Positions 1 to 64,000 of a DNA stretch of 64,000 bases are shown in pieces (position 1 is the first letter of the stretch; each line of letters opens with the position of its first letter). The notes under the pieces were generated by a model that was not told the DNA's origin, did no database searches, and saw nothing but the letters and a program-made list of their open reading frames with translations. The translations under genes and the position numbers were made by a program. Source of the DNA: Candidatus Methylomirabilota bacterium (lineage in GTDB: Bacteria > Methylomirabilota > Methylomirabilia > Rokubacteriales > CSP1-6); NCBI GenBank assembly GCA_036002485.1, contig DASYTI010000251.1, positions 1-64,000 of the forward strand. The letters run 5' to 3'.

Positions 1-2
1 AC

Positions 3-368
3 CCAGAGGTCGCACCTGACCCAGTTGAATGGCTGGCTACGACGGAAGCAAACCGTCTTGCCGCCGTACGGCGGTTCCACCAGAGCGCTAAGCACGACAC
101 CGGAAGTCCTCAGTTGCATGCGGCCATTCACGTCGTTGTAGAAACCCAGCTCGCCGAGCGCCATCCAGCCGCCACCGATGCGATGAATCGATTGATGGCC
201 GACGGGCTTCGACGCCACGAAGCGTTACACGCGATCGGCTCCGTCGTGGCAGCGGAAATATTCGACATCGTGAAGTCAAAGCGAATTCACAATCCTGAGG
301 CCTATTCGCGCGAGCTGCAGCACCTGACGGCGGCTGCGTGGCGTACGGGTTACGGTGAGCAATCTTGA
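3..368 (+). CDS. DUF1841-like protein, C-terminal part (cut by window edge)
   Basis: The frame is open from the first bases of the window to the TGA at 366-368, so the 5' end lies outside. The visible 121 residues include HAAIHVVVETQLAERHP and RRHEALHAIGSVVA, the His-rich helices typical of DUF1841-type proteins, whose function is unknown. A TTG at 114 could be taken as a start, but the residues before it (DPVEWL, then RFHQSAKHD) look like coding sequence of the same family, so I treat this as a partial gene. No signal peptide or membrane segment is visible. Confidence 0.7.
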   Translation, partial: PEVAPDPVEWLATTEANRLAAVRRFHQSAKHDTGSPQLHAAIHVVVETQLAERHPAATDAMNRLMADGLRRHEALHAIGSVVAAEIFDIVKSKRIHNPEAYSRELQHLTAAAWRTGYGEQS

Positions 369-454
369 GCGCAAGCGGCCGTCCAACAACAGGCTCTAGC
401 TGGCCAGCTCGGCGCCGGCCGCTCAGCCTGACCGTTGGGCCGACGGGCACGCAG

Positions 455-725
455 CTACAGGTTTTCGAGGAGACGGTCGTACCCAGCGTGCGTGCCGATC
501 CAGAACCAATTGATCTCGTTATCGTCCAGAAGCCCAAGGAGCGCGGTATCCCAGGGTCACGCGAACGGAGTAGATAGGATCGCGATCGTGAACCTTCTTG
601 AACTGAAGGCTTGGGTACCGAGCGTTCTCGCGGAACAGCTGATACGCCTTCCGAGCGGCTTCCCTGATCTCAGGTGGAAGCTCGCGATACGCCGCCCAGA
701 AGCGCGGTGTCGCATGCGAGGTCAC
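455..725 (-). pseudogene. ParE/RelE-type toxin gene with a +1 frameshift
   Basis: From a GTG at 725 the frame reads like a ParE/RelE-superfamily toxin (RFWAAYRELPPEIREAARKA, then YSVRVTLGYRA) but stops after 68 residues. Skipping one C of the CC following codon Ala (near 548-552) restores a frame that continues LGLLDDNEINWFWIGTHAGY and DRLLENL to a TAG at 455-457. That is the normal C-terminus of these roughly 90-residue toxins. A short upstream frame on the same strand ends in a TGA overlapping the GTG (722-725), the position of an antitoxin, but it shows no recognisable DNA-binding fold or start codon. Either the toxin is dead or there is one sequencing error. Confidence 0.7.
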
Positions 726-896
726 AGCTTGTCGGGATCGAGTTCCGTCCCTCTGCCGGCGGCGCGGTCAAAGCGGACTCGGGTCGATGTCTCGAGGCTC
801 GGTGCAACGATCCGTACTAGGACAGCCGTGGTGGATGACGGAAGAGCACGCCGTAGTCGTCGCTGAAGGCAGCCCGGCGCGTGGAGGTCCGCCGAA

Positions 897-1754
897 TCAG
901 AGATAGTTCGGGAACATGCGGCGGAAGGTATCGACGGGCGCGCGTGAGCGGAAGTAGGGCATCTGGCTCGTAGAGTACTCGGCGCCACCGCGGAAGATGA
1001 TGGACGCGGTGGCGAGGACCTTGCCGGCCGAGGTCCCGAGCGCGAGCTCGCTCCGCCAGAACGTGCGCTTGCGGTCCACGGGCGCGACGCGGTCGAAGCG
1101 CCCCGCCGCCACCACGGCGGCGTCGCCGGGTAGCTCGGGCTCGAGGATGCTGATGGCGAGACGATTCGTGAGCCCCCCTTCCTTCATGACGAGCGCGCCG
1201 AGCCACCAGGCGACCTCGTCGAGCAGCACGGGGACGAGCGCGGGGTGCAGTCGCTCATCATGGAGCCGCCAGGGCCGGCGCGGCTCGAGCCGAGCCCACA
1301 CGCCCTCATCATCGAAGGCGAGCGCCACCTGGAGCCCGAGGGGATTCCGCGCGCCGCAGGCCAGGCAGTCCTCCGACATCGGCAGCGTCACGCCTTGAGT
1401 GCCTCCCCACCAGGGGGCAGCGAGGCGCTCAGTCTCGAGAGCGGCCACGGTGCCGCTCGTCAGGATGTGGCCACCCTGCGAGATGGTGAGAGCGGCCGTG
1501 CCATCGGCATGATCCGCGGCGATCTCCAGGGCTGATTCGGTTGGCACCGAGGCGGTGAGTCGGCCTTCGAGCCGGCGCGGCCCGAGCGGCCGCCCGAGAC
1601 GCGCGGCGGCGGCATCCACGAGGGCCACGAGGCAGCCGCCGTGCACGATGCCCGGCCAGCTCTGAAGCAGCCGCGGCGCCTCGAGGCGGCCGGGGCCGGG
1701 GCCGTGGAGGTGCAGGGCCTGCTCGAAGGCGCGCGCGATGGTGTCCGGCGCCAA
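897..1754 (-). CDS. tandem hotdog-fold thioesterase (PaaI-like)
   Basis: This 285-residue protein has two hotdog-like halves. The first has WPGIVHGG (about residues 33-40), the loop preceding the catalytic helix in PaaI/4HBT thioesterases. The second starts with SEDCLACGARNPLGL (127-141), a frequent opening of PaaI-type domains. Such enzymes hydrolyse acyl-CoA thioesters in the cytoplasm; the substrate cannot be read from the sequence. It is transcribed divergently from the MFS gene downstream. The second half lacks an obvious HGG motif, so one domain may be structural. Confidence 0.75.
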   Translation of the reverse strand: MAPDTIARAFEQALHLHGPGPGRLEAPRLLQSWPGIVHGGCLVALVDAAAARLGRPLGPRRLEGRLTASVPTESALEIAADHADGTAALTISQGGHILTSGTVAALETERLAAPWWGGTQGVTLPMSEDCLACGARNPLGLQVALAFDDEGVWARLEPRRPWRLHDERLHPALVPVLLDEVAWWLGALVMKEGGLTNRLAISILEPELPGDAAVVAAGRFDRVAPVDRKRTFWRSELALGTSAGKVLATASIIFRGGAEYSTSQMPYFRSRAPVDTFRRMFPNYL

Positions 1755-1770
1755 GGCTATGCGGAGCGCG

Positions 1771-1779
1771 TGCTACACT
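1771..1779 (+). promoter_or_regulatory. extended -10 promoter (TGCTACACT)
   Basis: TGC-TACACT matches an extended -10 element (TGn plus a TATAAT-like hexamer) with no good -35. The same nonamer, or TGCTATACT, precedes several other genes in the window (9483, 39721, 61043). It would drive the MFS gene at 1904 through a leader of about 120 bases that contains a 38-codon ORF (1791-1907) overlapping the MFS start. Confidence 0.45.
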
Positions 1780-1833
1780 CGACGCGAATCATGACGGCGG
1801 CCATTCTACGACGTGGAGAAAGCAGGCCGCAAT

Positions 1834-1897
1834 ATTCAGCCCTCGCCTCACCGCTCTCCTCGCGTTCGGCTCGTCGGGAGCGTTTCGGCTCGAAATT
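1834..1897 (-). repeat. core repeat copy (TTCGAGC...GAGGCGAGGGCTGA family)
   Basis: Read on the minus strand, this segment matches 54533-54588 closely (shared blocks ACGCT-CCGACGAGCC and GCGAGGAGAGCGG) and ends in GAGGCGAGGGCTGAAT, like the copies near 27.8 and 45.7 kb. It occupies the leader of the MFS gene and ends 7 bases before its start. Confidence 0.6.
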
Positions 1898-1903
1898 CAA
1901 TTC

Positions 1904-3109
1904 GTGATTCGCGACTCGGAGTTTCTCCTCGGCGGGCCGTTCGCCCAGGCCGCGCTCACCAGCTTCTTCTTCATGTCCAGCCTCAACTGCTTCATCCTGC
2001 TCCCGCTCTACATCCACCGGCTCGGCGGTACCGAGGCGGAGATCGGCATCGTGCAGGGCGCCTACAGCGCCATCGGCATCCTCTGCCAGCCCGTCGTCGG
2101 ACTCTGGCTCGATCGCGTGGGGCGCCGCGCCTTCATGATTCTGGGCGTGGTGCTCCTGATGGTTTCCTCGGCCTCCTTCATCTTCACGCAGTCGCTGCCC
2201 GTCCTGGCCCTCTTGCGCGTGCTCCAGGGCCTCGGCTTCTCGACCTTCTTCGTGGCGAACTACGTCCACGTCGTGGGTCTGGTGCCCGTGGAGCGCCGAG
2301 GTTGGGCGCTCGGCATCTACGGTCTCTCGGGCTTTCTCGGCACCGCCCTGGCGCCGGTGGCGGGCGAGATCGTGGTCAACAATCTGGGATTCCGCTGGCT
2401 CTTCCTCCTGGCCGTGCTCCTGAGCGGCGTGGCCGCCCTCCTCGTGGCCCGCACCCACGGCATCCATCCGCCGGACATGGGGCGCGGCCCCGGCTTCGAG
2501 ATGTTCCGCGAAGCGCTCAAGGACGTGCTGCGCGTGCACATGGCCCTCGCCTTCTTCTTCGGGCTGGGGATCGGGGCGATGTTCACCTTCCTGCCGACCT
2601 TTGGCGAATCGCTCGGAGTCAGGAGCGTCGCGCTCTACTACACGGCCTACGCGGTGGCGGCCATGGGGGTGCGCGTGGCCGGGGGCAATCTCATCGACAC
2701 GCAAGGCCGCCGAGCCACCATCATCCCGTCCATGTTCATCCAGGCCGCCTCCGTGGCCATTCTCGCGCTCCTGGCCCTCCAGGTGCGACCGCACATGGCC
2801 GTGCCCATCGTGCCCTTCCTCGTCCTGGCGGGGCTGCTGGCGGGGGGCGGACACGGCTTCCTCTACCCCGCGCTTTCGGCTCTTCTGATGGACGTCACCC
2901 CCGAACGGCATCGCGGCGGGGCGGTGGGCATCTTCAGCGGCGTCATGCTCATCGGCCAGACGCTGGGCTCCATGATCTTCGGGTACGTCGCGCATGGGTT
3001 CGGCTATGCGGTGATGTGGGGCGTGGTCACGCTCCTGCTGACCGCGGGCTTCGTGTTGAGCCACCGGCTCCGCGAGGGGCGCGCCGCGCGCGTCCCCGTC
3101 GCCGGTTGA
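1904..3109 (+). CDS. MFS transporter
   Basis: The 401-residue protein is almost entirely hydrophobic segments with the spacing of a 12-helix major facilitator. The loop between helices 2 and 3 has the MFS motif-A pattern (GLWLDRVGRRAF), and a related one follows helix 8 (GGNLIDTQGRRATI). The C-terminus is short and cytoplasmic. The substrate is unknown; general resemblance is to the arabinose-efflux/multidrug type. The GTG start is chosen because hydrophobic sequence begins soon after it; it overlaps the stop of a 38-codon leader ORF (GTGA). Confidence 0.85.
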   Translation: MIRDSEFLLGGPFAQAALTSFFFMSSLNCFILLPLYIHRLGGTEAEIGIVQGAYSAIGILCQPVVGLWLDRVGRRAFMILGVVLLMVSSASFIFTQSLPVLALLRVLQGLGFSTFFVANYVHVVGLVPVERRGWALGIYGLSGFLGTALAPVAGEIVVNNLGFRWLFLLAVLLSGVAALLVARTHGIHPPDMGRGPGFEMFREALKDVLRVHMALAFFFGLGIGAMFTFLPTFGESLGVRSVALYYTAYAVAAMGVRVAGGNLIDTQGRRATIIPSMFIQAASVAILALLALQVRPHMAVPIVPFLVLAGLLAGGGHGFLYPALSALLMDVTPERHRGGAVGIFSGVMLIGQTLGSMIFGYVAHGFGYAVMWGVVTLLLTAGFVLSHRLREGRAARVPVAG

Positions 3110-3175
3110 CTTGCTCCGGGCCGCCGCCGATACTGCTCTGGCGCGCGAGCAGCGCGCGAAGACTGGAGGATCACG

Positions 3176-3703
3176 ATGACCGTGCTGGCCGCCGTCGTGA
3201 GACACGCAGTGCTGATCCTCGTTGTCGTCGTTCTCACCGTGGAAGTCCCGCGGGCGCAGCCGCCGCCCGCCACTCCCCAGGAAGTGAGCGTGGTCGGCCT
3301 GTTCGTCAGCCCCGGGAGCGGCCAGCCCCATGTCGTCCTCCAGGGCAAGCGTGACCGTCGGCGATTCGCCATGGCCATCGGGCTCGCCGAGGCGAACGGC
3401 ATCGCCGTTCCTCTGGAGAATCGCGTGCCCCCGCGCCCGCTCACCCACGACCTCTTCCTCACCCTGTTCGGTCGGCTCCGGGTCACCGTCACCAAGGTGA
3501 TCATCACGGACCTGCGCGACGACATCTACTACGCCACCGTCTATCTCGATGCCAGCGGCAAAGAGATGCAGCTCGACTCGCGCCCCTCCGACGCCATCGC
3601 GCTGGCCATCCGCGCGAAGGCGCCCGTCTTCGCCGAGGAGCGCGTGTTCGACAAGTCGGAGCGGCTGCTGACGCCACCCGCCCCGCCGGGACAGCGGATC
3701 TAG
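3176..3703 (+). CDS. exported bifunctional nuclease (BFN/DUF151) domain protein
   Basis: Residues 1-27 form a cleavable-looking signal peptide (long Val/Leu stretch, then PRAQ). The rest is one BFN/DUF151 domain: GLFVSPGSGQPHVVLQ early, then LDSRPSDAIALAIR around 134-146, the signature of the family. BFN domains have been described as nucleases in plants and are common in bacteria with unclear roles. A signal peptide suggests the domain acts outside the cytoplasm here. It sits 4 bases before the AAA ATPase, so the two are probably one transcript. Confidence 0.8.
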   Translation: MTVLAAVVRHAVLILVVVVLTVEVPRAQPPPATPQEVSVVGLFVSPGSGQPHVVLQGKRDRRRFAMAIGLAEANGIAVPLENRVPPRPLTHDLFLTLFGRLRVTVTKVIITDLRDDIYYATVYLDASGKEMQLDSRPSDAIALAIRAKAPVFAEERVFDKSERLLTPPAPPGQRI

Positions 3704-3707
3704 CCGG

Positions 3708-4688
3708 ATGGCTCCTGAAGAAGCGAGCAGCGGCGGCGGGGCCGTCCCCTCGAAGCTCGAACCGGACAGCCAGCAGTGGGCCATCCAGCGGCGCATCGAA
3801 GACGTCTTCGCCAAGCTCGGAGAGAAGTTCGGCGATCTGACCGGTCGGGTGGAGGTGCGCCTGCGTCCCGACACCACCTTCGAGCAGATCGGCGGGCTGC
3901 GGGAGGCCAAGGGCATCGTGCGAAGCCTGGGCACGGCCCTGACCGACCCCGAGCTTTATCGTCAGTGGGGCATCACACCTCCCAAGGGCGTGCTGCTCTT
4001 CGGGCCACCCGGCACCGGCAAGTCCCTCCTCGCGCGCGCGCTGGCCACCGAGACAGGCGCCGTTTTCTACCATCTGAAGCTCATGAACCTCACCTCCAAG
4101 TTTGGCCCCGCCACGGGAGAGCTCCTGCCGGAGATCCTCACGGTGGCCCGGGAGCAGGGCAAGGGCGTGGTCTTCCTCGACGAGGCCAATGCCCTCTCCC
4201 TCGAGCATCTGCTCCCGCCCGCCCAGGCGCGGGAGGCGAGCGCGCGGGTGGTCGCGGCGCTCTGCGAGAAGCTCGACGGGCTCGAGGACTTTTCGCGGCT
4301 CATCGTGGTGGGCTCCACGAGCCGGACGGACTCCGTCGACGCCTCGCTGGTGGCCCCCGGGCGCCTCGACCGCCTCGTCGAAGTGGCGCTGCCCGACGGG
4401 GTCGCCCAGCAGGAAATCCTGGAGCTGACGCGCCTACGCACCGAGGCGGCCGCCGGCCGCCCGCTCTTCGCCGACCTCGACTACCGCTCCGTGCTGCCCC
4501 CCATGGGCGGGATGAGCGGCGCCGAGCTCTCGGAGATCGCCCGCCGCGCCCTCGAGCAGAAGGTGCACGCGGCCGGGCAGGGGCAGGACCCGGGTCTCGT
4601 GACCACGCACGATATCCTGCAGCAGATCGACGCTTACCGTCGCATCCGGGAGATGGTCGAAAAAATCCGCTACGGCCAGTACCTCTGA
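3708..4688 (+). CDS. AAA+ ATPase, proteasomal-ATPase/FtsH type
   Basis: A single AAA module: Walker A GPPGTGKS (99-106), Walker B VVFLDEA (154-160), sensor-1 region VVGSTSRTDSVDASL and arginine-finger segment APGRLDRLVEV, then a helical lid with GGMSGAELSEIARRAL. The N-terminal 60 residues are charged and probably helical, without a recognisable substrate domain; no membrane helix or protease domain is present, which excludes FtsH itself. It likely remodels a protein partner. Its only operon neighbour is the BFN-domain gene. Confidence 0.8.
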   Translation: MAPEEASSGGGAVPSKLEPDSQQWAIQRRIEDVFAKLGEKFGDLTGRVEVRLRPDTTFEQIGGLREAKGIVRSLGTALTDPELYRQWGITPPKGVLLFGPPGTGKSLLARALATETGAVFYHLKLMNLTSKFGPATGELLPEILTVAREQGKGVVFLDEANALSLEHLLPPAQAREASARVVAALCEKLDGLEDFSRLIVVGSTSRTDSVDASLVAPGRLDRLVEVALPDGVAQQEILELTRLRTEAAAGRPLFADLDYRSVLPPMGGMSGAELSEIARRALEQKVHAAGQGQDPGLVTTHDILQQIDAYRRIREMVEKIRYGQYL

Positions 4689-4696
4689 GGCAGGCG

Positions 4697-4900
4697 GCTA
4701 ACCCGAACTATTCACGAGCGCGGGTACCGCATCCGGGCCTCCCCCTCACCCTGCCCTCTCCCCCTCCGGGGGCGAGGGATCAAAATGAATCCCTCTCCCT
4801 CTCCGAGGGAGAGGGCCGCAGTTCGAGCTGAAGGGCGCAGCCCTGAGGCGAGGGCTGAGTAGATCAGGGTGGCGTTGTCTCGCGAATAGCCCAGGCTAAC
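4697..4900. repeat. 204-bp TIR element, copy 1
   Basis: The ends are imperfect inverted repeats: left CTAACC-CGAA-CTATTCACGAG, right (complement) TTAGCC-TGGG-CTATTCGCGAG. Inside are CCCTCACC/CCTCTCCC hairpins and a TTCGAGCTGA...GGGCTGAGT core. The copy at 7160-7363 has the same length and end sequences, but its inner core is inverted. The right end overlaps the stop codon of the gene at 4896-7154. No ORF for a transposase is inside, so it resembles a MITE. Confidence 0.7.
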
Positions 4901-7154
4901 GCTCGAATCTGAAGGCGCCGATGACGTTGGAAAAGTCGTCGGTCCACGCGCGCGAGCCCGCCAGAGGCCTCGATGATCGCCAGCGCGACGGCGGAGCGAT
5001 CAGCGTCGCCACGTCTCGGCTGTCGCGGGCCACTATCATCCATGTCGACGTCGCCTTGCCCTGTGCCCGCTCCTCAGCCGTCGGATCATTCTCCTGTATC
5101 CAGGCCCCGAGACCGAGGTCCGCGGCGGCCGCTGCCACCACTGGCTCGAGCGTGAGGTAGCGATTGGAGATGTGATAGGCGAGGATGCCGCCCGGCGCCA
5201 GCTTCGCGACGTAGCCGGCCATGGCCTCCCGCGTGAGGAGGTGGAGCGGGATCGAATCCGAGCTGAAGGCATCGAGCACGATGAGACTGAAGGCGCCGTC
5301 GGGCTGACGCGCGAGGGTCAGGCGCGCGTCGCCCAGGACGATGTCTACCTCTCCCCGGCTGTTCGAGAGGAAGGTGAAGAGCCGCGGATCGTTCGCGATG
5401 CGCCGCACGGCCGGATCGATCTCGAAGAAGGTCACCCGCTGGCCAGGCTGACCATAGGCGGCGAGAGATCCCACGCCCAGGCCGACGGCGGCCACGCGGG
5501 GCGCATTCCCGCGGGCCGCGAGCGCCGCGAAGACCTGGCCCAGGGGGCCGGTCGGATGGTAGTAGGTCAGCGGCCGGTCCGGATTCTGGGTGTCCTGCAT
5601 CCCGTGCACCGTGGTGCCGTGGAGGAGCCGACGGAACCGGCCGTGGTCCGTGAGCATGACCCGATGGACGGCAAAGAAGCTCCGCTCCGTGAGGGCGAGC
5701 TTCCCGGCAAGCTGGGGCTCCGCCCAGGCCGAGACGAGGAAGAGCGCGCCAAGCGAGAGCGCGAACCGTGCCGGCCTGTCCGAGGCGAGGAAGCAGAGCA
5801 GCACCGGGATCCCCACCGTGGCCGCCGTTCTGACCGGGCCCGCATCGAGACCCAGGACATCGCGCGCGAGAGCGATGAGCGCGAAGGTGACGACGCCGAT
5901 GGCGATGCCGTAGAGGAGATCCGAGTGGCCCGCGCGCGTTTCCGGATGGCGCGGCACCATGAGGGCGCCGGCGGCGGCCAGGGCCAGCGGATACTCGAGG
6001 AGCGTATTGAAGACGATGGGGGCGATGAGCCCGGCGAGCACGCCCCCGATGACCCCACCCGTGGTCACCCAGAGATAGAAGACGGTCAGCCGCGCGGGCT
6101 CGGGTCTCTGGTCGTACAGGTAAGCGTGGCACATCCAGGCGGCGAGGAAGAAGGCAGCCAGATGGAGCGCCGCGAACTCGGGCTGGGGCTGCTCGAGGAC
6201 GAGGAGCAGCGCCACGGGCACGAGGAGGAGGGGAAGGAGCCGCGAGAGCGATGGCGTGGGCACAAGCCGGCGCGGCGAGAAGGCCAGGACGAAGCTCAGC
6301 AGATAGAGGGCGAGGGGCACCACCCACAGCAGCGGGATGGGCGCGACATTGGTCGTGAGGTAGCTCGTGACCCCCAGGAGCAGGCTCGAGGGTACCGCGG
6401 CGAGCGCAAGCCAGCGCAGCACGCGACGGCCGTCGGGAGGGTCGATGACGATGGGTGCGGCGGCCAGATCGGGCGCGGCCGCCACCTCCGCGAAGGTCTC
6501 CCGCGGTGACGAGCCACGCGATCGCCGATGGGACCGGAAGACAGAGACGCCGCAGCCGATCACGAGCGCGCAGAGCGCGGCATAGCCGCCGGCCCAGATC
6601 CAGCTCTGCTCGGCGAGCCGGAGGCGCGGCTCGAGCAGGAACGGGTAGGCGAGGAGCGCGCAGAGCGAGGCGAGGTTGCTCACGCTGTAGAGGACATACG
6701 GCCGCGCGGTCGCCGGATCCTGGCCCGTGATGTACCAGCGTTGCAGGAGCGGGGTGCTGCCCGAGATCGCCAGGAAGGGGAGGCCCACCAGCGCCGCGAG
6801 GGCGCCCATGACCAGGAGCGCGGGCGGAGCCGCCTCCACGGCCGCGAGGGCCTGGATGCGGGTGAAGCCGGCATTGCTGGCGCCGAAGGGCAGGGCCGCG
6901 AGGGCCACGAGGAGCAGGCTCACGTGCAGGGCGACCTGTCGCCCCAGGGAGAGCCTCGCCGCCGACACGTGGGCATAGGCGTAGCCGAGGAGGAGGGTGG
7001 TCTGGAAGAAGACCAGGGACGCCGTCCACACCGGGGGCGCCCAGCCGAAGGTCGGCAGCACCATCTTGCCCACGAGAGGCTGGACGAGGAAGAGGAGAAA
7101 GGAGCTCAGGAAGACGGTGAGCGTGAAGAGCGCGCGCATCGCGTGAGGGCTCAC
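4896..7154 (-). CDS. fused membrane (MFS-like)/spermidine-synthase-like protein
   Basis: This 752-residue protein has an N-terminal membrane region of about 14 hydrophobic segments (to about residue 500), opening FLLFLVQPLVGKMVLP, which is typical of the fused MFS/spermidine-synthase family. The C-terminal 230 residues are a Rossmann methyltransferase/polyamine-synthase fold: VAAVGLGVGSLAAYG (nucleotide loop), FFEIDP, VLGDARLTL and LIVLDAFSSDSIP. The active-site Asp of true spermidine synthases seems present in LDAFSSD, but whether it makes polyamines is unproven. The ATG is 6 bases from a TIR element and the stop lies inside another, so its promoter must come from the repeat or beyond. Confidence 0.85.
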   Translation of the reverse strand: MSPHAMRALFTLTVFLSSFLLFLVQPLVGKMVLPTFGWAPPVWTASLVFFQTTLLLGYAYAHVSAARLSLGRQVALHVSLLLVALAALPFGASNAGFTRIQALAAVEAAPPALLVMGALAALVGLPFLAISGSTPLLQRWYITGQDPATARPYVLYSVSNLASLCALLAYPFLLEPRLRLAEQSWIWAGGYAALCALVIGCGVSVFRSHRRSRGSSPRETFAEVAAAPDLAAAPIVIDPPDGRRVLRWLALAAVPSSLLLGVTSYLTTNVAPIPLLWVVPLALYLLSFVLAFSPRRLVPTPSLSRLLPLLLVPVALLLVLEQPQPEFAALHLAAFFLAAWMCHAYLYDQRPEPARLTVFYLWVTTGGVIGGVLAGLIAPIVFNTLLEYPLALAAAGALMVPRHPETRAGHSDLLYGIAIGVVTFALIALARDVLGLDAGPVRTAATVGIPVLLCFLASDRPARFALSLGALFLVSAWAEPQLAGKLALTERSFFAVHRVMLTDHGRFRRLLHGTTVHGMQDTQNPDRPLTYYHPTGPLGQVFAALAARGNAPRVAAVGLGVGSLAAYGQPGQRVTFFEIDPAVRRIANDPRLFTFLSNSRGEVDIVLGDARLTLARQPDGAFSLIVLDAFSSDSIPLHLLTREAMAGYVAKLAPGGILAYHISNRYLTLEPVVAAAAADLGLGAWIQENDPTAEERAQGKATSTWMIVARDSRDVATLIAPPSRWRSSRPLAGSRAWTDDFSNVIGAFRFER

Positions 7155-7159
7155 GTGAC

Positions 7160-7363
7160 TCTAGCGCGAATTATTCACGAACGCATGTACCGCTTCCTGG
7201 CCGCCCTCTTATCTACTCAGCCGTCGCCTCAGGGCTTCGCCCTTCAGCTCGAACTGCGGCCCTCTCCCCCGATGGGGGAGAGGGATAAAAATGAATCCCT
7301 CTCCCTCGGAGAGGGAGAGGGTTGGGTGAGGGTGGCGTTGTCTCGCGAATAATCCAGGCTAGA
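7160..7363. repeat. 204-bp TIR element, copy 2
   Basis: Left end CTAGCG-CGAA-TTATTCACGA and right end (complement) CTAGCC-TGGA-TTATTCGCGA form the terminal inverted repeat. The outer parts match copy 1 in the same orientation while the inner TTCGAGC/CTCTCCC core is reversed. The inner hairpin CCCTCTCCCCC-GAT-GGGGGAGAGGG is shared with 47003-47027. A CTA/TA at both outer edges could be a short target duplication. Confidence 0.7.
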
Positions 7364-7441
7364 TGACGGGAGGCCGTGGTCAACGTCGGCGCCACAGGGT
7401 CTGTGCATCGGGCCGCGCATCAATGATACGATGGCCGATCG

Positions 7442-7858
7442 ATGCCGTCGGTCACCAGCATTCGCGTCCGCTACAAGGACACCGACACCATGTCGGTCGT
7501 CTACTACGGCAACTACCTGACCTACTTCGAGGTCGCCCGGGTCGAGTACCTGCGCGAGCGAGGGCTGCCCATGTCTCAGGTGAACAAGCGCATCCACATG
7601 CCGGTGGTGGAGGCGCTCGTCCGCTATGTCAAGCCGGCCCGGCTCGACGACCTGCTGGAAGTGACATCGCGCGTGGGCGAGCGCAAGCGCGCGAGCTTCA
7701 CGTTCTTCTACGAGATCAAGAACGAGGCGCGTGAGCTCGTGGCCACGGGGCACACGCGCCATGCCTGCTGGGATCCCGCCACGGCCAGGATGATCGCCAT
7801 TCCCGACTGGCTCAAGGAGATCATGCCGGATGCCGACCTCGATCCGATCGATCGCTGA
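7442..7858 (+). CDS. YbgC/FadM-type acyl-CoA thioesterase
   Basis: A 138-residue single hotdog domain. RYKDTDTMSVVYYGNYL (10-26) is the YbgC signature, with Asp15 at the catalytic position. Family members hydrolyse short or hydroxybenzoyl acyl-CoAs in the cytoplasm. Its last 29 bases overlap the start of the formate-THF ligase gene, so translation is probably coupled although no metabolic link is obvious. Unlike many YbgC genes it is not next to tolQ, although a complete tol operon lies 10 kb away. Confidence 0.85.
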   Translation: MPSVTSIRVRYKDTDTMSVVYYGNYLTYFEVARVEYLRERGLPMSQVNKRIHMPVVEALVRYVKPARLDDLLEVTSRVGERKRASFTFFYEIKNEARELVATGHTRHACWDPATARMIAIPDWLKEIMPDADLDPIDR

Positions 7859-9476
7859 CATCGCCCGCGAGCTCGGGCTCGCCGACGAGGAGTGGATGCC
7901 CTATGGCCGCACCAAGGCCAAGGTCTTGCTGTCCGCGTTGCCGGCCCGCCGCGGCCGGCCCGACGGCAAGCTCGTGGTCGTCTCCGCGATCACGCCCACG
8001 CCGGCCGGCGACGGCAAGACCACCATGACCATCGGCCTGGGCCAGGCCCTCTGGCGGATCGGCGCCAAGCCGGTCGTCGCGCTGCGCGAGCCATCCATCG
8101 GCCCGACCCTCGGCATGAAGGGCGGCGGCACGGGCGGGGGGCGCGCGCAGGTCGTGCCCATGGAGGAGATCAATCTCCATTTCACGGGCGACTTCCACGC
8201 CATCACCTCCGCCCACAACCTCCTGGCCGCGGCCCTCGACAATCACCTCCACCACGGCAATGCCCTGGGCATCGACGTGCGCCAGGTGCTGTGGAAGCGC
8301 GTGCTCGACGTCAATGACCGCGCCCTCCGTCAGGTGATCGTGGGGCTGGGCGGCCGCATGGACGGCGTGCCGCGCGAGGCGGGCTTCCTCATCACCTCGG
8401 CCTCGGAGATCATGGCGGCCTTGTGTCTGGCCGAGGACCTTGCCGATCTCCGGACGCGCCTGGGCCGCATGCTCGTCGCCCTCCGGGCCGACGGCTCCGC
8501 CGTGCTGGCGGACGAGCTCAAGGTCACCGGCGCCATGGCCGCCCTCCTGCGGGACGCCGTGCACCCGAACCTCGTGCAGACCATGGAGGGAACGCCCGCC
8601 CTCGTGCACGGCGGGCCGTTCGCCAACATCGCGCACGGCTGCAACTCGGTGGTGGCCACGCGCCTGGCCCTCAAGCTCGGGGACATCTGCCTCACCGAGG
8701 CGGGCTTCGCCACCGATCTCGGGGCGGAGAAGTTCTTCGACATCAAGTGCCGGCTGGCCGGCCTGGTTCCCGACGGCGCCATGATCGTGGCGACGACGCG
8801 CGCGCTCAAGTATCACGGCGGCGTCCCCATAGCGGACCTGGGCAAGGAAAACGTCGAGGCCCTCGCGCGCGGGCTGGACAATCTCGACGCCCATGTCGCC
8901 TCCGTGCGGCAGTTCAAGGTGCCCGTGCTGATCGGGCTCAACCGCTACCCCACCGATACCGACCGCGAACACCAGACAGTGCTGAACTTCTGCCAGCGGC
9001 TCGGCGTCCCCGCCTATGTCGCGGACGTGTTCGGCCGCGGCGGCGAGGGCGGGGAAGACCTGGCCAGAGGCCTGCTCAAGCTCCTGGCCTCCGAGCGCTC
9101 GGCCTTCACGCCGCTCTATCCGCTGGACGCCCCCATCAAGGCCAAGCTCGAGACCATCGCCACGCAGATCTACGGCGCCGACGGCGTCGAATACCCGAAG
9201 AAGGTGGATCGCCAGATCGCCCAGGCCGAAGCGCTGGGCTACGACAAGCTGCCCGTCTGCGTGGCCAAGACGCAGCGGTCGCTCTCCGATGACCCGACGC
9301 TGCTCAACCGGCCCCGGGGCTTCATGATCACGATCAACGACCTGCGGATCTCGGCGGGGGCGGGCTTTCTGGTGGCGCTGGCCGGCGACATCACGACCAT
9401 GCCCGGCCTGCCGCGCAAGCCGAACGCCGAAGGCGTGGACGTCGCGCCCGACGGCAGCATCACGGGCCTCTTCTGA
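7830..9476 (+). CDS. fhs: formate--tetrahydrofolate ligase
   Basis: ATP-dependent ligation of formate to tetrahydrofolate, giving 10-formyl-THF for purines, fMet-tRNA or C1 assimilation. TPTPAGDGKTT (55-65) is the ATP loop. EPSIGPTLGMKGGGTGGG and INLHFTGDFHAI follow as in the family, and the C-terminus has ITTMPGLPRKPNA. At 548 residues it is close to the usual 555-560. The ATG overlaps the thioesterase gene by 29 bases; an internal start would remove conserved N-terminal residues. Confidence 0.95.
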   Translation: MPTSIRSIADIARELGLADEEWMPYGRTKAKVLLSALPARRGRPDGKLVVVSAITPTPAGDGKTTMTIGLGQALWRIGAKPVVALREPSIGPTLGMKGGGTGGGRAQVVPMEEINLHFTGDFHAITSAHNLLAAALDNHLHHGNALGIDVRQVLWKRVLDVNDRALRQVIVGLGGRMDGVPREAGFLITSASEIMAALCLAEDLADLRTRLGRMLVALRADGSAVLADELKVTGAMAALLRDAVHPNLVQTMEGTPALVHGGPFANIAHGCNSVVATRLALKLGDICLTEAGFATDLGAEKFFDIKCRLAGLVPDGAMIVATTRALKYHGGVPIADLGKENVEALARGLDNLDAHVASVRQFKVPVLIGLNRYPTDTDREHQTVLNFCQRLGVPAYVADVFGRGGEGGEDLARGLLKLLASERSAFTPLYPLDAPIKAKLETIATQIYGADGVEYPKKVDRQIAQAEALGYDKLPVCVAKTQRSLSDDPTLLNRPRGFMITINDLRISAGAGFLVALAGDITTMPGLPRKPNAEGVDVAPDGSITGLF

Positions 9477-9482
9477 ACGCTG

Positions 9483-9491
9483 TGCTATACT
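9483..9491 (+). promoter_or_regulatory. extended -10 promoter of the ABC operon (TGCTATACT)
   Basis: TGC-TATACT lies 35 bases before the ATG of the ABC ATPase and 7 bases after the fhs stop. No -35 hexamer is visible at 16-18 bases, as expected for an extended -10 promoter. It is identical to the element at 61043-61051. Confidence 0.55.
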
Positions 9492-9525
9492 TTTCGACGG
9501 TCCGGGAGCGTCGCGGGCCCCGTCT

Positions 9526-10503
9526 ATGATTCAGGTCGACCATCTGACAAAAAGCTATGGGCCGGTCACGGCCATCCAGGACGTCTCCTTCACCGTCGGC
9601 AAGGGCCAGATCGTGGGCTTTCTCGGGCCGAACGGCGCGGGCAAGTCGACCACGATGAGAATCCTCTCATGTTTCATGCCGGCCTCGGGCGGCACGGCCC
9701 AGGTCGCCGGCTTCGACGTCTTCACCCAGTCTCTCGAGGTGCGCCGCCGCATCGGCTATCTCCCGGAGAACGCTCCCCTCTACGCGGACCTGCCCGTCGC
9801 CGCCTACCTCGACTTCGTCGCCGAGGCCAAAGGCGTCGCGCGCGGCGTGCGCCGGGCCAAGGTCGCCGACGTGATGGAGCGCTGCTTCGTCACGGACATG
9901 CAGCACCGGCTCATCGGCAAGCTCTCCAAGGGCTATCGCCAGCGGGTCGGCCTCGCTCAGGCGCTCCTGGGCGACCCCGAGGTCCTGATTCTCGACGAGC
10001 CGACCATCGGCCTCGACCCGCGACAGATCGCCGAGATCCGCGCCCTCATCAAGTCGCTGGGCGGCCAGCACACGGTGATCCTGTCGACGCATATCCTGCC
10101 GGAAGTCTCCATGGTCTGCGACAGCGTCATCATCATCAATCGCGGGCGCATCGTCGCCCAGGGGACGCAGGCGGAGCTGGTGCAGCAGGTCTTTCCCGCC
10201 GCGCGGCTCGAGGTGCAGGTGGTCGGCCCCGCCGAGGCCGTGATCGCCGCCCTCAAGGGGCTGCCTGGAGTCACCGGGGTCGAGGCGCTCGACGCGCGCG
10301 ACGGCGCCGCGCGGTTCCTGATCGAGTCCCCGCGAGAGCGGGACGTGCGCGGCGAGCTGGTCCGCCTGGTGACGGGGCGGGGCTGGGGGCTGCTCGAGCT
10401 GCATCAGACGGGCCTCTCCCTCGAGGAGGTGTTCATCCGCGTCGTCGCCGGGGAGGAGCACGCGCCCCAGATCGAGGAAGCCGTGGTCGAGGAGACACGG
10501 TGA
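9526..10503 (+). CDS. ABC transporter ATP-binding protein, GldA-like
   Basis: A 325-residue ABC ATPase: Walker A GPNGAGKST (34-42), signature LSKGYRQR (133-140), Walker B VLILDEP (153-159) and switch His in ILSTHIL. The extra C-terminal domain of about 90 residues is usual in GldA/NatA-type subunits. It heads an operon with a membrane subunit, a GldG-like protein and a DUF4340 protein, the common non-gliding version of the Gld ABC exporter. The stop TGA overlaps the next ATG by one base. Confidence 0.9.
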   Translation: MIQVDHLTKSYGPVTAIQDVSFTVGKGQIVGFLGPNGAGKSTTMRILSCFMPASGGTAQVAGFDVFTQSLEVRRRIGYLPENAPLYADLPVAAYLDFVAEAKGVARGVRRAKVADVMERCFVTDMQHRLIGKLSKGYRQRVGLAQALLGDPEVLILDEPTIGLDPRQIAEIRALIKSLGGQHTVILSTHILPEVSMVCDSVIIINRGRIVAQGTQAELVQQVFPAARLEVQVVGPAEAVIAALKGLPGVTGVEALDARDGAARFLIESPRERDVRGELVRLVTGRGWGLLELHQTGLSLEEVFIRVVAGEEHAPQIEEAVVEETR

Positions 10504-11270
10504 TGGGGTGGCTGCCCGTCTTCAAGAAGGAGATGCGGCTCTACTTCGGCTCCCCCGTGGCCTATGCCGTGGCCACCTTCTTCCTCTTCGTGACGGCCTT
10601 TTTCTTCGTGCCCGCCTTCCGGGGCTTCGCCGAGCTGTCGATGCGGGCGGCCATGCAGCCGCAGTTTGGCGGGAACCTGAACGCCACCGAGAGCATCCTC
10701 CGGCCGCTCATCTACAACATGGCCGTGGTCCTGCTCTTCTTCATCCCGATGGTGACCATGCGCCTCATCGCCGAGGAGCGGCGGGCGGGCAACATGGAGC
10801 TCCTCCTGACCTATCCGCTGCGGGACGGAGAAATCCTGCTGGGCAAGTTTCTCGCCGCCCTCGTCCTCTACATGCTCATCCTGGCCCTCACCCTCTTCTA
10901 CCCGGTGACCGTGGCCTGGTTCACGCGGCTGGAATGGGGCGCGGTCGCCACTGGCTACCTGGGGCTTCTCCTCATCGGGGCCGCTTTCCTCTCGGTGGGG
11001 CTCTTCGTGTCGTCCACGACGGAGAACCAGATCGTGGCGGGCTTCGGCACCTTCGGGGCCCTCCTCGGACTCTGGCTGCTCGGCTGGTTCTCGGACACGA
11101 CCCAGGGCACCCTCCGTACCGTCGTCCAGCAGGCCGGCATCATCGAGCACATGGATAGCTTCGCCAAGGGCGTCCTCGAGACCAAGGACATCGTGTACTA
11201 CCTGTCGGTGATCGGGTTCGCGCTCTTCCTGGCCCTGCGCTCGCTGGACTCGCAGCGGTGGCGAGGATAG
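10503..11270 (+). CDS. ABC transporter permease, GldF/ABC-2 type
   Basis: A 255-residue membrane protein with about six helices. The segment RLIAEERRAGNMELLLTYPL is the coupling-helix region typical of ABC-2/GldF permeases (EERR-GT-ELL pattern). It pairs with the ATPase just upstream (stop and start share one base) and the GldG-like protein 4 bases downstream. The ATG at 10503 is favoured because upstream in-frame sequence overlaps the ATPase gene. Substrate unknown. Confidence 0.88.
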   Translation: MGWLPVFKKEMRLYFGSPVAYAVATFFLFVTAFFFVPAFRGFAELSMRAAMQPQFGGNLNATESILRPLIYNMAVVLLFFIPMVTMRLIAEERRAGNMELLLTYPLRDGEILLGKFLAALVLYMLILALTLFYPVTVAWFTRLEWGAVATGYLGLLLIGAAFLSVGLFVSSTTENQIVAGFGTFGALLGLWLLGWFSDTTQGTLRTVVQQAGIIEHMDSFAKGVLETKDIVYYLSVIGFALFLALRSLDSQRWRG

Positions 11271-11274
11271 GCCG

Positions 11275-12885
11275 GTGAGCCTGCTCAAGCGCTGGGGCAT
11301 GTCGGCCACCGTGGGATTTCTGCTCGCCGCGGCCGCCCTGGCCCTCTTCGTGCCGTGGCTGATCAGGCTACGCTGGGCTCTCATGATCGCCGCGGGAGTG
11401 CTCTTCATCGCCACCGGCGCCGCGAACTGGCGCGAGGGCGCCTCGTTCCTGGGCCGTCGGGGCACGCGCTATGGCGCGAGCGCGGCTCTCCTGGTCGTGC
11501 TGGCCCTGGGCATCGTGGTCATGGCCAATGCCGTCTCGGTCCGCTACAGCGCACGGTGGGACCTGACCGAGAACAAGCGCCACAGCCTTTCCTCCCAGAC
11601 GGTCAAGATCCTCCAGGGGCTCAAGGCCCCTGTCGAGGTCATCGCCTTCTTCCGATCGGATCAGCCCGGCAAGCGCGTCGCCGAGGACCTGCTGAAGCAA
11701 TACGCCGGAGCCTCCAAGGGCAAGCTCACCTATCGCATGGATGATCCGGACCGGGCGCCGGGACTGGCCAAGCGACTCGGCGTCGAGAGCTATGGCACCC
11801 TGGTGCTCCAGAGCGGCGAGAAGTCCGAGAAGGTGCTCGAGGCCGACGAGGAGCGGCTCACCAATGCCCTCGTCAAGGTCACGCGCTCGGGCAAGCGCGT
11901 CGTCTACATGCTCAAGGGACATGGCGAGCGCGAGACCGGCAATACCGAGCGTCCGGGCATGAGCCGCGCCAAGGACGAGCTGGAGAAGGCCAACTACGAG
12001 CTCAAGGACCTTGTGCTGGCGCGCGATCCCAAGGTCCCCGCCGACGCCTCCGTGGTGATCATCGCGGGGCCGCGCACGGACCTCTTCCCCCAGGAGCTCG
12101 AGGCTCTCGACGCCTATCTCTCCAGGGGGGGCAAGATCTTTTTCATGGCCGATCCGTTCCAGGCCGAGGGGCTCGCCAAGTACCTGACCAAGTACGGGAT
12201 CACCCTCGGCAACGACGTGGTCATCGAGCTCAGCCCCATCGGCCGTCTCTTCGGCGTGGGGCCCGAGGTCCCCGTGATCAACCAGTACGAGCCGCACCCG
12301 ATCACCAAGGACCTGGGCGGCGTGATGACGCTCTTCCCGATCACCCGCTCGGTCCAGCTGTCGAAGGCCCAGGTCAGGGGCGTCGCGCCGCAGGTGCTCG
12401 CGCGGTCGAGCCCGCAGTCCTGGGGCGAGACGGACCGCGTCGCCCTTCAGCGTGGTGAGGTCAAGCCGGATCCCAACGACACGCCGGGTCCCGTCCCCGT
12501 CGCGGCCGTGGTCACCCTCGACGTGCTACCGGGCGCCGCCGCCAAGGGCGAAGGCGCCAAGGACGAAGGCGGCAAGGGCGAGGGCGCCAAGGGCGAGGAC
12601 AAGACGCCGTCCAAGGCGCGCATCGTCGTGGTGGGAACCTCGAACCTCGCCAGCAACCAGTTCCTGGGCGCTCAGGGAAACCGCGATTTCTTCATGAACG
12701 TCGTCTCGTGGCTGGCCGACGAGGCGGACCAGGTCGCGGTGCGGCCCCGGGATGCGCGACAGAACCCCATCTTCATCAGCGAAGCGCAGTCCCAGGCCGT
12801 GCTGTGGCTGTCCCTCCTCGTGCTGCCCGGCGCGGTGATGGTCTGCGGCATCTTCGTCGTCGTGCACCGCCGTCGCCAGAAGTAG
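11275..12885 (+). CDS. GldG-family ABC-associated protein
   Basis: Three hydrophobic segments at the N-terminus (about 8-28, 30-48, 65-88) precede a large extracytoplasmic domain starting SVRYSARWDLTENKRHSLS, which is highly typical of GldG. Later come VIIAGPRTDLFPQELEALD and GGKIFFMADPF, and one C-terminal helix (about 508-528). A Lys/Gly/Glu-rich linker (about 423-440, repeats of KGEGAK) interrupts the domain and looks like slippage expansion. GldG is required for gliding in Bacteroidetes; elsewhere its role is undefined. GTG start, 4 bases after the permease. Confidence 0.85.
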   Translation: MSLLKRWGMSATVGFLLAAAALALFVPWLIRLRWALMIAAGVLFIATGAANWREGASFLGRRGTRYGASAALLVVLALGIVVMANAVSVRYSARWDLTENKRHSLSSQTVKILQGLKAPVEVIAFFRSDQPGKRVAEDLLKQYAGASKGKLTYRMDDPDRAPGLAKRLGVESYGTLVLQSGEKSEKVLEADEERLTNALVKVTRSGKRVVYMLKGHGERETGNTERPGMSRAKDELEKANYELKDLVLARDPKVPADASVVIIAGPRTDLFPQELEALDAYLSRGGKIFFMADPFQAEGLAKYLTKYGITLGNDVVIELSPIGRLFGVGPEVPVINQYEPHPITKDLGGVMTLFPITRSVQLSKAQVRGVAPQVLARSSPQSWGETDRVALQRGEVKPDPNDTPGPVPVAAVVTLDVLPGAAAKGEGAKDEGGKGEGAKGEDKTPSKARIVVVGTSNLASNQFLGAQGNRDFFMNVVSWLADEADQVAVRPRDARQNPIFISEAQSQAVLWLSLLVLPGAVMVCGIFVVVHRRRQK

Positions 12886-12894
12886 CTCCCGATC

Positions 12895-14664
12895 ATGAGC
12901 TGGAAGACCCTGGTCATCCTGGCCGTCATCGCTGTGGGTCTCGGCGGTTTCCTCGTGGTGGACAACTACTGGCTGATCCCGAAGCGGGAAAAGGTCGAAG
13001 GCGCCAAGGGCCGTCTGTGGAAAGTAGAACCCAAGGATGTGGAGACGGTCACCATCAAACGCAAGGGCGAGACCATACGTCTCAAGCGGTCGGCTGACGG
13101 CTGGGACATGCTCGAGCCCGTGAAGGCGCGAGGTGACCGGGGTGCCGTGGACGAGGTGGTGACGAGCCTGGCCACCCTGCGCGCCGACCGCGAGATCGAC
13201 CCCAATCCCGCCAAGCTCTCGGACTTCGGGCTCGAGCCGCCCGCGGCCGAGGTCACCCTCGAGGTCAAGGATGGCAAGGCGCCGCTCACGCTCGCCGTGG
13301 GCGGCAAGAACCCGACCGGTGTCTGGGTCTATGCCCGCGAAGGCAGCAAGCCCGCCGTGGTCGCCCTGGGGGAATCGGTGTTCCGCGACACCGCGCGTCC
13401 CGTCTCCGACTTCAGGGACAAGACGGTGCTTGCCTTCGACCGCAAGAACGTGACCACGGTTGATCTGGATCTCGAGGGCTCCAAGATGACCCTCGAGGCC
13501 CTCGAAGGCGGCAAGTGGAAGATCGCCAGGCCCGGGCCCTATCCCGCCGACGCCGATGTGGTCGCGGAGGCCCTCGACAAGCTCGCGGCCGCCAAGGTCA
13601 GGGAGTTCGTGGGCCAGCCCAGCTCGCTCGGACCCTATGGCCTCGACAAGCCCTCGAGCATCACCATCTGGCTCGGCAAGGACAAGGACCGCACGTCGAA
13701 GACCCTGCTCTTCGGCAAGGTGGACAAGGCGAAGAAGGGCGTCTATGTCGTGCGGCAGGGCGAGCCGGAAGTGCTGCTGACCGGCGAAGAGGTCTGGGAC
13801 AAGCTGCCCCGGACGGTGGCCGCCGCTCGCGACAAGATCGTCTTCGCCTATGCCTATGACAAGGTGAGCCGCGTCGAGCTCGACCATGGCCGGGGCAAGG
13901 TCACCCTCGAGCGCGATGGCATCTCCTGGAAGATCACCGCGCCCGAGTCGCTCACCGCCGATACGAGCGTGGTCAATGCGCTCTTGTGGCGCCTGCGCGA
14001 TCTGCGCGCCTCGGGCTTCCTCGACGAATCCGCCTCCGGCATCCCCCGCTATCTGGGCAAGCCCGCCGTCACCGTCCGGCTCTGGGAGGAAGGGGCCAAG
14101 GAGCCGCGCACCTTCCTGCTCGCCCTGTCGAAAGATCTCAAGGCGGGTGAGTCGACGGGCGTGGCCGCCACAGCGGGGCAGGGACCGGTGGTGATGGTCG
14201 AGTCCAAGGCCGTGACCGACCTCGAGAAGACGTCCGCCGACCTGCGCGACAAGACGGTCGTCGCCTCCTTCGACATGAAGGAGGTCAAGCGCGTCCGCGT
14301 GGTCGCGGGCGACAAGCGGCTGGTGGTCGAGAAGCGTGGCGAGGACGCGTGGCGGATCGTGGAAGGCGGCAAGGGTAGTGCCAAGGAATTCAAGGTCACG
14401 AGTCTGTTGCTGGCCCTCCGCGCGCTGCGCTGGAAGGACATCGCGGCGCCGGATGCCTCCCAGGCACAGAAGTTCGGCCTCGACAAGCCCGAGGTGGAAG
14501 TGACCGTGCTCAAGGGCGACGGCAGCGAGATGGCCAAGCTCGCCATCGGGCGTACCGAGGACAAGGTCGCCTATGTCCAGAGCAAGTCCGCGCCCGGCGT
14601 GTACGTGGTGGACACCACGGCGCTCGACGACATCCGCAAGGCCCCGACCGACATCCCGGGCTAG
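12895..14664 (+). CDS. DUF4340 repeat protein, membrane-anchored
   Basis: One N-terminal helix (5-24) followed by about 560 extracytoplasmic residues built of repeated DUF4340-like units. A typical unit has V-T/V-ikRkg--i-L-r--dgW, a replacement helix, LadfGLe-P and a beta pair; the unit recurs about three times (starting near 40, 175 and 310, with a further partial one near 460). DUF4340 genes commonly follow GldG-like genes, as here with a 9-base gap, suggesting it is the periplasmic partner of this exporter. Function unknown. Confidence 0.85.
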   Translation: MSWKTLVILAVIAVGLGGFLVVDNYWLIPKREKVEGAKGRLWKVEPKDVETVTIKRKGETIRLKRSADGWDMLEPVKARGDRGAVDEVVTSLATLRADREIDPNPAKLSDFGLEPPAAEVTLEVKDGKAPLTLAVGGKNPTGVWVYAREGSKPAVVALGESVFRDTARPVSDFRDKTVLAFDRKNVTTVDLDLEGSKMTLEALEGGKWKIARPGPYPADADVVAEALDKLAAAKVREFVGQPSSLGPYGLDKPSSITIWLGKDKDRTSKTLLFGKVDKAKKGVYVVRQGEPEVLLTGEEVWDKLPRTVAAARDKIVFAYAYDKVSRVELDHGRGKVTLERDGISWKITAPESLTADTSVVNALLWRLRDLRASGFLDESASGIPRYLGKPAVTVRLWEEGAKEPRTFLLALSKDLKAGESTGVAATAGQGPVVMVESKAVTDLEKTSADLRDKTVVASFDMKEVKRVRVVAGDKRLVVEKRGEDAWRIVEGGKGSAKEFKVTSLLLALRALRWKDIAAPDASQAQKFGLDKPEVEVTVLKGDGSEMAKLAIGRTEDKVAYVQSKSAPGVYVVDTTALDDIRKAPTDIPG

Positions 14665-14672
14665 GAAGGCTC

Positions 14673-15347
14673 ATGACCGCTCGCTCACCGTCGCTCTACC
14701 TCAGGCAAATGGAGCTCGGCCCCATGCAGAACTTCGTCTACCTGGTGGGGGACCCGGAGACGCGGGAGTGCGTGGCCGTGGATCCGGCGTGGGAGATCGA
14801 CGCGATCGTGGACCAGATCGCCTCCGACGACATGCGGCTCAAGGGCGTTCTGGTCACCCACACGCATCAGGACCATGTGGGCGGCCATCTCTTCGGCCAC
14901 GACATTCCGGGCATCGCGGATCTCCTGGGCAAGGCCGCCGCCAAGGTCTACGTCCATGCGGCGGAGCGGGAATTCCTCAAGGGATTCGGCTCGGATCTGG
15001 TCAAGGTCGAGGGGGGCGAGACGCTCGACGTGGGCCGCATGAAGATCACCTTCGTCCACACCCCGGGCCACACCCCGGGTTCGCAGTGCTTCCTCGTGGA
15101 CGGGCGTCTGATCTCCGGCGACACCCTCTTCATCCGCTCGTGCGGCCGCACCGATCTGCCCGGCAGCGATCCCCAGGAGATGTACACCTCGCTGACCCGG
15201 CGGCTGGGCGCCCTTCCCGACGAGACGGTCGTCTTCCCCGGCCACAACTATGGCGGCACCGTCACCACCATCGGCGACGAGAAGCGCCACAATCCCATGA
15301 TGCGCTTCTCCTCAATGACGGAATTCCTCCGGGTGATGGGGCGGTAG
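14673..15347 (+). CDS. MBL-fold hydrolase, glyoxalase-II-like
   Basis: A 224-residue metallo-beta-lactamase fold with THTHQDHVGGH (62-72; metal ligands His63, His65, Asp67, His68), HTPGHTPGSQCF, SGDTLFIRSCGRTDLPG and the late FPGHNYGG. The RTDLPG segment is seen in persulfide dioxygenase/hydroxyacylglutathione-hydrolase-like members, so thiol-ester or persulfide chemistry is plausible but unproven. It is 8 bases after the DUF4340 gene and probably co-transcribed. Its stop abuts a GC-hairpin repeat. Confidence 0.85.
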   Translation: MTARSPSLYLRQMELGPMQNFVYLVGDPETRECVAVDPAWEIDAIVDQIASDDMRLKGVLVTHTHQDHVGGHLFGHDIPGIADLLGKAAAKVYVHAAEREFLKGFGSDLVKVEGGETLDVGRMKITFVHTPGHTPGSQCFLVDGRLISGDTLFIRSCGRTDLPGSDPQEMYTSLTRRLGALPDETVVFPGHNYGGTVTTIGDEKRHNPMMRFSSMTEFLRVMGR

Positions 15348-15352
15348 CCTGT

Positions 15353-15488
15353 AGTTCGGAGTGGGGCTCCGCCCCCTTCCGAAGCCTCCCCCCGACGCAG
15401 CAATCTGAGAACCGCGCCGGCGAAGTCGGCGCTCGAAATGGAACATTCCTGCTCGCGAGAGCATGGAGACTACCGAAACGGACTGCTA
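15353..15488. repeat. convergent-gap hairpin repeat, copy A (shortened)
   Basis: Hairpin GGGGCTCCGCCCC, then CTTCCGAAGCCTCCCCCCGA, then GCGCCGGCGAAGTCGGCGC, a CTCGAA-TGGAACATTCCTGCTCG block and a CGGAC-GCTAG end. Relative to copies at 18105 and 28637 about 60 bases are missing in the middle. It starts 5 bases after the MBL gene's stop and its end supplies the stop codon of the opposing SDR gene. Confidence 0.8.
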
Positions 15489-16244
15489 GACCGCGGTGGC
15501 GCCGCCGTCGACGTACAGGACTTGGCCGGTGATGTAGTCGGGGCAGGTGGCGAAAAAGCGGACGGCCGCCGCCACATCCGCGGGATCCCCGAACCGCCCC
15601 ATGGGGATCTTGGCCCGGAGCCGCTCCTGGGTCTCTGAGGGGAGACCGTCCGGGAGGAGCACCGCGCCCGGGGCCACCGCATTGACTTGGATGCGCGGGG
15701 CCAGGGCCACGGCGAGGCCGCGGGTGAGCATGATCACGCCCGCCTTGGAGATGCCATAGGGGATATAGCCGGCCCAGGCCCGGCGCCCGCCCACGTCGGC
15801 CAGATTGATGATGCGGCCCCCGCGCCGGCCCATGGCGCGCGCCGCCGCCTGGGAACAGAAGAAGGCGCCCTTCACGTTGATCGCGATGAAGCGATCGAAA
15901 TCGGCCGGGGTCACCGTATCCCACGGTGTCCGGCGGAATATGCCCGCATTGTTGACCAGGAGGTCGAGCCGGCCGAGCCGGCGCACCGTCTCGCCCACGA
16001 GGCGCCGCGCCTCCGTCGGCTTCGCCACGTCGGCCCGGATGCGCACGGCGCGCGCGCGTAGCTTCTCGAGGTCGGCGACGGTCTGACGGGCCGCGGCCGC
16101 CGAGCGATGGTAGTTGATGGCGACGTCGAAGCCTCCGCGCGCCAGCTCGAGCGCGATGGCGCGGCCGAGGCGGATGGCGCCGCCCGTGACCAGCGCGACT
16201 TTGCGGGCCGTTTTATTGACATGCCTTGACCCGTGTGGTGTCAT
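15486..16244 (-). CDS. SDR oxidoreductase, pteridine-reductase-like
   Basis: A 252-residue Rossmann short-chain dehydrogenase: cofactor loop TGGAIRLGRA (20-29), LVNNAG (96-101), catalytic YGISK (Tyr163, Lys167). The usual catalytic Ser is replaced by Asp (NLADVGG, Asp150), 13 residues before the Tyr. The same Asp-13-Tyr arrangement is known in pteridine reductase PTR1/FolM, so a dihydropterin or dihydrofolate substrate is a reasonable guess. Transcribed divergently from the DUF502 gene, whose upstream sequence it overlaps. The stop lies in the end of hairpin repeat A. Confidence 0.8.
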   Translation of the reverse strand: MTPHGSRHVNKTARKVALVTGGAIRLGRAIALELARGGFDVAINYHRSAAAARQTVADLEKLRARAVRIRADVAKPTEARRLVGETVRRLGRLDLLVNNAGIFRRTPWDTVTPADFDRFIAINVKGAFFCSQAAARAMGRRGGRIINLADVGGRRAWAGYIPYGISKAGVIMLTRGLAVALAPRIQVNAVAPGAVLLPDGLPSETQERLRAKIPMGRFGDPADVAAAVRFFATCPDYITGQVLYVDGGATAV

Positions 16245-16253
16245 GAATTGACC

Positions 16254-16865
16254 ATGTCCGGTACGCTCCGCAACTGGATCAAGGTACGCTTCATCACTGG
16301 TTTCTTCGTCACCGTCCCCGCCGTGGCCACCGCCTGGCTTCTGTACGTGTTCTGGGACGCCATCGACAAGTTCTTCTCACCGGGCTACGAGCGCCTCTTC
16401 GGCCAGCGCGTCCCCGGCTTGGGCTTCCTGACCGCGGTGCTCCTCATCCTCTTCATGGGCACGGTGGCCACCAATGTCGTGGGCCGGCGCATTTTGGCCC
16501 GCATCGAGCTCCTCTTCATCCGAGTGCCCATCTTCCGCAATATCTATCCGTCCATCAAGCAGCTGCTCGAGGCCTTCTCGCCGGAGAAGCGTCAGGCCTT
16601 CAAGGCGGTCGTCCTCGCCGAGCATCCGCGCAAGGGCGAGTTCGTCTTCGGCTTCGTCACCTCTGAGCTTCTCGTGGAGACGCCGGACGGCAAGCGCGAG
16701 ATGGCCACCGTCTTCGTGCCGACCAACAACCTCTACCTGGGCGATGTGATCGTGCTCCCGCGGGAGGAGATCATCACCACGGGGCTCACCGTCGAGGAGG
16801 GCATCCGCATCATCCTCTCCGCCGGCACGGCCACCCCGTCGCGACTGCCCCGCGACCGGATGTGA
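16254..16865 (+). CDS. DUF502 membrane protein
   Basis: About 203 residues from the ATG at 16254 (an earlier in-frame start at 16233 overlaps the divergent gene). IKVRFITGFFVTVPAVATAW and a second hydrophobic segment near residues 55-75 are the two DUF502 helices; the cytoplasmic part has TELL-like FVFGFVTSEL and VFVPTNNLYLGDVIVLP. A TTGACA at 16216-16221 with TGTCAT 17 bases later would start transcription about 3 bases before the ATG. Function unknown. Its TGA is directly adjacent to the stop of the opposing hydrolase gene. Confidence 0.85.
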   Translation: MSGTLRNWIKVRFITGFFVTVPAVATAWLLYVFWDAIDKFFSPGYERLFGQRVPGLGFLTAVLLILFMGTVATNVVGRRILARIELLFIRVPIFRNIYPSIKQLLEAFSPEKRQAFKAVVLAEHPRKGEFVFGFVTSELLVETPDGKREMATVFVPTNNLYLGDVIVLPREEIITTGLTVEEGIRIILSAGTATPSRLPRDRM

Positions 16866-17498
16866 TCAGGCCGTCCGGCCTGGCCCCCATTCGCGTAGCC
16901 AGCCCTCGATGGCCGTGCCCAGAGGGAAGAGCTTGCCGAAGAAGAAGTGCTCCGCGCCGTCGATGATCCGGGGCTCCGTGTCCAGGCGCTCGGCAAGCTT
17001 CACGAGGTCCTCGACGGGGCAGTAGGGATCACGGCTGCCCGCCACGAGCAGGAGGGGGCGACCCTGGGGCAGGCCGTCGAAGCTATACATGGCGAGGGGA
17101 GGGGCCACGAGCGCGAGCCCCGCCAGGTCGGTGCGGCCGCTCCCCACCTGCGCGGCTATCCAGGCACCAAAGGAATAGCCGAGGAGACCCACGGGGCCCC
17201 CTGGTGCGAGACGGCTGCGGAGCGAGGCGAGGGCGGCTCGGCAGTCCTCTTGCTCGCCTCTGCCCTCGTCGTGGGCGCCGCTCGAGCTACCCACCCCGCG
17301 GAAATTGAAGCGTAGGGTGCTCACTCCCAGGGCCAGGGCGACCTCGACCGCCCTGGTGATCACCGGATTGTCCATGTCGCCGCCGTAAAGCGGGTGTGGG
17401 TGGCAGAGGACGAGGCCGGCAGCTCCTGAATCAGGGAGGGCCAGCCGGCCCTCCAGCACGGGGCCGCCCGGAACCTCCACGACCACAGGGGTTTCCAC
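16866..17498 (-). CDS. alpha/beta hydrolase (COG2945-like)
   Basis: A 210-residue alpha/beta hydrolase with CHPHPLYGGDMDN (32-44), which marks the COG2945 subgroup, FNFRGVGSSSG, nucleophile elbow GYSFGAW (Ser109), LVAGSRDPYCP (acid Asp) and a late GAEHFFFG (His). All members of the Ser-Asp-His triad are visible. Members are small cytoplasmic esterases of unknown physiological substrate. Its stop touches the DUF502 stop with no spacer. Confidence 0.85.
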   Translation of the reverse strand: METPVVVEVPGGPVLEGRLALPDSGAAGLVLCHPHPLYGGDMDNPVITRAVEVALALGVSTLRFNFRGVGSSSGAHDEGRGEQEDCRAALASLRSRLAPGGPVGLLGYSFGAWIAAQVGSGRTDLAGLALVAPPLAMYSFDGLPQGRPLLLVAGSRDPYCPVEDLVKLAERLDTEPRIIDGAEHFFFGKLFPLGTAIEGWLREWGPGRTA

Positions 17499-17560
17499 GC
17501 CCCGACCTTATGGCTGGGCAGGGGAATATGCAAGGCTGGCTGCCGTCCAAACGGGAGAGG

Positions 17561-17566
17561 TATACT
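17561..17566 (+). promoter_or_regulatory. -10 element (TATACT) for a near-leaderless mRNA
   Basis: TATACT lies 8 bases before the ATG at 17574. Transcription starting 7 bases after the hexamer would begin at or within one base of the ATG. No ribosome-binding sequence lies between, which fits leaderless translation. No clear -35 is seen. Confidence 0.45.
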
Positions 17567-17573
17567 GCCGATC

Positions 17574-18095
17574 ATGCGAAGTTTCTTGTGTCTGTGGGTC
17601 CGGCCTCGAGTCGAGCGTCGCGCTGACGGCGCCCTCGAGGGCCAGGCGGCCCGCATCGTGGCGGCTCATCTGGGACGCTGCGCCGAGTGCCGGGCTACCC
17701 TGGACAGGATGGTGAAGCTCAAGGCCATGGTCCGTCAGGCCGCCACGGCGCCGGCAGAGCCCGCGTGGGCGGACTTCTGGCCAGCCGTCCATGCTCGCAT
17801 CCTGCGAGAAGAGCCCAAGCCCATCCACGAATCGTGGTGGCTGCCCTTCTGGAAGCCCGTCTGGGGCCATCCACGGCTTGCCTTTGGCAGCGCCCTCCTG
17901 GCCGTCCTGATCGTGGGCTTCTCCCTCTGGCCCGCCGACGATGCCGCCTTCGCCTCCTCGGTCACCGTGCAGGATGTGACCACCGAGGACGCGGATCGCA
18001 GCGTGATGGTCTACTCGAATCGGAAGGAAGGCGTCACGGTCATCTGGGTCTTCGGCTCCAGCCAGAGCTATGACCCCGAGGGTGATGCCCCGTGA
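17574..18095 (+). CDS. anti-sigma-factor-like zinc-finger membrane protein
   Basis: A 173-residue protein with an N-terminal zf-HC2-like motif (AHLGRCAECRA: His32, Cys36, Cys39), a linker, one membrane helix (about 104-122) and a periplasmic tail of about 50 residues. This is the layout of ECF anti-sigma factors that hold sigma through the zinc domain. No sigma gene lies next to it in the window, which is unusual for this family. Its mRNA may be leaderless. The downstream gap to cpoB is filled by hairpin repeat B. Confidence 0.65.
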   Translation: MRSFLCLWVRPRVERRADGALEGQAARIVAAHLGRCAECRATLDRMVKLKAMVRQAATAPAEPAWADFWPAVHARILREEPKPIHESWWLPFWKPVWGHPRLAFGSALLAVLIVGFSLWPADDAAFASSVTVQDVTTEDADRSVMVYSNRKEGVTVIWVFGSSQSYDPEGDAP

Positions 18096-18104
18096 GGCGG
18101 CTAT

Positions 18105-18298
18105 GCTCGGAGGGGGGCTCCGCCCCCCTTCCGAAGCCTCCCTCCGACGTCGTGCGAGTCGCAGGACGTCGGGGGGCTGGGGCCCCACCGTCCGAGGCGA
18201 GCGATCTGAGAAGTGCGCCGGCGAAGCTGGCGCTCGAAGCGGAACACTCTTGCTCGCGAGGACACGGGAACTACTTGGACAGATTCCTACTCGGCTAG
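18105..18298. repeat. convergent-gap hairpin repeat, copy B (full length)
   Basis: Starts GCTCGGAGGGGGGCTCCG, a 10-bp stem hairpin. It continues with an inner region containing GGGGGGCTGGGGCCCC, then GCGCCGGCGAAGCTGGCGC and the GCGGAACACTCTTGCTCGCG block, and ends TCCTACTCGGCTAG. It fills the gap between the anti-sigma gene stop (18095) and the cpoB stop (18287-18289), which lies in the repeat end. The paired hairpins could terminate transcription from both sides. Confidence 0.8.
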
Positions 18299-19126
18299 GC
18301 TCTTCAGGCGCTCGCGGGCCAGGGGCGCCTCCTGCGACTGCGGGAAGTTGTCCACCAGGTACTGCAACCGGGCCTGGGCCAGCTTCACCTGCTTGAGCTC
18401 CTCGAGGGCCAGCGCCTCTTTGTAGAGCGCCGTCGGCACCTGCGTGCCCCGCGGATAGTTCACGAAGACCCTTCGATACTCCTGAACCGCCTGCTGCAGG
18501 GCCTCCCTCGCCTTGTCGGCCTGCCCCTGGGTGGCCGCGGCATGCGCCGAGGCGACATAGGACTCGCCGATCCAGTACTGGGCGCTGTCGGCCTGCGGGG
18601 CATCGGGGAATCGCCGGACAAACTCACGGAAGCTCGCGATGGCCAGCGAGTAGTTGCCCTTGGAGAAATCGAGATAGGCCGCCTTGTAGCTTTCCTCCGA
18701 GCTCGGTCCGCCGCTCGATCGCCCGCCCCCGGACGGGGATGGCACGGGCGGCGGGCCCGGGCGGGGCGGGGATCCGCCGCCCCCCGGCCGGGAAGGATTG
18801 TCCAGTCGCTGAGCGAGCTCATCGAGGCGCGCGGAAAGGCTGTTGAGCTCGGCCGTGAGGCTGTCGAGCCTCGCCGAGAGCGTCTGCAGCTGCTTGGTGT
18901 TCTCGGCGGCCTGCTCGCGGGTGCGCCGATCGAGCTGGCCCACCGCCGTCTCCGTCTCGCCTTTGCTTCGGTGCACGGCCAGGTTGACGGCACTGAGATC
19001 CTGGCGCAGCTGCGCCAGATCGTGCTGCACGGACTCGTCGCCCGTGGCGCAGCCCGAGAGCAGAAGCGCCCAGAAAACAACAGCGGGGAGCCCGAGGCTC
19101 CCCGCTGGCCTGATGCGTCGATACAC
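18287..19126 (-). CDS. cpoB: Tol-Pal system protein CpoB/YbgF, lipoprotein form
   Basis: From the GTG at 19126 the protein begins with a lipoprotein signal ending LLLSGC (Cys26), whereas CpoB is more often a soluble periplasmic protein. A coiled-coil region with QTLSARLDSLTAELNSLSAR follows, then a Pro/Gly/Ser-rich linker and TPR repeats: YLDFSKGNYSLAIASFREFV, DSAQYWIGESYV and LYKEALALEELKQ. CpoB links Tol energy to peptidoglycan synthesis at division in E. coli. Last gene of the tol operon, 17 bases after pal. A longer reading from 19213 would overlap pal and bury the signal peptide. Confidence 0.88.
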   Translation of the reverse strand: MYRRIRPAGSLGLPAVVFWALLLSGCATGDESVQHDLAQLRQDLSAVNLAVHRSKGETETAVGQLDRRTREQAAENTKQLQTLSARLDSLTAELNSLSARLDELAQRLDNPSRPGGGGSPPRPGPPPVPSPSGGGRSSGGPSSEESYKAAYLDFSKGNYSLAIASFREFVRRFPDAPQADSAQYWIGESYVASAHAAATQGQADKAREALQQAVQEYRRVFVNYPRGTQVPTALYKEALALEELKQVKLAQARLQYLVDNFPQSQEAPLARERLKSLAE

Positions 19127-19143
19127 GCGTTGCCCGTCCGGGT

Positions 19144-19710
19144 TTACTTGCCCTTCGTCAGGAACATGTCGCGCCGGTTCTTGGCCCAGCAATCCTCGGT
19201 CTTCTCCGTGCAAGTCGGGCGCTCCTTGCCGTAGGAGATGATGGTCATCCGGCTCGCCTGGATACCCTGCGCCACGAGGTAGTTCATGGCCGCCTTGGCG
19301 CGCTTCTCACCGAGGGCCAGGTTGTACTCATTGGTGCCCCGCTCGTCGCAGTGCCCCTCGATCAAGAGCAGGTTGTCGCCATTGGACTTGAGCCACGCCG
19401 CATTGCCGTCGAGCACCTTGGCGTCATTGGATCGGATATCGTACTTGTCGAAGTCGAAGTAGATGGTCTTGAGATTGGGGTTCAGCGCGAACTCGGATGG
19501 CCTCGGCGCTGGGGCCGCCGGAGCCGGGGCGGGCGGAGTCGCCGTGAGTGGGGCCGGGGTCGGCGCCGGCGCGGCCGGAGCGGCCGCCGGTGCGGTGGGA
19601 GCCGGGGCTACTGCGCTGGTCTGGGCGGGCCGCTTCGGACATCCCGCCAGAAAGAGAGTGAGAAGGAGCAGTGGCACCACCAAGAACGCGGGACCGCGTC
19701 GTTGCACCAT
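19144..19710 (-). CDS. pal: peptidoglycan-associated lipoprotein Pal
   Basis: The ATG at 19710 follows AAGGAGGAAG at the right distance and starts a lipoprotein signal ending FLAGC (Cys24). An Ala/Pro-rich spacer of about 45 residues leads to an OmpA-type peptidoglycan-binding domain: YFDFDKYDIRSND, IEGHCDERGTNEYNLALGE and RMTIISYGKERP. Pal tethers the outer membrane to peptidoglycan and binds TolB. The extra Cys pair near the C-terminus (TCTEKTEDCW) is common in the family outside enterobacteria. Confidence 0.95.
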   Translation of the reverse strand: MVQRRGPAFLVVPLLLLTLFLAGCPKRPAQTSAVAPAPTAPAAAPAAPAPTPAPLTATPPAPAPAAPAPRPSEFALNPNLKTIYFDFDKYDIRSNDAKVLDGNAAWLKSNGDNLLLIEGHCDERGTNEYNLALGEKRAKAAMNYLVAQGIQASRMTIISYGKERPTCTEKTEDCWAKNRRDMFLTKGK

Positions 19711-19797
19711 AGCGTCACTTCCTCCTTGGCAAGCTTTTGGTGAACTCTCTTTTGAAAAACGGTTCAATCCTATCACGGATCACGGAAGACTCATCGA

Positions 19798-21138
19798 TCA
19801 CGGGAGACGCGGCGACCACGCCGGACTCGATGACTGTCCCGGTCCCCCCGTGACGACTTGCTGCTCCGACCCGTCGGCCAGCATGGTGAAGACCTGGGCC
19901 CCCCCGAGACGGTTCGAATGGAATGCCAGGTGCCGGCCATTGGGGGCCCACGCGGCGCTCTCATTGTCTCCGGGCCCGGCCGTCAGGCGGCGGAGATTCG
20001 AGCCGTCCGGGCTCACGGCCCAGATGTCGTGATTGCCCTGGCGCGAGGTGAACACGATGGTGTCGCCCTTGGGAGACCAGCGCGGCTGGGTATTGAAGCC
20101 GCTCGAGGTGATGCGCCGGATATTGGTGCCCTGATCGTCCATCACGTAGAGCTGGGCCGCCCCCGACCGATCGGACACGAAGGCGAGCTCGCGCCCCGTG
20201 GGCGACCACGTGGGCTCGGTGTCGATCGCCGTATGGGTGGTCAGCCGGCGGAAGGCGCCCGTCTGGACATTGAGCAGGTAGATTTCCGGGTTGCCGTCCT
20301 TCGAGAGGGTCATGGCCACCAGCCGGCCGTCCGGGCTCCACGAGGGCGACGTGTTCAGACCCATGTGACCCGAGAGGAGCTGCACGGGACGCCGCTCGAA
20401 GGGGAAGAGACGATAGAGGAACGGGTAGCCGTTCATGTACGACGTGAAGGCGAGCGAGCGCGCGTCCGGATTCCAGTTCGGCGACATGTTGATGGACCGA
20501 TTGGCGGTGACGGCGGTGGCGCCCTGGCCGTCGTAGTCCATGACCCAGAGCTCCTTGACGCCCGAGCGCGTGCTCGTATACGCGATCTTGGTGTCGGCGG
20601 CCCCGGCCTCGCCGGTGACGAGGAGCACGACCTCGTCGGCGATCTTGTGGGCGAGCCGGCGGGGCTCGGTCGGGTGGACCTGGATCTTCTTGGTGCCGAT
20701 GAGGCGGAACTCGGGCGAGGTCAGATCGTAGAGCCGCATCTCGCCTTCGAGCCGGTCGCTCCGCACGCTCAAGCTGCCCTGGAGGGCCGCGTGCGCTCCC
20801 GCCGCCGCAAACTCCTGAAGCCTGGGCCTGAGGCTCTCCGCCACCGTCGGCAAGGGCGGCTGCCCCGAGGCGACGCTGAACAGCGCCGAGAAGGTGAGAT
20901 CGCCCCCGGTGATCTCGGCGAGACGCCTGGCCCAGCTCTGCGGATCGGCGCCGCCCACCAGGGCGAAGTCAGGGATGGCGATATTGAGCTTCTTGGCGGT
21001 TCCGCTGGCGATGACGTTGAGCAGCACGTCCGCGCTCTGCGAGCGGGCGGACGGCGGGGCCACCAAGGCCACGGCCAGGGTCAGGGTCACCACGAAGCAT
21101 GCCAGCGCGGACAGCGCATGCGCGGGCGGTCGCCGCAT
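19798..21138 (-). CDS. tolB: Tol-Pal periplasmic protein TolB
   Basis: A 446-residue protein: signal peptide (about 1-34, ending ARSQS), the TolB N-terminal domain (IPDFALVGGADPQSWARRLA), then a six-blade beta-propeller with repeated SPDGRLVAM, SPTGRELAFVSDRSG, SPKGDTIVFTSRQG and APNGRHLAFHSNR blades. TolB shuttles between Pal and TolA. Its ATG overlaps the tolA stop by one base. The 87-base gap to pal is the largest in the operon and contains no clear hairpin. Confidence 0.95.
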   Translation of the reverse strand: MRRPPAHALSALACFVVTLTLAVALVAPPSARSQSADVLLNVIASGTAKKLNIAIPDFALVGGADPQSWARRLAEITGGDLTFSALFSVASGQPPLPTVAESLRPRLQEFAAAGAHAALQGSLSVRSDRLEGEMRLYDLTSPEFRLIGTKKIQVHPTEPRRLAHKIADEVVLLVTGEAGAADTKIAYTSTRSGVKELWVMDYDGQGATAVTANRSINMSPNWNPDARSLAFTSYMNGYPFLYRLFPFERRPVQLLSGHMGLNTSPSWSPDGRLVAMTLSKDGNPEIYLLNVQTGAFRRLTTHTAIDTEPTWSPTGRELAFVSDRSGAAQLYVMDDQGTNIRRITSSGFNTQPRWSPKGDTIVFTSRQGNHDIWAVSPDGSNLRRLTAGPGDNESAAWAPNGRHLAFHSNRLGGAQVFTMLADGSEQQVVTGGPGQSSSPAWSPRLP

Positions 21139-21959
21139 CAGCCGCGCCTCAGCTCGAAGTTGAAGAGGATGCGGAGCGACGGCTTGGTCCAGTCCGCCGG
21201 CAGCTGCGGGAAGGGACTCGCCTCGACGATGGCGCGCAGAGCGGCCTGATCGTAGAAGGCATTGCCGGAGCTTCGCTCGATCCTGGGTGCGGCAATGCTG
21301 CCGTCCCGATTGATCTCGACCCAGACGAGCGGCTTCTGATCGGGCTCGCTCGTGCGCTTCTGGTCCTGCCAGCGCGCCTGCACCTTGGCCAGGACCTGCC
21401 GCAGGTACCAGGCGTGCGGGAAGTCGGTGACGTCGATGGTGAGCGAGCCGACCCCGGCTGTCGATCCGGTCGCCTGGCCGAGGGCGGTGGCCGGCTGAGG
21501 CCGTGATGCCGAGTCACCCACGACCCGCGGCCGACGGTCCGTGGTCATCGTCGGCAGCTCTCGGTCGCCCACCCGGGGGTTCACCGCCCGCGCGGGAAGC
21601 GCGGGCTCGGCGGCCTTGGGCGCCTCACGCGCCCGCGGCTCCGGCTCGGGCTCCACGGAGCGCGCGGCGGGCTTGGGAAGCGCGCGGGTGGGCAGCTGAG
21701 CGGCGGCGCTGCCCGCCGGATTGCCGACGGCGGCGATGGCGGGGACGAGATTGACCACCTGCACTCGTGTGGTCTGCCAGGAAGGACCCCAGAACGAGAG
21801 CGCCACGAGGAGCCCGACGAGGGCGGCATGGGCGATGACCGAGACCAGGAGGGCAGAGGCGGGCAGCCGCGGCCTTTCCCGCATTGGCGTCACTCGCCAG
21901 CGTGCGGATCCGAAGGGAGAGCCCATCGGCAAGCCCTGGGCCACGCTCACCGCGCTCAC
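21138..21959 (-). CDS. tolA: TolA/TonB-like energy transducer
   Basis: A 273-residue protein with a single anchor helix (about 35-58, SALLVSVIAHAALVGLLVAL), a Pro/Glu/Ala-rich periplasmic stretch and a C-terminal TonB/TolA fold (VLAKVQARWQDQ, VEINRDGSIAAPRIERSSGN, LRAIVEASPFPQLP). The long helical domain of E. coli TolA is absent, so by length it is TonB-like. Its position between tolR and tolB identifies it as the TolA of this system. The first residues overlap tolR (ATGA). Confidence 0.88.
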   Translation of the reverse strand: MSAVSVAQGLPMGSPFGSARWRVTPMRERPRLPASALLVSVIAHAALVGLLVALSFWGPSWQTTRVQVVNLVPAIAAVGNPAGSAAAQLPTRALPKPAARSVEPEPEPRAREAPKAAEPALPARAVNPRVGDRELPTMTTDRRPRVVGDSASRPQPATALGQATGSTAGVGSLTIDVTDFPHAWYLRQVLAKVQARWQDQKRTSEPDQKPLVWVEINRDGSIAAPRIERSSGNAFYDQAALRAIVEASPFPQLPADWTKPSLRILFNFELRRG

Positions 21960-22393
21960 GACCTCGGCGCGGGCTCGGTGACCATGCCGAGCTTCTCGAT
22001 GCCGGAGCGGCGGACCTTGTCCATGGTCTCGATCACGAAGCCATACTGCAGCGCCTGGTCGGCCTTGAGGTAGAGCGTCTTGTCCGTGCGGGTCCTGAAG
22101 ACGTCGCGCAGCGCCTGCTCGAGGGAGCCCATGGGCAGGGGCTTGCCGTTCAGGTAGACCTGCTGCTCCCTGGTCAGGGTCAGCTCCATCCGTTCCTCGG
22201 TCACCGTCGGCTTGCCCGCGGTCTTGGGCAGGTTGACGTCGATGCCCCGATACATGAGGGGCGCCGTGAGCATGAAGATCAGCAGGAGGACGAGGACCAC
22301 GTCCACGAGCGGGATGATGTTGATCTCGCCGAGGCTCCGGCCGACCCGCCGCCGTCCGCCCTCGCTCTCGCCGTTGTCGAGGTTGAAAGCCAT
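21956..22393 (-). CDS. tolR: TolR/ExbD-family proton-channel subunit
   Basis: A 145-residue protein with one N-terminal helix containing the proton-path Asp (NIIPLVDVVLVLLLIFML) and a periplasmic domain (LTREQQVYLNGKPLPMGSLE). With TolQ it forms the proton-driven motor that energises TolA. It is 2 bases after tolQ and overlaps tolA by 4. Confidence 0.93.
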   Translation of the reverse strand: MAFNLDNGESEGGRRRVGRSLGEINIIPLVDVVLVLLLIFMLTAPLMYRGIDVNLPKTAGKPTVTEERMELTLTREQQVYLNGKPLPMGSLEQALRDVFRTRTDKTLYLKADQALQYGFVIETMDKVRRSGIEKLGMVTEPAPRS

Positions 22394-22395
22394 CG

Positions 22396-23121
22396 CTAGC
22401 GCGTGACGGCCTTCTGCGGCGTGGGCCTGGCCAGGACGTTCAGGAGCTCGAGCATGAAGCCGTCCATCTCCGTGGCCCAGCGCTTGCTCCGATTGACGAA
22501 GAAGTTATACGCCATGACGGCCGGGATGGCCGCGCCGAGGCCCGCCGCCGTCGCGATCAACGCCTCGGAAATGCCCGGGGCGACCACGGCGAGGTTGGCG
22601 GAGCCCTGCTGGCCGATGTTGTGGAAGGAGTTCATGATGCCCACGACGGTGCCGAAGAGACCGATGAAGGGCGCCGCGCTCGCCGTGGTGGCGAGAAAGG
22701 GCAGATAGCGCTCCATGCGTCCCACTTCCGCGTCGCTCACCCGTCGCATCGCCCGATGGACGGCCTCCAGCGTCTCGCGTGGCAACCCCTCGCCCTCTTC
22801 GAGGGCCGCATCCACCGCCTCCACCCCGCCGTACACGCTGGCCAGCTCATGGCCGGCCGCCGTGTAGAGCGCGGCCAGGGGGCTCCACCGGAAGCGCTTC
22901 GCGGCCGTGTAGAGCAGCGAGAAGCGGCGGCTCTCGCGAAAGGCCTTCGTGAAGGCCCGCGACTCGCGCTTGATCGCGCGGAACTCCCAGAACTTCTCGA
23001 CGATGAGCGCCCAGCAGATGACCGAGAAGAAGAGCAGGACGCCGAGGACGAAGCGCGCGAGAGGACCGGACGAGAGGATCGGGTCGAGGACGCTGGTGGA
23101 CAGGCCCGCGGTACCTGGCAA
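22396..23121 (-). CDS. tolQ: TolQ/ExbB-family proton-channel subunit
   Basis: A 241-residue protein with three membrane helices (about 18-40, 140-165, 175-200) and the family pattern TASAAPFIGLFGTVVGIMNSF and EALIATAAGLGAAIPAVMAYN. It forms the TolQ-TolR motor in the inner membrane. The start is TTG at 23121, supported by AAAGGAG eight bases upstream and by the helix-1 position; no nearer ATG exists before the first helix. First gene of tolQ-R-A-B-pal-cpoB. Confidence 0.93.
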   Translation of the reverse strand: MPGTAGLSTSVLDPILSSGPLARFVLGVLLFFSVICWALIVEKFWEFRAIKRESRAFTKAFRESRRFSLLYTAAKRFRWSPLAALYTAAGHELASVYGGVEAVDAALEEGEGLPRETLEAVHRAMRRVSDAEVGRMERYLPFLATTASAAPFIGLFGTVVGIMNSFHNIGQQGSANLAVVAPGISEALIATAAGLGAAIPAVMAYNFFVNRSKRWATEMDGFMLELLNVLARPTPQKAVTR

Positions 23122-23167
23122 TCGGGGCTCCTTTGTGGACGGTGAGTGAGGCGTCGACGCACCCTCG

Positions 23168-23197
23168 ATGATACCGGACGCCTTCCGAGGGTGTCAA
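23168..23197 (-). promoter_or_regulatory. sigma-70-type promoter of the tol operon
   Basis: On the minus strand TTGACA (23197-23192) is followed after 18 bases by TATCAT (23173-23168). A transcript would begin about 40 bases before the tolQ TTG, leaving room for the AAAGGAG site. Confidence 0.6.
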
Positions 23198-23225
23198 CGA
23201 TTTTGCCGACAAAGCCGCGATTTAT

Positions 23226-23254
23226 TTGACAGCATCGGCCCCCGGCCGTATAAC
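23226..23254 (+). promoter_or_regulatory. near-consensus sigma-70 promoter of lgt, almost leaderless
   Basis: TTGACA (23226-23231), a 17-base spacer and TATAAC (23249-23254) make the best promoter in the window. The predicted start, about 23261, is only 3 bases before the lgt ATG (23264), so no ribosome-binding site can be on the mRNA. The tol promoter lies back to back with it. Confidence 0.65.
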
Positions 23255-23263
23255 CAGGGCCGT

Positions 23264-24049
23264 ATGTTCCACTCTCCCGGGGCCATCGCCTTCCAGCTCG
23301 GCCCCCTGACCTTCCGCTGGTACGGCATCCTCATGGCGGGCGCGATGGCGCTGGGCCTCTGGCTCGCCCACCACGAGGCCCAGCGCCGTGGCCTTGACCC
23401 CGACAACCTGCTCAAGGCCTCGGAGCTGGCCCTCATCGGCGGCCTCATCGGCGCGCGCCTCTACTACGTCGCCTTCAACCTCGACTACTACAGCCGCTTT
23501 CCCTCCAAGATCATCGCCGTCTGGGAAGGCGGACTCGCCATACACGGCGGTGTCCTTGGTGGGCTGCTCGTGGGAGGCAGCTATGCCCTCTGGAAAGGGC
23601 TGCCCGCCATCACGTACATGGACATCGCCGCGCCGAGCTTGGCCCTGGGGCAGGCCGTCGGCCGCTGGGGCAATTTCTTCAACGAGGAGGCGTTCGGCAC
23701 GCCGACGGATCTGCCATGGAAGCTCTACATCTCCCCGCCCCACCGCCCGCTCCCGTTCGCGCAGGAGGAGTTCTTTCATCCGACGTTTCTCTACGAGTCC
23801 GTCTGGGACTTCCTCGTCTTCATCCTGCTCGTCGGCCTGTTCCGGAAGCGGTTGGAGCGGGCCCCCGGCGCGCTCTTCCTGACCTATCTCGGCCTGTATT
23901 CCCTTGGCCGTTTCATGACCGAGGCATTGCGCACCGACGCCCTCATGCTCGGGCCGCTCCGGGTGGCCCAGCTGGCGAGTCTCGTGGGGATCGGGCTGGC
24001 CGTGATCGGCGTCCCCCTCCTGCTTCGCCGCGCCCACGCCTCGGCCTGA
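23264..24049 (+). CDS. lgt: prolipoprotein diacylglyceryl transferase
   Basis: A 261-residue inner-membrane enzyme that transfers diacylglycerol to the lipobox Cys of prolipoproteins such as the Pal and CpoB encoded nearby. About seven helices; the Lgt signature GQAVGRWGNFFNEEAFG lies near the middle, with YGILMAG and HGGVLGG before it. The ATG at 23264 is used because it matches the family N-terminus (MFHSPGAIAFQLGPLTFRWYG) and follows a strong promoter; an upstream in-frame ATG at 23168 would place the promoter inside the gene. Confidence 0.93.
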   Translation: MFHSPGAIAFQLGPLTFRWYGILMAGAMALGLWLAHHEAQRRGLDPDNLLKASELALIGGLIGARLYYVAFNLDYYSRFPSKIIAVWEGGLAIHGGVLGGLLVGGSYALWKGLPAITYMDIAAPSLALGQAVGRWGNFFNEEAFGTPTDLPWKLYISPPHRPLPFAQEEFFHPTFLYESVWDFLVFILLVGLFRKRLERAPGALFLTYLGLYSLGRFMTEALRTDALMLGPLRVAQLASLVGIGLAVIGVPLLLRRAHASA

Positions 24050-24054
24050 TCCCC

Positions 24055-24834
24055 GTGCGCTTCGTCTTCCTGGGCACGTCGGGCGCCGTGCCGGGGCGTG
24101 ACCGCGACACCACGTCCATCGTGTTCGAGGAGCCCGGTCGGCCCCCGGTGCTCGTGGACTGCGGGGGCAGCCCCGCCCAGAAGCTCATGCGGGCCGGCGT
24201 GGATCCCCTCGCCCTCGGACGGGTCGTCGTGACGCATATCCATCCCGACCATGCCTACGGGCTGCCCTCGCTCGTCCAGACCCTCTTTCTCACGGGCCGC
24301 ACGGCGCCGCTTCGGATCGCGTGCCGCGAGGAGCACGAGACGGCGCTCCGCTCGCTGCTTGGAGTCTTCGGGCTGCTGGAGCGGCCCGGTCTCTTCCCCA
24401 TCGTCTGGGAGCCGGTGCCGCCGCGGGAGGGCTTTGTCCTCGAGGGGGCGGGCGGCCTCACCATCACGGCCTCGCCCAATGCCCATGGGAGCATGCCGAA
24501 TATCGCCGTCCGCTTCCCGCCGTCGGCCTCCGGCGCGGCCGTGGTCTACTCCTCCGACACCGAGCCATGCGCCGCCGTCGAGACGCTCGCGCGTCACGCC
24601 CACACCCTCATCCACGAGGCCACATTCTCCGAGCGGCGATCTCGGCGCTTCGGCGCCCACTCCACCGCTGCCGAAGCGGGAGGAGTCGCCGCGCGCGCGG
24701 GGGTGCGCCGCCTCATCCTGGCCCATATCGATGCGGGGCACCACCATGAGCTCGAGGCGCTGGTCGAGGAAGCGCGGAAGCATTTCTCCGGCGAGGTCGA
24801 GGTCGCGCGTGAGCTCGAGCCCTATACGCTGTGA
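24055..24834 (+). CDS. ribonuclease-Z-like MBL-fold hydrolase
   Basis: A 259-residue metallo-beta-lactamase fold: FLGTSGAVPGRDRDTTS at the start is the RNase Z/ElaC N-terminus; metal motif THIHPDHAYG (His61, His63, Asp65, His66); later YSSDTEP and LAHIDAGHHH. RNase Z members remove tRNA 3' trailers. This copy lacks the long exosite arm, so a phosphodiesterase of another kind is possible. GTG start 5 bases after lgt; its stop overlaps the next start (GTGA). Confidence 0.78.
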   Translation: MRFVFLGTSGAVPGRDRDTTSIVFEEPGRPPVLVDCGGSPAQKLMRAGVDPLALGRVVVTHIHPDHAYGLPSLVQTLFLTGRTAPLRIACREEHETALRSLLGVFGLLERPGLFPIVWEPVPPREGFVLEGAGGLTITASPNAHGSMPNIAVRFPPSASGAAVVYSSDTEPCAAVETLARHAHTLIHEATFSERRSRRFGAHSTAAEAGGVAARAGVRRLILAHIDAGHHHELEALVEEARKHFSGEVEVARELEPYTL

Positions 24835-25520
24835 AGGGCGCGACGGCGAGAGCCTGGGCCCGTCCTGACGGGCGGGCGCGCCTGTACCAGGCGGACAGCC
24901 GGCGCCTCGGCCAGATCGCGGCCGCGAGCATCGGCGTCATCCTGACCTCTCCGCCCTACTGGGTCAGCAATGGCGGCCGCCCGACGGCCGACCGCTACGC
25001 GCGCCGCCTTGCCGTGGGGTTCGGCCGCGAGTGGCTCCGCGTGCTCGCCCCCGATGGAGATCTCTGGCTGGTCCTGGGCGATCGCCACAACGGCCGCGAA
25101 TGGGTAGGCTTCGACGCGCTCATCACGGCCTGGCTCAGGCGCACGGGCTGGAGGCTCCAGTCCAAGGGCATCTGGGCGGAGACGCGCTCGCGCGAGCGAT
25201 GGGACAACCGGATCAACTACCTGCTGCGCTTCCGCAAGGCGGGGCGGCGCGTGCGTCCCACCGCAGCCACCCTGTGCTGGATGCTGCCGCTGCCCCGGAC
25301 GCATCCGGCCAGCATCTGGGATGCCACGCCCGCGCCGGTGCTGCGGGCGCTCATTCTCCAGAGTCGCCGCCGCGGCCCCATCCTCGATCCCTTCTGCGGG
25401 GCGGGGACGGTCGGCCACGTGGCGCTCGGCCTGGGCCGTGACTGGATCGGCGTCGAGCGCGATCCCCGCATGGCCGAGCTCGCCGCGCGCCGTCTGAAGA
25501 TGGCGCGCGTGCGGGGCTAG
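24831..25520 (+). CDS. orphan DNA methyltransferase (N4-C/N6-A type)
   Basis: A 229-residue protein with TSPPYW (39-44), the catalytic motif IV of amino-methyltransferases, and the SAM-binding DPFCGAGTVGHVAL near residue 190. The catalytic motif comes before the SAM motif, which is the beta-class order. SPPY rather than NPPY leans to N4-cytosine. No restriction endonuclease, specificity subunit or phage gene is near, and it is translationally coupled to the RNase-Z-like gene, so a housekeeping methylation mark is plausible. It ends in a CTAG shared with the stop of thrC on the other strand. Confidence 0.82.
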   Translation: MKGATARAWARPDGRARLYQADSRRLGQIAAASIGVILTSPPYWVSNGGRPTADRYARRLAVGFGREWLRVLAPDGDLWLVLGDRHNGREWVGFDALITAWLRRTGWRLQSKGIWAETRSRERWDNRINYLLRFRKAGRRVRPTAATLCWMLPLPRTHPASIWDATPAPVLRALILQSRRRGPILDPFCGAGTVGHVALGLGRDWIGVERDPRMAELAARRLKMARVRG

Positions 25521-26743
25521 CTCCGCTTCAGCTTGTCCAGCACGAGTCTCCGCAGCGAAGCCTCGTCGAAGGCGATGGCCGGGCGGCTCGGCGGCGCCGC
25601 TTCGGTCTTGAGCCCGGTCTCGCTCAGGATGACGCAAATCGTGGAGGCGGGATCGACCTGCTTCTCGCGGAGGAGATTGCCGAGCACGGCGAGCGCGGCC
25701 ACGCCGGTCGGCCCTGCCCATATCCCCTCGGTGCGCGCGAGCATGGCCTGGGCGGCCAGAATCTCCTCGTCTTCCGCCTGGCCCGCCACGCCGCCCGTCT
25801 CGCGCAGAATGCGCAGGACCCAGCTGCCCTTGCGCCCGGGATCGCCCGCGGCCAGTCCCTCGGCTACCGTGTAGCCGATCTTGAGCGGGGTGATGGCCGT
25901 CTTGTCCCGCCAGGCCCGTACCACGGCATTGGCCCGCGCCGCCTGAGCGGCGGCCATGAGGGGCCGCTTGGCGATGAGGCCCAGGCGCTCCATCTCGGCA
26001 AAGCCTCGGGAGGCGGCGATGAAGGTCTCACCCACGGCGACGGGGGCCACCACGAGGTCGGGGGCGTGCCAGCCCAGCCCTTCCGCGATCTCGTAGGCGA
26101 TGGTCTTCTTGCCCTCGTGCTTGTACGGATTGCGCGAGGCGCCGCCGTCGAAGAAGAGCCGCTCCTCCGCGAGCCGATCCCAGAGCGTGATGAGGTCGTC
26201 GTAGACGCCCTTGTAGATGACGAGGTCCGAGGCCGTGGCGGCCATGTGAAGCATCTTGGGCGCCGAGGCGCGCTCGTAGCAGAAGATCAGCGAGGGCAGC
26301 CCCGCGCGGGCCGAGTAGGCGGCGATGGAGGAGCCCGCATTGCCGGAGCTGACCACCGAGGTGACGCCGAAGCCGAACTGGAGCGCGGCGCTCACCGCCG
26401 TGGCCGAGCTGCGGTCCTTGACCGTGCCCGTCGGGTTGGCGCCCTCGAACTTGACGAGGAGGCGCCGGACGCCGAGCTGTCGGGCCAGGCGCGGGCACTC
26501 GAGGAGCGGAGTCTGCCCCTCGCCGAGGGAGACCCGGTGGGCCGGATCCATGATGGGCAGCACGGGCGCGTAGCGCCAGAGCCCGGAGCCGGCAAAGGCT
26601 CGGGCTCCCATCGTCCGGAGCGACCCCTCATCGTAGATGAGCTCGAGCAGGCCCCCGCAGGTCGGGCACTGGAGCGTATAGCCGAGCGGGTGGGCGCCTC
26701 CGCACTCGATACAGCGCAGACCGGTGGCCAGCGAATCAGTCAT
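25517..26743 (-). CDS. thrC: threonine synthase
   Basis: A 408-residue PLP enzyme converting O-phosphohomoserine to threonine. An N-terminal zinc ribbon (CIECG at 11-15, CPTCG at 26-30) precedes the fold; SLGEGQTPLLECPRLA and PTGTVKDRSSA follow, with Lys109 as the PLP-binding residue, and SSGNAGSSIAAYSARAG binds the phosphate. The zinc ribbon marks the plant/archaeal-like class of bacterial ThrC. It precedes the glycosyltransferase gene by convention of order only (the latter is upstream, 9 bases away). Confidence 0.9.
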   Translation of the reverse strand: MTDSLATGLRCIECGGAHPLGYTLQCPTCGGLLELIYDEGSLRTMGARAFAGSGLWRYAPVLPIMDPAHRVSLGEGQTPLLECPRLARQLGVRRLLVKFEGANPTGTVKDRSSATAVSAALQFGFGVTSVVSSGNAGSSIAAYSARAGLPSLIFCYERASAPKMLHMAATASDLVIYKGVYDDLITLWDRLAEERLFFDGGASRNPYKHEGKKTIAYEIAEGLGWHAPDLVVAPVAVGETFIAASRGFAEMERLGLIAKRPLMAAAQAARANAVVRAWRDKTAITPLKIGYTVAEGLAAGDPGRKGSWVLRILRETGGVAGQAEDEEILAAQAMLARTEGIWAGPTGVAALAVLGNLLREKQVDPASTICVILSETGLKTEAAPPSRPAIAFDEASLRRLVLDKLKRS

Positions 26744-26752
26744 GATTCAGCA

Positions 26753-27745
26753 TCAGCGCTTCCCGAAGCGGTGCTCGACCACCGTGAGGATCTCCTCGAT
26801 GCGATGGCGGAGCGTGTGGTCCTTGAGCGCGCGCTTCATGGCGTTGTCGCCGATGCCGCGCGCCTCGTCGGGGTGGGCGAGGTAGTAGCCGATCTGGTCC
26901 TTGAGGTCGTCGAGATCCCGATAGGCCACCACCTCTTCCCCAGGGGTGAAGAGTCCGGGGAGCTCGCCCTTGAGATCCACGAGCTGGCAGGCGCCGCTGG
27001 CCGCCAGCTCGAAGGCGCGATTGTTGACGCCCACGATGTCGTTCATGGGGTGATGCTGATTCAGCGAGAGCGTCGAGCCCGAGTAGATCGCGAGCTTGGC
27101 CCGCCCCCAGACCGGACCGCCCGCCACCACGGCGCGGATGTCGGGCGACTCCGACCGCTGCCAACCGGGGCCCCAGAGCTTGATGGGGAAGGTCAGGAGC
27201 TCCTTGATGAGGCGCTCACGATACGGATAGCGGCTTCCCACGAAGCTGACCGGCCTCGCGTAGAGGAGCCGCTCCTCCGCGGTGAGCGTCACGGGATGGT
27301 GCAGGGCGGGCACGCAGTAGAGGGGCAGGTAGTGCAGATTGCGCAGGCCCACGTGCTCGAGCGAGGTGAGGGCGTAGCGCTCTTTCGTGAAGAAGACGTC
27401 ATAGGCCTCGATGGCGTCGAAGGGGATCATCCAGAGCGGATTGTCGGGGAAGACGTTGAGGAAGAGCACGTCCCGACTCCGCTTGACCCGGCGGATCAGC
27501 CCGGGGGTGATGGGCCCGCCCTTGAGGACGAGGACCAGCGAGGGCTCCCACTCGAGGCAGATCCCCTCGAGCCGCCTCAGGATCCAGAGCTGATAGGCCG
27601 CTTTGGTGCCGCGGTTCTTGTAGAGCGGATTGTCGCGCCGGTAGGCGAAGGTGCGCACCTCATGGCCCATGGCCGCGAGCTCGTCCCGGAAATCCACCCC
27701 AAAGTGCCCCGGTCGCTCGAAGGGCAGCACGATGAGCCAGCGCAT
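26753..27745 (-). CDS. CgeB-family glycosyltransferase-like protein
   Basis: A 330-residue protein of the CgeB/YkvP type: N-terminal Rossmann half with GHFGVDFRDELAAMGHEV, then C-terminal FVGSRYPYRERLIKEL, IYSGSTLSLNQHHPMND, NNRAFELAASGACQLVD and a LFTPGEEVVAYRDLDDLKD end. The last part corresponds to the sugar-nucleotide-binding region of GT-B enzymes. Substrate unknown. Followed after 9 bases by thrC. Confidence 0.82.
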   Translation of the reverse strand: MRWLIVLPFERPGHFGVDFRDELAAMGHEVRTFAYRRDNPLYKNRGTKAAYQLWILRRLEGICLEWEPSLVLVLKGGPITPGLIRRVKRSRDVLFLNVFPDNPLWMIPFDAIEAYDVFFTKERYALTSLEHVGLRNLHYLPLYCVPALHHPVTLTAEERLLYARPVSFVGSRYPYRERLIKELLTFPIKLWGPGWQRSESPDIRAVVAGGPVWGRAKLAIYSGSTLSLNQHHPMNDIVGVNNRAFELAASGACQLVDLKGELPGLFTPGEEVVAYRDLDDLKDQIGYYLAHPDEARGIGDNAMKRALKDHTLRHRIEEILTVVEHRFGKR

Positions 27746-27773
27746 GCGGCGAGCCTAGCACAGCCTCGCAGTT

Positions 27774-27922
27774 CGAGCCGAAACGCTACCGGCTGTTCGA
27801 GCTGAATGCTGGCCGGGGCCGAAGGCCCAGGGCAGCATGAGGCGAGGGCTGAGTGGAGCCGAGCTGAATGCTGGCCGGGGCCGAAGGCCCAGGGCAGCAT
27901 GAGGCGAGGGCTGAGTGGATCC
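27774..27922 (+). repeat. core repeat with 62-bp tandem duplication
   Basis: A TTCGAGC core copy contains two nearly identical 62-base units (27799-27860 and 27861-27922), each running GAGCTGAATGCTGGCC to GGCGAGGGCTGAGTGGA with a palindromic GGGGCCGAAGGCCC inside. It fills most of the divergent gap between the CgeB gene and the exported protein at 28045. Confidence 0.8.
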
Positions 27923-27948
27923 CGCCGGAGCTCGTGAGCCGCGAAATC

Positions 27949-27977
27949 TTGACACGGTCATGCCGTGCCCTTACCGT
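27949..27977 (+). promoter_or_regulatory. possible promoter for the exported protein
   Basis: TTGACA (27949-27954), 17-base spacer, TACCGT (27972-27977). The -35 is perfect; the -10 matches only at its key T, A and T. It lies 70 bases before the GTG at 28045. Confidence 0.35.
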
Positions 27978-28044
27978 ACAAGAGAACGGCAAGACCACCG
28001 TGTGATGGGCGCCATGCACCGCCGTCACACGAGAAAGGCGCTTC

Positions 28045-28635
28045 GTGATCCGTGTCCGTGCCCTCCAAAGATTTTCGATGGCCCTGGCCGCCACTCTGGT
28101 CCTTCTCGCGTCTGGTTCTGCCATCGTGTGGCCCATGGCCAAGGCGGTCGCCCGAGACGATCCATGGCAATGGCCGGCCGACGAGAAGGTGGAAAAGGCC
28201 ACCGAGCGACTCAAGGAGCTCAAGGACACGGCGGAGAAATTCTCCCGGCGCGACTGCCCGACGGCCAGGACGGATTTCCGCGCATGGCTCGACGAGGCGC
28301 TCGACCTCGCGGGCAGCTTGATCGGCCTTCAGGACTCGACGAGACAGATCCGCAAGACGGGGGCGGGGGCCGACAAGCTCAGGGCCTGGGATGCCGTCAG
28401 GGCGAGCAATGGCCCCGGCGGCATTGCTGAGCTGACGGAACTTCTCGACCGATGCGGGCGCCGGGTCAAGGAGGGCGACGCGGCCTTCAGGCCGCCGAGC
28501 CAGGAGGAGCTTCTCCGGCGCGCCTCCCAGCGTATCGCCGAGAAGAAGAAGAGCGAGCTTGCCTCCTTCGGGATCCCGCTCGAAGAGAAGGACGAGTTCA
28601 AGCTGGAGGGCTCGGCTCCGCGGAGCATCCGCTAG
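28045..28635 (+). CDS. exported protein of unknown function
   Basis: I do not recognise the family. The 196 residues start with a signal peptide (about 1-36: Arg-rich start, hydrophobic core ALAATLVLLASGSAIVW, ending AVARD). The mature part is hydrophilic and mostly helical, with a charged first helix (EKVEKATERLKELKDTAEKF), two Cys (RRDCP and DRCGRR) that could form a disulfide, and a Lys/Glu-rich end. GTG start. Its neighbours give no hint, as it is isolated between repeats. Confidence 0.65.
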   Translation: MIRVRALQRFSMALAATLVLLASGSAIVWPMAKAVARDDPWQWPADEKVEKATERLKELKDTAEKFSRRDCPTARTDFRAWLDEALDLAGSLIGLQDSTRQIRKTGAGADKLRAWDAVRASNGPGGIAELTELLDRCGRRVKEGDAAFRPPSQEELLRRASQRIAEKKKSELASFGIPLEEKDEFKLEGSAPRSIR

Positions 28636-28636
28636 C

Positions 28637-28820
28637 GGCCTATCCAAAGGAATCCTATGCCCTCGCGAGGAAGAATGTTCCGCTTCGAGCGCCGGCTTCG
28701 CCGGCGCCCTTCTCAGATTGCTCGCCTCGGACGGCAGGGCCCCAGCCCCGCGACGTCCTGCGGCTCGCACTGCGTCGGGGGGAGGCTTCGGAAGGGGGGC
28801 GGAGCCCCCCTCCGAGCTAG
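28637..28820. repeat. convergent-gap hairpin repeat, copy C (inverted)
   Basis: The same family as 18105-18298 but in reverse: GCGCCGGCTTCGCCGGCGC near 28690, an inner GGGCCCCAGCCCCG part, and GGGGGGCGGAGCCCCCC near 28795-28812. It fills the space between the stop at 28633-28635 and the opposing stop at 28821-28823 almost exactly. Confidence 0.8.
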
Positions 28821-29921
28821 CTAGCGACGCGGCCGGCGCGCAACCTCGGCCGCGCCGCGGGCCCCTCGAAAGCGCGCGGCGAGCAGTGGATCCACCAGCG
28901 CCGCCGTCGCCAGGAGGGCGGCGCTCGCCCCGGACTCCAGGCTCGCGCGCGCGCGCTCGACGGTGGTGATGCCGCCTACGGCCAGGACCACCCGATCCCA
29001 GGCGCCCGCTTTCCGCCAGGCGCAGAGCTCGGCGACCTGCACGCGACAGTGCTCCCACAGCGCGGCGCCGGACACCCCCGCCAGCTCGCGCCCCTCGCCC
29101 GGCAGGGCGGGCGTCCCGTCTGGCTTGACGACGCGTCGCTGAAGACCGTTGACGAGGGTGAAGCCGTCGAGCCAGCGGGCGGTCGCCGTGGCCACGTCGT
29201 GCAATGCGCGTGGACTCCTGGCCGCCCCGAGCTTGGCCACCACCGGCTTGAGACCGACGGCGCGCCGTACTCGCTGGACGATGTGCGCCGACAGCGCCGC
29301 GTCCTCGTAGACCATCTGCGCGCGCTCGGCCGTCGTATCGGGAGCGGAGAGGTGCAGCTCGACCACGTCGGCGCCGGCTTCGGCCGCCCACCGCGCGCAC
29401 GTGGCATAGTCGGCGGCCAGCTGCTCGCCGTCGCCGTCGGGCGCGGGAGTGCCCACCACGCTGACGATGAGCAGTTGCTTCGGACCGAGGGCGGCGCGCG
29501 CGCGCTTGACGTCCGCTCGCCACACGTCGGGCTTGGCGGAGGGCAGGCCGAAGGAGACGACCCAGGTCACCGCGGCGGGATCGAGGTGCCGAGGCGCGGG
29601 CTCGAGCGTGGTGGGATCGCCCAGACGACAGAAGACGAGATTGGGCGCCCGGTACGCCGGGTGCTCCCGGGTCCGCACCGTGTTGTAGGTCAGGAGTCCG
29701 TAGCCGAGGCGGGCATAGGCGGCCATCCACTTCGCATTCGGCAGGGGGCCGGCGGCGATCCCCACCGGACATTCGAGAGTCTTGTCGAAGAGGTGGACGG
29801 GGGCGGGGCGCAGGGTGCGCGGTTTCGGGGGCAGCCGGGGAGGATGGGCGACATTCCAGGCGAAGGAGCGATTGAGTCGGTAGGCGATCAGGACTCTGCC
29901 TCCAGGGAGTCGAAGCTCCAT
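28821..29921 (-). CDS. dihydroorotate-dehydrogenase-like flavoprotein
   Basis: A 366-residue TIM-barrel protein of the DHOD family. CPVGIAAGPLPNAKWM near the start corresponds to the FMN/substrate entry loop, DVVELHLSAPDTTAE to the NxSxPN-type motif and KPVVAKLGAA to the following strand; AVGGITTVERARASLESGA is the phosphate-binding end. The Asn residues of the classical NCSCPN motif are not conserved (HLSAPD), so orotate may not be the substrate. Start overlaps the enolase-superfamily gene by 34 bases in the same operon. Confidence 0.7.
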   Translation of the reverse strand: MELRLPGGRVLIAYRLNRSFAWNVAHPPRLPPKPRTLRPAPVHLFDKTLECPVGIAAGPLPNAKWMAAYARLGYGLLTYNTVRTREHPAYRAPNLVFCRLGDPTTLEPAPRHLDPAAVTWVVSFGLPSAKPDVWRADVKRARAALGPKQLLIVSVVGTPAPDGDGEQLAADYATCARWAAEAGADVVELHLSAPDTTAERAQMVYEDAALSAHIVQRVRRAVGLKPVVAKLGAARSPRALHDVATATARWLDGFTLVNGLQRRVVKPDGTPALPGEGRELAGVSGAALWEHCRVQVAELCAWRKAGAWDRVVLAVGGITTVERARASLESGASAALLATAALVDPLLAARFRGARGAAEVARRPRR

Positions 29922-31351
29922 CGCTCGAGAGACACCATGGACGGGAGATCGGGCTCGAAGGCTCCGCCATAGCCCGGCGTCCCCAGCGAGCCCACGTTCA
30001 GGGCACCCCCCTCGACTCGGAGACGCGCCTGGGCCTCACCGCCGAGATACAGGTCGCGGTGCAGACGGGTGGCCTGATACCGCTCGCGCCGGGAGCAGTG
30101 GGCGAGTCCCTTGACGTAGTGATGGCCGTTGCGCTCGACGTGGGTGATGCCGAGGGCGCGCACGGTGGCCAGGTCCTGCTGGAGCGCCACCATGGGCAGG
30201 TTCGTGAGGTCCTCCGCGCTCATGAAGAGGGCCGCCTCGGGCTTGCGTCGCCGATTCCACCGCTCGATCAGCGTGCGGTTCAGGAACGACTTGAAGATGC
30301 CCTTGCAGTTCTTGGCGCTGACGCCCCGGTACCCGAGCGAGACGGCGATCTTGAACGACTCGACCTCGGCGTCGCTCTCGTCGATGACGAGGGGCACGCC
30401 GAGCTTGGGCAGGCCGTCGAGGGCGGCGGGGTCGAGGGCGAAGGACCGCTCGAGCGGCTGCTCCACGAAGGCGATGGCCTTGCGGAAGCGTGAGAGCCCG
30501 GACGTCTTGCTCAGGGTCTCGAGGAGTCGCCGGAGGTCGGCGAGCGTCTTGTACTGCTCGTTGCCGTCCAGGGTGACCACGTACGGATCGGCGATCAGGC
30601 GGTCGAGGGTGGAGGCGACCGAGCTCAGGCGGACCACGTCCTCGTCGAGGCGACCGCCCACCTTGATCTTGAAGTACCGGAGCCCGTAGGTGGTGACGCA
30701 TTCCTCGAGAGTCTGGGGCAGCCCGTCGCCGATCCAGCCGTCGGCGGGCACGTCGGCCGCCGAGATGGGATCGAGCAGGCCCACGGTGTGGCGCACGGCC
30801 AGGGAGGCGGGGGCGGTCTCGCGAGTCCAGCGCACGAGGTCTTCCTGCTCGAGCTCGCGATGGATGGCCCCGGGCCGTATCTCCAGGAGATCGTGGCGGA
30901 GCAGGGCGACCGCGTCGGCGCCCGCGAGCCGCGCCGCGGCATCGGCGAGGGCGCGCTCGAAGAAGGACGAGCCGAAGGCGATGGTGAGCGCGTTCAGATT
31001 CCGTCCGGGACCCTTCCGCCGGCATTCCGCAAAGGCGTCCAGCCAGATCTGAAAGATGGACCGGGGCACCTTGGCCGCCTCCACGTACGCCTGATGGGCG
31101 ATGCGGATGGCCACGAGCTGGTCCCGGACATTCTCCCGGAAGCTCCGGGCCGGATCCTTGTCGAACCACTTGGGCAGGAGATTGTCGGCGGCATAGCCGC
31201 GCGCGCGCCGGCCGTCGGCGGCCTCCACCTCGACGCCCACGTGGAGGAGGGGAAAGCGCGTGAGCGTGACGATGCCGTACCGGAAGGGCAGCCTCGTGTC
31301 GAGGTTCCGGATGTGGAAGGAGGCGGACTTGAGCGAGAGCCTTACAGGAAT
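29888..31351 (-). CDS. enolase-superfamily (mandelate racemase/muconate cycloisomerase-like) protein
   Basis: The C-terminal barrel has VVTLDGNEQYKTL, AFVEQPLERS and PLVIDESDAEV, which supply the Asp-Glu-Asp/Glu metal ligands of the superfamily, and GVSAKNCKG with a Lys. The N-terminal domain begins LKSASFHIRNLDTRLPFRYG. No ATG, GTG or TTG exists between that region and an in-frame stretch inside the upstream gene. I place the start tentatively at ATT (31349-31351), 10 bases inside the LLM gene, which suggests coupled translation. Substrate unknown. Confidence 0.72.
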   Translation of the reverse strand: MPVRLSLKSASFHIRNLDTRLPFRYGIVTLTRFPLLHVGVEVEAADGRRARGYAADNLLPKWFDKDPARSFRENVRDQLVAIRIAHQAYVEAAKVPRSIFQIWLDAFAECRRKGPGRNLNALTIAFGSSFFERALADAAARLAGADAVALLRHDLLEIRPGAIHRELEQEDLVRWTRETAPASLAVRHTVGLLDPISAADVPADGWIGDGLPQTLEECVTTYGLRYFKIKVGGRLDEDVVRLSSVASTLDRLIADPYVVTLDGNEQYKTLADLRRLLETLSKTSGLSRFRKAIAFVEQPLERSFALDPAALDGLPKLGVPLVIDESDAEVESFKIAVSLGYRGVSAKNCKGIFKSFLNRTLIERWNRRRKPEAALFMSAEDLTNLPMVALQQDLATVRALGITHVERNGHHYVKGLAHCSRRERYQATRLHRDLYLGGEAQARLRVEGGALNVGSLGTPGYGGAFEPDLPSMVSLERWSFDSLEAES

Positions 31352-32331
31352 GCTGGCATGACCTCTTTGGTGATGAGCTCGAGCTCGCGCATGATGTGGC
31401 GGTGCGGCATGCCGGGGAAGAAGAGGCGGCAGATGAGGTGCGTCAGGCCGTACTCGGTGACGAACGGCTCGAGCGCCTTGCGCACCTGATCCGGGCCGCC
31501 GATCAGGAAGCGGTGCTTCATGAGGCCCTCGAGATCGGTGGCGATCGACGCGTCGATGAAGGGGTGCTTCCACCCGCCCGCGTACTCCTTCCGGTACGAG
31601 ACCATGATGTGCCGCTCCGCGAGCTCCCGGGCTTCCCTGTCGGTGTCCGCGATGATGAGGTCCCGTGTGAGCGGCCACTCGGCGAGGGGGGCCGTTCGCC
31701 CGGCGGCGGCGCGCTCGGCCAGGAACTGCTTCTTGCCCTTGAGGAGGCGCGGGAGGTCGGCCGTCGGTCCCGGGATCCAGTTGTCGGCGAGGGTGGCCGC
31801 GCGCTTGAGGGTGAGATCGCCCCAGCCGCCTATCCAGATGGGCGGGTGAGGCTTGGCCACGGGCTTCGGCTCGAGCGTCCCCTCCACCTGGTAGTGCCGG
31901 CCCTTGAAGGCGATGGACTCCTGGGTCCACAGACCCTTGATAATGGCCAGCTGCTCCTCGAAGCGGGCCCCGCGCTTCTCGAGCTCGGCGCCATAGAGGG
32001 CGAACTCATCGGGCTTGTAGCCGATGGCCGCGCCCAGCACGAAGCGGCCGGCGGACATGACGTCGATCAGGGCCGCGTCCTCGGCCAGCCGGACGGGGTG
32101 GTAGAACGGAGCCACGAGGATATCGGTGCCCAGGAGCACGCGAGAGGTCCGCGTGGCGAAGCCGGCCAGCACGGTCAGGGGCGAGGGCCAGTAGTGGTCG
32201 ACGACGGAATGGTGCTCCTCCATCCACACCGAGTCGAAGCCGAGGTCCTCGGCGCGCACGACCTCCTCGAGGGCGTCCTTGTAGTAGTGGCCCCCCTCGA
32301 TGGGGATGAACCCGACCTTCAGCTTGGCCAT
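31342..32331 (-). CDS. LLM-class flavin-dependent oxidoreductase
   Basis: A 329-residue luciferase-like monooxygenase. Characteristic segments: EDLGFDSVWMEEHHSV, TSRVLLGTDILVAPFYHPVRLAEDAALIDVMSAGRF (read in parts), IWIGGWGDLTLKRAA and FLIGGPDQVRKALE. Such enzymes use FMNH2 or F420H2; the cofactor cannot be decided. It heads the operon LLM - enolase-like - DHOD-like together with the tautomerase 10 bases upstream, a set that looks like catabolism of a small organic acid or heterocycle. Confidence 0.88.
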   Translation of the reverse strand: MAKLKVGFIPIEGGHYYKDALEEVVRAEDLGFDSVWMEEHHSVVDHYWPSPLTVLAGFATRTSRVLLGTDILVAPFYHPVRLAEDAALIDVMSAGRFVLGAAIGYKPDEFALYGAELEKRGARFEEQLAIIKGLWTQESIAFKGRHYQVEGTLEPKPVAKPHPPIWIGGWGDLTLKRAATLADNWIPGPTADLPRLLKGKKQFLAERAAAGRTAPLAEWPLTRDLIIADTDREARELAERHIMVSYRKEYAGGWKHPFIDASIATDLEGLMKHRFLIGGPDQVRKALEPFVTEYGLTHLICRLFFPGMPHRHIMRELELITKEVMPAFL

Positions 32332-32341
32332 CGACGGGTGG

Positions 32342-32527
32342 CTACTTGTCGCTCGCGAGCTTCCCGTTCACCCCCCAGTTCGACTTCTCGATGTCCTGGA
32401 AGACGACGTGCACCTGATCGGCGGTGGTCTTGCCGATCTTGACCATGGCCTCGGTGATGGCGGCGGTGATCTCGCGCTTCTGCTCGTCGGTGCGGCCGGC
32501 GTACCACTGCACGGTGATATTGGGCAT
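32342..32527 (-). CDS. 4-oxalocrotonate-tautomerase-family protein
   Basis: A 61-residue tautomerase subunit. MPNITVQWYAGRTDEQKREI gives the catalytic Pro2 and the family's strand-helix pattern; VHVVFQDIEKSNWGVNG is the usual second half with FxDxxxxNWGxxG. These proteins assemble as hexamers and tautomerise enol/keto acids. Placed directly before the LLM gene, it fits an aromatic or hydroxy-acid breakdown operon. Confidence 0.88.
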   Translation of the reverse strand: MPNITVQWYAGRTDEQKREITAAITEAMVKIGKTTADQVHVVFQDIEKSNWGVNGKLASDK

Positions 32528-32539
32528 GGGGGCTCCTGT

Positions 32540-32869
32540 CTACCTGAGGCGCTTCATGTCCTCGGGAAAGTTCGAGGTGAACGAGTAGGACTTGACGGTG
32601 CCGTCGGCCCCGAAGCGCACGGAGAGGTCCTTGGTCACCTCCGAGCCCGAATCGCGGCGACCGAAGAACCAGCGCCACGTGGGATCTCCGCTGTCGATCC
32701 CCACCTGATAGGGGTCGCCGAACACGCGCTGGAGGGTTACCTTGTCGGTGCGCCCGACGGTGATCGTGCGGGTCTCGGGAGAAGGGAACTCGCGGCCGAA
32801 CGACACCGCGAAGCACCCGACCGCCAGCGGGACGACGGCAAGGAGCACCACGGCGCGTGGCGGACGCAT
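32540..32869 (-). CDS. BamE/SmpA-like lipoprotein
   Basis: From the ATG at 32869, 109 residues: a lipoprotein signal ending LAVGC (Cys19), then RTDKVTLQRVFGDPYQVGI and SFTSNFPEDMKRL, resembling the BamE/SmpA-OmlA fold (small outer-membrane lipoprotein domain). True BamE sits in the Bam complex; many paralogues exist, so the assignment is to the fold only. It is 12 bases before the tautomerase gene. Confidence 0.65.
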   Translation of the reverse strand: MRPPRAVVLLAVVPLAVGCFAVSFGREFPSPETRTITVGRTDKVTLQRVFGDPYQVGIDSGDPTWRWFFGRRDSGSEVTKDLSVRFGADGTVKSYSFTSNFPEDMKRLR

Positions 32870-32940
32870 GCGTGGATTATCACACGCGTCCTTTGAGCCG
32901 GTCAACGCAGGCTGCTGAAAAGCTCGCGACAGCGGGTACA

Positions 32941-32949
32941 TGCTAGGAT
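32941..32949 (+). promoter_or_regulatory. extended -10 (TGCTAGGAT), leaderless thyX-like mRNA
   Basis: TGC-TAGGAT ends 6 bases before the GTG at 32956, so a start 7 bases after the hexamer falls exactly on the GTG. No ribosome-binding site is present. Confidence 0.4.
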
Positions 32950-32955
32950 GGCAGC

Positions 32956-34539
32956 GTGGAGACGTTCACCCCCGCGGAGCGGGCGGTTCTCGAGCCTTAC
33001 TTCACCAATCTGGACGGGCCCGTCTTCGCCCTCGTGAACCTGCCCGAAGTGGTCAAAGGCGCCCTCTTCGCCCGCTACTCGCGCTCGGCCAAGTCTCTCC
33101 GCCGTCTTTTTCTCGACGAGTTCGTGGGGGAGGGTCTGGAGGGCGGTAGCGGCGCGCGGCCTATCGGGACCAAGCGCGCGGAAGAGCTCTACGAGCGCAT
33201 GCTCTCCGAGTACGGCGACGACTCGGTGGCGCAGCTCGGCGGCGTGCACATCGCCTGCGAGGGCGCGTCAAATATCCTGACCAAGGTGCTCGAGTGGGGG
33301 CGGCTCATGGCCTATCTCGAGCAGTCCACGCGCTATGTCCCCTACACGGACCGTCCGGGCGGCCACTGGAAGTACCATGTCCCCGCCGAGCTCGACGGAC
33401 ATCCGCTCCGCGCGCGCTACGTCGAGACCCTCGACCAGGCCTTCGAGACCTACGCCCGCTGGATAGACCCCATGCGCGAATTCTGGGCGGCCCGCCTGTC
33501 CGGGCCCGCGGGCGACAGCGACGTCGCCGGGCGCTCGACCATACGCGCCAAGGCGCTCGACAGCCTGCGCGGGCTCCTGCCCGCCGCCACGCGGTCCAAC
33601 GTCGGCATCTTCGGCACGGGCCAGGGATACGAGGCGCTGCTCCTGAGGATGCGCGCGCACCCGCTCCAGGAGGTTCGTGACCACGCCGCCCTCATGCTCG
33701 TCGAGCTGCGCAAGGTCATTCCCGCTTTCCTCACCCGCGTGGACCGGCCCGATCGCGGCGCCCTCTGGAGCCGCTATCTGGCCGAGACGCGCGCGGAGAC
33801 CGCCGCCGTGGCCGCCCGCCTCCTGGCCGGCGCGGAGATCGAGCCGCGCGGCGAGGTGACCCTGACCGATTTCGACCCGGACGGAGAGGTCAAGGTCGTG
33901 GCGGCCGCCCTGTACGCCGCCTCGCCGCTGCCCGACGACCAGCTCTTGCTCCTCGCGCGCAAGCTCGGCCCCGAGGAGCGGCGGCGAGTCCTCGACGCCT
34001 ATGTCGGCGCGCGCGAGAATCGCCGTCACAAGCCGGGCCGCGCTTTCGAGCGGACGGCGTATCGCTTCGACGTGCTCGGCGACTATGGCGCCTTCCGGGA
34101 TCTGCAGCGCCACCGGCTCTTGACGCTGGAGTGGCAGCCGCTCTCCGTGCGCCACGGCTGGGTGGTGGGACCGGAGATCGAGGAGGCCGGCGCGCTGGGC
34201 GACTGGACCCGTGTCATGGATGCCTCGGCCAAGCTCTGCGAGGCCCTGGAGGGAGTGGGCCAGGCCGCGGTGGCGCCCTACGCCGTGGCCATGGCTTATC
34301 GCGTGCGCTTCTACATGGAGCTCAATGCCCGCGAGGCCATGCACATGATCGAGCTCAGGACGGCACCGCAGGGCCATCCCGCCTATCGCCGCATCTGCCA
34401 GGCCATGTACCGCCTGATCGACGAGCAGGCCGGCCACCGGGCCATCGCCGCGGCCATGCGCTTCGCCGATCTCTCCGACGCCGAGCACGGGCGTCTCGAC
34501 GCCGAACGCGCGTCTGAGCGGCGTCGGAATCCGCCATGA
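32956..34539 (+). CDS. double-length ThyX-like (FAD-dependent thymidylate synthase) protein
   Basis: A 527-residue protein, about twice the length of a normal ThyX, apparently two fused ThyX-like domains. The first half has GVHIACEGASNILTKVLE and QSTRYVPYTDRPG (substrate Ser-x-Arg-Tyr segment) but no RHR. The second half has DLQRHRLLTLEWQPLSVRHG, the RHRxxS-like motif in altered form, and YMELNAREAMHMIELRTAPQ, typical of the ThyX C-terminus. Each half thus keeps part of the active site. Whether it makes dTMP is open. GTG start; the stop overlaps the DinB-like gene by 4 bases. Confidence 0.75.
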   Translation: METFTPAERAVLEPYFTNLDGPVFALVNLPEVVKGALFARYSRSAKSLRRLFLDEFVGEGLEGGSGARPIGTKRAEELYERMLSEYGDDSVAQLGGVHIACEGASNILTKVLEWGRLMAYLEQSTRYVPYTDRPGGHWKYHVPAELDGHPLRARYVETLDQAFETYARWIDPMREFWAARLSGPAGDSDVAGRSTIRAKALDSLRGLLPAATRSNVGIFGTGQGYEALLLRMRAHPLQEVRDHAALMLVELRKVIPAFLTRVDRPDRGALWSRYLAETRAETAAVAARLLAGAEIEPRGEVTLTDFDPDGEVKVVAAALYAASPLPDDQLLLLARKLGPEERRRVLDAYVGARENRRHKPGRAFERTAYRFDVLGDYGAFRDLQRHRLLTLEWQPLSVRHGWVVGPEIEEAGALGDWTRVMDASAKLCEALEGVGQAAVAPYAVAMAYRVRFYMELNAREAMHMIELRTAPQGHPAYRRICQAMYRLIDEQAGHRAIAAAMRFADLSDAEHGRLDAERASERRRNPP

Positions 34540-35108
34540 CGCTTCGCCCCGAGCAGGTCAAGGCCAAGGAGTATCTGGAGCAGCAGGGCGGCCGGCGGAG
34601 CGCTGTCCAGATCCAGGAGCGGGTGGCCGCCGCCTTCACGGCCATCGAGGAATTCCTCGACGGGGTGAGCGAGAAGGAAGCGAGGTCAGGGGCCATCCCC
34701 GAGGAGTGGACCATCCAGGAGGTGGCGGATCATCTCGTCGAGACACATCGGCCCAGCATCACCGAGCTGCGCGAGCTCCTGGCCGGGCATCGCCCATCGC
34801 ACGGTCCCATTCCGGCCGCGCTTCAGTCGTCTGATCCCATGAGCCGGCCCTGGCCCGATCTGCTCAATGAGCTCAAGCGCGTTCAGGCGGAGGCGGTCGA
34901 GGTGCTCGCGACGGCTCCTGATCGACCCACCGAGGCCAGGGCGCCCGTGGTCATGGTCATCAATGTCAAGGAAGCCGACGGACGCGAGCAGCCGCTGCAC
35001 TGGATCGAGGAGCTGGACTGGAAGGCCTATGCCATCATCTTCCGGCTCCACGTCCTCGATCACCTGAATCAGGCCAAGAAAGTTCTCAAGGCCCTCCGCG
35101 GTACCTGA
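34536..35108 (+). CDS. DinB-family protein
   Basis: A 190-residue four-helix protein of the DinB/YfiT type. Metal-binding His candidates are in VADHLVETH and LHVLDHLNQ, the normal spacing of first and last ligands. The family includes thiol-dependent S-transferases; the substrate is unknown. The ATG overlaps the ThyX-like stop (ATGA), so they are co-translated. Confidence 0.75.
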   Translation: MTLRPEQVKAKEYLEQQGGRRSAVQIQERVAAAFTAIEEFLDGVSEKEARSGAIPEEWTIQEVADHLVETHRPSITELRELLAGHRPSHGPIPAALQSSDPMSRPWPDLLNELKRVQAEAVEVLATAPDRPTEARAPVVMVINVKEADGREQPLHWIEELDWKAYAIIFRLHVLDHLNQAKKVLKALRGT

Positions 35109-35120
35109 CTCGTCGCCTGG

Positions 35121-36317
35121 TCAGCCCTTGGCCTGCGCGAACTCTTCCTTTGCCCGCTTGAGCTCGTCGGGCTTCGCGAGCAGATCCAGGGCCGTCAGCG
35201 CGAGGGCCTTGGCGCCGGCGAGCATGCCCGTGCGGGCCAGCGGTGACTTGGCCCACTCGGCGAACTCCCGTGAGTGCCCCGGGATGCCGTCTGGCGAGAT
35301 GCGGATATACGGGTGAATGGTGGGGAGGGCCTGGCTGACATTGCCGCAGTCGGTCGAGCCATAGCCCGCCTCGCCGTCGTCGGGATCGACGGGGAAGTCG
35401 ATACGCTCGAGGTTCTGGCCGAAGAGCGTGGCCATGGCGAAGTTCGGCTTGAGCGGGTCGTGGATGATGGGGTCCGCCGTCACCTTGACCGTGCAGCCGG
35501 TGGCCGTGGCCGCCCCCTGCGCGCAGCCTTCGAACCGCCGCAGGAGCTCCTTGCAGTAGTCTTTGGCGGGCGCCCGCAGGTAGAACTCGGAGGCCGTGTG
35601 CTCCGGGATGATGTTGGCCTGGTCCCCGCCCTTGGTGATGACCCCGTGCACGCGCGCGTCGGGCTTGAGCTGCTGGCGCATCTGATCGAGAGAGACGAAG
35701 AGCTGGATCATGGCGTTGAGGGCATTCACCCCGCGCCACGGCCAGGACGAGGCGTGCGAGGCCTTGCCGAAGAACTCGCACTTGACCTTGATGATGCCGA
35801 GGCTCGGCCGCCACACCTGGGTCCCGCAGCGGCCGTGGATCATCATGGCAGCGTCGACGTCCTTGAAGACGCCCGCTTCCATGAGCTTGACCTTGCCCGC
35901 GCCGCCTTCCTCGGCAGGCGTGCCGATCACCTGCACGCGACCCGCGAAGGGGAGCTTGCCCAGGGCCGCCGCGATGGCCGCGCCCGCGCCCGTGCCGGCG
36001 GTGGCGATGACGTTGTGTCCGCAGGCGTGCCCGATATTCGGCAGGGCATCGTACTCGGCCATGATAGCCACCGTTGGCCCGGGACCCGTGCCCTCGATGG
36101 TCGCCCGGAAAGCCGTGGGCAGACCGCCCACGCCGCGCTCCATCCGGGCGCCCTGCTTCTCGAGGAAGGCCGTGAGCCACGCCGAGGCCTTCTCTTCCTT
36201 GAAGCACAGCTCGGGATGGGCGTGGATCTGGTGCGAGAGCTTCTCGAGCTCGTCGGCCAGGCGATCGACGGCTTCGGCGACCTTGGTCTTGACCTGGTCG
36301 AGCGGATCAGCGGCCAT
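35121..36317 (-). CDS. M20 family amidohydrolase, copy 1
   Basis: A 398-residue di-metal aminoacylase/carboxypeptidase-like enzyme: HAHPELCFKEEKAS near the start, YDALPNIGHACGHNVIAT (metal His/Cys), GTPAEEGGAGKVKLM (catalytic Glu pair) and MIHGRCGT. The dimerisation domain is in the middle. It resembles AbgB/IAA-amino-acid hydrolases acting on N-acyl or amide-linked amino acids. The ATG overlaps the end of the second copy by 11 bases; the two proteins share most motifs and arose by tandem duplication. Confidence 0.88.
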   Translation of the reverse strand: MAADPLDQVKTKVAEAVDRLADELEKLSHQIHAHPELCFKEEKASAWLTAFLEKQGARMERGVGGLPTAFRATIEGTGPGPTVAIMAEYDALPNIGHACGHNVIATAGTGAGAAIAAALGKLPFAGRVQVIGTPAEEGGAGKVKLMEAGVFKDVDAAMMIHGRCGTQVWRPSLGIIKVKCEFFGKASHASSWPWRGVNALNAMIQLFVSLDQMRQQLKPDARVHGVITKGGDQANIIPEHTASEFYLRAPAKDYCKELLRRFEGCAQGAATATGCTVKVTADPIIHDPLKPNFAMATLFGQNLERIDFPVDPDDGEAGYGSTDCGNVSQALPTIHPYIRISPDGIPGHSREFAEWAKSPLARTGMLAGAKALALTALDLLAKPDELKRAKEEFAQAKG

Positions 36318-37476
36318 GCGCGAACTCCTCCCTGGCCGCCTTCACGCGTCCGGGGTCGGCCAGCAAATCGTAGGTCGTCATGGCCATGGTCTTGGCGGCC
36401 GCCACCATGCCTTGACGCGCCAGCGGCTTGACGGCGGCCTCGGCAAACTCGCGGGTGTGGATGGCCATGCCCTCGGGAGCGATCCCGATCATGGGCTGGA
36501 TGGTCGGCACGACCTGACTGACATTGCCCACATCCGAGGAGCCCTTACGGTCGGGGATGGCGGCGCCTTCCGTGAGACCGACGGACGTCATGTTGGCCGC
36601 GAAGAGGTCGAGGAGGACGCGGCTTGACTTCATCGGCTCGTAAACGCTGTCGTGCTGGGTGACTGCGAGCTGGCAGCCGGCGGCTTTGGCCGCGCCTTCC
36701 GCGCAGGCGACCACGCGCCGATAGAGCGCCCACATGGTGTCGATGCGGGGGGCCCGGACATAGAAGATCGCCGAAGCGGATTCGGGGATGATATTGGCCG
36801 CCATGCCGCCGCTCGTGATGATGCCGTGAATGCGGCAGTCGGGGCGTATCTGCTGGCGCAGCATGGCCACGGAATTGTAGGTCTGGACGCAGGCGTCCAG
36901 GGCGTTGATGCCCTCCCACGGATCGGCCGAGGCGTGCGAGGCCTTGCCGCTGAACTCGAACGTCGCGCGTGCGATGCCGAGGAGGTCCTGGTGCAGGAGC
37001 GTCCGATCGAAGCCGTGGATCATCATGGCCGCGTCCACGTCCTTGAAGAGCCCCGCCTTGATGAGCCTGATCTTGCCGCCGCCCCCCTCCTCGGCCGGGG
37101 TGCCGATCACGTGGATGCGCCCCTTGGGGAGCTGGCTCTTGACGGCGGCCAGGGCCGCGCCCGCGCCGGCCCCGGAGGTGGCGATGACATTGTGGCCGCA
37201 GGCGTGGCCGATGCCGGGCAGCGCGTCGTACTCGCACATGATGGCCACCGTCGGGCCGTCGCCCGTCTCGATGGTGGCGCGGAAGGCGGTCTCGACCCCG
37301 CCCACGCCCTGCTCGACCTTGAAGCCCTGCTGGCCCAGAAACTCCGAGAGCCAGCCGCAGGCCTTGACCTCCTTGTAGCCCAGCTCGGGATTGGCGTGGA
37401 TCTGCTTCGAGAGCGCTTCCAGCTGGTCGGCGAGGCGGTCCACCGCCTGGGAAATCGCGTCTTTCACAGAACTCAT
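36307..37476 (-). CDS. M20 family amidohydrolase, copy 2
   Basis: A 389-residue paralogue of the gene downstream, with NPELGYKEVKACGWL, YDALPGIGHACGHNVIAT and GTPAEEGGGGKIRLI, so all metal and catalytic positions are kept. Differences concentrate in the dimerisation/lid region, which suggests a changed substrate. First gene of the pair; no hairpin separates it from copy 1. The preceding sensor kinase gene is on the same strand about 100 bases away. Confidence 0.88.
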   Translation of the reverse strand: MSSVKDAISQAVDRLADQLEALSKQIHANPELGYKEVKACGWLSEFLGQQGFKVEQGVGGVETAFRATIETGDGPTVAIMCEYDALPGIGHACGHNVIATSGAGAGAALAAVKSQLPKGRIHVIGTPAEEGGGGKIRLIKAGLFKDVDAAMMIHGFDRTLLHQDLLGIARATFEFSGKASHASADPWEGINALDACVQTYNSVAMLRQQIRPDCRIHGIITSGGMAANIIPESASAIFYVRAPRIDTMWALYRRVVACAEGAAKAAGCQLAVTQHDSVYEPMKSSRVLLDLFAANMTSVGLTEGAAIPDRKGSSDVGNVSQVVPTIQPMIGIAPEGMAIHTREFAEAAVKPLARQGMVAAAKTMAMTTYDLLADPGRVKAAREEFAHGR

Positions 37477-37573
37477 CGGGGCCTCCGGGGGGTGTGAGAG
37501 TTCAGATCAGGGGCACAGACTACTCTCCCAGATACGGCCTTGTCGAGAGGGCGGGGTGAGGGCGACGGGGAGA

Positions 37574-38866
37574 CTACTGATGCGTGCGCGAATCGATGGC
37601 TTCGCGGGCTGGCTCGGGCTCGCCGACGGGCAGGTCGATGGTGAACATCGCCCCGCCCTCCGGCAGATTCTCCGCCCAGAGGCGCCCCCCGTGCTCTCCC
37701 ACAATGCTGTGGGACACGGACAGACCCAGGCCGCGCCCGTCACCGGGCTGCTTGGTGGTGAAGAAGGGATTGAAGATGCGCGGCAGGTGCTCGGGGGGGA
37801 TCCCCGGTCCGTCGTCGGCGACGGTGATGCGGACGCCGGCGACCGTGGGCCGCACGCGGATCGTCAGCACGCCTCGGCCATGGGCGGCCTTCATGGCATG
37901 CTGGGCGTTCTGCACCACGTGGAGCAGAACTTCCTGTACGTGATTGGCGTCCGCCCAGATTTCCGATGCTTGCTCGATGTCGGTGCGCACCCGGATGCCG
38001 TCGGCCTCGAGCCGCGACTGCTCGAAGGCGAGCACCTGCTTGACCTGCTCGGCGATCTGGCAGCGCTGGCGCCGGGGCGGGCGATGCTCGGCGAAGAGGA
38101 TGAGGTCACGGACGATGGAGGCGGCCCGCTTGGCCGCCGTGTCGATGACCCCCAGGGCCTCCTCGACCTCGAGGCCGATGGGCGACTGGGCGAGCAGATG
38201 CAGCTGCGCCATGATGATGGTCAGCGGATTGTTGATCTCGTGGGCCACTCCGGCGGCCAGCCCATTGACGGCGGAGAGGCGCTCGGCCTTGACCACTTCG
38301 TTCTGGGCCCGGCGGAGATCGTCGAGCTGGCGATGGATCTCCCCGTAGAGGCGGGCATTGTCGAGGGCCAGTCCGATCTGGTCGGCCACGCACTCCAGCA
38401 AGGCCATTTCCTCGTCCGTGAACCTGTCCTCGGTCTGGCGGCCGAGGGACAGCGTGCCCAGGATGCGGTGGCGGGCCCGGATGGGCACGCAGACGAAGCC
38501 GCGGATGCCGTCCGTGCTCACGGCCGCCCGCGCCGCGGGCAGAAGATCGGTCTCGCGGCCCGCGTCGTCCACCCGGCGCCCGCGCCCGGACAGCGCGACG
38601 CGGCCGATCAGGCCGTCGCCCATGGGCAGCTCGAGGTTGACCCGACGCAGCTCGTCGGAGAGACCGCGGTCGCCGCGCAGGAGAAGACTCTGGCCGTCTG
38701 GAGAGATCAGGTGCAGGCTCGCGATCTCATGACCGGTGACATGGGTGAGGGCGGCCAGCGATTTCTGAAGCACCTCGTGGAGATCGAGGGATCGACTCAC
38801 GGCCTCCGTCACGGCTCGGAGGACCTGGAGGTGCCTGACCATTCCCGAGGGCTGATCGACGCGCAT
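37574..38866 (-). CDS. GAF-domain sensor histidine kinase
   Basis: From the ATG at 38866 (430 residues): a GAF domain (about 10-165; GLIGRVALSGRGRRVDDA, IRGFVCVPIRARHRILGTL), a coiled coil, a HisKA domain with H-box AGVAHEINNPLTII and an HATPase domain with N-box VVQNAQHAM, G1 VADDGPGIPPE, F-box FNPFFTTK and G2 GRGLGLSVS. No membrane helix, so it is cytoplasmic. No response regulator is adjacent. An earlier in-frame start (38965) adds low-complexity residues unlike the family. Confidence 0.88.
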   Translation of the reverse strand: MRVDQPSGMVRHLQVLRAVTEAVSRSLDLHEVLQKSLAALTHVTGHEIASLHLISPDGQSLLLRGDRGLSDELRRVNLELPMGDGLIGRVALSGRGRRVDDAGRETDLLPAARAAVSTDGIRGFVCVPIRARHRILGTLSLGRQTEDRFTDEEMALLECVADQIGLALDNARLYGEIHRQLDDLRRAQNEVVKAERLSAVNGLAAGVAHEINNPLTIIMAQLHLLAQSPIGLEVEEALGVIDTAAKRAASIVRDLILFAEHRPPRRQRCQIAEQVKQVLAFEQSRLEADGIRVRTDIEQASEIWADANHVQEVLLHVVQNAQHAMKAAHGRGVLTIRVRPTVAGVRITVADDGPGIPPEHLPRIFNPFFTTKQPGDGRGLGLSVSHSIVGEHGGRLWAENLPEGGAMFTIDLPVGEPEPAREAIDSRTHQ

Positions 38867-39323
38867 GGCTACAAGAATGGTAGCAAGTCCAGTGCCACGA
38901 AGATAGTGGTGGACCGTGACGATGGCGTGATGATTTGAAGGACCCTCTCTGTGCGGCGTTCGCATGCCAACAGAATATGTCGGACACTGTCAACCCGACG
39001 ATCTGCGTGCGTGCGGGACAGCAACAACGGCGTCCCCACCGGGGTACCGCCGATAGGAAGCCCGGTCCCCCGAAAAGCAGGGAGGGGTTGCGCAAGTTCG
39101 GAGCCGCTTCCCCGCCCGGGTGTGGGAGTCGGGGAACCTGTCAACCTGAGCACGAAATCCTCATAGCCGCATCTCCGCTCTCACGCGACCATGTACTAAT
39201 GACAGACCTTGCCGCAAAAGTGACACACAAGGTCACGATGCCTTGGAGACTGCCCGAAGAGCGCAAGGGACCCTCTCGGGGCGGGGACCTGGCGCTGGAA
39301 GCGGGGGCGGGCCGCCGCGACCA
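38867..39323. other. 457-bp gap with strong dyads, no convincing gene
   Basis: No ORF here looks coding. On the minus strand, between PilZ and the histidine kinase, there is a strong hairpin GGCGGTACCCC-GG-TGGGGACGCC (around 39029-39053). A GC-rich segment at 39060-39135 could also fold. CTGTCAACC(C/T)GA occurs twice (about 38987 and 39139). The segment may be a structured 5' leader of the kinase mRNA. It does not match any riboswitch consensus I can recall, including the c-di-GMP types. Confidence 0.4.
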
Positions 39324-39647
39324 TTAACTGCCGCGGTGATTGTCTACCAGTGACTTGAGGCGCTCGAAGTCCTCGGCCGGCATATTGACGAAGACGAAGA
39401 CGGGGCCGTCGCTGTCGTTTCGCCACACGATGGACTCGAGATCGAGCGGCCGACGGTCGGGGGGCTGGAAGCGTAGCCGGACGCGGCTGCCCGCGCCGAC
39501 GGTCTCGTCGAGCCTGACCTTCACGCCGTGCGGCCCCACGTCGATGGTTTCCCGATTGAGGGTGCGCCCGCCCGGCATTTCCACGGCGACCCGCCATGAC
39601 GCGCGAGCCCTCGGATGCCTGCGAAGCTCCGCTGAATGGTTGGTCAT
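39324..39647 (-). CDS. PilZ-domain protein
   Basis: A 107-residue single PilZ domain: RRHPRARASWRV gives the RxxxR c-di-GMP motif and IDVGPHGVKVRL the (D/N)xSxxG motif, with Pro in place of Ser. The rest is the six-strand barrel (RVRLRFQPPDRRPLDLES). It is likely a c-di-GMP effector, though the changed motif may weaken binding. Divergent from the MoxR gene. Confidence 0.78.
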   Translation of the reverse strand: MTNHSAELRRHPRARASWRVAVEMPGGRTLNRETIDVGPHGVKVRLDETVGAGSRVRLRFQPPDRRPLDLESIVWRNDSDGPVFVFVNMPAEDFERLKSLVDNHRGS

Positions 39648-39720
39648 ACAGCCACCATTCTACCCCGAAGAAGCTCGCACCATGGGAGCCCGGGATGGGG
39701 GCATCAGTGGCCCGCAAGTG

Positions 39721-39729
39721 TGCTACACT
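39721..39729 (+). promoter_or_regulatory. extended -10 promoter of the MoxR operon (TGCTACACT)
   Basis: TGC-TACACT, the same element as at 1771, lies 31 bases before the ATG at 39760. AGGAG at 39750-39754 serves as ribosome-binding site. Confidence 0.5.
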
Positions 39730-39759
39730 GCGAGCCAATTCACTCATACAGGAGACTAC

Positions 39760-40674
39760 ATGTTCCAGTCCGTGGAGGATGTCCAGCAGCACTTCAAGAA
39801 CGCCCGCTACATCGCCAACCGGAGAATCTCCACCGTCGTCTTCCTGGCCGAGCGGATGGGGCGGCCGGTTCTCATCGAAGGCCCGGCGGGCGTGGGCAAG
39901 ACGGAGCTGGCCAAGACCCTGGCCGAGATCACCTCCCGACGGCTCATCCGGCTCCAGTGCTACGAGGGACTGGACGAGGGAAAGGCGCTGTATGAGTGGA
40001 AGTACGCCAAGCAGCTCCTGTACACCCAGCTCCTGCGCGAGCGCATCGGCCAGTTGATCGCCGACGCGGACTCGCTGCCCGAAGCCGTGGCCAAGATCTC
40101 GGGCCAGGACGACGCCTTCTTCTCGCATCGCTTCCTCGCCCCGCGGCCGCTCCTGCAGGCCATCGAGTCCGTCGAGCCCGTCGTCCTCCTGGTCGACGAG
40201 ATCGACAAGGCCGAGCCGGAATTCGAGGCGTTCCTGCTGGAAGTCCTCTCGGATTTCCAGGTGTCGGTGCCGGAGCTCGGGACCATCAAGGCGACCAATA
40301 TCCCGCTCGTCGTCCTGACCTCCAACAATGCGAGGGAGCTGTCCGACGGGCTCAAGCGACGGTGCCTCCATCTCTTCATCGATTTTCCGCCGCCCGACGA
40401 AGAATTGGCGATCATCCGCCTCAAAGTTCCCGAGGTCTCGGAGCGCCTCGCCCAGACGGTGGTGGCGGCCGTCCAGCGCATCCGGGGGCTCGAGCTCCGC
40501 AAGGCGCCCTCGGTGTCCGAGAGCCTCGACTGGGCGCGCTCGCTCGTCATCCTCAACGCCGACAGTCTCGATCGAGAGCTGGTCGAGTCCACCCTGACCA
40601 TGCTCGTCAAGCACGAGAAGGATCTCGAGCGTGTCAAGGGCGCGCTCGACAAGGTCCTGGCCGACCTCGACTGA
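39760..40674 (+). CDS. MoxR-family AAA+ ATPase (CoxD-like)
   Basis: A 304-residue AAA+ protein: Walker A GPAGVGKTEL (about 41-50), Walker B VVLLVDEIDKA, sensor-1 VVLTSNNARELSDGL followed by KRRCLHLFIDFP with the arginine finger. It is close to the CoxD-like MoxR branch that works with VWA proteins. The partner VWA protein is two genes on (41496). The ATG follows AGGAG. Such pairs act as chaperones for metal insertion or complex assembly, but the client is not apparent here. Confidence 0.88.
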   Translation: MFQSVEDVQQHFKNARYIANRRISTVVFLAERMGRPVLIEGPAGVGKTELAKTLAEITSRRLIRLQCYEGLDEGKALYEWKYAKQLLYTQLLRERIGQLIADADSLPEAVAKISGQDDAFFSHRFLAPRPLLQAIESVEPVVLLVDEIDKAEPEFEAFLLEVLSDFQVSVPELGTIKATNIPLVVLTSNNARELSDGLKRRCLHLFIDFPPPDEELAIIRLKVPEVSERLAQTVVAAVQRIRGLELRKAPSVSESLDWARSLVILNADSLDRELVESTLTMLVKHEKDLERVKGALDKVLADLD

Positions 40675-40678
40675 GGCC

Positions 40679-41224
40679 ATGAACCTGACCGAGTTCCGCG
40701 AGCTCTGGTTTCCGAGCCCGCGCATCCGCCTGCCCGAGCTCGGGCCGGCGGGCCCCGTGTTCATCGAGGGCGGTCGCTGCATCTCCGCCGCGCTCGGCGA
40801 GTACACCAAGCTGTGGATGGTGGCGGCGGGACGGTGGCACTTCTACTACACGCACTCCGCGCCTCGAGACTTCTTCCGCGCCGTCATGCCGGAGGCCGTG
40901 GCGCATTTGCTTCAGCCGGGCGAGATGACGGTGGAGACGTTCCGCCAGGGGCCGGCCTACAAGGTGGTGCTCGGGCTGCGCTGCGCTGAGGGCCCCGTCC
41001 GGGTGCTCCACCTCGTCGGCGACGTACCGGACGTCGGGCGCGCGGTGGAGCGCGACGAAGAGGCGACGGAGGGCGGTCTTGGCTGGAAGCTCAAGATGAC
41101 GAATATCATCGCCGCGGGCTCATTCCACGGCCTCCTCCGGCTCGAGGACGGACGCCTCTGCCCTATCACCCGCGACGGCAGCGAAGACGTCTTCAAGTCC
41201 TCCTGGGTCACCTTCTCCCGATGA
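40679..41224 (+). CDS. conserved-looking protein between MoxR and VWA genes, function unknown
   Basis: I do not recognise the 181-residue protein. It begins 4 bases after the MoxR stop. No signal or membrane helix is seen; sequence is mixed alpha/beta (FIEGGRCISAALGEYTKLWM, VLHLVGDVPDVGRAVERDEE). Its place inside a MoxR-VWA operon suggests it is a component or client of that machine. Confidence 0.65.
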   Translation: MNLTEFRELWFPSPRIRLPELGPAGPVFIEGGRCISAALGEYTKLWMVAAGRWHFYYTHSAPRDFFRAVMPEAVAHLLQPGEMTVETFRQGPAYKVVLGLRCAEGPVRVLHLVGDVPDVGRAVERDEEATEGGLGWKLKMTNIIAAGSFHGLLRLEDGRLCPITRDGSEDVFKSSWVTFSR

Positions 41225-41495
41225 GCCCGCAATCTGAAGCCCAATGCGCTACCTCATCGGACGGGTCTGGGGATTGCTGTGTGAGGCGCCGCCCGCGGGA
41301 GGAGCCGCAGCCGCAGGCGAGGCGACCAGCAAGACAGCGAGCCGAGCCAACCCTTAACCGAGAGCGGCAGGTGGCGCTCCTCCCGTGCTGGATCACCTTC
41401 CCGTGATGAAACGAGCGATCGTGGCACCACACCACGCGGCCTGGTGGGGGGGTCTGGGGGAGGAGCGGCAGGTGGCGCTCCCCCCCAGAACCTAA
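41225..41495. repeat. 271-bp gap inside MoxR-VWA operon with direct repeats
   Basis: The gap holds two copies of AGCGGCAGGTGGCGCTCC (near 41363 and 41464), about 100 bases apart and each followed by a C-rich run, and a Pro/Arg-codon-like GC-rich stretch. No ORF looks coding. The second copy ends about 20 bases before the VWA start. Confidence 0.5.
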
Positions 41496-42905
41496 ATGGA
41501 CCAAAGGATTTTGGAATTTATCGGCGACCTGAGAAGGGCCGAGCTGCGCATCTCGCCGAGCGAGGCGCTCGACGCGTTGGCCGCCTCCTCGGAAATCGGG
41601 CTCGAGCATCGCGACACCTTCAAGACGGCGCTCGCCACCACGCTCGTCAAGGAATCGCGCGATCTGCCCACCTTCGACCGGATCTTCGATCTCTACTTCC
41701 TCGACCTCGAGGCGCTCGGCACCGGGCTGAAGAAGGCGCTGGGGCCGGAGGACCCCCGCATCCAGGAGATGCTCGACCAGCTCATGGCTCAGGAGAACAT
41801 GGACATGGACGAGCTGACCGAGCTCATGCTGCGCGGCGAGGGCTCGGACATGGAAATGGCCATCCGCGGGCAGGGGCAGGGGACGGGGCTCGAGCGCCTG
41901 ATGTACTTTCTCCAGATCGGCTACTTCTCGCGCAAGATCTACGACAAGTTCGACTGGGCGGCCATCGAGCGCGACCTCTCCCGCATCATGCAGCTCCTCG
42001 AGGCCAAGGGGATGGATCCGGGCATGCTCGCCCGCATCCGCAACTATCTCGACCTCCGGCTGGAGGCCTTCCGCCGGATGATCCGCCAGCACGTGGAGCG
42101 AGAGCTCGAGCGGCGCGCCTACCGCGCGGGGGAGCGCCTCACGCGCGAGGTGCTGACCGACAAGCCCCTCTTCGCCCTCTCCCCCGACGAGATCGCCCAG
42201 ATGAAGGCGGTGGTGGCGCGCCTCGCCCGCAGGATCAAGGACGCCCTCGCCCTCCGGCAGCGGCAGGAGGAGAAGGGACGGCTCGACTCGCGGCGCACGA
42301 TCAGGAAGAGCCTCCAGTACGGCGGGATACCCATGGAAGTGCGCTTCCGGCGCCGGCATCGTGAGAAGCCGAAGCTCATCACCCTCTGCGACGTCTCGGA
42401 CTCCGTGCGCAATGCCTCGCGCTTCATGCTCCAGCTCGTGTGGAGTCTGCAGGAGTGCTTCTCGCGCGTGCGCTCCTATGTCTTCGTCTCCGAGATCGCC
42501 GAGGTGACCCAGGCCTTCAACACCTACCCCGTCGACCACGCCATCGAGTGGGCGCTGAAGTCCTCCTCGGTGGACTACCATTGCCGCTCGGATTTCGGCT
42601 ACGCCTTCAGCCGCTTCGTGCGCACAGAGCTCGAGTCGCTGGACCGGAAGACCACCGTGCTGATCCTGGGAGACGCGCGCAACAACTACAATGATCCGCA
42701 GGCCTGGGCCATCCGGCAGATCCGCGAGCGCGTCAAGGGCGTGATCTGGCTGAATCCGGAAGGTCAATGGGGCTGGGGCATCGGCGACAGCGTGATGCCG
42801 CTGTACTCGCCCTCGTGCGACATCGTCAAGGAATGCCGTACGGTGAGCCAGCTCGTGCAGGTGGTGGATCACCTCGTCCACTCCTGGTGGCGCCGCGGGC
42901 GCTGA
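41496..42905 (+). CDS. VWA-domain protein, CoxE-like
   Basis: A 469-residue protein: N-terminal helical region (MDQRILEFIGDLRRAELRIS, the CoxE-type start), a long charged helical middle and a C-terminal von Willebrand A domain with MIDAS CDVSDSV, a second ligand region SDFGYAFSRF and TVLILGDARNNYN. The partner of MoxR (39760). In carboxydotrophs CoxD/CoxE mature CO dehydrogenase, but no molybdenum hydroxylase is in the window, so the client is elsewhere. ATG chosen at the conserved MDQRI. Confidence 0.88.
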   Translation: MDQRILEFIGDLRRAELRISPSEALDALAASSEIGLEHRDTFKTALATTLVKESRDLPTFDRIFDLYFLDLEALGTGLKKALGPEDPRIQEMLDQLMAQENMDMDELTELMLRGEGSDMEMAIRGQGQGTGLERLMYFLQIGYFSRKIYDKFDWAAIERDLSRIMQLLEAKGMDPGMLARIRNYLDLRLEAFRRMIRQHVERELERRAYRAGERLTREVLTDKPLFALSPDEIAQMKAVVARLARRIKDALALRQRQEEKGRLDSRRTIRKSLQYGGIPMEVRFRRRHREKPKLITLCDVSDSVRNASRFMLQLVWSLQECFSRVRSYVFVSEIAEVTQAFNTYPVDHAIEWALKSSSVDYHCRSDFGYAFSRFVRTELESLDRKTTVLILGDARNNYNDPQAWAIRQIRERVKGVIWLNPEGQWGWGIGDSVMPLYSPSCDIVKECRTVSQLVQVVDHLVHSWWRRGR

Positions 42906-42910
42906 GCCGC

Positions 42911-43564
42911 GTGAAGCGGATGCTCCTCGCCGCCCTCGTGGCCTGCGGCGCCCTGGGGGGGTCAGCCGCCGCCCAGGAGTGCGTGACCATCGAGGACTTC
43001 GCCAAGGGCAAGGTGGGGGAGTTCCCGCCGGACTGGAAGCCGCGCAAGGAATCGGGCCGGCCCGTCTACTCGATCCAGGAAGCGAGCAGCCTCCGTTACC
43101 TGCACGCCCTGGCCAAGGGCATCGGCATTCAGGCGGCCAAGCAATACGAGTGGGATCCCAAGACGTATCCGATTCTCGCGTGGTCGTGGCGTCCCCTCGA
43201 ATTCCCCGCCGGATCGGACGAGCGCCAGTCGAAGACCAATGACAGCGCCGTCTCCGTGTACGCCGTTTTCCCGTACTCGTCCTTCGCCGTGAAGTCCCTC
43301 AAGTACATCTGGAGCGCCGTGGTGCCCGCGGGCACGCGTCTGACCTCGAGCGCCGGGCTGACCCAGGCCCGGATCATCCGGAGCGGGATGCAGGGGAAGG
43401 GCGAGTGGACGGAGGAGCGCGTCAATATCCTCGAGGACTACAAGAAATACTTCGACGAGGCCGAGGTCCCCAAGGCCGCGGGCATCGCTGTCCTCACGGA
43501 TTCCGACGACACCCGGTCGACCGCGCAGGGCGACTACACGAACTTCCGCCTCTGCAAGCCCTGA
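42911..43564 (+). CDS. exported DUF3047 protein
   Basis: A 217-residue protein with signal peptide (KRMLLAALVACGALGGSAAAQ), then a DUF3047-type domain: ILAWSWRPLEFPAGSDE, DSAVSVYAVFP, ILEDYKKYFDEAE and GIAVLTDSDDTRSTAQGDY near the end. Function unknown; the fold is like a carbohydrate-binding sandwich. GTG start 5 bases after the VWA stop, where a signal peptide begins. Confidence 0.78.
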   Translation: MKRMLLAALVACGALGGSAAAQECVTIEDFAKGKVGEFPPDWKPRKESGRPVYSIQEASSLRYLHALAKGIGIQAAKQYEWDPKTYPILAWSWRPLEFPAGSDERQSKTNDSAVSVYAVFPYSSFAVKSLKYIWSAVVPAGTRLTSSAGLTQARIIRSGMQGKGEWTEERVNILEDYKKYFDEAEVPKAAGIAVLTDSDDTRSTAQGDYTNFRLCKP

Positions 43565-43571
43565 GGGAGCC

Positions 43572-44615
43572 GTGACGGAGAGCGGACCCGACCCCTTCGA
43601 GGCGCTCTTCGAGCGCGGCGTCACCGACGGCCTCCCCGTCGTCCCCCCCACCCGGGAGCGGGTCGAGGCCATGGTGGCGGGCTCGGGCCGCGACCCGGGC
43701 GAGCTGATCGCGCTCGTGCCGCCCAATTTCGGGCGAGCCACCGTCGAGAAGATCGCCATCAATGCCGTGATGGCGGGCTGCCGTCCGGACTATCTGCCCG
43801 TGGTGATCGCGGGGGTGGAGGCCATGAGCGAGGACGCCTTCGATCTCCACGGGGTGTCGGCCACGACGAATTTCCACTCGCCGCTCTTCATCGTCAATGG
43901 GCCGGCGCGCGCCGCTCTCGACATCAACTGCGGCCGCGGCGCCTTCGGGCCCGGATGGCGCGCCAACGCGACCATCGGCCGGGCCTTGCGGCTCATCGTC
44001 GCCAATGTGGGCGGCGCCTCGGCCCGGACCATGAGCATGTCGACCATGGCTCACCCCGGCCGCTACACCTACTGCATGGGCGAGAACGAGGAGGAGAGTC
44101 CCTGGGATTCGCTGGCCGTCGAGCACGGCTTCGGCGCCCACGAGAGCACGGTGGCGGCCTTTGCCGCCGAGGCGCCGCACGGGGTCTATGATCATCAGAG
44201 CCGCCGGGCCAAGGATGTGCTGATCACCATCAGCCACTCGCTGGCCGTGATCTCCCACCACCGGTCCACCCACCACGGCGACACCCTCGTCGTGTTTTCC
44301 CCCGAGCACGCGAAGATGATCGCGGGCGAGGGCTGGGGCAAGGCCGAGATGCGGCAGTTCCTGTGGGAGCGCCTGAGAAAGCGGGTGCGCGACCTCATTC
44401 CCGGCGTGGACGGCGGCGAGGGGCTGCCCGCTCACGTGCTCGCCAAGTTCCCGCATCCCGAGACCGACGACACGCTCATCCCGAAGTTCCGCGAGCCCGC
44501 GAATCTGAAATTCTTGGTGGCGGGGGGAACGGCGGGGCGCTTCACCGCGGTGATCCCGGGCTGGACCTTTCCGAAGATGTCGCGGCTCGTCATCAAGGCC
44601 GTCCGGATGCCGTGA
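43572..44615 (+). CDS. probable partner protein of UGSC selenoprotein
   Basis: A 347-residue protein of a family I know only by its repeated occurrence with UGSC proteins. It has TDGLPVVPPT near the start, VMAGCRPDYLPVVIAGVEAM, FIVNGPARAALDINCG, FGPGWRANATIGRA and MGENEEESPWDSL. Two well-placed Cys (AGCRP, INCGRG) and several His could bind a metal. No signal peptide. Biochemical role unknown. The gene is 7 bases after DUF3047 and its TGA overlaps the next GTG by 3 bases. Confidence 0.62.
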   Translation: MTESGPDPFEALFERGVTDGLPVVPPTRERVEAMVAGSGRDPGELIALVPPNFGRATVEKIAINAVMAGCRPDYLPVVIAGVEAMSEDAFDLHGVSATTNFHSPLFIVNGPARAALDINCGRGAFGPGWRANATIGRALRLIVANVGGASARTMSMSTMAHPGRYTYCMGENEEESPWDSLAVEHGFGAHESTVAAFAAEAPHGVYDHQSRRAKDVLITISHSLAVISHHRSTHHGDTLVVFSPEHAKMIAGEGWGKAEMRQFLWERLRKRVRDLIPGVDGGEGLPAHVLAKFPHPETDDTLIPKFREPANLKFLVAGGTAGRFTAVIPGWTFPKMSRLVIKAVRMP

Positions 44616-45580
44616 GGGGGCACGCCCTCGCGCGGCTCGGGTCGGTGGTGGCCGCGCTCGTCTGCGCGGCGCCCGCGGCGGGGGAGACGCTCGGGGACGT
44701 GCTGCGGGCCAGGGGGGCTCGCGTGACCGCCGAAACGGTACCGGACGCGGCGGTCTCCGTCACCAGCTACACGGTCCTTCGCGATCGGCAGGCCTTCGTG
44801 ATTGCCTATTACCGCGAGCAAGGGACGAGCGCGCTCGACCCTCCGCTCTTCCTGGGCCGCCTGGACCGCGTCACGGGCCGCTGGACTCAGGCGGCCATAG
44901 ACGAGCAGGCCATACGTCCCGCGCCCTCGGCCTGCCTGGGCTCGGCGCTGTCCGTTCGGAAGGCGGCGCGCATGCTGCTCATCGAGACTCACGTCAATCC
45001 GTCGGCCGGCTGCACCCTAGTGGTGGCCGAGAGTCTGGCCGTGCGCGATGTCCTTCCCGGCTGGCCCGTGGCCGTCTTCGCCGACGGGCAGGTCGTCTAC
45101 CAGCACAGCCAGCCCCACTTCTCCGCCGTGCACCCGCTCGAGGTCTCCATCTACGACCCGCGCACGCGCAAGCACCAGGCCGTCTATCCGCCCCGCCCGG
45201 CGCCGCCCCTCCGGCTCGAGCACATGCGGAAGCTCCAGACCCTCTACACACCCGACTGGTGCCAGGCACGCAATCACCCATGCGACCTCGAGCGCTTCGA
45301 CGAGCGGGTCGAGGGACCCGTCGAGGTGAGTGACCGAAGCGGCGCTCTGGCTTTCGTGGCTGCCTTCGACAATACCGTGTTCGCGGAGGACGGCGCGCCA
45401 TCCGCGGGGGCGCCGGCCGGGAGGCCGACCGAGGTCCTCTACGTCTTCCGGCGCCTCGCCGGGCCAGGGCCGCCCGAGGTGGGCGAGATCCTGTTCGCCG
45501 AGGCGCGGCGTCGCTTCGGCGGTACCCGGCTCAAGCAATACGTCGAGCCGGCTACCCTCGACCGCATCTTCGGTCCCTGA
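44612..45580 (+). CDS. exported protein of unknown function
   Basis: A 322-residue protein starting at GTG 44612. The signal peptide is residues 2-25 (LARLGSVVAALVCAAPAAGE). The mature part is beta-rich with two Cys-containing segments (SACLGSAL with PSAGCTLV, and WCQARNHPCD), suggesting disulfides in the periplasm. No family recognised. Translationally coupled to the preceding gene (GTGA). Confidence 0.65.
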   Translation: MRGHALARLGSVVAALVCAAPAAGETLGDVLRARGARVTAETVPDAAVSVTSYTVLRDRQAFVIAYYREQGTSALDPPLFLGRLDRVTGRWTQAAIDEQAIRPAPSACLGSALSVRKAARMLLIETHVNPSAGCTLVVAESLAVRDVLPGWPVAVFADGQVVYQHSQPHFSAVHPLEVSIYDPRTRKHQAVYPPRPAPPLRLEHMRKLQTLYTPDWCQARNHPCDLERFDERVEGPVEVSDRSGALAFVAAFDNTVFAEDGAPSAGAPAGRPTEVLYVFRRLAGPGPPEVGEILFAEARRRFGGTRLKQYVEPATLDRIFGP

Positions 45581-45635
45581 CCCGGCGCCTCTTGCGCTAC
45601 ACTTGGCCCGGGCGTGGCCGAGACGCTGCCTGCCG

Positions 45636-45770
45636 TTCGAGCTGAGCGGCGGCCTCTGGTCGTCGCGAGGCGAGAGCTGAAATGATCCCGCAGGCTGCAG
45701 TTTGAGTCGAAGGGCGAATCCCTGAGGCGAGAGCTGAGTGGATCAGCGACGAGGCGAGGGCTGAATTAAA
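45636..45770 (+). repeat. multiple core-repeat copies upstream of the UGSC gene
   Basis: Three partial TTCGAGCTGA / GAGGCGA-GGCTGAGTGGATC units in tandem fill the gap between the exported protein and the selenoprotein gene. A TACACT (45598-45603) lies just before them. The last unit ends 28 bases before the ATG. Confidence 0.6.
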
Positions 45771-45797
45771 ATCACGCCCGGAAAGGCAGGACGCTCC

Positions 45798-46325
45798 ATG
45801 GCCGCCGAAGAGTTCCTGGATCCCACCGACTCCGTGGCGGTGCCGCGGAAGACCGCGACGCGTCTGCCCAGCCTCGAGGGCAAGGTCATCACCCTGCTCG
45901 ATATCTCGAAGGCCAAGGGCGATCACCTGCTCGACCGCGTCGAGGAGCTCTTGCGCGAGCGCCTCCATCCCAAGGACGTCATCCGGAAGAAGAAGCCGAC
46001 GTTTGCCCGCCCCGCGCCGGAAGATCTGCGGGCCGAGATCCTCAAGCAGAGCGACGCCGTCATCGAGGCTCTCGCCGACTGAGGGTCCTGCACAACGTGC
46101 AGTGTGCACGACGGCGTGTTTTTCGAGGACCACGGGATGCCCACGGCCACGGTGATCTCGACGGAGTTCGCCCGGGCCGCGCGCGCCCAGGCGGGCGCGC
46201 TGGGCGCGGTCGACTACCGGACCATCATGGTGCCGCACCCCATCCAGCCCTTGACCCGGGATGAGGTCAGGGTGCTCGCGGACAAGGCGTTCGACGAGAT
46301 CGTGGCCCGCCTGACCAAGAGCTAG
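45798..46325 (+). CDS. UGSC-family selenoprotein (TGA at 46080-46082 read as Sec)
   Basis: Two ORFs in one frame are separated only by TGA 46080-46082. Read through, the 175-residue protein runs ...VIEALAD-U-GSCTTCSVHDG..., i.e. the U-G-S-C motif that names this (seleno)protein family, and continues through MPTATVISTEFARAA and IMVPHPIQPL to a TAG. The upstream part (EGKVITLLDISKAKGDHLLDRV) is the family's N-terminal strand-helix. The second part has no proper start or ribosome-binding site. Sec95 and Cys98 would form a CxxC-like redox pair in a cytoplasmic protein. A hairpin after the UGA fits a bacterial SECIS. Sec machinery (selA, selB, selC, selD) is not in the window. Confidence 0.88.
46080..46110 (+). 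promoter_or_regulatory. candidate bacterial SECIS element
   Basis: After the UGA, CGUGCA-GUG-UGCACG (46096-46101/46105-46110) forms a 6-bp stem with a GUG triloop about 20 bases downstream. In E. coli fdhF the UGCA-GGUC-UGCA apical stem-loop lies at the same distance. An overlapping hairpin CUGCAC-AAC-GUGCAG (46088-46102) competes with it. Confidence 0.65.
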
Positions 46326-46328
46326 GGA

Positions 46329-46450
46329 GCTCGGAGGGGGGCTCCGCCCCCCTTCCGAAGCCTCCCCCCGAAGAGATTGCGCCGGCGAAGCCGGCGCTCG
46401 AAGCGGAACATTCCTGCTCGCGAGAGCATGGGAATTACTCGGACAGACTC
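46329..46450. repeat. convergent-gap hairpin repeat, copy D (shortened)
   Basis: GAGCTCGGAGGGGGGCTCCG hairpin, CTTCCGAAGCCTCCCCCCGA, then directly GCGCCGGCGAAGCCGGCGC and the GCGGAACATTCCTGCTCGCG block, ending CTCCTAGCTCGG. Like copy A it lacks the middle. It fills the gap between the selenoprotein stop (46323-46325) and the stop of the opposing gene (46451-46453). Confidence 0.82.
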
Positions 46451-46954
46451 CTAGCTCGGCAGGCTCCAGACGCGGCCCACGGGCGGCTCGTCGGTCAGCG
46501 TGAACTGGGGCAGGGCGAAGTCCTCGCTCAAGTCCTGGAAGACCGCGCGCACCCGCTTGCCGATGGCGACTTTGCTCTCGGCCTCCGGCTTGAAGCCCGG
46601 GGTGACGAGATTGGCGATCACGCGAAGCGCCTCCTCTGCCGTCGGCTTCCCGCGCTGCTCGTCGAGCTCGACGAGGACCACGGCATAGGGCGTCCATTCC
46701 TTGAAGCCCGGCTGGATGGCGTGGTGGACGACCTCGTACGAGTAGATGTGACCCTGGCCGCTCACCTCTTTCCAGTTCCACTCGAGCGCCATGCACCACG
46801 GGCAGGTGTGAGTCGGCGGGTAGCGCATGAGGCCGCAGGCCTGGCAGGCGCGGAGCATCAGCTTGTGTCCGCGCGCCAGCTTGAAGTGCTCGCGCCACTC
46901 GGAGTCATTTTCCGGGATCACCAGGTTCATGCCGCGGTATTCGATGTTGGGCAT
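46451..46954 (-). CDS. Zn-ribbon/OB-fold (DUF35) acyl-CoA-associated protein
   Basis: A 167-residue protein: rubredoxin-like zinc ribbon (CQAC 37-40, CPWC 51-54) followed by an OB-fold (GQGHIYSYEVVHHAIQPGF, YAVVLVELDEQRGK). These DUF35 proteins bind acyl-CoA and partner with thiolase-like proteins, as with the gene directly upstream (47057-48271). Sterol side-chain aldolases use this pairing; the substrate here is unknown. Confidence 0.88.
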   Translation of the reverse strand: MPNIEYRGMNLVIPENDSEWREHFKLARGHKLMLRACQACGLMRYPPTHTCPWCMALEWNWKEVSGQGHIYSYEVVHHAIQPGFKEWTPYAVVLVELDEQRGKPTAEEALRVIANLVTPGFKPEAESKVAIGKRVRAVFQDLSEDFALPQFTLTDEPPVGRVWSLPS

Positions 46955-46988
46955 CGGAAATCTTCCCCCAGTCCTTTCTCGACCCTCG

Positions 46989-47031
46989 CCCCCTCACCCT
47001 ACCCCTCTCCCCCGATGGGGGAGAGGGATCA
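46989..47031. repeat. CTCTCCC hairpin repeat in DUF35-thiolase gap
   Basis: CCCTCACC followed by the perfect 11-bp hairpin CCCTCTCCCCC-GAT-GGGGGAGAGGG (47003-47027), the same as inside the TIR element at 7160-7363. It lies within the thiolase-DUF35 operon and could partially terminate or stabilise the mRNA. Confidence 0.7.
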
Positions 47032-47056
47032 GGTGAAGCGGTGGGCAGGTCGAGAT

Positions 47057-48271
47057 CTAGTTGTGCATGATGAGGGCGGAGCCGGTGGGCGGCATGGCCC
47101 AGCCGAGGTTCATGGTGATCCGGCAGTCCTTGACCTGGCGGCACCGGCCCGGCGAGTAGTCGTAGCTGTGCTTGCCCTCGGCCGCGCCCGGGCAGTAGTC
47201 GTCCACGCACCCGCGGAGCTGCCGCACGTTCTCGATGACCATGCTCATGCCATGCGTGTAGCCTTCGCAGAGGTGGCTGCCCGAGGTGTTGTTGGGTCGC
47301 CGGCCGCCCAGCTCGATGATCCCGCTCGAGACGTACGGTCCGCCCTCGCCCTTCTTGCAGAACCCGTACTCCTCGAGCTGGAGCATGGTCGTGAAGGTGA
47401 AGGCGTCGTAGGATCCGGTGACGTTCACGTCCTCGGGCGTGATCCCGGCCTGGCCGAAGACGATGTCCTTGGCGTAGTAGCCGGCCACCCGCGTGATGGG
47501 GCCCGTGGCCCAGTGGAAGTCGGTGCGCGCCTTGCTGACCCGACCCGCCACCCCCATGATGTAGACGGGCTTCTGCTTGAGGTCGCGCGCGCGCTCGGCC
47601 GAGGTGACGATGACGCAGGTGGCGTTGTCCGTCTCCACGCAGCAGTCGAGCAGGTGGAGGGGCTTGCAGATCCATCGTGAGCCGAGCACGTCCTGGACGG
47701 TGACGCGCTCCTTCAGGAGCGCCTTGGGATTCTGGGAGGCGTGCTTGCTGTGGGCGACGCGCACGTGGGCGACCTGCTCGGAGGTCGTGCCGTACTCGTA
47801 CATGTGGCGCATGAAGGTGGGGGCGAACGCCTGCCCCGCGCTCCGCATCCCGAAGGGCACCTGGGCCAGATCGAGGCCCCGGACGGGCTGGGCCGCCCGG
47901 GCCCCCGTGCCCCCGATGCGGAAGTCCGAGTAGCCGTTCATGGACCGGAAGATCGCCACCGTCTTGCACATGCCGGCCTCGATGGCGCCCATGGCGAGTC
48001 CCACCAGGGCCTCCGTCGAGGAGCCGCCCCCCACCACGTCCATGTAGAAATTGAGCCGGATGCCGAGATCGGGCGCCACCCAGTTGGCGGGCGTCGAGTC
48101 GCCGCCCTGGTACGACATCATCCCGTCCACGCCCTCCGCCGCGAGCCCGGCATCGGCCATGGCCTTCCGCGCCGCCTCCACGGCCATGGCGCGGGTGCTC
48201 CGGCCCGAATGCCTGCTGTACTCCGTCTCTCCCACTCCCACGATGCAGTACTTGTCCTTGAGCGATGCCAT
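47057..48271 (-). CDS. thiolase-like/lipid-transfer protein lacking the catalytic Cys
   Basis: A 404-residue thiolase fold: YCIVGVGETEYSRHSG at the start and MAVEAARKAMADAG as in SCP2-thiolase-like proteins. Where true thiolases have a nucleophilic Cys this protein reads VVGGGSSTEA (79-88), so it is probably a retro-aldolase or transfer-type protein, in line with its DUF35 neighbour. The C-terminal half has NVTGSYDAFTFTTMLQLEE. ATG 48271 follows AAGGAGG and shares a base with the stop of the MFS remnant. Confidence 0.85.
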   Translation of the reverse strand: MASLKDKYCIVGVGETEYSRHSGRSTRAMAVEAARKAMADAGLAAEGVDGMMSYQGGDSTPANWVAPDLGIRLNFYMDVVGGGSSTEALVGLAMGAIEAGMCKTVAIFRSMNGYSDFRIGGTGARAAQPVRGLDLAQVPFGMRSAGQAFAPTFMRHMYEYGTTSEQVAHVRVAHSKHASQNPKALLKERVTVQDVLGSRWICKPLHLLDCCVETDNATCVIVTSAERARDLKQKPVYIMGVAGRVSKARTDFHWATGPITRVAGYYAKDIVFGQAGITPEDVNVTGSYDAFTFTTMLQLEEYGFCKKGEGGPYVSSGIIELGGRRPNNTSGSHLCEGYTHGMSMVIENVRQLRGCVDDYCPGAAEGKHSYDYSPGRCRQVKDCRITMNLGWAMPPTGSALIMHN

Positions 48272-48465
48272 CACGCCTCCTTGAACAGAGGTTCCCAGCC
48301 GGTGGTTGACGCGCGCCGAGGCGGCCGGGCCCGGCCGAGCAAAGTCAGGGCCACCACGTTGAGGGCGGCGGCCCGCCACCAGGCGAGGTCGTGACTGCCC
48401 GTCCGATCATAGATGAATCCCGCGCCGAGCGCGCCCACCCAGCCGTAGAACGGACCGGACGTCAC
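48271..48465 (-). pseudogene. C-terminal remnant of an MFS transporter
   Basis: A 64-codon frame from a GTG (48465, overlapping the sensor gene stop) encodes GPFYGWVGALGAGFIYDRTG and a second hydrophobic segment WWRAAALNVVALTLLGRA, the usual last two helices of an MFS permease plus its charged tail. The other ten helices are absent. The stop overlaps the thiolase ATG, as a full permease gene would have. A small two-helix protein still being made cannot be excluded. Confidence 0.6.
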
Positions 48466-49742
48466 CGGGGTTGGACGGGCGGAGGAGCGGGAGTCCCGGC
48501 CTTCTCTGGCTCGCTCGAGCGAACCGTGTCCAGGATGGGGGCGAGGGATCCGGACGGCTCGACGCTGGTGACGCGAACGAGGCTCGAGAGCCGGGCCACC
48601 GCGTCGCGAATGCGCTCGCCGGCCTTGAAGGCGGCGGACGTCCAGCGCTGCTCCTGGCTGCCCTCGGGAAACCGCTCGAGCATGAGCTGGAGCGATCCCA
48701 TCACGATGGAGAGGGGATTGTTGATCTCGTGGGCGGCCGCGCCCACCGTCAGGTGAGCCGCCCGCAGCTCCGCCGCCTCCCGCAGCGCGGACTCGGCCTG
48801 GAGCCGGGGCCGCGCGTCGGTCAAGAGCGCGATGATGAACCGCCGCCCGCGATAGTCGACGAAGCGGTAGGTGATGTCGACGGGAATGACGTCGCCCGCG
48901 CGCGTCCGGTAGCCGAGGTTCTGGGCGTGCATGCGGCCCTGCTTGAACGCCTCCGCCAGCATGGCTTCGCGCTCCGGTCGGCCGGCGGGTCCGTCGGGCC
49001 AGAAGTCCCTGATGCTCTTGCCGATGATCTCCTCGCGCGAATAGCCGGAGAGCTCGACCTCCGCTCGATTGGTCTCGAGAATCTTCAGAGTCTCGGCATC
49101 TACCACGCGCACTACGGCCGCCGCCTCGTCGATGATGGCGCGGAATCGCTCCTGATCCTCCATGAGTCGTTGCTGTTCCGTCACATCGTGGAAGAGCCGG
49201 GCCATGAGTCCCACGCTCAGCACGGCGAGGATGGCGTAGCTCAGCCACACCTGCCTGAAGAGCTGCAGTCCCCGCGGGCCCAGCATGGCCAGGGCCGGAA
49301 GCAGCGCGAGGGCCGACAAGGCGGCGAGGGCGAGGGCATGTCTCGGCCCCACGCCGCCGTCGTGGCGCGCCCACGCGTGGACGAGGCCCGCCGAGACGGT
49401 CACGAGGACGATGCTGACCACGCCCGCCCAGGCGCCGGCTCCTCCGACCCAGAGGCGCGCGGCGGCCGTGATGCCGGCCGCGATGAGGACCGCCGGCCAG
49501 CCTTCGAAGAGCCCGACGAGCGCGATGGAGGTGTTGCGGGCGTCGATGAAGACCCCGGGCTCGAGCTGGATGCCGGAGCGCATGAGGATCACGGACAGAA
49601 TGCCGAAGCCCGTGCCCAGGGCAATCGGTCGCCAGCGCCGCACCGCGGGAGGCTGACGCTGGAACACCCCGCGGACATAGGAATAGAAGACGACGCCGAT
49701 CACGAGAAGGCCGATGGCCTCGAAGATCTCGTGGACGTTCAT
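48462..49742 (-). CDS. 5TM-PAS sensor with HisKA but no ATPase domain
   Basis: A 426-residue protein: N-terminal five- to six-helix membrane module (about 5-175) like the LytS-type 5TM receptor (GLFEGWPAVLIAAGITAAAR), a PAS domain (about 195-310; ETNRAEVELSGYSREEIIGK, GYRTRAGDVIPVDITYR) and a HisKA domain with VGAAAHEINNPLSIVMGS. It ends 55 residues later in a Pro-rich tail (GTPAPPPVQPR) with no N, G1, F or G2 boxes. The phospho-acceptor His is present but no kinase. Its start overlaps the uvrA stop by 4 bases. Confidence 0.82.
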   Translation of the reverse strand: MNVHEIFEAIGLLVIGVVFYSYVRGVFQRQPPAVRRWRPIALGTGFGILSVILMRSGIQLEPGVFIDARNTSIALVGLFEGWPAVLIAAGITAAARLWVGGAGAWAGVVSIVLVTVSAGLVHAWARHDGGVGPRHALALAALSALALLPALAMLGPRGLQLFRQVWLSYAILAVLSVGLMARLFHDVTEQQRLMEDQERFRAIIDEAAAVVRVVDAETLKILETNRAEVELSGYSREEIIGKSIRDFWPDGPAGRPEREAMLAEAFKQGRMHAQNLGYRTRAGDVIPVDITYRFVDYRGRRFIIALLTDARPRLQAESALREAAELRAAHLTVGAAAHEINNPLSIVMGSLQLMLERFPEGSQEQRWTSAAFKAGERIRDAVARLSSLVRVTSVEPSGSLAPILDTVRSSEPEKAGTPAPPPVQPR

Positions 49743-52570
49743 GCCTCGCGCCTCACCCCTCGCTTCCCCTCGCGGGGCTTCGCCCCGTTCTGCTTTGACT
49801 CGAAGCGGGGCAGGAGATCGCGCAGGAACTTGCCCGTATAGGAGCCGTCGGTCTGGGCGACCTGCTCCGGGGTGCCCTCGGCCACGATCTCGCCCCCCGC
49901 GGCGCCCCCATCGGGGCCGAGGTCGATGACCCAGTCCGCCGTCTTGATGACGTCGAGGTGGTGCTCGACCACGAGGACGGTGCTGCCGGAATCCACCAGG
50001 CGGTTCAGGACCACGAGCAGCTTCTTGACGTCGTCGAGATGCAGGCCGGTGGTGGGCTCGTCGAGGATGTAGAGGAAGTCCGAGGCCAGGCGCGTCGAGA
50101 GCTCTGCGGCGATCTTGAGCCGCTGGGCTTCGCCGCCGGACAGCGTGGGGGCGGGCTGGCCCAGGCGCAGATATCCGAGCCCCACTTCCTGCAACACCTT
50201 GAGCCGGCGGGCCAGGACCGGCTGGGCGGCGAAGAACTCGACGGCCTCGTCGATGGTCTGCTGCAGGACCTGGCTGATATGACGGCCCTTGTAGGTGACC
50301 TGGAGGACTTCCGGACGATAGCGTCGCCCTTCGCACTCCTGGCAGGTGACGTAGACGTCCTCGAAGAAGTACATCTCGAGCTTCTGGAAGCCGTCGCCCT
50401 GGCAGGCCTCGCAGCGACCGCCCGGCACATTGAAGGAAAAAGCGCCGGGGGAGAGGCTGGCCGCCTTGGCCCGCGGGAGCCCGGCAAACAGCTTCCGGAT
50501 CTCGTCGAAGGCCTTGACGTAGGTGACGGGGTTGGAGCGCGGCGTCCGGCCAATGGGCTCCTGGTCGATGAGGCGCACGCCCTTCAAGAACTCGAGGCCC
50601 ACGATGTCGTCGTGAGTGCCCGCGCGCGCCAGCTCGACCTTGAAGTGGCGGGCGAGGGCGCGGTAGAGCGTATCGTGGACCAGGGTGGACTTGCCCGAGC
50701 CCGAGACGCCGGTGATGCAGGTCAGGGTGTGCAGGGGGAGCCGCACGGTCAGGTTTCTCAGGTTGTGCTGGCGCGCGCCCCGGATGACGAGCGCTCGTCG
50801 TCCTTCGCGGCGCGAGAGGGGCAGGGGGATGCCGTCGCGGCCCGTCATGTACCGCGCGGTGAGCGAGCGCGGATCCTTGGCGAACTCGGCCTGGGTGCCC
50901 GCGAAGACTACCTCGCCGCCGCGCTCGCCCGAGCCCGGCCCCATCTCGACGAGGTAGTCGGCGCCCTCGATGAAAGTGCGGTCGTGCTCGACGATGAGAA
51001 CGGTATTGCCGGCCTGGGCCAGCTCCCGACACAGCTCGGCCAGCCGCTCCGTATCCCGCGCGTGAAGCCCGATGGAGGGCTCGTCCAGCACGTAGAGCGT
51101 CCCCACGAGCTGGGCGCCCAGCTGGTTCGCGAGGTTGATGCGCTGCGCTTCCCCTCCGGAGAGCGTGCGCGTCTGTCGGCCGAGGGTGAGATAGCCGAGC
51201 CCCACGCGAATCAAGAACGACAGCTTGGCGCGCAGGAGCTTGAGGGCCTCTCGCCCCACCACCTCCTCCCACGCCGAGAAGCCCAGGCCGGAGAGGAAGC
51301 CGTGGAGCTCCTCGACCGTCTTGCCATTCCACTCCGCGATGGTGGCGCCTCCCACGCGGACGGTGAGCGCCTCGGGCTTGAGGCGGGCCCCCGCGCAGCG
51401 CGGGCAGGGCGATTGGCTGCGATAGCGCGAGAGAAAGACGCGCACGTGCAGCTTGTACCGGTAGGACTCGACCTCCTCGAAGAATCCCTGGATGCCCGTG
51501 AGGCCGCCGCCCCCCGCATAGATCCACTCGCGGTCCGTTTCGGGGAGATCTGCGTACGGACGGGTGACGTCCACCCCGCGCTTCTTGGCGTGCTTGAGGA
51601 GCTGCTTCTGATACCAGCGTCCCGAGGGGTGCGACCAGGGCTCGACGGCGCCGTCGGCCAGGCTCACGGTGGGATCGGGCACCACCAGGGCCTCGTCATA
51701 GCGCAGGATATTGCCGAAGCCCTTGCACTCCGGGCAGGCTCCCAGCGGGTGGTTGAACGAGAACAGCAACGGTTGCGGCCGGGCCAGGGCGACCTCGCAC
51801 CGCGGGCAGCGGAACTCCCGGCTGACCGTCACGGGCCCACGTCCCACCACGTCCACGACGGCCCGGCCGTTGCCCTCGGCGAGGGCGGTCTCCAGCGACT
51901 CCGTCAGTCGCCGCCGCGCCTCCGGGCCCACCACCACGCGGTCGAGCACGACCTGCACGAGCTGGCCATCGAGGGCGGGGGTGGCTTCGCCCTGCGCTTG
52001 GGCGAGGTCCACGACGGTCTCGCCGATCTTGATGCGGGCGAAGCCCCGCTGGAGCAGGGCGGCCATGAAGGCGCGCGGGTCCGGGCGCGGCTCGAGGGGC
52101 AAGGGGAAGCAGACCATGGCGCGCGCGCCCGGATGGTCACGGACGAGATCGTCGGCCACGCGCTCCGCCGAATCGCTGCGGGCCTCGCTGTCACAGCGGG
52201 GGCAGTGGACGCGGCCGACCTTGGCGAAGAGCAGACGCAGGTAGTCGTGAAGCTCGGTGGCCGTGCCCACGGTGGAGCGCGCGGTCCGCACGGGGTTCTT
52301 CTGCTCCAGCGCGATGGCGGGGCGAATGTGCTCGATCCGGTCGACGTCGGGCCGGTCGAGACGCTCGAGGAACATGCGCGCGTAGGCGGAGAGCGACTCG
52401 ATGTAGCGCCACTGCCCCTCGGCGAAGACGGTGTCAAAGGCCAGGGAGGACTTGCCCGAGCCCGAGACGCCCGTGATGACGGTGACGCGGTCGTGGGGGA
52501 TAGCCAGGGAGACGTTCTTCAGATTGTTCTGCCTGGCTCCCTCGATCCGGAGCCAGAGGGGCTGCGCCAT
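49739..52570 (-). CDS. uvrA: excinuclease ABC subunit A
   Basis: A 943-residue DNA-damage recognition ATPase, normal length. Two ABC modules: Walker A GVSGSGKSSLAFDT (34-47) and GVSGSGKSTLVHDT (about 640), two LSGGEAQR signatures, LDEPSIGLH and LDEPTTGLH Walker B regions. Zinc modules CPRCEVA with CPECKGFG, and CEACQGDG with CQECEGRRY. The ATG follows GGAGGACGGACC. The downstream sensor gene overlaps by 4 bases, an unusual operon partner for uvrA. No LexA-like box was noticed. Confidence 0.96.
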   Translation of the reverse strand: MAQPLWLRIEGARQNNLKNVSLAIPHDRVTVITGVSGSGKSSLAFDTVFAEGQWRYIESLSAYARMFLERLDRPDVDRIEHIRPAIALEQKNPVRTARSTVGTATELHDYLRLLFAKVGRVHCPRCDSEARSDSAERVADDLVRDHPGARAMVCFPLPLEPRPDPRAFMAALLQRGFARIKIGETVVDLAQAQGEATPALDGQLVQVVLDRVVVGPEARRRLTESLETALAEGNGRAVVDVVGRGPVTVSREFRCPRCEVALARPQPLLFSFNHPLGACPECKGFGNILRYDEALVVPDPTVSLADGAVEPWSHPSGRWYQKQLLKHAKKRGVDVTRPYADLPETDREWIYAGGGGLTGIQGFFEEVESYRYKLHVRVFLSRYRSQSPCPRCAGARLKPEALTVRVGGATIAEWNGKTVEELHGFLSGLGFSAWEEVVGREALKLLRAKLSFLIRVGLGYLTLGRQTRTLSGGEAQRINLANQLGAQLVGTLYVLDEPSIGLHARDTERLAELCRELAQAGNTVLIVEHDRTFIEGADYLVEMGPGSGERGGEVVFAGTQAEFAKDPRSLTARYMTGRDGIPLPLSRREGRRALVIRGARQHNLRNLTVRLPLHTLTCITGVSGSGKSTLVHDTLYRALARHFKVELARAGTHDDIVGLEFLKGVRLIDQEPIGRTPRSNPVTYVKAFDEIRKLFAGLPRAKAASLSPGAFSFNVPGGRCEACQGDGFQKLEMYFFEDVYVTCQECEGRRYRPEVLQVTYKGRHISQVLQQTIDEAVEFFAAQPVLARRLKVLQEVGLGYLRLGQPAPTLSGGEAQRLKIAAELSTRLASDFLYILDEPTTGLHLDDVKKLLVVLNRLVDSGSTVLVVEHHLDVIKTADWVIDLGPDGGAAGGEIVAEGTPEQVAQTDGSYTGKFLRDLLPRFESKQNGAKPREGKRGVRREA

Positions 52571-52663
52571 TCGGTCCGTCCTCCTGAGATGGAAAGTCTA
52601 CCTGACCTTGCCTGCACCCGGCAACCCGATGCCCCTTGACCGTAGCGGGTCAGTTTGGGCACA

Positions 52664-52836
52664 GGCACTGGGGCAAGGTGCGAGCCAGATCAACTCAGCC
52701 CTCGCCTCGGGCTTGGCCCTCAGCTCGAACCGCCACGCGCGAGCGGGCCCGGCAGCCCGAGGCGTACGTGGGTGTACGTTGAGGGTTGCCGGATCGGCTC
52801 GCAACGAAGTATGGCGAAGCAAATTGACCCAGTGCC
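52664..52836. repeat. 173-bp inverted-repeat element upstream of rubrerythrin
   Basis: The left end GGCACTGGGGCAAGGTGCGAGCC and the right end (complement) GGCACTGGGTCAA...TTGCGAGCC are inverted repeats; the left arm lacks about 17 bases. A core-repeat copy (52689-52729, minus) and the dyad ACGTGGGTGTACGT lie inside. No ORF. It separates uvrA from the rubrerythrin gene. Confidence 0.55.
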
Positions 52837-52837
52837 C

Positions 52838-52866
52838 TTGACAGGTCGGGGGCGGGCATGTAGGCT
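52838..52866 (+). promoter_or_regulatory. promoter of the truncated rubrerythrin gene
   Basis: TTGACA (52838-52843), 17-base spacer, TAGGCT (52861-52866). It lies at the right edge of the inverted-repeat element and 11 bases before the ATG, so the leader would be only a few bases long. Confidence 0.4.
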
Positions 52867-52876
52867 CCACTTCGTA

Positions 52877-53206
52877 ATGAGAACCATTCCTAAAAGCTCC
52901 AAGGACACCGCGGATGCCGAGACGGGCCACGCCTTTGGGCATCTCGACTTCCTGAAAGACGTGGGCGATCCCGCCACCGGCGAGCCCATCGGCAAGACGG
53001 AGACGAACCTCAAGTCGGCCATCGCGGGCGAGACGTACGAGTACCCGCAGATGTACCCGGGCATGGCCAAGACGGCGCGTGACGAGGGCTTCCCCGAGCT
53101 CGCGGAATGGCTGGAGACGCTGGCCAAGGCCGAGAGGTCGCACGCCGGCCGCTTCACCAAGGGACTCAAGCAGATCGCCGGCAAAGACCCCGCCGAAGCC
53201 ATCTGA
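52877..53206 (+). CDS. N-terminally truncated rubrerythrin
   Basis: A 109-residue ferritin-like protein. [20 protein letters not shown] is the end of helix B and the following loop of rubrerythrins; [19 protein letters not shown] and [14 protein letters not shown] are helices C and D with ExxY and ExxH iron ligands. Helix A and most of B (about 50 residues, including the first iron-binding Glu) are missing, replaced by [13 protein letters not shown]. No rubredoxin domain. If made, the protein could bind iron only as a dimer. It is followed by an Fe-S reductase gene, the usual partner. Confidence 0.78.
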
Positions 53207-53270
53207 TACTTCCGACGCGCGGGGCGGTCGGGTGGCGGCCGCCCCGCCGCGTCAGGAAAGGCCGCCCCGC

Positions 53271-54530
53271 ATGACCCTCGACATCAGGCAGCCGGAGTTC
53301 TGGAAGCTCGACGCGGTCGACCAGGAGCTGCGCCGCGTCTATGACGTCTGTAGCGGGTGCCGCCGCTGCTTGCCCCTCTGCCCGTCGTTCAAGGTCCTGT
53401 TCGAGCGGCTCGACACCGAGGCGGTGGACGGCGACGTCGAGAAGCTGCCCGCCCAGGACGTCAAGGAGGTCGTGGACCTCTGCTACCAGTGCAAGCTCTG
53501 CTACAACCACTGCCCGTATACGCCGCCCCACCGCTGGCAGGTCGATTTCCCGCGGCTCATGCTGCGCGCTCGCTCGGCGGAGGCGAGGCAGAAGGGCGTG
53601 ACGCGTCAGGATCGCTTTCTCGGCAATACCGAACTCGTGGGCCGGCTGGGCAGCCTGACGGCGCCCCTGTCCAACTGGGCGACCTCGCTGCCGCCGCATC
53701 GCGCGATCATGGAGGCGGTGGTGGGCATCCACAGGGAGAGGCAGCTGCCCGCCTTCCATCGCGAAACGTTCTCCGCCTGGTTCGACCGGCGAAAGCCGGC
53801 GCCCTTCGCGCCGCGGGGGCGCGTGGCCCTCTTCGCCACCTGCTCTGTCGAGTTCAATGATCCGCTGACCGGCAAGGCCGCCGTGGGCGTGCTCGAGCGG
53901 AACCGCTTGAATGTCTCGCTGCCCGCGCAGCGCTGCTGCGGCATGCCGTACCTCGATGGCGGCGCGGTCAAGGAGGCCAAGGCTCTCATCGCCGCCAACG
54001 TGAAGACGCTGGCCGAGGAGGTGCGGCAGGGGCGCGACATCGTGGTGCCGGGTCCCACCTGCTCCTACATGTTGAAGCAGGAGTACCCCTGGCTCGACGG
54101 CTCCGAGGACGCCAATCTGGTCGCGAGCCACACGCGCGATCTCTTCGAGTACCTCGCGGGCCTGCACGCCGCCGGCCAGCTCGACACGCGCTTCCCGAAT
54201 CCGCCCGCCAAGGTCGCCTACCAGCTCCCCTGCCATCTCAAGGCCCAGAACATGGGCACCAAGTCCGCCGACGTGCTCCGTCTCACCGGGGCCACCGTGG
54301 AGACCATCGAGAAGTGCTCGGCCGTGGATGGAACCTGGGGAATGAAGAAGGAGTACTTCGCGCTGTCCATGAAGCTGGCCCAGCCGCTCTTCACGGCCGT
54401 ACGCGAAGCCCGCGCCGATCGCGTGGCCACCGACTGCCCGCTCGCCGCCCTCCAGATCAGGCAGGGCACCGGCGTGGAGGCCCGCCATCCGATCCGCATC
54501 CTCGCCGAGGCCTACGGACTCGAAGTTTGA
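53271..54530 (+). CDS. GlpC/HdrD-like Fe-S oxidoreductase
   Basis: A 419-residue protein with two [4Fe-4S] motifs, [11 protein letters not shown] (Cys27, 30, 33, 37) and [11 protein letters not shown] (71, 74, 77, 81), then two CCG-type domains (FATCSVEFN with [22 protein letters not shown] with a degenerate second site [13 protein letters not shown]). No membrane helix. Related GlpC-like proteins next to rubrerythrin are thought to pass electrons for peroxide reduction. ATG follows AGGAAAGG at a slightly long distance. Confidence 0.87.
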
Positions 54531-54532
54531 TT

Positions 54533-54695
54533 TTCGAGCTGAGACGCTGCCGACGAGCCGCAGGCGAGGAGAGCGGCGATCGAAATCACCGAGAAGGACC
54601 AGATCCAGTCCGTCCTCGATCGCTTCATGGGCATCGACGTGGGGCCCACTGTGGCCCCGACGGTGGCCGAGCTGCTCCGGGATCTCAGAGGCTGA
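54533..54695 (+). pseudogene. core repeat joined to a C-terminal protein stub
   Basis: Bases 54533-54588 are a core-repeat copy (TTCGAGCTGA-ACGCTGCCGACGAGCC). They run into a frame encoding ITEKDQIQSVLDRFMGIDVG and PTVAPTVAELLRDLRG before a TGA (54693-54695), with codon use like a real gene but no start codon. It looks like the last 38 residues of a gene whose front was replaced by the repeat. I do not recognise the family. Confidence 0.4.
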
Positions 54696-54738
54696 CGCAC
54701 CAAGGCCGGAGGGGACTATGTCCCCTCCGGCCTGTGCG
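54696..54738. terminator. bidirectional hairpin between convergent genes
   Basis: A perfect 13-bp stem GGCCGGAGGGGAC-TAT-GTCCCCTCCGGCC (54704-54732), extended by CGCAC/GTGCG outside a small bulge. It lies between the Fe-S reductase operon and the opposing membrane-protein gene. No long T run, so it may be Rho-aided. Confidence 0.75.
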
Positions 54739-54753
54739 TGCGGTCGAAGTCCC

Positions 54754-55455
54754 CTACTTGCCCAGCACCACGAAGAGCAGATAGAAGACGACGGAGAGGA
54801 TGAAGCCGAACCAGAGGGTGCCCTTGACGGTGGCGAGGGGCTTGGCGGCGCCTTTGCCCGGCGTGCCCGTGAGGGCATTGATCTCGACCAGGGCCATCAC
54901 GATGAGGGTCAGGGCCCAGAATATCGCGCCCGAGCTGGGCATGGGCAGGGGCAGATGGCTGGCCGAGCCCATGAAGAAGAGCATGGGAATGGAGAAGGCG
55001 ACATTGGTGCGTGAGGCGAGGCCGCCGCGCGCGCCGGCGGCGGCCGCGCCAGGGTTGGCGGGCTTACCGGCGGCCACGTCGATGGCGTTCTGAATCACGA
55101 TCTTGTTCTTGGGCCAGATCACGAACCAGACATTGGCCCACATGATGGTGCCGAGAAGGCCGCCCACCAGGATGACCCATGTTTGCGGGTCGGGGAGGCC
55201 GCGCTTGCCCAGCCAGTAGTGCAGGAAGTAGATCCAGCCGCTGAGAAAGGTGAACATGGCGGCCCAGCGGAACCACCAAAGGGCGCGGGGCAGCAGCTTC
55301 TGCTGCGCGCCGCTGCGCACGGGGGCTTCCGTCTCGGCAAAGAAGGGCACCTGGACGAAATTGAAGTAGTAGAGCAAGCCGATCCAGGTGATGCCCGAGA
55401 GGAAGTGGATCCAGCGCAGCAGGAATAGCCAGCCTGATTCACTCAGCAATGACAT
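54754..55455 (-). CDS. PuuD-like membrane protein (urate-oxidase N-terminal type)
   Basis: A 233-residue protein with about six to seven membrane helices. RWIHFLSGITWIGLLYYFNF opens it, typical of the membrane domain of PuuD-type urate hydroxylases, and a second WVILVGGLLGTIMWANVWFVIWP follows (read in parts). The C-terminal cytochrome c domain of PuuD is absent, so catalytic assignment to urate is not safe; His residues in helices 1 and 3 could hold haem. Function unknown. Confidence 0.75.
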   Translation of the reverse strand: MSLLSESGWLFLLRWIHFLSGITWIGLLYYFNFVQVPFFAETEAPVRSGAQQKLLPRALWWFRWAAMFTFLSGWIYFLHYWLGKRGLPDPQTWVILVGGLLGTIMWANVWFVIWPKNKIVIQNAIDVAAGKPANPGAAAAGARGGLASRTNVAFSIPMLFFMGSASHLPLPMPSSGAIFWALTLIVMALVEINALTGTPGKGAAKPLATVKGTLWFGFILSVVFYLLFVVLGK

Positions 55456-55488
55456 CGTGCCCTCCTTGTTGTGGGGCAGGCGCTGCCG

Positions 55489-55755
55489 CTACTCGTCGTC
55501 CTTGTCGTCTCCCTCGTCGTCCTCCTCCCCGTCGTCGGCTTCGTCGTCGTCGACGAGGTCGTCCTCATCATCGAGCTCGTCGTCGGGTTCGTCCTCGTCG
55601 TCGTCGTCCTCGAGGTCGTCGAAGTCCTCATCGAAGTCTTCGTCGTCCTCGTCGTCATCATCTTCGGCCTCCGTCTCCTCGGTCTCCTCGTCCTCCCGCG
55701 CGTAGAGGGGATTTTCTTCGTCGTCGATCCATGGCCGATTGCCAAGCCACGCCAT
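55489..55755 (-). CDS. small polyacidic protein
   Basis: From the ATG at 55755, 88 residues: an ordered-looking start MAWLGNRPWIDDEENPLYAR then about 65 residues nearly all Asp and Glu (EDDDDEDDEDFDEDFDDLED and on), ending DDKDDE. Charge near -55. The gene is a run of GAC/GAG/GAT codons, seen on the + strand as GTCGTC repeats, so slippage is likely. The conserved N-terminus and the reading frame argue that it is translated. Such tails can act as DNA mimics or metal buffers; no family recognised. Confidence 0.55.
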   Translation of the reverse strand: MAWLGNRPWIDDEENPLYAREDEETEETEAEDDDDEDDEDFDEDFDDLEDDDDEDEPDDELDDEDDLVDDDEADDGEEDDEGDDKDDE

Positions 55756-55871
55756 GATGAGGCACCTCCGGGCGGTTCCCGTCTTGACTTGCGAGACGGG
55801 AGTCGTTACTGTTGGACGTCGTTCGGCGGGATTATACATAGCAAATCGGTTTTCGTGTCAACGCGATTTTC

Positions 55872-55947
55872 GGCGGCGTAGCTCAGGTGGCAGAGCAGGG
55901 GTCTCATAAGCCCCGTGTCGGAGGTTCGAGTCCTCCCGCCGCCACCA
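55872..55947 (+). tRNA. tRNA-Met (CAT), elongator type
   Basis: Acceptor GGCGGCG pairs with CGCCGCC, discriminator A and encoded CCA. D-arm GCTC/GAGC, anticodon arm GGGGT-CTCATAA-GCCCC with CAT, T-arm GGAGG-TTCGAGT-CCTCC. G1-C72 rules out the initiator. A CAT anticodon could also be tRNA-Ile2, but acceptor and anticodon loop match elongator Met. Confidence 0.93.
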
Positions 55948-56023
55948 CTCGTTGAAGTTTTCCCACGCCTCCGCTAGACTGACCTTCCCGTGAGTGTCAT
56001 TTTTTCCGAGCAAGGGAGAGCGC

Positions 56024-56809
56024 ATGAGCGATGAGATCCTGGTCGAGCGTGAGGGCGGCATCGCCACCGTGGTGTTCAACCGGCCCAAGATGCGCAACGC
56101 GGTCAGCCTCGCCATGTGGGGGGAGATCGCGAACGTGACGGAGGGCCTCGCCAAGGACGACTCCGTGCGCGCCGTGGTGTACCGGGGGGCGGGGCGCGAT
56201 GCCTTCGCCTCCGGCGCCGACATCTCCGAGTTCAAGGAGAACCGGAAGGACACGGAGACGGCCCTCGCGTACAACAAGAAGACGGAGGCCGCCTACTCCT
56301 CGATTCGCCTCTGCCCCAAGCCCACGGTGGCCATGGTCTTCGGCTACTGCATGGGGGGCGCCATGGCCCTGGCCATGGCCTGTGATCTGCGCTTCGCCGC
56401 GGAAGGCTCGAAGTTCGGCATCCCGGCGGCCCGCTTGAGCATCATCTACGGCCTCGATCCCGTGCATCAGCTCGTGGACCTGGTCGGCCCCGCCTACGCC
56501 AAAGACATCCTCTACTCGGCACGCACGCTGGAGGCCGCGGAGGCCTTCCGCATCGGCTTCATCCAGCGCCTCGTGCCCGCGGACGACCTCGAGGCGAACA
56601 CGTACGACTACCTCCGCACCGTCGCCGACAATGCCCCGCTCTCCATACGCGGCACCAAGGCGCAGGTGCAGGCCATCTTCGAAGGCGTGGGCGAGGTCCA
56701 CCGGAAGAAGCTCTTCGAGATGGGCATCGAGACCTTCACCAGCCACGATTACGCCGAGGGCACGCGCGCGTTCCAGGAGAAGCGGCGACCGAAGTTCACC
56801 GGTAGGTAG
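56024..56809 (+). CDS. enoyl-CoA hydratase/isomerase family protein
   Basis: A 261-residue crotonase fold: VVFNRPKMRNAVSLAMW (start), FASGADISEFKE (oxyanion loop), VAMVFGYCMGGAMALAMACD and YGLDPVHQLVDLVG. The first catalytic Glu of hydratases is not at its usual place (position held by SIRLCPKP-MVFGYCMGG context), so hydratase, isomerase or thioesterase activity cannot be decided. The ATG at 56024 follows AAGGGAGAG. The tRNA-Met gene is 76 bases upstream. Confidence 0.85.
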   Translation: MSDEILVEREGGIATVVFNRPKMRNAVSLAMWGEIANVTEGLAKDDSVRAVVYRGAGRDAFASGADISEFKENRKDTETALAYNKKTEAAYSSIRLCPKPTVAMVFGYCMGGAMALAMACDLRFAAEGSKFGIPAARLSIIYGLDPVHQLVDLVGPAYAKDILYSARTLEAAEAFRIGFIQRLVPADDLEANTYDYLRTVADNAPLSIRGTKAQVQAIFEGVGEVHRKKLFEMGIETFTSHDYAEGTRAFQEKRRPKFTGR

Positions 56810-56812
56810 CGC

Positions 56813-57895
56813 CTGCGCATCGCCGGGCTCTCCTCCACGCCGCCGAACCCGCTGGAGGGGAGCGGGACCTTCGTCGGTACCGACGGTCTCCGCCGTGGCC
56901 TCAGGCGGCTCGGCCACACCCTCGAGCTTCGCCCCCTCCGCATCCGCACCGGCTTCCACACGCTGGACCGCTGGCTCTACAACGCCGGCGTCGCGCTCCA
57001 CCCACCCGCCGACGTGGACCTCGTGTACGGCGTGGACCTGGACGGCTTCCTGTGGGCCCGGCGGCGGCGGCTGCCCTTCGTGGTCAGCCTCAAAGGCGTC
57101 ATCGCCGACGAGCTCAAGAACGAGCGCGGCTGGGTGCGGATCTTGCTCACCGTGCAGGCTCGCTGGGAGCGACGTAATGTGCGACGGGCGGATCTCGTCC
57201 TCGTCCCCACGCGCTACTCGGAGGAGGTTGCGCGCCGCGTGTATGGTCTGGAGTCCTCCAAGGTGGCCGTGCTGCCCGAGCCCATCGACCTCGATGGCTG
57301 GGCGGCGCGCTTCGCCGCCGCGCGACCCCGCCCGCGGACGGGCGCCACCATCCTCTGCGTCGCGCGCATGTACCCGCGCAAGCGCATCGGCGATCTGCTC
57401 GAGGCGGCGGCGCTCCTTCGCCCGCGAGGGCAAGAGCTCTCCGTCCGTATCGTCGGCCAGGGCCCGGACTGGGAGATGGTGGTCCGGAGACACCGGGCCC
57501 TCGAGCTTGGCGAGACGGTGGCGCTCCTGGGCGACGTCTCGCCGGGACAGCTGGCCCAGGAATATGTGAGTGCCGATCTCTTCTGCCTGCCCTCGGTGCA
57601 GGAGAGCTTCGGCATCGTTTTCCTCGAAGCCATGGCCGCGGGGCTGGCCGTGGTCACCTGTCGGGCCGCCGCCATGCCCGAAGTCATCGAGGACGGGGTC
57701 ACCGGTGTGCTGGTCCCGCCGCGCGATCCGGCCGCGCTGGCGGGAGCGCTCGAGGCGCTCCTTCGCGACCCCGCCCGCGCTCGCGCCATGGGCGAGGCCG
57801 GCCACCGCGCCGTGGCCGCCTATGGGATCGAACGGGTCGCGGGGCGGTTCCTGGACGCGGTAAGATCGGTAGTTGGAGGCATGAGATCCCGATGA
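56813..57895 (+). CDS. GT4 glycosyltransferase with a CTG start
   Basis: A GT-B enzyme. LRIAGLSSTPPNPLEGSGTF at the very start is the donor-family N-terminus; the C-terminal half has ILCVARMYPRKRIGDLLEAA, RIVGQGPDWEMV and CLPSVQESFGIVFLEAMAAG (EX7E). The only canonical start, GTG 57014, would delete 67 N-terminal residues with clear coding character. CTG 56813 is the first codon fitting, 3 bases after the TAG of the hydratase in the same frame. About 360 residues. Substrate unknown; it overlaps the first PTPS by 4 bases. Confidence 0.8.
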   Translation: MRIAGLSSTPPNPLEGSGTFVGTDGLRRGLRRLGHTLELRPLRIRTGFHTLDRWLYNAGVALHPPADVDLVYGVDLDGFLWARRRRLPFVVSLKGVIADELKNERGWVRILLTVQARWERRNVRRADLVLVPTRYSEEVARRVYGLESSKVAVLPEPIDLDGWAARFAAARPRPRTGATILCVARMYPRKRIGDLLEAAALLRPRGQELSVRIVGQGPDWEMVVRRHRALELGETVALLGDVSPGQLAQEYVSADLFCLPSVQESFGIVFLEAMAAGLAVVTCRAAAMPEVIEDGVTGVLVPPRDPAALAGALEALLRDPARARAMGEAGHRAVAAYGIERVAGRFLDAVRSVVGGMRSR

Positions 57896-58305
57896 GCCCG
57901 GGCCTGGTCTATGCAACGCGGAAGTTCACCTTCTCGGCGGCCCATCGCTACTGGCGGTCCGAATGGTCCGTCGAGGAGAACCGCCGCCTCTTCGGCAATC
58001 TCACCGTTCCCCACGGTCACAACTACGTTCTCGAGGTAACGGTGCGCGGGATGGTGGACCCGGAGACGGGCATGGTCATGGATCTGGCGGAGCTCAAGCG
58101 CGTGGTCGGCGACGCCGTCATCCTGCGCTTCGACCACGCCGACCTCAACGCCGATCCGCTCTTCAGCCAGGGCGCGATTCCCACCACGGAGAACCTCGTG
58201 CAGGCCATCTGGGACCTCCTGCTCCCCAAGCTCGGGCCGGAGCGTCTGGGGCGGCTGAGACTCTGGGAAGATCCCGTCTTCTACGTGGAGTACTTCGGCG
58301 CGTGA
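57892..58305 (+). CDS. 6-pyruvoyl-tetrahydropterin-synthase-like protein, Cys-less
   Basis: A 137-residue PTPS/QueD fold with zinc ligands His18 (FSAAHRYW), His41 and His43 (PHGHNY) and PETGMVMDLAELK. At four residues before HGH, where QueD and PTPS have the catalytic Cys, this copy has Leu (FGNLTVPHGHN). So its reaction must differ, or it is inactive. It is coupled to a second, normal PTPS and to folE, so a pterin substrate is likely. Confidence 0.85.
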   Translation: MSPGLVYATRKFTFSAAHRYWRSEWSVEENRRLFGNLTVPHGHNYVLEVTVRGMVDPETGMVMDLAELKRVVGDAVILRFDHADLNADPLFSQGAIPTTENLVQAIWDLLLPKLGPERLGRLRLWEDPVFYVEYFGA

Positions 58306-58706
58306 GCGCGCTCGAGCTCACGCGGCAGTACCACTTCAGCGCCGGTCACCGACTGGAGAGCCCCGCGCTCTCCCCCGAGGACAATGCCCGCCTCTACGGC
58401 CAGTGCTATCGCCAGCACGGGCACAACTACCTGGTCGAGGTGACGGTGCAGGGGCGGCGCGATCCCGTGACGGGCATGGCCGCCGATCTCGGCGCCCTCG
58501 ACGCCGCCGTCAAGCGGCTGGTTCTCGATCGCGTGGACCACTACGATCTGTCGAGCGCCGTCCCCGCCCTCGAGGGGATCCCCACCACGGGCGAGAATCT
58601 CGCGCGCACCTTCTGGGACTGGATCGCTGCCGGCCTGCCCGCGGGAACCCTCCGGCGGGTGGCCGTGGTCGAGACCGACAACAACATCTTCGAATACCGC
58701 GGCTGA
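58302..58706 (+). CDS. 6-carboxy-tetrahydropterin/PTPS-family synthase with Cys
   Basis: A 134-residue PTPS fold: FSAGHRLE (His16), YGQCYRQHGHNYLVEV (Cys35 four residues before His39-Gly-His41) and VTGMAADLGAL. All residues for a QueD/PTPS reaction on dihydroneopterin triphosphate, the product of the folE next to it, are present. QueD (queuosine) or tetrahydrobiopterin synthesis are both possible; queC/queE are not in the window. GTG start overlaps the previous stop (GTGA). Confidence 0.88.
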   Translation: MSALELTRQYHFSAGHRLESPALSPEDNARLYGQCYRQHGHNYLVEVTVQGRRDPVTGMAADLGALDAAVKRLVLDRVDHYDLSSAVPALEGIPTTGENLARTFWDWIAAGLPAGTLRRVAVVETDNNIFEYRG

Positions 58707-58724
58707 GCCGTGAGGGTGACCCGG

Positions 58725-60287
58725 ATGGAAGAGCTGATCCGAGAACTGCTGAAGGAGATCGGCGAGGATCCCACGCGCGAGGGGCTCGAGCGCACGCCGG
58801 AGCGCGTGGCCAAGGCGTGGCGCTACTTCACCTCAGGGTACGAGCAGAACGTCGCCGATATCCTCAACGGCGCGCTCTTCACCGAAAACTACGACGAGAT
58901 GGTGGTGGTCAAGGACATCGACTTCTATTCGATCTGTGTGCCGAGCAGGCAGATCGTGAACGCCGTGGGGGGCGCCAAGCCGGCCCGAAGCATCAAGGCG
59001 GGGGACCGACTGTGGACGCTCGATCAAGGCTTCCTCAAACAAACAACGGTGGCCGTCGTCACATCGCGCAAGGCCCGCCAGATCGTCGAGGTTTGCACGG
59101 ATGGGGGGTCCGTCCGGCTCACTCCGGACCATCCTGTCATGACCAGGCATGGATGGCGGGAGGCGGGCGCTCTACGCCCGGGGACCGATGTCGAGTGGAT
59201 CAATCCCCGCTCCATCGTCCGCCGCCCGTACGAGCCAAAGCCCGGCTACGCCTTGGGATATGTGCTGGGCGCGGTGGCGTCGGATGGAAGCATCCAGGAC
59301 GGACGGAGAATCTGCCTGGTCGTCAAGGGCGCGGACTTTGCCGAGAAGTACCGGCAGATGCTGACAGCAGCCTTTCCGGGTATCGCGTCGAGGATCGAGC
59401 GCGTCCGGGTTCCCTCAGGGTACTTGCGCCGACAGATTCCCATGTTCAGAGTTCGCACGGTGTCGCGAGCGATTGCCGAAAAGCTGTGCCGCTGGCTCGA
59501 CATTCCAGAGACTGGATCGCGCAGCAAGACGAAGCGCTTCCACTTTCCCTCGGTGGCGACTTCGTCTCGCGAAACGATGCAAGGCTTCCTCGACGGCTCC
59601 TGCGACGGCGATGGTTACGTGGCGGGGTCAGGGCGATTCATCATCAGCTCGAATCGTCGATTTCTTCTCGCTCTGGCCGAGTATCTGCAGACGCCCCTCG
59701 CGAGTACGGGAACGGATCAGGGCCGTGTCTACGTATCCCACCGGTGGGGAGAGAAGGGCTGGTACGGAAAGCATGGATTCCGACAAGACACCGGCTTCTA
59801 CGTCCCTGAGGACAGCACCTACACGAAGGTTCTCAGCGTGCGACGTCTTCCCACAGGGAAGAAGCCCCATACGGTCTACAGCTTCACGTGCGAGCCCTAT
59901 CCGACGTTCCTCGTCGGTGGCCACCTCACCCACAACTGTGAACATCACCTTCTGCCATTTTTTGGGAAGTGCCATATTGCCTACATGCCGTCGAACAAGA
60001 TCGCGGGGCTCTCGAAGCTGCCGCGTCTCGTCGAGATGTTCAGTCGACGACTGCAGGTGCAGGAGCGGCTCACCACCCTGATCGCCCATACCCTGCAGGA
60101 CGTGCTCCAGCCGCGCGGGGTGGCCGTGGTCGTGGAAGCCCTGCACATGTGCATGCTCATGCGCGGCGTCGAGAAACAGAACTCCAAGGCCGTCACCTCC
60201 GCCATGCTGGGCGCCTTTCGCGACCGGCCGGAGACGCGCGCGGAGTTCATGGAGCTGATCAAGTCGCGGAGCGGTCTCGTCATTTGA
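58725..60287 (+). CDS. folE: GTP cyclohydrolase I containing an intein
   Basis: Exteins: residues 1-70 from ATG 58725 ([31 protein letters not shown]) and the last 116 residues ([53 protein letters not shown]). Joined they make 186 residues, the normal FolE length, converting GTP to dihydroneopterin triphosphate. The intein (58935-59936) sits directly before the Cys of CEHH, a zinc ligand in E. coli FolE; the second zinc Cys is in HMCML. GTG 58710 is an alternative start. The operon order PTPS-PTPS-folE-SDR points to pterin synthesis. Confidence 0.95.
58935..59936 (+). other. intein with LAGLIDADG-type homing endonuclease in FolE
   Basis: 334 residues. Splicing block A starts [20 protein letters not shown] (Cys1); block [13 protein letters not shown] (T-x-x-H); blocks [18 protein letters not shown] and HLTHN, followed by Cys+1. 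Between them [14 protein letters not shown] and [15 protein letters not shown] are the two dodecapeptides of a DOD endonuclease, each with an acidic residue (Asp). All residues for splicing and cutting are intact. Base composition is visibly lower in GC than the surrounding exteins, as expected for a mobile insert. Confidence 0.93.
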
Positions 60288-61018
60288 GCCGGCCAGAGGG
60301 GGCCGGTCTGGCGGGGCAGGTTGCCGTGGTCACCGGCGCCGGGCGGGGCATCGGTCGTGCCATCGCCCAGGCCTTTGCGCGCGAAGGAGCGGCGGTCGCG
60401 CTCTGCGCGAGGTCGGCGCCGGAGCTCGCCGCCGTGCAGCACGAGATCGAAGCGGCGGGGGGGAGGGCCGTGGTCAGATCGACCGACGTGAGCGATGAGA
60501 CGGCCGTCGCCGCTCTCGTGAGCGAGACCCTGCGGTCTTTCGGCCGCATCGACTGCCTGGTGACGGCGGCGGGGCTCGCCGCGTTTGGTCCCGTCGCCGA
60601 AGCCAAGACCGCAGACTGGGACGAGACCATGGCCGTCAACCTGCGCGGGGTCTTTCTGTGCTGCCGCGCCGTGCTGCCCGCCATGATGGCCGCGCGCCGG
60701 GGCACCATCATTAACATCGGGTCGATCGTGACCGGCCGCACCCTGCCCGGCAGCGCCGCCTATACCGCGAGCAAGTATGGCCTCCTCGGCCTCTCGCGAG
60801 TGCTGGCCGAGGAGATGCGCCCCCATGGCGTCCGCGTGGGAGTGCTCTCGGCGGGGGCCACCGATACCTCGCTCTGGGATGCCGCGCCGAATCCTCCCGC
60901 CCGGGCCCGGATGGTCAGACCCGAGCAGGTCGCCCGAGCCGCGCTGCTCATGGCGACCCTGGAGCCGGGGGCTACCCTCGAGGAGATCACCCTCCTGCCG
61001 CAGGACGGCGTCCTCTGA
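60284..61018 (+). CDS. SDR-family oxidoreductase in the pterin operon
   Basis: A 244-residue Rossmann [55 protein letters not shown] (read in parts) with Ser-Tyr-Lys all present. It starts at TTG 60284, overlapping the folE TGA (TTGA). Placement after folE and two PTPS suggests a pterin reductase role (sepiapterin-reductase-like), but the sequence is equally like fatty-acid or sugar SDRs. Confidence 0.85.
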
Positions 61019-61042
61019 TGGGCCCCCGGGCGGCGGCGGGTC

Positions 61043-61051
61043 TGCTATACT
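61043..61051 (+). promoter_or_regulatory. extended -10 promoter of the HesB gene (TGCTATACT)
   Basis: TGC-TATACT, identical to 9483-9491, 58 bases before the ATG at 61110. No -35. AAGGAGGAGTGA provides the ribosome-binding site downstream. Confidence 0.55.
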
Positions 61052-61109
61052 TGCCCTGGATCGCCGGGCGATCGGACATCGAAGGGACTCGACCTCCAAG
61101 GAGGAGTGA

Positions 61110-61436
61110 ATGATCTCGCTGACCGAAACAGCTGCGAAGAAGATTTCCGACCTGCGGCTCGAAGAGGGCAAGCCCGAGTGGGGCCTCAGGATCCGCGTGG
61201 TGGGTGGTGGGTGCTCCGGCATGTCCTATGAGCTCGGCTGGGACGACACGGCCGGGGCGGACGACAACGTCACCGAGGCCAACGGCGTCAAGGTCTACGT
61301 GGACAGCAAGAGCGCACCGTATCTGCAGGGCAGTGAGATCGACTACGTCGACAACAACATGCTGGGGGCGGGCTTCGCCATCAAGAACCCCAACGTGAAG
61401 TCGTCCTGCGGGTGCGGTTCGTCGCACCAGTTCTAG
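61110..61436 (+). CDS. HesB/IscA-type Fe-S cluster carrier
   Basis: A 108-residue A-type carrier: IRVVGGGCSGMSYEL (Cys35) and SSCGCGSS (Cys100, Cys102) are the three conserved Cys; VYVDSKSAPYLQGSEIDYVD is typical of ErpA/IscA. It delivers Fe-S clusters to apo-proteins. Monocistronic by context, with its own extended -10 promoter and strong Shine-Dalgarno. Confidence 0.93.
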   Translation: MISLTETAAKKISDLRLEEGKPEWGLRIRVVGGGCSGMSYELGWDDTAGADDNVTEANGVKVYVDSKSAPYLQGSEIDYVDNNMLGAGFAIKNPNVKSSCGCGSSHQF

Positions 61437-61449
61437 CGCAGACACGATG

Positions 61450-61553
61450 AAAAGGGCCCATCTGCGGCGTTGGCGCCGTCGCTCCTCCCTGCGGCGTACG
61501 ACCACGTACGCCGCAGTCGTCGCTCCGTCGCCGCCTTGCATCTGGACCCTTTT
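61450..61553. repeat. 104-bp palindromic element
   Basis: Outer ends AAAAGGG(C)CCA...TGC and, inverted, TGCA...TGG-CCCTTTT; centre CTGCGGCGTACG-ACCA-CGTACGCCGCAG, a perfect 12-bp stem (61489-61500/61505-61516). Almost the whole element can fold as one imperfect hairpin ending in TTTT on either strand, so it may terminate hesB transcription. It resembles a REP/MITE-like palindrome. No second copy is in the window. Confidence 0.75.
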
Positions 61554-61579
61554 GATCGGTCTGTAACACTGTTAGTGCC

Positions 61580-62269
61580 ATGAAGGTCGCCGTCCGGTTC
61601 TTCGCCCGCTATCGCGAAGCGGCCGGACGCGATCATGTCGAGCTGGATCTTCCCGAGGGCGGTACGGTCGAATCGGCCTGGGAGGCGGTGGCGAGCCGCT
61701 TCCCGGTCCTCGAGCCGTACCGCCCTTTCACGTTGTTCGCCCTCGGAACCGACTACGTGCAGGCCAACCACCCCCTGCGCCCCGGCGATGAGGTCTGCCT
61801 CTTTCCCCCCGTGAGCGGCGGCGCGGCCGGCGATTGGGTCGAGGTCACGACCGCACCCCTGTCCGAGGAGCGCGTGGCCGCGGCCGTGGGTGACCCGGGG
61901 GCGGGCGGGATCGTGCTCTTCTCGGGCGTGGTCCGGGACGAGACGGGCGGCCGGCGTGTTAAGTATCTCGAGTACGAGGCGCACGCGCCCATGGCCGTGG
62001 CGAAGATGAGCGAGATCGCCGCCGCCGTTCGCGAGCGCTGGCCGGGCGTGCGCAAGGTCGCCCTCGTCCATCGGATCGGCCGGCTCGAGATCGGCGAGTC
62101 GAGCGTCATGATCGCCGTCGCCTCGCCGCACAGGGCCGAGGCCTTCGAGGCATGTCACTTCGCCATCGACACGCTCAAGACGACGGTGCCCGTGTGGAAG
62201 AAGGAGTACTTCGAGGACGGCGAGGTCTGGGTAGGTTTACAGGGAGAATGCAGTCACGGGCGACCGTAG
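61580..62269 (+). CDS. MoaD-MoaE fusion, molybdopterin synthase
   Basis: Residues 1-81 are MoaD (KVAVRFFARYREAAGRDHVE... ending FPPVSGG), 85-229 are MoaE (FSGVVRDETGGRRVKYLEYE, VALVHRIGRLEIGE, VPVWKKEYFEDGEVW with Lys ligands). Molybdopterin synthase needs the free C-terminal GG thiocarboxylate of MoaD, which here is internal (Gly80-Gly81-Ala). So the fusion must be cleaved after GG, as reported for mycobacterial MoaX. No other moa genes are near. Confidence 0.9.
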   Translation: MKVAVRFFARYREAAGRDHVELDLPEGGTVESAWEAVASRFPVLEPYRPFTLFALGTDYVQANHPLRPGDEVCLFPPVSGGAAGDWVEVTTAPLSEERVAAAVGDPGAGGIVLFSGVVRDETGGRRVKYLEYEAHAPMAVAKMSEIAAAVRERWPGVRKVALVHRIGRLEIGESSVMIAVASPHRAEAFEACHFAIDTLKTTVPVWKKEYFEDGEVWVGLQGECSHGRP

Positions 62270-62309
62270 CCTCGTAGAAATTGCTCGCGCCGCCATTCGC
62301 CGCGCCGGA

Positions 62310-63659
62310 ATGCTCCGGGGCGGCGAAACTGTCTTGGCCGCCGTCTCGGGCGGCGCCGATTCCGTCGCCCTGGCCGACGTGCTCGTGAGCCTCGCGCGCG
62401 AGCTCGACGTGACCGTCCACCTCGTCCACGTCAACCACGGGCTCCGCCCCGAGGCCGATGCCGAGCAAGCCTCCGTGGAGCGCCTGGCCGCCGATCTGCG
62501 CGTGCCCTGCCACGTCGAGCGCGTCACCGTGCGTCGAGGGCCGCCCTGGGAAGGTCTCGAGGCCGAGGCCAGGCGCGCTCGATACGGCGCCTTCCGGGTC
62601 GTGGCCCAGCGTGTGAGCGTCCAGCGCATCGCCACCGCGCATACCGCCGACGACCAGGCGGAGACGGTGCTCATGCGACTCCTCGAGGGCGCGGGCCCGC
62701 GCGGGCTGGCCGGGATCGCGCCGGTCCGCGGCCTCTTGATCCGGCCGCTGCTCGAGGCGCGCCGGGCCGACATCGAGGCCCACCTCCGGGCGCGCGGCCT
62801 GCCCTGGAGGGAGGATGCGAGCAATCGAGATCCGCGCTTTCTGCGCAATCGCATCCGCCACGACGTGCTCCCCTTCCTCGAGCGCTCGGTGGATCCCGGC
62901 ATCGCGGCCGGGCTCGCCCGCTCGGCGGCCCTCGTGCGCGCCCTCGTCGACGACCTCGAGGGCGCGGGCGCGCGCGAGCTTTCCCGCCTGGGCCGTCGCG
63001 GCGGCGCCGGCTGGGTCTTTGCCATCGCCGATCTGCGGGCTCTCCCGCACGAGATCGCCGCGGAGACGCTGCGCGCGGCCGCCTTGAGCCTCGGGCATTC
63101 CGGGGCCATGCGCGGCGCCGCCCACCGCGCGCTCCGGCGCCTCCTGGCTCCGAACGTCCCGCGCGGTCTCGTCAGCGGCGGCGGTCTCGTCATCGAGAAG
63201 AGCGGGAAGTGGCTCCGGGTGGGACGCGGCCGCCTGCCCGATCTCGAGCCGCGCGATTTCCTCGTGCCGGGTGCCCTGTCGCTGCCCGAGATCGGCGCGT
63301 CACTGGAGGCGCGATGCTTCGAGGCCGGCGCCGGCTATGTCGTACCTCGCGCGGCGAGCACGGTCGTCTTTGACGCGGACCGGATCCCCTCGCGCCTCAC
63401 CGTGCGGGCCCGGCGACGAGGCGATCGCTTCCTGCCCTGGGGCGGCGGCGCCCAGGAGCGTCGGCTCAAGTCCTTCCTGATCGATGCCGGCGTGCCGCGC
63501 TGGGAGCGGGCGCGGGTGCCGCTCCTCGAGGCAGACGGCGACCTCATCTGGGTCGCTGGACTCCGCCGAGGCCAGGCGGCGCCCGTGGGATCGGACACGA
63601 GGCGTATCCTCGAGGTGACACTCTCCGTGCCTCTGGTGGTCGCCCCGCCCGGGAGGTAA
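62310..63659 (+). CDS. tilS: tRNA(Ile)-lysidine synthase
   Basis: An N-type ATP pyrophosphatase: SGGADS (13-18), HLVHVNHGLRPEADAEQ, IATAHTADDQAETVLMRLLEGAG (read in parts) and WREDASNRDPRFLRNRIRH; C-terminal TilS domains with RRRGDRFLPWG and KSFLIDAGVPRWERARVP. It converts C34 of tRNA-Ile2(CAU) to lysidine, essential for AUA decoding. The frame is open for 75 bases before the ATG and encodes a helix (VEIARAAIRRAG) expected of TilS but has no ATG/GTG/TTG there, so the true N-terminus may be longer. Confidence 0.93.
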   Translation: MLRGGETVLAAVSGGADSVALADVLVSLARELDVTVHLVHVNHGLRPEADAEQASVERLAADLRVPCHVERVTVRRGPPWEGLEAEARRARYGAFRVVAQRVSVQRIATAHTADDQAETVLMRLLEGAGPRGLAGIAPVRGLLIRPLLEARRADIEAHLRARGLPWREDASNRDPRFLRNRIRHDVLPFLERSVDPGIAAGLARSAALVRALVDDLEGAGARELSRLGRRGGAGWVFAIADLRALPHEIAAETLRAAALSLGHSGAMRGAAHRALRRLLAPNVPRGLVSGGGLVIEKSGKWLRVGRGRLPDLEPRDFLVPGALSLPEIGASLEARCFEAGAGYVVPRAASTVVFDADRIPSRLTVRARRRGDRFLPWGGGAQERRLKSFLIDAGVPRWERARVPLLEADGDLIWVAGLRRGQAAPVGSDTRRILEVTLSVPLVVAPPGR

Positions 63660-63681
63660 GATGGCCCGCCAGGAGGACACC

Positions 63682-64000
63682 ATGCGTCCGTTGCGATATC
63701 GGCTGTGCTCGATGATGTTGCTGGCCACCGCGCTTGTCTGGGCGCCCGTGCCTGCGCACGCACAATCGGCCCCGCCCCCCGCCGCCGCGCCTGATGCCAA
63801 GGCCATCCTCCAGATCCTCGAGAACGCCTTCGTCTCGGTGGCCGACCGTGCCACCCCGTCCGTCGTCAATGTCAGCGTCAAGGCCAAGAAGTCCGCGGCG
63901 GCCGAGGGCGCGCCATCGCCGGAGACGGAGCAGCGCTTCCGCGAGTTCTTCGGGCCGGAGTTCTACGAGCGATTCTTCAAGCGTCGCGGGCCGCGGCAGG
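63682..64000 (+). CDS. DegP/HtrA-type periplasmic protease, N-terminal part (cut by window edge)
   Basis: The ATG at 63682 follows AGGAGG. A signal peptide (LRYRLCSMMLLATALVWA...PAHAQS) is followed by an Ala/Pro linker, then FVSVADRATPSVVNVSVKAK and a segment RFREFFGPEFYERFFK, the start of HtrA/DegQ proteases, which have PxVVNI and an FFG-rich Q-linker there. The catalytic triad is beyond the window. An in-frame ATG at 63661 is less likely because the ribosome-binding site lies after it. Confidence 0.78.
   Translation, partial: MRPLRYRLCSMMLLATALVWAPVPAHAQSAPPPAAAPDAKAILQILENAFVSVADRATPSVVNVSVKAKKSAAAEGAPSPETEQRFREFFGPEFYERFFKRRGPRQ

Follow-up and report, generated by a model that had tools for sequence, protein, structure and literature searches.

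The DNA analysed here (the window, a stretch of 64,000 nucleotides) carries a gene that almost certainly encodes a selenoprotein of the UGSC family, with selenocysteine (Sec) as residue 95. The family itself has been in print since at least 2008, and the gene is a genuine selenoprotein gene of this already known family; new here are a near-constant, unnamed partner and a link to GrdB of glycine reductase.

The UGSC gene and its in-frame TGA

The features of the window on which the argument is built are as follows.

39760-40674, forward strand: AAA ATPase (AAA_5/AAA hits), part of an upstream block
41511-42905, forward strand: CoxE-like VWA protein, same upstream block
42887-43564, forward strand: DUF3047 protein just upstream of the partner gene, as in three kin loci belonging to the same group
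43572-44615, forward strand: partner gene, 347 aa, of a family without library model; homologues lie beside UGSC genes
44612-45580, forward strand: gene of unknown family between partner and UGSC; such an interval of 1.1-1.2 kb occurs only here and in L052 among 62 partner loci
45798-46325, forward strand: UGSC-family selenoprotein gene, 175 aa, Sec95, from read-through, family cut-offs and kin loci
46080-46082, forward strand: TGA as Sec codon, the U of U-G-S-C, kept in kin
46096-46110, forward strand: SECIS-like apical hairpin (stem 46096-46101/46105-46110, loop 46102-46104), from conservation
46104-46325, forward strand: apparent second ORF of 73 aa with a possible GTG start, the 3' part of the UGSC gene as cut by mechanical ORF calling

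The frame starts with ATG at 45798 and ends with TAG at 46323-46325, and the TGA at 46080-46082 is its sole interruption. Translated with U at this TGA, the frame yields 175 residues, among them the motif ...ALADUGSCTTCSVHDG.... The earlier note had taken two ORFs for one UGSC-family gene that continues in the same frame behind the TGA, and this was borne out: the read-through product is a single protein that passed the cut-offs of both family models, NF041046 with 162.8 bits (cut-off 125) and PF24696 with 168.8 bits (cut-off 25), the latter match covering residues 6-173 and thus spanning the TGA. Strong synonymous conservation 3' of the TGA, described below, speaks for the same reading. The U-G-S-C motif is at its conserved place (U95) and was invariant in a family alignment of 33 rows, which continued unbroken past the TGA to the end of the protein. 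Mechanical ORF calling indeed split the gene, as predicted, into pieces of 94 aa and 73 aa, and the gene shows how easily such selenoprotein genes are lost in annotation. The statement that the second ORF has no start of its own was wrong, since a possible GTG is present at 46104, inside the hairpin.

The TGA was then followed through 65 loci: 34 from a scan of named genome contigs (27 from Rokubacteria/Methylomirabilota, the remainder from marine and other bacteria), 30 from kin genomes, and the window. One locus (L085) ends before the Sec codon and was left out of the count; in all 64 loci that reach the codon, TGA was present at the U position of the family, where the earlier note had placed it. 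The same result came from a second set, made up of the window and 20 stretches in partial overlap with the first (26/26 UGSC genes). The family search found UGSC matches in 45 of the 60 kin genomes, with up to 12 per genome, and among the matches listed for the 60 genomes each UGSC gene has one TGA. The genome of the window has six matches, and those listed each have one TGA at the family site. Several subtypes (UGSCTTC, UGSCSSG, UGSCTSW and others) coexist in kin Rokubacteria such as G002, with up to 12 genes; the third Cys of the motif is lost in the second subtype (UGSCSSG), and the motif is complete in the subtype of the window. Cys homologues at the Sec position, for which the earlier note had suggested looking, do exist: 8 of 10 plasmid homologues have Cys there, one has Sec (Acidovorax sp. 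T1), and one has Met (a Sporomusa fusion protein). The Acidovorax gene, with its in-frame TGA, lies at 8712-9167 of the IncP conjugative plasmid p2-T1 (L150) and is annotated as a 97-residue hypothetical protein.

The SECIS-like hairpin and the selenocysteine machinery

The hairpin CGTGCA-GTG-TGCACG has its loop starting 20 bases past the last base of the TGA, and the TGCA of its 3' arm occupies positions 26-29 from the TGA, the same as in fdhF of E. coli K-12. Synonymous entropy in the window's type (26 sequences) was 0.24 at codons +1 to +13 (13 codons) versus 0.85 elsewhere (92 codons), and in the second type (30 sequences) 0.21 (12 codons) versus 0.78 (77 codons). In 16 sequences hand-picked by the analyst for covariation, 93.8% of the cells in seven stem pairs were standard pairs, and the covariation score was 0.173 versus 0.048 in shuffles (reached by 0/500). 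Changes on both sides were seen in two pairs, a number reached by 99/500 shuffles, and in six cells (0/500). In folding energy, the hairpin did no better than shuffled versions of the stretch (z = +0.50), of which 141/200 were equally or more stable. The top prediction for 46080-46120 pairs the bases differently, and Rfam at gathering scores gave nothing at the SECIS and one tRNA in the window. The fdhF-like place of the SECIS-like element proposed earlier stood up. A SECIS-type hairpin that aids decoding of the UGA at 46080 as Sec95 is supported by conservation, not by experiment.

The assembly comprises 253 contigs with 4.45 Mb in total and is 95.7% complete. Of selA, selB, selD and tRNA-Sec, for which the earlier note had suggested a search, it has SelD; there was no selA, no selB over the cut-off (best 103.9 bits versus 242), and no tRNA-Sec (selC) over the cut-off, the eight best of eleven weak matches being ordinary tRNAs, with ARAGORN applied to all of the eleven but C11 and C241:31707-31798. 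The cut-off was passed by two SelD genes (L016 and L017, on C51 and C54). One is a Sec form, whose AGU site holds an in-frame TGA; the other is a Cys form that follows a flavoprotein domain (NADH dehydrogenase-like) in a fusion. Among 60 genomes, with the window's own counted as a miss, tRNA-Sec was over the cut-off in 51, selA in 56 and selB in 54. Four genomes have none of the three, namely, the window's own, G003 (78% complete), G025 (81%) and G035 (rated 100%, 240 contigs), and UGSC genes are present in every one of them.

In the sister genome G001 (L178), the three genes are clustered, with selB at 7209-9089, selA at 9116-10486 and selC at 11836-11929. Base 84 of contig C193 of the window's assembly starts a match to position 14187 of this kin sequence, which lies 2.26 kb beyond selC. 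A 141-base match of the kin DNA beside selB to contig C84 was not colinear and was dropped. Contig C219 matches the far left flank and continues without the sel operon, so that an explanation by an assembly gap has C193 as its single support. A putative assembly gap would be the simplest reading of the missing selA, selB and selC. Since kin carry all three genes, the Sec form of SelD is kept, and C193 starts about 2.3 kb from the place of the operon, we did not count the missing machinery as a refutation, although, taken literally, it is what the earlier note had named as speaking against a selenoprotein. It is nevertheless what would speak for the TGA being a true stop in a gene that is dead or truncated for lack of Sec machinery. 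That reading is very improbable: the six UGSC matches of the genome, as far as listed, all have a single TGA at the family site, SelD retains a Sec codon of its own, the three missing genes form one cluster in kin next to which C193 begins, and the hairpin is intact.

The partner gene and its surroundings

The earlier note had guessed that the gene at 43572 might be part of the same redox or metal system as the UGSC protein. The partnership is now strongly supported. Of 65 UGSC loci, 62 have a partner homologue in the same orientation as UGSC, and the distance between the two is at most 136 nt in 60 of these; the larger gap, about 1.1-1.2 kb with another gene in between, is found in the window and the near-identical L052. 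In one further locus (L051) the partner is just beyond the original stretch, as seen in L177, and no partner was found on the contigs of L054 (12.3 kb) and L079 (7.1 kb). In the second set, a partner was within 3 kb of 26/26 UGSC genes (within 140 nt in 22), and it was also present in 9/9 plasmid records carrying UGSC. Moreover, partner and UGSC are fused on two plasmids, in proteins of 545 aa (Variovorax boronicumulans) and 574 aa (Sporomusa termitida); that UGSC can be fused to a domain, Unknown_1, was already described in passages of the 2008 paper (PMC2398784). The near-constant neighbourhood and the fusions are shown, and from them we infer a physical complex. Very probably, the UGSC protein and the 43572 product are a functional pair. 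For a metal system nothing was found.

The partner family has no name in the libraries searched. An alignment of 31 members has the invariant motifs DGLPxxPPT, MAGC, NATIGRA and AGGxAG, and against these 31 members Pfam gave a few weak rows at chance level only (best E = 0.0075). NCBIfam had no match for the copy in the window, searches of PDB sequences with the UGSC and partner alignments gave nothing below E = 0.3, and nothing credible came out of the fold search with the partner (best E = 3.6e-3 in Foldseek, best Z = 5.5 in VIA).

AAA/VWA pairs are activating machines for some metal enzymes. In the window, genes for an AAA ATPase, an unknown protein, the CoxE-like VWA protein and the DUF3047 protein stand in a row at 39760-43564 upstream of the partner, and three kin loci retain the ATPase, VWA and DUF3047 genes together with the UGSC pair. 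The spacer before the UGSC gene (45640-45770) holds several near-copies of a GAGGCGAGAGCTGA-like sequence, possibly a dispersed repeat. A gene for a LigB-type ring-opening dioxygenase subunit was seen near two different UGSC pairs, in L159 by family match and in L176 by clustering. Clustering of the gene neighbours in kin mostly recovered whole orthologous loci and not one recurring pathway, and therefore no substrate can be named.

The plasmid loci have a richer context. Thioredoxin reductase genes are near the Cys versions in 3 to 4 of 10 plasmid loci: trxB is beside the pair in L151 and L152 (once also trxA) and two genes off in L155. In these three loci, trxB-trxA is immediately upstream of UGSC and partner in Arthrobacter, trxB is immediately downstream in Roseovarius, and it is two genes away in Variovorax SRS16; in V. 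boronicumulans (L154), a TrxB-like protein is encoded near the pair but is more distant. Outside plasmids, trxB was found in 0/55 loci; our guess is that genomes with many copies could share one reductase for UGSC. Other neighbours of the plasmid pairs include CoA transferases (L149, L152, L153, L155), PEP mutase-like proteins (L149, L150), LLM flavin oxidoreductases (L149, L153), TTT or TRAP transporters (L149, L150, L152 to L155) and enoyl-CoA hydratases. The Sporomusa fusion gene (L156:8281-10005, plasmid pSPTER), which has Met (MGTS) in place of Sec or Cys, is accompanied by acyl-CoA dehydrogenase, ETF and aconitase X genes.

Probable relation to GrdB and a proposed mechanism

The 2008 paper, in the passages on UGSC, supposed a thioredoxin-like fold (PMC2398784), and the corresponding part of a 2026 review lists UGSC together with proteins of that fold (PMC13188914). 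If so, UGSC might be a general thiol-disulfide oxidoreductase with the partner as protein client or donor, and U-x-x-C is indeed a common redox motif. However, the AlphaFold2 model of the UGSC protein is confident (pLDDT 92.4, pTM 0.87) and has five strands, each separated by a helix (DSSP order E H E H E H E H E H); Sec95 follows the strand at residues 87-93 and precedes the helix at 96-111. The thioredoxin core (beta-alpha-beta-beta-alpha with an antiparallel pair) is absent by DSSP order. Thus, UGSC is predicted to have a five-strand alpha/beta fold and not the one suggested in 2008. The fold search gave generic alpha/beta matches only (best VIA Z = 11.3 for a designed protein and 11.2 for 8s7v_H; 220/1000 chains with Z of at least 8); these matches were too generic for any function to be read from them, and GrdB and PrdB were absent from the lists.

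A relation to GrdB came from the sequences. GrdB-type selenoproteins also occur in kin genomes; there the TGA is the U of U-G-T-S/C-x-x-C, and a GxP follows 18 residues later. The UGSC family has G at +18 in 65/72 and P at +20 in 69/72 sequences. When profiles were compared by hhalign with Sec entered as Cys, 72 UGSC sequences matched 9 kin GrdB-type sequences with Prob 91.8 and P = 7.5e-7 and 28 such sequences with Prob 92.1 and P = 6.2e-7 over 90 columns, the Sec, GxP and HP of either side being aligned with their counterparts. The real scores of 49.0 and 49.7 compare with at most 20.6 and 27.6 in column shuffles (200 each) and at most 24.7 for 43 control families of neighbour proteins; the partner (P = 0.15), TrxA (0.055) and TrxB (0.26) did not come near. 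The GrdB-type sequences had been kept by their U..GxP spacing (9/12 loci, then 19/22 hits), and this choice favours the match; at the size of a library such as Pfam, P = 6.2e-7 corresponds to about E = 0.015. The short PrdB-like subset alone gave P = 0.0014, PF07355 did not match the window protein (E up to 0.01) or the 33 alignment members (E up to 1), and a PDB sequence search with kin GrdB found no recognised relative at E up to 10. The Sporomusa fusion, a single sequence, scored with both profiles (UGSC 20.8 bits, GrdB-type 11.2 bits) and passed the PF24696 cut-off (28.3 versus 25). Taken together, these sequence comparisons make it likely that the C-terminal half of UGSC is homologous to the Sec domain of GrdB. 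This link contradicts the fold suggested in the literature covered, whose passages around UGSC (subscription papers lie outside that coverage) make no connection to glycine reductase. Separately, four kin loci (L142, L144 to L146) encode short selenoproteins with U-x-x-C-x-Q-x-x-G that match only the C-terminal part of PF07355. The partner was also considered as a relative of GrdE and rejected (P = 0.31 against a kin GrdE profile).

A general oxidoreductase of thioredoxin-like fold is thus quite unlikely: to the missing core comes the P value of the neighbouring TrxA profile (0.055 versus 6e-7 for GrdB), and up to 12 copies per genome in scattered catabolic settings would fit a substrate enzyme better. 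Slightly less improbable, but still unlikely, is a pair that is redox active without cleaving bonds, i.e., a selenium peroxidase or detoxifying system. The domain is capable of such activity, as a reference title in PMC3091704 names a peroxidase activity of GrdB, and the thioredoxin reductase neighbours would suit it. On the other hand, the near-constant partner of 330-350 residues and the CoA transferase, PEP mutase-like, enoyl-CoA hydratase and TTT/TRAP neighbours suggest catabolism of organic substrates.

We therefore favour, with some reservation, an explanation in which a Sec95 selenoprotein with a GrdB-like domain acts together with its partner in bond cleavage and is recharged by thiols. 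A small organic substrate would be bound and activated by the partner and attacked by the Sec95 selenolate, which would reductively cut a carbon-heteroatom bond, and Cys98 (in the window's subtype also Cys101) would free the product via a Se-S bridge. Thioredoxin and thioredoxin reductase would recharge the Sec enzyme, and the many UGSC copies per genome might serve different substrates. That the chemistry is carbon-heteroatom bond cleavage is inferred and stands slightly below an even chance. Since the partner is unlike GrdE, the activation step would have to differ from that of glycine reductase. More tentatively still, UGSC and partner could be a new class of thioredoxin-driven, Sec-dependent reductase, in which a compact GrdB-type Sec domain is joined by a substrate-binding subunit that has no pyruvoyl group and comes from a family not described before. 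Rokubacteria would have multiplied it, to about a dozen copies per genome at most, for the opening of carbon-heteroatom bonds in a range of substrates, and its Cys versions would be those on plasmids of haloarchaea, actinobacteria and proteobacteria.

Compared with its own family (NF041046, PF24696), nothing sets the window protein apart: it is within the cut-offs, has the same U-G-S-C and the same Sec/Cys forms, and falls into the UGSCTTCSVHDG subtype, in a lineage that has multiplied strongly. Only the locus differs, by the extra gene between partner and UGSC. In the passages concerned, UGSC ranked with the commonest selenoprotein families of ocean metagenomes in 2008, with 255 Sec and 21 Cys sequences (PMC2398784), and in 2026 it was still placed with largely uncharacterised families (PMC13188914). 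In glycine reductase, NADPH supplies the electrons that reach GrdA and GrdB via thioredoxin reductase and thioredoxin, as outlined in part of PMC3091704, and GrdB is described in the 2026 review, in the section at hand, as the substrate-binding subunit with UxxCxxC (PMC13188914). GrdB (PF07355) shares with UGSC this motif, the 18 residues from U to GxP, a later HP and about 90 alignable columns, and the 28 kin GrdB-type sequences used all have Sec encoded by UGA. In contrast, GrdB has about 440 aa versus 175 aa, UGSC has no PF07355 match, and the pyruvoyl group of glycine reductase is carried by GrdE, to which the UGSC partner has no likeness. PrdB of D-proline reductase (242 aa, Sec152, according to the portion of PMC3091704 covered) is, like UGSC, a small Sec subunit with UxxC beside a larger partner, but the direct profile match to the short PrdB-like kin sequences was weak and no PrdA-like partner was identified. 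The resemblance to GrdB is the first testable idea of the role of the UGSC family; together with the near-constant partner and the Cys versions in culturable bacteria and archaea, it makes the function of UGSC testable in ordinary laboratory organisms.
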